From Desulfatitalea sp. (GTDB lineage Bacteria > Desulfobacterota > Desulfobacteria > Desulfobacterales > Desulfosarcinaceae): a DNA stretch of 12,055 nt. The stretch lies in assembly GCA_013041835.1 (NCBI GenBank), contig JABDRH010000368.1, positions 1 through 12,055 on the forward strand. Reading direction: 5' to 3'. Made by a program: the position numbers and the translations under genes. Positions 1-12,055 of the stretch are shown piece by piece (within the stretch, counting starts at the first letter, position 1; the number at the start of each line of letters is the position of its first letter). Under the pieces are notes generated by a model. The model saw nothing but the letters and a program-made list of their open reading frames with translations. It searched no databases and had not been told where the DNA came from.

Positions 1-2
1 CC

Positions 3-296
3 TTGAGCCAGGGGGGCGACATCCTGATGGATATCGATCTTCAAGGCGCACGCCAGATGCTCCGACACTTCCCCAATGCGATTACCATTTTCATCCGCCC
101 CCCTTCTCTGGCGGTACTGGCGCAACGCCTGCGGGAAAGAGGCACCGACGACGAGGCGACCATCGCGCTGCGCCTGGAAAACGCCAAAGCGGAAATGGCC
201 GGCGCATCTTTGTCCCGCCATGTGGTGGTCAATGATGCATTCGACCAGGCCCTCGACGAACTGATCCAACTGGTGCTTGACTATCGATCCTCATGA
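3..296 (+). CDS. gmk: Guanylate kinase, C-terminal part (5' end outside window)
   Basis: This is the last 97 codons of guanylate kinase, the cytosolic enzyme that phosphorylates GMP to GDP with ATP in purine nucleotide synthesis. The visible part starts inside the GMP-binding/core region: GGDILMDIDLQGA matches the family pattern G-x-D-V-L-L-D-I-D-x-Q-G-A, and IFIRPPS matches the conserved I-F-I-x-P-P-S. The lid-region arginines follow in RLRERGTDDEATIALRL, and the closing VVNDAFDQAL matches the family V-x-N-D-x-(x)-x-x-A. The P-loop half lies upstream of the window, so the first in-frame TTG at position 3 is not a real start. The stop TGA (294-296) overlaps the ATG of rlmB (293-295), which implies translational coupling. 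Identification is by family motifs and is firm despite truncation by the window edge. Confidence 0.93.
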   Translation: MSQGGDILMDIDLQGARQMLRHFPNAITIFIRPPSLAVLAQRLRERGTDDEATIALRLENAKAEMAGASLSRHVVVNDAFDQALDELIQLVLDYRSS

Positions 297-1081
297 CGAC
301 CCGGGTAAAACACCACAAATCCAAATCCGGCGATGCCGATCTGTTGTACGGCTTCCACCCGGTGCGCGAGGTGCTGAAGGCCGGACGACGCGCCGTGGAA
401 TGTATCTTCCTGGCCGGCGGCCGTGGCATGCCCCGGCGGCGGGAGATCGCCGACTTGGCCCAACGGGCTGGAATTCCTGTGGAGTTGCGCACCCCTTCTG
501 AGTTAACCGCCTTGGTGGGGCACACCGGCCATCAGGATGTGGCCGCCAGGGCCGCCACCTACCCTGCCTGTTCACTGGAAACGCTGTTGGCGCGCAAACC
601 CGACGGCACGGCGCCTCCCCCGTGGCTGTTGCTGCTCGACCAGGTGACCGACCCGCAAAATTTCGGCGCCATGGTCCGAACGGCCCATTGCGCCGGCGTT
701 CAGGGCGTGGTGCTGCCCAAGGACCGATCCGCGCCCCCATCGCCGGCCGCCGTCAAGGCTTCGGCCGGTGCACTGGAACATATGCGCGTGGTTTATGTGA
801 CCAACCTTGTCAGCGCCATGAAATCGATTAAAAAGAACGGATACTGGATTGCCGGTGCCCACCAGGCGGGTCGTGTCAATCTTTTTGAAAGCGATCTCCG
901 GGGTGCCCTGGCCCTGGTCATTGGTGGGGAGGAGAAGGGACTTCGGCCGCTGGTGCAACAGCATTGCGATTTTACGGTGGCCATCCCCCAATACGGCGCG
1001 GTAACCTCACTGAATGCATCGGCCGCCGCCGCCGTCCTTATTTATGAAACCCTGCGGCAACGGCAAAAGGTCCGGTCGTGA
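293..1081 (+). CDS. rlmB: 23S rRNA (guanosine-2'-O-)-methyltransferase RlmB, SpoU/TrmH family
   Basis: A 262-aa SpoU-family (SPOUT) RNA 2'-O-ribose methyltransferase, most like RlmB, which uses S-adenosylmethionine to methylate a guanosine of 23S rRNA. Residues 18-90 form the L30e-like RNA-binding domain, opening with LYGFHPVREVLKAG. Residues 112-255 are the knotted catalytic domain. Motif 1 is DPQNFGAMVRTA (N123, R129), motif 2 is LVIGGEEKGL (E213, G216), and motif 3 is VAIPQYGAVTSLNASAAAA (S239, L240, N241). LPKDRSA and VTNL between them are typical of RlmB. Length fits the family (E. coli RlmB is 243 aa). The ATG overlaps the gmk stop in an ATGA arrangement. A TrmH or other SpoU target cannot be excluded, but the N-terminal domain favours RlmB. 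No clear terminator follows. Confidence 0.9.
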   Translation: MTTRVKHHKSKSGDADLLYGFHPVREVLKAGRRAVECIFLAGGRGMPRRREIADLAQRAGIPVELRTPSELTALVGHTGHQDVAARAATYPACSLETLLARKPDGTAPPPWLLLLDQVTDPQNFGAMVRTAHCAGVQGVVLPKDRSAPPSPAAVKASAGALEHMRVVYVTNLVSAMKSIKKNGYWIAGAHQAGRVNLFESDLRGALALVIGGEEKGLRPLVQQHCDFTVAIPQYGAVTSLNASAAAAVLIYETLRQRQKVRS

Positions 1082-1103
1082 TGCGCCGGATTCATCGCGT
1101 CCA

Positions 1104-1117
1104 CGGAACCGGTTCCG
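1104..1117. promoter_or_regulatory. 14-bp perfect palindrome upstream of icd
   Basis: CGGAACCGGTTCCG is a perfect inverted repeat lying 23 bp after the rlmB stop and about 160 bp before icd. A second, overlapping inverted repeat, GGTTC-C-GAACC, covers 1111-1121. The size and symmetry suit a dimeric regulator's operator, but no regulator is identified, and chance symmetry is possible in this GC-rich sequence. Confidence 0.25.
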
Positions 1118-1256
1118 AACCCTGCGGTGATTTCCGCCCCAGTGCATATTCCATACAGCGACTTTACCTTGCGTTACACGCTGCGGATGATAAGTATTAG
1201 CGGTTATTCATATTACCATCTGGCCGGACGGCAGACATGCTTACCGGACGGTTCCC

Positions 1257-1265
1257 AGGAGGAGG
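1257..1265 (+). promoter_or_regulatory. Strong ribosome binding site of icd
   Basis: AGGAGGAGG lies 12 nt before the ATG at 1278 and supports that start over the upstream in-frame candidates. Confidence 0.75.
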
Positions 1266-1277
1266 CGAAAAAAAACT

Positions 1278-2504
1278 ATGGACAACTCACAACCTCAAAA
1301 AATCACCCTTACCGCGCACGGCGCCCTGCAAGTGCCGGATGTGCCCATCATTCCCTTTATCGAAGGCGACGGCATCGGCGTGGATATCTGGCCGGCCACC
1401 CGGCATGTCATAGACAAGGCGGTATCGGCCGCCTACGACGGACGCCGACGCATCGAATGGAAAGAGTTGCTGGTGGGCGAAAAAGGATTTCATCAAACCG
1501 GTCAATGGCTTTCCGATGATGCCTTGAACACTATCAGTGAACATGCAGTGGCCATCAAAGGCCCCATGACCACGCCTGTGGGTACCGGGATTCGCAGCCT
1601 CAACGTAGCCATTCGCCAGCGGTTGGACCTGTATGCCTGCGTGCGCCCGGTCAAGTATATTGATCCGGTGCCCAGCCCCATGAAAGCCCCGCACAAAATC
1701 GATATGGTGGTATTCCGCGAGAACACCGAAGACTTATACGCCGGTATCGAATGGCAAGCCGGCAGTGATGAAGTCAAGCGAGTGATCGATTTTCTCAACA
1801 CTCAGATGGGGACAACCCTGACCGGACCCACCGGCATCGGCATCAAACCCATCAGCGAGGCCAACACCAAGCGATTGGTGGCCAGGGCCATCACCTATGC
1901 CATTGAGTTGCAGCGCCCCAGCGTGACGCTCATGCACAAGGGCAATATCATGAAATTCACCGAAGGCGCCTTCAGCCGCTGGGGCTACGAAGTCGCCAAG
2001 GAGCATTTCGCCGATCAGACCCTCACCGAAGCAGAGCTGTATGATACGTATAACGGAAAAGCGCCTGACGGCAAGGTGGTGATTAAGGACCGCATTGCCG
2101 ATATGCTGTTTCAGCAAGTGCTGCTGCGGCCCGACGAATTCTCGGTGATCGCCACGCCCAATCTGAATGGCGATTATATCTCGGACGCATTGGCCGCCCA
2201 GGTTGGCGGCTTGGGCATGGCGCCGGGCGCCAATATCGGCGACAGATGCGCGGTTTTCGAAGCGACCCATGGCACGGCGCCCAAATACGCCGGTCTGGAC
2301 AAAGTCAATCCCAGTTCCCTGATCCTCTCCGGTGCCATGATGCTCGACCACCTTGGATGGAATGAAGCCGCCGACCGGGTGCGTGCGGCCCTTCAGGCCA
2401 CGGTGAGGGACGGTGTGGTCACGTACGACTTGGCCCGGCAGATCCAAGGCGCCAAAGAGGTGGCTTGTTCGGCCTTTGCCACGGCCATTGCCGAACGGCT
2501 GTAA
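1278..2504 (+). CDS. icd: NADP-dependent isocitrate dehydrogenase
   Basis: A 408-aa dimeric type-I isocitrate dehydrogenase, close in length to the E. coli enzyme (416 aa). It oxidatively decarboxylates isocitrate to 2-oxoglutarate in the cytosol and makes NADPH. The substrate loop [12 protein letters not shown] (S107) corresponds to the E. coli site phosphorylated by AceK. Catalytic Tyr and Lys are at Y154 (EDLYAGIEW) and K221 ([11 protein letters not shown]). Metal-binding aspartates are D271, D299 and D303 (NLNGDYISD). NADP specificity is indicated by K336-Y337 in [10 protein letters not shown]343, and Y383 plus R387 in [11 protein letters not shown] enzymes of this family differ at these positions. 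The ATG follows AGGAGGAGG at good spacing. It stands after a ~200-bp gap, so it probably has its own promoter. In Desulfobacterota this enzyme serves glutamate synthesis and, in complete oxidisers, the citric acid cycle. Confidence 0.96.
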
Positions 2505-2519
2505 GCACTTTCGGCTGTA

Positions 2520-3407
2520 ATGATTCCTTTTCAAGATACGAGATCCCGGCTGCCGGTTGCCACCGGGAACATCCACACGGAAAAGCACCCCGGCAGATTC
2601 CGGCGGCTGTTGCGAACCGGATTGGCGGCCCTGTTTCCAGCCATCTGCCATAGCTGCAAACGGCTTTATGCAATGCCGGATGCCATGCACCAACCGATAG
2701 CAGCGGCATCCCCTGCCGAATTCTTCTCGGCGGTCATGGCGCCGTATCTGTGTGCCCGATGCCGTAAGGGGTTTACGGCTGTGGCGTCGCCGATGTGCCC
2801 CCAGTGCGGCAAACCCTTCGTGTCGCCCCATGGACCGGATCACCTGTGCGGCGGCTGCCGCACCTGCGCTTTCCGTTTTCAAGCGGCCAGGGCTGCCGGG
2901 ATTCACGAAGGCGTATTGCGCATGGTGGTTCACCAACTCAAGTTCAACAGCCGGGATCACCTGGCACCCCCATTGGGCCGGCTGCTGTGGCATGTCCTGC
3001 GGCGACACTGGCGCCCGTCGGACTTCGACTGCATCGTGCCGGTGCCCCTTCATGCCGGCCGTTTGCGACAACGCGGATTCAATCAGGCGCTGCTTTTGAT
3101 CCGGCACTGGGCGCGTTGGGCCGCGATGGACGGCATTGTCTTGCCACCCGGCTGGCTTGGAGACGACGTATTGGTCCGCAGGCGTCCGACCCGCCCCCAG
3201 ACGGGCTTGAACAAAGCCGAACGTGCGGTTAACCTGCGCGATGTCTTTGCCGTTGCCAAAAGCAGCCGCATCCGGAGCCGGCGCATCCTGCTGGTGGATG
3301 ATGTACTGACCACGGGAACCACGACCAACGCCTGTGCCAGCACACTTTTGCACGCCGGCGCTTCGGAGGTGCGGGTGCTGACCCTGTCCCGCGCCTTGCT
3401 GGAGTAA
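2520..3407 (+). CDS. comF: ComF-family double zinc-ribbon phosphoribosyltransferase
   Basis: A 295-aa ComF/ComFC-family protein. Residues 38-116 are cysteine-rich, with pairs C43/C46, C78/C81, C93/C96 and C110/C113/C116, as in the N-terminal zinc-binding region of the family. Residues 125-295 are a type-I phosphoribosyltransferase fold with the family marks HQLKF (138-142), PVPLH (174-178), RGFNQA (185-190), RRPTRPQTGL (221-230) and the PRPP loop ILLVDDVLTTGTT (256-268). ComFC proteins of naturally competent bacteria help import single-stranded DNA, but in most bacteria the role is unproven and no competence gene is nearby. The ATG lies 16 nt after the icd stop with no clear Shine-Dalgarno. 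CGGCTGTAA is repeated at 2496-2504 and 2512-2520, so the second copy overlaps this start. The segment before residue 25 is unlike the family, and a later start is possible. It is 5 nt from pgeF. Confidence 0.88.
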   Translation: MIPFQDTRSRLPVATGNIHTEKHPGRFRRLLRTGLAALFPAICHSCKRLYAMPDAMHQPIAAASPAEFFSAVMAPYLCARCRKGFTAVASPMCPQCGKPFVSPHGPDHLCGGCRTCAFRFQAARAAGIHEGVLRMVVHQLKFNSRDHLAPPLGRLLWHVLRRHWRPSDFDCIVPVPLHAGRLRQRGFNQALLLIRHWARWAAMDGIVLPPGWLGDDVLVRRRPTRPQTGLNKAERAVNLRDVFAVAKSSRIRSRRILLVDDVLTTGTTTNACASTLLHAGASEVRVLTLSRALLE

Positions 3408-3412
3408 AGCGC

Positions 3413-4195
3413 ATGCGCTGGGTGTGCGACGGCATGCTGCGATATCTGCAATTTCCAATGCTGGCGGAGTTGCACGGTTTCCGGCATGGCATTTTCACGC
3501 GCTTTTCGGTGGCGCAGGATGGCCGCAAGAAACCGTTCAACATCGGACGCGGCGGCCCATTTTTGGAAAACGAAACGCTATCCAACCGCCGGCGCATGAT
3601 CCGGGCCACCGGATTCCCCACGGCTGTTTATGCCCGGCAGGTGCACGGCGCCGATGTGGCGACCTGGACGGCGGATGCCGTGCCAAGCACCTTCGATGAA
3701 ACGGCATCCGCCGACCTGCAGGGCGATGCCCTGCTGACCCGAGCGACAGGCACCGGCCTGGTGATTCAAACGGCAGACTGCCAAAGTGTCATGCTGGCCG
3801 ATCCCGTGGCTCGGGTCGTGGCCAATGTGCATGCCGGCTGGCGCGGAAGCATCCAAAACATCCTGGAGCGAACCGTACAGACCATGAAACAACGCTTCGG
3901 TTGCCGCCCCGAACATTTGATCTGCGGCATCGGTCCCTCCCTGGGACCATGTTGTGCGGAATTTATTCATTTTCGCCGTGAAATCCCGAAATCCTACTGG
4001 GTCTACCGCCGGGAAGGCGATCGGTTTGATTTCTGGCGCATGAGTACCGATCAGTTGGTGAAGACCGGCGTTAAGCGCCGCAATATCACCGTCAGTGGAC
4101 TATGCACGCGCTGTAACCCTCAGTTGTTTTTTTCATATCGCGGGCAAGGCCGGTCGGCGGGGCGATTCGCCGCCGTGATCGGCCTGACATCATAA
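3413..4195 (+). CDS. pgeF: Peptidoglycan editing factor PgeF (YfiH / laccase-domain family)
   Basis: A 260-aa member of the YfiH/DUF152 multi-copper-oxidase-like family, now called PgeF after its E. coli role in keeping L-serine out of the peptidoglycan stem peptide; some members are also reported as purine nucleoside phosphorylases. The metal ligands of the family are visible: H78 in ARQVHGADV, C123 in QTADCQSVMLAD and H140 in NVHAGWRG. Other family marks are DALLT (105-109), GIGPSLGPCC (172-181) and the C-terminal CTRCNPQLFFSYR (231-243). HGIFTR near residue 25 matches the usual N-terminus. The ATG is 5 nt after the comF stop, with GGAG at 3401-3404 inside the comF end, so translation is probably coupled. 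No signal peptide is seen, so it is cytosolic. Family assignment is firm; exact substrate is not readable from sequence. Confidence 0.9.
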   Translation: MRWVCDGMLRYLQFPMLAELHGFRHGIFTRFSVAQDGRKKPFNIGRGGPFLENETLSNRRRMIRATGFPTAVYARQVHGADVATWTADAVPSTFDETASADLQGDALLTRATGTGLVIQTADCQSVMLADPVARVVANVHAGWRGSIQNILERTVQTMKQRFGCRPEHLICGIGPSLGPCCAEFIHFRREIPKSYWVYRREGDRFDFWRMSTDQLVKTGVKRRNITVSGLCTRCNPQLFFSYRGQGRSAGRFAAVIGLTS

Positions 4196-4216
4196 CCATC
4201 GGCAAAAGGGATAAGC

Positions 4217-5020
4217 ATGCTGCAACAACGCGCCACCGTATTGTGGAATCAACCCGCCGGGCCATCCGTCTTTCGCCTGGGCCTGAGTTGTCCATCGGGC
4301 TATGCGGACGCCATACCAGGTCAATTCGTCATGGTCCAGACGACTGAGGGCATGGTGCCGTTGCTGCGCCGCCCTTTTTCCATCTTCGGTCTGATCGGCG
4401 ACCGGAAACGACCTGAAGGTCTGGAACTGCTCTACCGTGTGATAGGAAGCGGCACCGCGCACCTTGCCCGCTTGAAAACCGGGCAGCCCCTGGACGTACT
4501 GGGCCCATTGGGTCGTGGCTTCACCCTATCGGCCGGTATGAAACAAATCTATTTGGCGGCCGGCGGCATGGGGGTGGCACCGATCCGCTTTCTGGCGGTC
4601 CACCTGGCCGCCCGGGACATTGATCTGAGTGCCTGCCGTCTCTTTCTGGGCGGACGCAACCAAAAGGAGCTGTTTTGCCGCGACGAGTTCGCCGCCTTGG
4701 GCATGCCTGTCACCCTTTCCACCGACGACGGCAGCCAAGGCCGTCAATGCCTGCTCACCGATCCGCTGCAAGAGCTTGTTAGCACCCAACAGCCGGACCT
4801 GATCGCGGCGTGCGGCCCCCACGGCATGCTCGTGTGCGTGGCCGGCATCGCTGAAAAGCACCATGTGGCCTGCCAGTTCTCCATGGAGACCCTCATGGCC
4901 TGCGGCATGGGCGCCTGCCTCGGCTGCGCCGTACCAGCGGACCGAGCACAGGATGGCTATCGCCATGTTTGCACGCACGGTCCGGTGTTCAGCGTGGGCG
5001 AAGTGAATATAGTTCATTAA
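4217..5020 (+). CDS. pyrK: Dihydroorotate dehydrogenase electron-transfer subunit PyrK-like (FAD / 2Fe-2S)
   Basis: A 267-aa ferredoxin-reductase-type flavoprotein. In the B-type dihydroorotate dehydrogenase, PyrK passes electrons from PyrD to NAD+. The FAD-binding part has RRPFSIF (51-57) and GPLGRGF (96-102). The NAD(P)-binding part has AAGGMGVAPIRFL (114-126) and AACGPHGM (197-204). The C-terminal [2Fe-2S] cluster is C229-x4-C234-x2-C237-x14-C252 in MACGMGACLGCAVP and HVCTHGPVF, the PyrK pattern. AAAAGGG at 4204-4210 precedes the ATG. pyrD normally sits next to pyrK, yet here the neighbours are pgeF and the F0 genes, so its partner must be elsewhere, or the protein may serve another dehydrogenase. 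Related subunits such as NfnB/SudB or hydrogenase gamma are possible alternatives, but the length and cysteine motif fit PyrK best. Confidence 0.85.
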   Translation: MLQQRATVLWNQPAGPSVFRLGLSCPSGYADAIPGQFVMVQTTEGMVPLLRRPFSIFGLIGDRKRPEGLELLYRVIGSGTAHLARLKTGQPLDVLGPLGRGFTLSAGMKQIYLAAGGMGVAPIRFLAVHLAARDIDLSACRLFLGGRNQKELFCRDEFAALGMPVTLSTDDGSQGRQCLLTDPLQELVSTQQPDLIAACGPHGMLVCVAGIAEKHHVACQFSMETLMACGMGACLGCAVPADRAQDGYRHVCTHGPVFSVGEVNIVH

Positions 5021-5038
5021 CAATTGGCGCATTGTCCA

Positions 5039-5065
5039 TTGACTTGGACCGGTAGCTGTGTTAAT
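5039..5065 (+). promoter_or_regulatory. Putative sigma70-type promoter for the F0 genes
   Basis: TTGACT at 5039-5044 matches five of six -35 bases. GTTAAT at 5060-5065 matches four of six -10 bases and is preceded by an extended -10 TG at 5057-5058. The spacer is short (15 nt), which makes this uncertain. It sits in the 97-bp gap between pyrK and atpZ. Confidence 0.35.
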
Positions 5066-5117
5066 TGCTGCACCTTCGATTGCGCCGCGAAGACGGCCTT
5101 GAAAGACTGCTCTTTTT

Positions 5118-5336
5118 ATGGACAAGGAGACTCGGCGTTACATCAAGGAGTTGGCCTATTTCAGCACCATCGGCCTGTCCATGGCGCTGTCTATTTTCAT
5201 TGGTCTGGCCATCGGTGTGTATCTGGACCGATGTTGGGATACGGCGCCGTGGCTAACCCTGATCTTCATGGGGCTGGGCATCGCCGCCGGGTTCAAGAAC
5301 ATCGGCATGGCCATCAAGAAGCTGCGCAAGTTATAG
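5118..5336 (+). CDS. atpZ: AtpZ/AtpI-family small membrane protein of the ATP synthase locus
   Basis: A 72-aa protein of the 'ATPase gene 1' family (AtpZ, putative F0F1 assembly or Mg2+/Ca2+ transport factor). It has a charged N-terminus (MDKETRRYIKELAYF), a first membrane segment at about 16-37 containing GLAIGVYLD, a short loop with W45, and a second segment at about 46-62 (LIFMGLGIAAGF) ending in KKLRKL. The motif G-x-x-x-G-x-x-L-D and the two-helix layout are typical. It is followed 28 nt later by atpI, as in many F0 operons. No clear Shine-Dalgarno precedes the ATG, only weak GAAAG, so either the start or coupling to an upstream cistron is uncertain. Its proposed roles come from other bacteria. 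Confidence 0.82.
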   Translation: MDKETRRYIKELAYFSTIGLSMALSIFIGLAIGVYLDRCWDTAPWLTLIFMGLGIAAGFKNIGMAIKKLRKL

Positions 5337-5364
5337 GAATGAATAAGACATCAGGCAAAGAACG

Positions 5365-5751
5365 GTGGATATTCAACAACGGCTACTGCATTTCATAACC
5401 CGCGCCAACTGGGTGCTGTTTGCCCTGGCCAGCCTCGCCGGCCTGTGCTTGACATCCATTGATTTCGCTTTAGGCATCGTGGCCGGGGGGTTGATTGTTA
5501 CCATCAACTTTCACCTGTTGTCTCGCACTTTAAAAGAAGCTCTGGCGCCGACCAGCCTCACCTCCCACAACGTGGTGCTGGTTAAATATTACATCCGATT
5601 TCTCGTCAGTGGCGTTATTATTTTCATTCTCATTCAGCAGCATTGGATCAACCCGCTCGGGTTGTTCATCGGTTTATCCGTCGTGGTCGCGAGCATCACC
5701 CTGGCCACGGTCATAGAAGTTAAGCGACTCATTTGCAAGGAGGCGGTCTAG
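5365..5751 (+). CDS. atpI: ATP synthase subunit I (AtpI-like membrane protein)
   Basis: A 128-aa protein with four likely membrane segments at about 15-30, 34-52, 74-92 and 97-117, consistent with the ATP-synthase I family (accessory protein helping assemble the c-ring). Position between AtpZ and subunit a supports this. The start is GTG at 5365. The same frame has a TAA at 5344-5346 and no other ATG, GTG or TTG between that stop and 5365. AGG at 5353-5355 gives a modest ribosome binding site. The conserved polar stretch after the second helix, INFHLLSRTLKEAL, is typical of the family, whose overall sequence conservation is low. The stop (5749-5751) lies 2 nt before the atpB ATG, and the atpB ribosome binding site is inside this gene, so the two are translationally linked. 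Confidence 0.8.
   Translation: MDIQQRLLHFITRANWVLFALASLAGLCLTSIDFALGIVAGGLIVTINFHLLSRTLKEALAPTSLTSHNVVLVKYYIRFLVSGVIIFILIQQHWINPLGLFIGLSVVVASITLATVIEVKRLICKEAV
5737..5743 (+). promoter_or_regulatory. Ribosome binding site setting the atpB start
   Basis: AAGGAGG ends 10 nt before ATG 5754. This favours the ATG over the in-frame TTG at 5733, which lies upstream of the site itself and would add seven unlikely residues. Confidence 0.8.
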
Positions 5752-5753
5752 GA

Positions 5754-6446
5754 ATGCATCCATACCCGTTATTGGAAAAGTTTTTTGGCTTGTTTGGTGA
5801 GGGGGCGCAACATTTTGCATCTGAATACAACATTGTCCTTCACTCATGGCTATTGATGTTGGTTTTGATCATCGTCGGTGCGATAGCTGGAAAGAGTGTC
5901 AGATTGATTCCAGGCCGACTTCAAAACTTCATGGAAACAGTTGTCTCGGGCATAGAAGAATTTATGGTCGAAACCATTGGCGAGGAGGGTCGTTGGCTTT
6001 TACCCTTGGCGGCGACTATTTTTTTATATGTCTTTTTAGGAAACCTGATGGGATTGATTCCTGGTTTGCTTCCGCCGACTTCAAGTCTTAATACAACACT
6101 TTCATGCGCCTTGGTCGTTGTTACGTTCACCCACATTATAGGCGTCAAGTACCATGGCATCGGATATATCAAACACTTTTTAGGGCCTGTATGGTGGATG
6201 TCACCGCTTATTTTTATCATTGAAATAATTGGACATCTCGCCAGGATTCTCTCTCTTTCGATTCGTCTCTTCGGCAATATGATGGGACATGAAATTGTAC
6301 TGGGCATTTTGTTTCTTTTGGCAGGCGCCTTTCTAGCGCCGCTTCCCATAATGGCCATGGGCATATTTGTCGCTTTTGTTCAAGGTTTTGTTTTCTTCTT
6401 GCTGTCAATCATTTACTTCCAAGGCGCCATGGAGCACGCTCATTGA
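5754..6446 (+). CDS. atpB: ATP synthase F0 subunit a
   Basis: A 230-aa subunit a, the stator membrane protein that, with the c-ring, forms the ion path of the F-type ATP synthase. Hydrophobic helices lie at about 28-46, 82-105, 115-130, 148-163, 165-190 and 195-222. The essential arginine is R171 in LSLSIRLFGNMMGHE, equivalent to E. coli R210, followed by N175 and H179-E180. LPLAATIFLYVFLGNLMGLIPG (split at 83-104) and the loop PPTSSLNTTL (107-116) are family hallmarks. Length is typical of short bacterial subunit a. Odd point: base use is much more AT-rich than in its neighbours (26 of 60 G+C at 6241-6300 against 43 of 60 in atpE at 6601-6660), with many TTT, ATT and TTG codons. Function is firm; the cause of the composition shift is unknown. 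Confidence 0.96.
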   Translation: MHPYPLLEKFFGLFGEGAQHFASEYNIVLHSWLLMLVLIIVGAIAGKSVRLIPGRLQNFMETVVSGIEEFMVETIGEEGRWLLPLAATIFLYVFLGNLMGLIPGLLPPTSSLNTTLSCALVVVTFTHIIGVKYHGIGYIKHFLGPVWWMSPLIFIIEIIGHLARILSLSIRLFGNMMGHEIVLGILFLLAGAFLAPLPIMAMGIFVAFVQGFVFFLLSIIYFQGAMEHAH

Positions 6447-6481
6447 TTGAAGGGTCACCAGCCATATTTTGGTTTCGGTTG

Positions 6482-6509
6482 TTGCCATATTGGCAAACTA
6501 TAAAGTTTG
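6482..6509 (+). promoter_or_regulatory. Two overlapping hairpins between atpB and atpE
   Basis: TTGCCA-TAT-TGGCAA (6482-6496) and CAAACT-ATAA-AGTTTG (6494-6509) are perfect 6-bp stems that share bases 6494-6496, so only one can form fully at a time. They sit about 55 nt before atpE. They could be an mRNA processing or stability element or mark an internal promoter (TATAAA at 6499-6504 is -10-like, without a convincing -35). Neither has a U-tract, so termination is unlikely. GCCATATT is also directly repeated at 6461-6468 and 6484-6491. Confidence 0.4.
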
Positions 6510-6545
6510 GGTTAATGGAAGAAGCCCGATTTACAAACACTTCAC

Positions 6546-6553
6546 AAGGAGGT
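6546..6553 (+). promoter_or_regulatory. Near-perfect Shine-Dalgarno of atpE
   Basis: AAGGAGGT lies 10 nt before ATG 6564. It is the strongest ribosome binding site in the window, fitting the need for many c subunits per complex. Confidence 0.8.
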
Positions 6554-6563
6554 AGGTAAACCA

Positions 6564-6848
6564 ATGGAAGCTCAAGCATTACAGTTTTTCATCGCATGTG
6601 CCACTGCCGCCGGTTTCGGCATCGCCATCGCAGCCTTCGGCTGCGGCATCGGCCAGGGCATGGGCCTCAAGGCCGCTGTTGAGGGCATCGCCCGCAATCC
6701 GGAATCTTCCGGAAAAGTGACCGTGACCATGCTGATTGGTTTGGCCATGATCGAGTCGCTGTGTATTTACGCACTGGTTGTTTCTCTGATCCTGATTTTT
6801 GTTCACCCCCAAAGAAACATCATCGCCGCTCTGCTCGGCGCCCACTAG
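6564..6848 (+). CDS. atpE: ATP synthase F0 subunit c
   Basis: A 94-aa two-helix subunit c that forms the rotor ring. Helix 1 is about 6-34 with the glycine-rich [16 protein letters not shown]. The polar loop is [14 protein letters not shown] (R44, N45, P46). Helix 2 is about 52-80 and carries the ion-binding carboxylate E64 in [14 protein letters not shown]. Besides E64, residues Q31, S65 and Y69 match the positions that bind Na+ in Ilyobacter/Propionigenium c-rings (Q32, E65, S66, Y70); the Thr at the next position is Leu (L66) here. The coupling ion is therefore open, with Na+ a real possibility. The C-terminal tail after residue 80 ([14 protein letters not shown]) is longer than in E. coli. 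No F1 or b-subunit genes follow: the next gene is convergent uvrA. Confidence 0.96.
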
Positions 6849-6870
6849 TCCAAGCGAGCATCTAGATTAC

Positions 6871-6909
6871 AAGAAAGGCAGCTTCTGTGTTGCAGAAGCT
6901 GCCTTTCTT
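6871..6909. terminator. Rho-independent terminator between convergent atpE and uvrA
   Basis: A perfect 17-bp stem (left arm 6871-6887, right arm 6893-6909) with loop TGTTG. A T-rich run (CTTCTTTCT) follows on the plus strand, and the A-rich foot of the left arm gives some U character on the minus strand. It starts 22 nt after the atpE stop and ends 4 nt before the uvrA stop, so it likely terminates both transcripts, best in the plus direction. Confidence 0.88.
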
Positions 6910-6913
6910 CTTT

Positions 6914-9493
6914 CTAAACCATCAACAACTTCTTCAGATACTGCCCGGTGTATGATCCCGGCAGCAAGGCGATCTGTTCGGGCGTTCCGGTGCCCACCAC
7001 ATGGCCGCCCGCATCGCCGCCTTCCGGCCCTAGGTCGATGATATGATCAGCGGTTTTGATTACATCGAGATGATGTTCAATGACCACTACCGTGTTGCCG
7101 CTGTCTACCAATCGCGCCAAAACCTGCAGCAGCCGTTGGATATCTTCCATGTGAAGGCCGGTGGTGGGTTCATCCAGGATATACAGTGTTCGGCCGGTGC
7201 CGCGCTTGCTCAGCTCCCGGGAGAGTTTGACACGCTGAGCCTCACCGCCGGACAAGGTGGTGGCCGACTGCCCTAGTTGGATGTATCCCACGCCCACATC
7301 GCTCAGGGTCTGCAATTTTTCGCGAATGGCGGCAATGTTGCGGAAAAAGTCTTTGGCCTGGTCAACGGTCATTTCCAGAACGTCGGCGATGGTCCGGCCT
7401 TTGTAGCGTACTTCCAGGGTTTCCCGATTGTAGCGCTTGCCGTGGCAAACATCACAGGGCACATACACGTCGGGAAGAAAATGCATCTCTATTTTAACAA
7501 TGCCGTCTCCGCTGCATGCTTCGCATCTCCCGCCCTTGACATTGAAACTAAATCGGCCCGGCTTATAGCCGCGCATGCGGGCATCCTCGGTGCGGGAGAA
7601 AAGATCGCGGATGTGGTTGAAAAGACCCGTATAGGTACTGGGGTTGGATCGTGGCGTGCGCCCGATGGGCGACTGATCCACATTGACGACTTTGTCGATA
7701 TGCGCCAAACCATCCATGCGCTTATAGCTGCCGGGGTCAGTACGACCGGATTTCAGCCGACAGGAGACCTCATGGTACAATGTTTCGATGACCAGGCTCG
7801 ATTTTCCCGATCCCGATACGCCGGTCACACAAATGAAAGTTGCCAGTGGAAAGCCGACGTCGATGTACTTGAGGTTGTTGTGACAAGCGCCGGTGATCGT
7901 CACGGCTGCACCGTTGCCCCGGCGCCTGGTGTGGGGGATTTCAATAACCCGTTGCCCGGATAAGTATTGTCCGGTGATGGAAGATTCAGCCGCCATCAGA
8001 TCCTTGGGCGACCCGGCAAACACCACTTCTCCACCGTGTCGGCCGGCGCCGGGCCCCATGTCCACAACGAAGTCGGCGGCGACGATGGTCTCCGGGTCGT
8101 GCTCCACGACAATCACGCTGTTGCCCAATGCTTTCATGCGCGCCAGGGTGTCGAGCAATTTTCGGTTGTCCCGCTGATGCAAGCCAATGCTCGGTTCGTC
8201 CAGAACGTACAGCACGCCGGTGAGCTTGGCGCCGATCTGGGTGGCCAGCCGGATACGCTGGGCTTCTCCGCCGGAGAGGGTATGGGTGTTACGACCCAGC
8301 GAAAGATAAGCCAAGCCTACATCGTGAAGAAATGCCAGCCGTTGGACAATCTCACGGACGATCTTGTCGGCGATCAATGCCCGTTGTCCGTCAAGGTGCA
8401 TGGATTGGAAGAACGTCATGGCTTTGTCAATGGACAGGGCAGTCACTTCGTGGATGGCCATGTCTTCCACTTTCACGGCGCGGCTCTCGGGCCGCAAACG
8501 GGCGCCCCGGCAGGCGTGGCAGATGTCAAAGTCTTTAAAAGATGCGGATTGCCGCCCGACCCAAGGAGCCACGGTGTCTTCACGCGGACCGTGCCTTTGG
8601 TCAGGTACCGGCGACCGGGCATCGATCCGGGGTGTCATGCCCAAGCCGTCGCACTGTGGACAAGCACCGGCAGGTGCATTAAATGAGAACGTTGCCGGCG
8701 TCAACTCGACCAAGGCGATACCGCAGTGATAACAGGCGGCTTTTTCACTGAAGCGAAGGATCGCCGCCTCGCTTGCGGCAGCTTCCTCGGGGAAAAGGAT
8801 CTCGATCCTACCTCTGGAGAGCGAAAGCGCCAATTCCATGGAATCCGCCAGCCGGTTGTGAATATTTTGCTTCAACACCAGCCGGTCAACCACAGCTTCG
8901 ATGGTATAGTTGCGGTCCTTGCAAAAGGGGGATACATCTTCTATCTCTTGAATTACACCGTTGATGCGCACCCGGGCAAAGCCCTCCCGGCGCAGTCGTT
9001 TCATCACCTCGGCATGTGGGCCCTTTTTCTCTTTAACCAGCGGCGCCAAGATAATCACCCGCCGGCCGGCTGGATAGGCGGTCACCGCGTCGACCATCTG
9101 ATCGATGCTGCGGGTCTGGATAAGACGCCCGCAACGATGACAGTAGGACGTTCCGATGCGGGCGAACAGCAAACGCAGGTAGTCGTAAATCTCTGTGACC
9201 GTGCCCACCGTGGATCTTGGATTGTGAGCCACCGCTTTTTGCTCGATGGCAATGGCCGGTGACAGCCCTTCGATCAGGTCCACCTCGGGTTTCTCCAAAC
9301 GCTCCAGGAACTGGCGGGCATAGGTGGAAAGGGATTCAACATAGCGACGTTGTCCTTCGGCATACAGGGTATCGAAGGCCAGCGTCGATTTGCCCGATCC
9401 TGACAGGCCGGTCAGCACCACCAATTGGTCGCGTGGAATATCCAGATTGATATGTTTCAGATTGTGCTGTCGAGCGCCTCTGATTTTGATCAT
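6914..9493 (-). CDS. uvrA: Excinuclease ABC subunit A with shortened insertion domain
   Basis: UvrA is the DNA-damage-recognising ATPase of nucleotide excision repair; its dimer loads UvrB at lesions. This copy is 859 aa, about 80 shorter than E. coli (940). Present in order: Walker A-I GLSGSGKS (29-36); the UvrB-binding region at about 130-235; zinc finger 1 C254-x2-C257-x20-C278-x2-C281; a C325/C328 pair in ICHACRGARLRPE; signature LSGGEAQRIRLA (407-418); Walker B-I VLYVLDEPSIGL (427-438); Walker A-II GVSGSGKSS (558-566); zinc finger 2 C657-x2-C660-x19-C680-x2-C683; LSGGEAQRVKL (747-757); and LYILDEPTTGL (770-780). The gap falls between residues about 300 and 322, where the insertion domain is normally found. 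The frame is open and key motifs are intact, so it is probably functional. It starts at ATG 9491-9493 with a poor ribosome binding site. A possible minus-strand -10 (TACAAT, complement of 9518-9523) lies upstream. Confidence 0.96.
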   Translation of the reverse strand: MIKIRGARQHNLKHINLDIPRDQLVVLTGLSGSGKSTLAFDTLYAEGQRRYVESLSTYARQFLERLEKPEVDLIEGLSPAIAIEQKAVAHNPRSTVGTVTEIYDYLRLLFARIGTSYCHRCGRLIQTRSIDQMVDAVTAYPAGRRVIILAPLVKEKKGPHAEVMKRLRREGFARVRINGVIQEIEDVSPFCKDRNYTIEAVVDRLVLKQNIHNRLADSMELALSLSRGRIEILFPEEAAASEAAILRFSEKAACYHCGIALVELTPATFSFNAPAGACPQCDGLGMTPRIDARSPVPDQRHGPREDTVAPWVGRQSASFKDFDICHACRGARLRPESRAVKVEDMAIHEVTALSIDKAMTFFQSMHLDGQRALIADKIVREIVQRLAFLHDVGLAYLSLGRNTHTLSGGEAQRIRLATQIGAKLTGVLYVLDEPSIGLHQRDNRKLLDTLARMKALGNSVIVVEHDPETIVAADFVVDMGPGAGRHGGEVVFAGSPKDLMAAESSITGQYLSGQRVIEIPHTRRRGNGAAVTITGACHNNLKYIDVGFPLATFICVTGVSGSGKSSLVIETLYHEVSCRLKSGRTDPGSYKRMDGLAHIDKVVNVDQSPIGRTPRSNPSTYTGLFNHIRDLFSRTEDARMRGYKPGRFSFNVKGGRCEACSGDGIVKIEMHFLPDVYVPCDVCHGKRYNRETLEVRYKGRTIADVLEMTVDQAKDFFRNIAAIREKLQTLSDVGVGYIQLGQSATTLSGGEAQRVKLSRELSKRGTGRTLYILDEPTTGLHMEDIQRLLQVLARLVDSGNTVVVIEHHLDVIKTADHIIDLGPEGGDAGGHVVGTGTPEQIALLPGSYTGQYLKKLLMV

Positions 9494-9657
9494 ATGTGTC
9501 TATTACACCATGCACGAATTGTACTCAAACTGAAAGGCGCTGCCGGCGATGAAAGACAACGCTTGGATATCCAATCGAAAGTTTTTTTTCGTCAGTTGGG
9601 CTGACTGTGGTGCCCGCGGTTTTTTCATCTTTTATCGAAAAAAATCAAAAACAGTAG

Positions 9658-9671
9658 ATTTTGATCAAAAT
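9658..9671. promoter_or_regulatory. 14-bp AT-rich palindrome
   Basis: ATTTTGATCAAAAT is a perfect inverted repeat, 36 bp upstream of the -35 of the plus-strand promoter and about 165 bp upstream of uvrA. It could be an operator for either gene. It does not fit the spaced FNR half-site arrangement, and chance symmetry is possible. Confidence 0.3.
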
Positions 9672-9706
9672 TCAGAGAAAATCAGACTATGGGAATTGTC
9701 GAAACA

Positions 9707-9735
9707 TTGTCAATAACTACGGATCTGCTTAAAAT
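9707..9735 (+). promoter_or_regulatory. Strong sigma70-type promoter toward dnaA-like gene
   Basis: TTGTCA (9707-9712, five of six -35 bases) and TAAAAT (9730-9735, five of six -10 bases) are separated by exactly 17 nt. Transcription would start near 9742. That leaves a leader of about 335 nt before the dnaA-like ATG, unless a small RNA or peptide is made first. Confidence 0.6.
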
Positions 9736-9741
9736 AGTTAA

Positions 9742-9806
9742 AAAAAAGTCCTTGTCCGAGACGTGGCTATTTGACCGTTGTTGCCGTGTCAATCAATTTT
9801 TTATTT
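9742..9806 (+). ncRNA. Candidate short transcript downstream of the 9707-9735 promoter
   Basis: From the predicted start near 9742 the sequence runs to a small hairpin, TTGACCG (9771-9777) against CG-T-GTCAA (9785-9792, one bulged T), followed four bases later by TTTTTT (9797-9802). This could be a weak terminator ending a ~60-nt RNA, or simply part of a dnaA leader. The stem is short, and no RNA family is recognised. Confidence 0.2.
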
Positions 9807-9829
9807 AATGATTATGGAATGTTAGAATA

Positions 9830-10042
9830 TTATTTGGATTGCGTTAAGCTTCCTTGAGGAGAATTCACGTCTTTCGTGATTGACACCCCATACGTCTTGT
9901 CATATTTATCCAACATACTTTTCATGAGGCGCCACTTTTCTTCTAACTCTGAAATTCCTTTATCTAGCAAGATTTCCCCGAGAATCATCTGGATTTCAAA
10001 TTGGTAAAAAGATCGTTTTGGAAACTGTCGCTGGATTGTTTG
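9830..10042 (-). pseudogene. Unrecognised minus-strand reading frame, possible gene remnant or small protein
   Basis: Reading leftwards from 10042 to the TAA at 9830-9832, the frame is open for 70 codons. The first ATG is at 9986-9988 (52 aa), and no Shine-Dalgarno precedes it. The encoded text looks like real protein: an amphipathic, charged helical part (residues such as FYQFEIQMILGEILLDKG, then ELEEKWRLMKSMLDKY) and a polar tail. Codons are AT-rich (TTA, ATT, AAA, GAA), unlike the GC-rich host genes. The family is not recognised. A TAA upstream at 10043-10045 and the missing start suggest the 3' end of a decayed or transferred gene; a small protein with an alternative start is the other option. 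A chance open frame is also possible. Confidence 0.35.
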
Positions 10043-10076
10043 TTAATAGGAAAAAAATCGATAAAGGCATGATGCT

Positions 10077-11417
10077 ATGGAGCTTATTTGGGAAAAAGTG
10101 AAGTCCGCGCTGAAAGAACAAATACCGTCCAATATGTTCCGCATGTGGATTGAGCCCCTGCGCCTGGCCAAAGTCGACGCCGAAGTCATGCAAATTCAGT
10201 GCCCAAATATCTTTTCACGGAAACGGGTACTGGATCACTTCAACGAACTGATCTGTTCGGAAATGAATCGCGTCGCCGGGCAATTGATGACGCTGGACCT
10301 GATTGTTGCAAAAAACGGAACCGCCCCCGTCGACAAAGACTTGCTGCCCCAGCAGCTACCTTTGCCCAATATGGCGCCCCAGCCCCACTGCGGGCGCCTG
10401 CTGCGCAGAGACTATACTTTTGATCAGTTCGTCGTCGGTAAAAACAATGAATTCGCTTACTCGGCAGCGCTCTCCATGGCGGTTCGCAAGGGCCTGCAAC
10501 AAAATGCCCTCTTTCTGCTGTCCAAAACCGGCATGGGCAAGAGCCATCTGTCCCAGGCGGTCGGCCACAGGATCATATCCGAATCACCGGCGGAGCGCGT
10601 TTACTACATGACGGCCGAAGACTTTACAAACGAAATGGTGACATCTTACAAGAGCAACACCGTCAATTTGTTTAAAGACAAATACCATAATGGCTGTGAC
10701 GTGCTGTTGTTGGAGGATGTTCATTACTTGAGCGGCAAAGGCCGTACGCAAATCGAATTGGCCCACACCCTGGATTCACTATATAACGAGAACAAGACCA
10801 TTATATTTTCAAGCTGCTGTTCTCCATCCGAAATACCGAAACTGAGCGACAATCTGCGCTCACGCCTGGTGTGTGGGCTAATATCCAATATCGAACCACC
10901 CGATTACCGTATGCGATTCAAGATTCTGCAGCGCTTCGCCCAGGTCAACAACTGGCGTATACCCAAGGAAGTATTGGAGTTTCTGGCCACTGAACTGACC
11001 CAGGATGTGCGCCAACTCAAAAGCGGATTGGTCGGCGTGTCCGCCAAAGCCTCGCTGTTGGGGGTCTCCATCGATGTTCCCCTGGCCACCGATGTGATTA
11101 AAAACATCGTGAATCTATCGAAGACCGTTTCCATCGGCAGGATTAAAAAACTAGTCTGCAAGTACTACAATGTCACCCCAAAGGATTTGGTTTCACGCTC
11201 CCGCAAACAAGCCATTGTTCGTCCGCGGCAAGTGGCGATATACTTGGCCCGCCGCTACACGGATCAACCCCTGCAAGCCATCGGCAGAAGCTTCAATCGC
11301 TACCACGCCACCGCGCTTCACGCCATCGGGGCTGTTGAGAAAGGCATGGCGCAAGGCGGCGCCATTCGACGGCACATCGAGTACTTGTCCAAAAAACTTG
11401 AGACAGGCGATTTTTAG
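10077..11417 (+). CDS. dnaA: Divergent DnaA-like replication initiator protein
   Basis: A 446-aa protein with all four DnaA domains. Domain I (1-80) has IWEKVKSALKEQI and W24-x-x-P27. A short linker (81-105) follows. The AAA+ domain III (about 112-335) opens with YTFDQFVVGKNNEFAYSAA. Domain IV (about 350-446) has the VRPRQVAIYLARRYT motif. Departures from consensus: Walker A is SKTGMGKS (149-156) instead of GGxGLGKT; Walker B is LLLED (210-214) with Glu for the first Asp; the Asp-Arg after sensor 1 is C247-C248. The sensor-2 arginine R312 and arginine-finger region LRSR (260-263) are kept. The DNA-reading helix normally reading GGRDHTTVLHA is NRYHATALHA (407-416), one residue shorter with Asp to Tyr and Thr to Ala. 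AAAGG at 10063-10067 serves the ATG. No dnaN or rpmH is adjacent, so it may be a second copy rather than the main initiator. Confidence 0.85.
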   Translation: MELIWEKVKSALKEQIPSNMFRMWIEPLRLAKVDAEVMQIQCPNIFSRKRVLDHFNELICSEMNRVAGQLMTLDLIVAKNGTAPVDKDLLPQQLPLPNMAPQPHCGRLLRRDYTFDQFVVGKNNEFAYSAALSMAVRKGLQQNALFLLSKTGMGKSHLSQAVGHRIISESPAERVYYMTAEDFTNEMVTSYKSNTVNLFKDKYHNGCDVLLLEDVHYLSGKGRTQIELAHTLDSLYNENKTIIFSSCCSPSEIPKLSDNLRSRLVCGLISNIEPPDYRMRFKILQRFAQVNNWRIPKEVLEFLATELTQDVRQLKSGLVGVSAKASLLGVSIDVPLATDVIKNIVNLSKTVSIGRIKKLVCKYYNVTPKDLVSRSRKQAIVRPRQVAIYLARRYTDQPLQAIGRSFNRYHATALHAIGAVEKGMAQGGAIRRHIEYLSKKLETGDF

Positions 11418-11418
11418 G

Positions 11419-11437
11419 GCGCGCGCGCACGCGCATA
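11419..11437. repeat. Alternating GC/AC tract with Z-DNA potential
   Basis: Nineteen bases of strict purine-pyrimidine alternation (GCGCGCGCGCACGCGCATA) begin 2 nt after the dnaA-like stop codon. Such tracts favour left-handed DNA under negative supercoiling. No function is shown. Confidence 0.6.
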
Positions 11438-11561
11438 AAATGGAGGGTGCAAGACAGACCCGCTATCGCAGCACCGCATGGATAGAATCTGAATATAACG
11501 GATTTTGGGGTCCCATCATGACTATCCTCGAATCCGATAAAAAGGCCTATGTGCGGTCCTC

Positions 11562-11589
11562 GCGGGCGGTCGTAAAGCCTGCCCCTACA
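11562..11589. repeat. REP/MITE-like intergenic hairpin
   Basis: GGGCGG (11564-11569) pairs with CTGCCC (11579-11584, one G-U pair) around loop TCGTAAAGC. Read on the minus strand it begins TGTAGGGGCAGGC and contains CCGCCCG. This resembles the short palindromic 'GTAGGGGC...GCCC' elements scattered in intergenic DNA of many environmental bacteria; that resemblance is from memory, and only one copy is in the window. Confidence 0.35.
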
Positions 11590-11658
11590 TCGTTTTGCCA
11601 TTTGTCAGCGGCTGTCATAACCCACAAATTTTTTAATTACAGGAGGCATTGAAAGCCA

Positions 11659-11736
11659 ATGGTGTCATGCATCATAGTGACGCACAGCTTTTGTGAAGTC
11701 AACAGCATTGGGGGCAGCACTCCCCAAAAACCGTGA
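11659..11736 (+). CDS. Possible 25-codon small ORF with good ribosome binding site
   Basis: AGGAGG at 11641-11646 lies 12 nt before ATG 11659, opening a 25-codon frame (starts MVSCIIVTHSFCEV, two cysteines) that stops at 11734-11736. No homology is recognised. It may be a leader peptide, the relic of a deleted gene's start, or chance; the only thing favouring it is the strong ribosome binding site in an otherwise non-coding stretch. Confidence 0.2.
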   Translation: MVSCIIVTHSFCEVNSIGGSTPQKP

Positions 11737-11750
11737 TAATCTGGATAGAA

Positions 11751-11948
11751 CTACTGGACGGTGATGAGCATGCCATCCTCCGCAACATATTCCGAAAACA
11801 TCTCCATACGGATATTTTGCTCCTGTTCGATGGCGCAACGGATGCGCAGAACGCATTGCCGGGCACAAATGGGATCGGACATGGAAAAATCTCCGAAGCA
11901 GTCCAATTGTTCTACCATTACCGAAACGACGCGCTTTTCGAGGCTCAT
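11751..11948 (-). CDS. Small four-cysteine protein, function unknown
   Basis: A 65-aa protein starting at ATG 11946-11948. AAAGGA in the stretch just upstream on the minus strand is the ribosome binding site, and the frame's longer upstream extension has none. Cysteines C17, C28, C32 and C38 form C-x10-C-x3-C-x5-C within DCFGDF and DPICARQCVLRIRCAIEQEQ. This spacing could hold a zinc ion or an Fe-S cluster, or make disulfides. A charged helical part (about 33-55) follows. There is no signal peptide or membrane segment, so it should be cytosolic. Its start is only 10 nt after the stop of the partial gene at the window edge, so they form an operon. The style resembles small conserved proteins of Desulfobacterota, but no named family is claimed. 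Confidence 0.7.
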   Translation of the reverse strand: MSLEKRVVSVMVEQLDCFGDFSMSDPICARQCVLRIRCAIEQEQNIRMEMFSEYVAEDGMLITVQ

Positions 11949-11958
11949 TTGTATTCCT

Positions 11959-12055
11959 TTATTGTAAAAGGGCCAACATCTCGGAATGGATTCGAGCATT
12001 GGTGGCCAATATCTGTTTACCTTGGATATCAAAGGGGCCTCCGGCATAATTGCTC
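11959..12055 (-). CDS. C-terminal end of an unidentified protein (partial)
   Basis: On the minus strand the frame entering from the right edge runs 31 complete codons to TAA at 11959-11961. It reads in protein-like fashion (NYAGGPFDIQGKQILATNAR, then IHSEMLALLQ), ending in an amphipathic helix. It overlaps in a different frame the upstream extension of the four-cysteine gene and ends 10 nt before that gene's ATG, so the two are probably co-transcribed. Too little is visible to name a family. Confidence 0.5.
   Translation of the reverse strand, partial: SNYAGGPFDIQGKQILATNARIHSEMLALLQ

Follow-up and report, generated by a model that had tools for sequence, protein, structure and literature searches.

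The dnaA gene of Desulfatitalea sp. encodes a DnaA with a rebuilt DNA-reading helix that is common to nearly the whole sampled order of sulfate reducers to which the organism belongs (Desulfobacterales), and the DnaA box of this order has probably changed along with the helix. On comparative sequence grounds it is quite likely that this protein is the single chromosomal initiator of Desulfatitalea sp. and that its box has evolved together with it; nucleotide is probably less well retained. The gene is most likely ordinary in role and unusual in form, the box having moved with the helix. No description of such a helix in Desulfobacterales, or of such a change of box, was found in a search of the open-access PMC literature. 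The features discussed are listed in Table 1 in coordinates of the window, the term used here for the whole 12,055-nucleotide stretch of DNA that was analysed.

Table 1. Features of the window, with the basis of each assignment.
Feature	Position	Strand	Basis
uvrA, divergent neighbour of dnaA	6914..9493	-	ORF list, profile match
Predicted DnaA box AGTTATTGACAA, core TTATTGACA, G at position 6	9707..9718	-	motif match
Candidate dnaA promoter: TTGACA 9880-9885, 17 bp, TATTTA 9903-9908	9880..9908	+	conserved element; promoter function inferred
dnaA, 446 aa, divergent DnaA	10077..11417	+	translation, profile searches
Walker A SKTGMGKS, residues 149-156; first Gly to Ser, Lys155 kept	10521..10544	+	translation, alignment
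Walker B LLLED, residues 210-214; first Asp to Glu, second Asp kept	10704..10718	+	translation, alignment
Cys247-Cys248; Cys247 at the sensor-1 Asp position	10815..10820	+	translation, alignment
FNRYHATALHA codons, residues 406-416, rebuilt turn and recognition helix	11292..11324	+	translation, 8btg alignment, AlphaFold2 model

The identity of the gene was established by profile searches, in which its product passed the NCBIfam DnaA model TIGR00362 (398.4 bits against a curated cut-off of 343.9) and carried the Pfam domains DnaA_N, Bac_DnaA and Bac_DnaA_C in order, each above its gathering score. Domain IV is present (Bac_DnaA_C, 85.5 bits) and the Hda model reached 85.7 bits, below its cut-off of 194.8, so Hda or a DnaA-like regulator without domain IV was rejected. 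The best match among solved structures in a structure-sequence search was 8btg (277 bits), which we take to be B. subtilis DnaA, and in an AlphaFold2 model (mean pLDDT 78.6, pTM 0.49) residues 399-405 and 410-426 are predicted to be helical and to form the expected helix-turn-helix. A protein search gave 2721 matches, the best 120 of which were close relatives. A preliminary description of this DNA had held that the reading frame was intact and the gene not a dead copy. The frame has zero internal stops, and comparison with seven relatives from the genus gave a dN of 0.18-0.24 with a dS of 2.1, 2.7 or saturated. As read from these rates the gene is under purifying selection, and neither a dead copy nor the relaxed selection that the description had named as a possible objection was found. 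A small ORF 3' of dnaA (window 11751-11966, minus strand), possibly starting MSLEKRVVSV, had no NCBIfam match at 1e-10.

Translation and alignment to 8btg confirmed the helix described earlier, NRYHATALHA at residues 407-416, one residue shorter than usual and with Asp changed to Tyr and Thr to Ala. The recognition motif GG[RK]DH[ST]T is absent and N-RYHAT stands instead; FN-RYHAT aligns over FGGRDHTT with a turn shorter by one residue, Tyr409 corresponding to E. coli residue 433 (the Asp of RDHTT) and Ala411 to residue 435 (the first Thr). Conservation of this region among orthologues had been suggested as a check and was found to be high. In a set of 88 DnaAs of the order, gathered by family score or place without use of the helix and with identical sequences counted once, the turn was of one residue in all 88, whereas it was of two in 37/37 canonical-type DnaAs of the phylum. 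Residue 433 was Tyr in 83 of the 88, Met in three, Lys in one, Arg in one and Asp in none, against Asp in 36/37 of the canonical type; residue 435 was Ala in 85, Gly in two and Thr in one. A further 80 loci had been fetched with patterns that included FNRYHAT and are biased, and their 63 distinct DnaAs were left out of the 88; five of 217 distinct rows (L043, L044, L197, L207 and L247) were dropped as too short. A DNA pattern for the helix matched 18 of 395 genomes of the phylum, comprising 15 of the 17 from the order (the genome studied here included) and three outside it. The two genomes of the order that it missed carry FNRMHAT (G192) and YNRYHAT (G266), and the three matches outside the order were rejected as DnaA, none lying in dnaA. 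Elsewhere, a family designated f46 (L224, L225) reads FNRDTTSV or FNRDSTSV and has lost the usually invariant His434.

The ATP site has also changed across the order. The Walker A and Walker B variants noted earlier, SKTGMGKS and LLLED, are both present on translation (S149-S156 and L210-D214). The Cys-Cys pair reported after sensor 1 exists as C247-C248, but Cys247 occupies the position of the sensor-1 Asp itself and does not follow it. That Asp is found in only one of the 88 DnaAs of the order, compared with 36/37 of the canonical type; the first Walker B position is Glu in 81/88, and the first Walker A position is Ser in 74/88, as against Gly in 31/37 canonical-type proteins. The sensor-1 Asp confers tight ATP/ADP binding on E. 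coli DnaA, according to excerpts of PMC5742627, and its loss predicts weaker nucleotide retention. It is probable, though with less confidence than attaches to the helix and box, that the DnaA of the order retains nucleotide less well than that of E. coli. The window protein keeps K155 (P-loop), D214 (second Walker B Asp), R263 (box VII) and R312 (sensor-2), and the same residues occur at these sites in 151, 145, 143 and 151, respectively, of 151 DnaAs of the order, 63 of which came from the helix-pattern fetch. Because these four are kept, it is argued that ATP would still be bound and used.

In the genome of Desulfatitalea sp. dnaN does not stand beside dnaA but lies on a separate contig (C436, 6981-8093, minus strand), followed by gyrB, with box-like sites approximately 60-230 bp upstream. 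The corresponding region was collected from 60 loci of the order chosen by dnaN family score, independently of the helix; the upstream regions of nine of 60 genomes with dnaN are not in this set. A motif model allowing many sites per sequence collapsed to composition and was set aside for a zero-or-one-site model. The motif found de novo was agTTATNAACAa, with A at position 6 where the canonical TTATCCACA has C; as agTTAT.AACAa it has at that position A 0.83, G 0.14 and C 0.03, and a canonical seed converges on it too. Its log-likelihood was 144.4, against at most 33.9 in 12 dinucleotide-shuffled sets. Sites with C, A, G or T at position 6 numbered 7, 71, 27 and 6 in 350 bp per locus, where dinucleotide shuffling gave expectations of 2.9, 7.2, 3.0 and 6.4. 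The best site exceeded 12 bits in 40/60 regions, and inverted pairs of boxes at an offset of 17 occurred in 12/60 (shuffled mean 0.001 per offset). Canonical TTATNCACA boxes are therefore not what characterises these predicted origin regions, position 6 being C at a frequency of only 0.03, and canonical boxes at the origin of a sole dnaA, which the preliminary description had taken as evidence against its own reading, were not the rule (7 sites with C against 71 with A). No box was found upstream of dnaN in G039, though dnaN there is near the skew minimum. At one locus (L312, G475:C1:5180000-5197905) a cluster of four boxes upstream of dnaN is present in two copies, at 16940-17078 and 17566-17704, 626 bp apart. 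The changed 9-mer of the order is TTATNAACA, with A, sometimes G and rarely C at position 6.

The same 9-mer recurs upstream of dnaA, in sets that include loci fetched with the helix pattern. Enriched words from 97 dnaA loci together with exact counts gave 125 sites of the changed 9-mer in 89/106 loci, as against nine canonical sites in 8/106. The 12-mer AGTTATYAACAA was present within two mismatches in 97/107 upstream regions, in 96 of the 97 on the strand pointing away from dnaA, and the remaining 10 had no match within two mismatches. A seeded zero-or-one-site model of the 107 regions gave AGTTAT.AACAA with A at position 6 at a frequency of 0.96, and a canonical seed did likewise; from random seeds the strongest motif was not the box but a TTGACA element. 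This element, TccGGtTTGACa, is conserved between box and dnaA in loci of the order and is probably the dnaA promoter. A TTGTCA/TAAAAT pair overlapping the window's box had been considered as promoter and was passed over for the conserved element as the better candidate. The window's box has G at position 6, where its relatives in the order mostly have A, and in the window the element begins at 9874, at a distance of 167 bp from the start of the box. Box and element both scored above 12 bits in 79/107 loci, at a spacing of 42 bp in 46 of them, of 165-178 bp in 30, and of 43, 81 and 256 bp in the remaining three. So fixed a register suggests that dnaA may be regulated by DnaA. Of 10 genomes searched for the 12-mer, 7 contained it, with at most three copies in each; a copy lies just upstream of dnaA in G022, G023, G028 and G029, and copies lie elsewhere in G039, G475 and G457.

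The separation of dnaA from dnaN extends across the order. No dnaN was present in any of 91 distinct dnaA loci, 53 of which had at least 3 kb on both sides, while a uvrA homologue was present in 65/91, on the opposite strand in all 65; in a tally with some contigs counted twice the figures were 0/100 and 71/100. The preliminary description had taken the lack of a nearby dnaN as support for a paralogue, but since dnaN is generally missing from dnaA loci of the order its absence carries no such weight. On eight chromosomes in one or two contigs the distance between the two genes was approximately 0.1 Mb in G462 (103 kb), 1.3 Mb in G039, 1.5 Mb in G457, 2.4 Mb in G022, 2.5 Mb in G475, 2.7 Mb in G029, 2.8 Mb in G028 and 3.5 Mb in G023. 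Skew, sampled in 16-20 kb pieces only, placed dnaN near the minimum in G039 and approximately 0.7 Mb away from it in G475, while in G028 dnaN falls within a minimum that is broad and flat; dnaA was at or near the skew maximum in G475 and G028. The region upstream of dnaA, considered as oriC on account of the 12-mer there, was rejected with dnaA off the minimum in three chromosomes. From the sampled skew, the site upstream of dnaA is taken to serve autoregulation and the origin to lie more probably in the dnaN region, a location for which cyanobacteria provide a precedent in the available portions of PMC6323995.

Box models were also made for other types of DnaA. Canonical-type controls (36 loci), under the model applied to the 107 regions, gave TTATC[C 0.63/A 0.36]ACA. 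In the family-by-family models of 500 bp upstream of dnaA, position 6 was C 0.55 and A 0.42 in the canonical type (n=35), C 0.49 and A 0.49 in a family with Asp433/Ser435 (f51, n=6), A 0.94 in two families with Asp433/Ala435 (f66 and f84, n=3) and A 0.96 in one with Asn433/Ala435 (f54, n=5, one genus). The box has also changed in a further lineage, f69 (L370-L391, L223, L227; 24 loci, 21 genomes), which has Lys433/Ser435 (residue 433 Lys in 23, Arg in one) and the box TTWTCTACA, with T 0.84 and G 0.16 at position 6. Position 5 was C in most families and free in the order. Since the Asp433/Ala435 families (n=3) also show A, Tyr433 would not be needed for A at position 6, and the comparison of these few lineages suggests that residue 435 reads base 6. 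Residues 433-435 are among the base-contacting residues of DnaA in extracts of PMC5043019 and PMC7561715, and the sections available of a review (PMC6727663) list bases 2, 3, 4, 7, 8 and 9 of TGTGGATAA as base-specific contacts; base 4 of that sequence pairs with position 6 of the canonical box. The idea of a code is limited by the five families (f73, f74, f65, f43 and f86) in which, split by family, no recognisable box was found near dnaA, and 25 mixed divergent DnaAs from outside the order gave only a weak box.

Against co-evolution of helix and box it might be held that the sole initiator keeps roughly its old specificity, the changed 9-mer being the site of another protein that regulates both dnaA and dnaN. 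A region often has a single strong site, 20 of the 60 dnaN regions have none above 12 bits, and sites with C at position 6 exceed expectation there (7 against 2.9), all of which would suit this reading. The explanation is nevertheless unlikely, given that the motif retains the frame of the DnaA box and its flanking G, with a clear difference only at position 6 (position 5 being relaxed), that a canonical seed converges on it, and that in another family a different helix goes with a different base at that position. It is a good deal less probable that the helix has changed neutrally and that the change of box only mirrors AT-rich upstream DNA. The upstream regions are AT-rich and canonical-type relatives use A in about 0.4 of their sites, but in the dnaN regions there are 71 sites with A against 7.2 in dinucleotide shuffles and 6 with T against 6.4, the 12-mer upstream of dnaA stands in a fixed register, and dN is low with dS high or saturated.

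Co-evolution of helix and box in a sole initiator also agrees with the copy number of dnaA. A search for another dnaA in the genome, proposed as a check at the outset, found none: the window protein is the only full DnaA of a draft of 4.32 Mb in 693 contigs that is 86.9% complete, and its being the sole DnaA is not absolute, since a second gene could be missing from a draft. One DnaA over the cut-off was found in each of 55 of 60 relatives, this genome included, the other five being G007, G008, G010 (split over two contigs), G016 and G034. Exactly one was held by 59 of 60 genomes of the class, again with this genome included, and G477 had none at E 1e-60; the two samples overlap. G034 (98% complete) and G477 (99% complete) lack a full DnaA match despite their high completeness. 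The least probable reading of all is that this is a second DnaA, acting as a regulator or initiating another replicon, and that the genome encodes a canonical DnaA as well. The incomplete assembly lends it something, as do the four genomes of the phylum where the divergent type occurs beside a canonical one, but no second full DnaA was found here, and single copies prevail among the relatives and in the class. The preliminary description had offered both this paralogue and a lineage whose only DnaA and box had drifted; the former finds no support in this genome, and it is the latter that fits, with one DnaA and a changed box upstream of both dnaN and dnaA.

A DnaA tree of the phylum, likewise suggested earlier, placed the order within a divergent DnaA clade, to which its DnaA belongs as far as the sequences of the phylum go. 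In a maximum-likelihood tree of 56 DnaAs the canonical (23) and divergent (33) types were split with 100/100 support and the 12 rows from the order formed one group, also with 100/100; the helix columns were retained, the rows of the order were reduced from 31 to 12, and four earlier rows were left out, of which one was canonical and three divergent, and three had been flagged as long. An earlier quick tree of 78 rows that included those four supported the split with an SH-aLRT of 95 and the order with one of 100. The trees sampled the phylum. Two DnaA matches were found in 11 of 89 genomes and both copies were fetched for five. Four of these, G074 (L241/L242), G082 (L238/L239), G092 (L220/L221) and G112 (L243/L244), have one canonical and one divergent DnaA each, while the two copies of G077 both fall among the canonical type, one as a long branch in the 78-row tree. 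As four genomes hold one of each, the initiator of the order would come from a lineage that elsewhere exists beside canonical DnaA. A wider proposal can be put forward only tentatively. There may be a second ancient DnaA subfamily in the phylum, mostly without the sensor-1 Asp, with an evolvable helix and serving as sole initiator in several lineages, and a box code in which Ala in place of Ser/Thr at 435 restricts base 6, otherwise C/A, to A, the combination of Lys433 and Ser435 gives T, and Tyr433 goes with a lost preference at base 5; the order would then initiate without a tight ATP/ADP lock and with dnaA far from the origin.

In the mechanism envisaged for Desulfatitalea sp. the helix would read the changed box, above all through residue 435, where Ala replaces Thr/Ser, along with Tyr for Asp at residue 433 and the shorter turn. 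DnaA would oligomerise on that box at an origin adjoining dnaN-gyrB and would control its own gene from the box upstream of dnaA. Without the sensor-1 Asp, ATP/ADP may, with less confidence, be held less tightly than by E. coli DnaA, in which case a slow ATP/ADP lock would matter less for the timing of initiation.

Few pairings in bacteria are as conserved as that of DnaA with its box. An order-wide rebuilt helix with a matching one-base change of box, and in f69 another change at the same base, would constitute a natural experiment on the co-evolution of initiator and origin, from which arise predictions of which residue reads which base that are open to swap experiments. There are practical consequences as well. 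Origin finders guided by the canonical box and by the position of dnaA may miss or misplace origins in the order, and genomes of the order rotated to dnaA need not begin at the origin. Should the missing sensor-1 Asp indeed weaken retention, timing in these sulfate reducers would have to be explained on some basis other than the usual ATP/ADP model.

Comparison with the canonical DnaA of E. coli and B. subtilis reveals a common plan. Domains I, III and IV are present in both, the P-loop Lys, second Walker B Asp, box VII Arg, sensor-2 Arg, His434 and Thr436 are common to the window DnaA, and the box of the order has the same 9-mer frame and flanking G. The order differs in its shorter turn, in the change of Asp433 to Tyr and of Thr/Ser435 to Ala, in the loss of the sensor-1 Asp, in the change of the first Walker A Gly to Ser and the first Walker B Asp to Glu, in A for C at position 6 of the box and in the distance of dnaA from dnaN. 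A shortened turn is also seen in 2z4r (FNRSH), presumably the DnaA of Thermotoga maritima. The T. maritima protein has the helix SHPVV and a very different 12-bp box, AAACCTACCACC, whereas the order keeps the 9-mer frame; base-contacting residues are non-conserved and the box changed in this species in the passages available of PMC7561715 and PMC10225481. Cyanobacterial origins, as described in portions of PMC6323995, resemble those proposed for the order in having dnaN as usual neighbour and a lineage-specific box, TTTTCCACA, but their change is at position 3 and that of the order at position 6 with a rebuilt helix. In the Epsilonproteobacteria (core TTCAC) the box has likewise shifted lineage-wide, a shift of which variation at residues 435, 438 and 439 is the proposed cause in excerpts of PMC5043019; there Asp433-His434 is described as highly conserved and the shift is at position 5, in contrast to the loss of Asp433 and the change at position 6 in the order. 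Within the phylum there are also the second DnaAs of G074, G082, G092 and G112, which share the divergent clade and the shortened turn, but those genomes also hold a canonical DnaA and in the order the divergent type stands alone.
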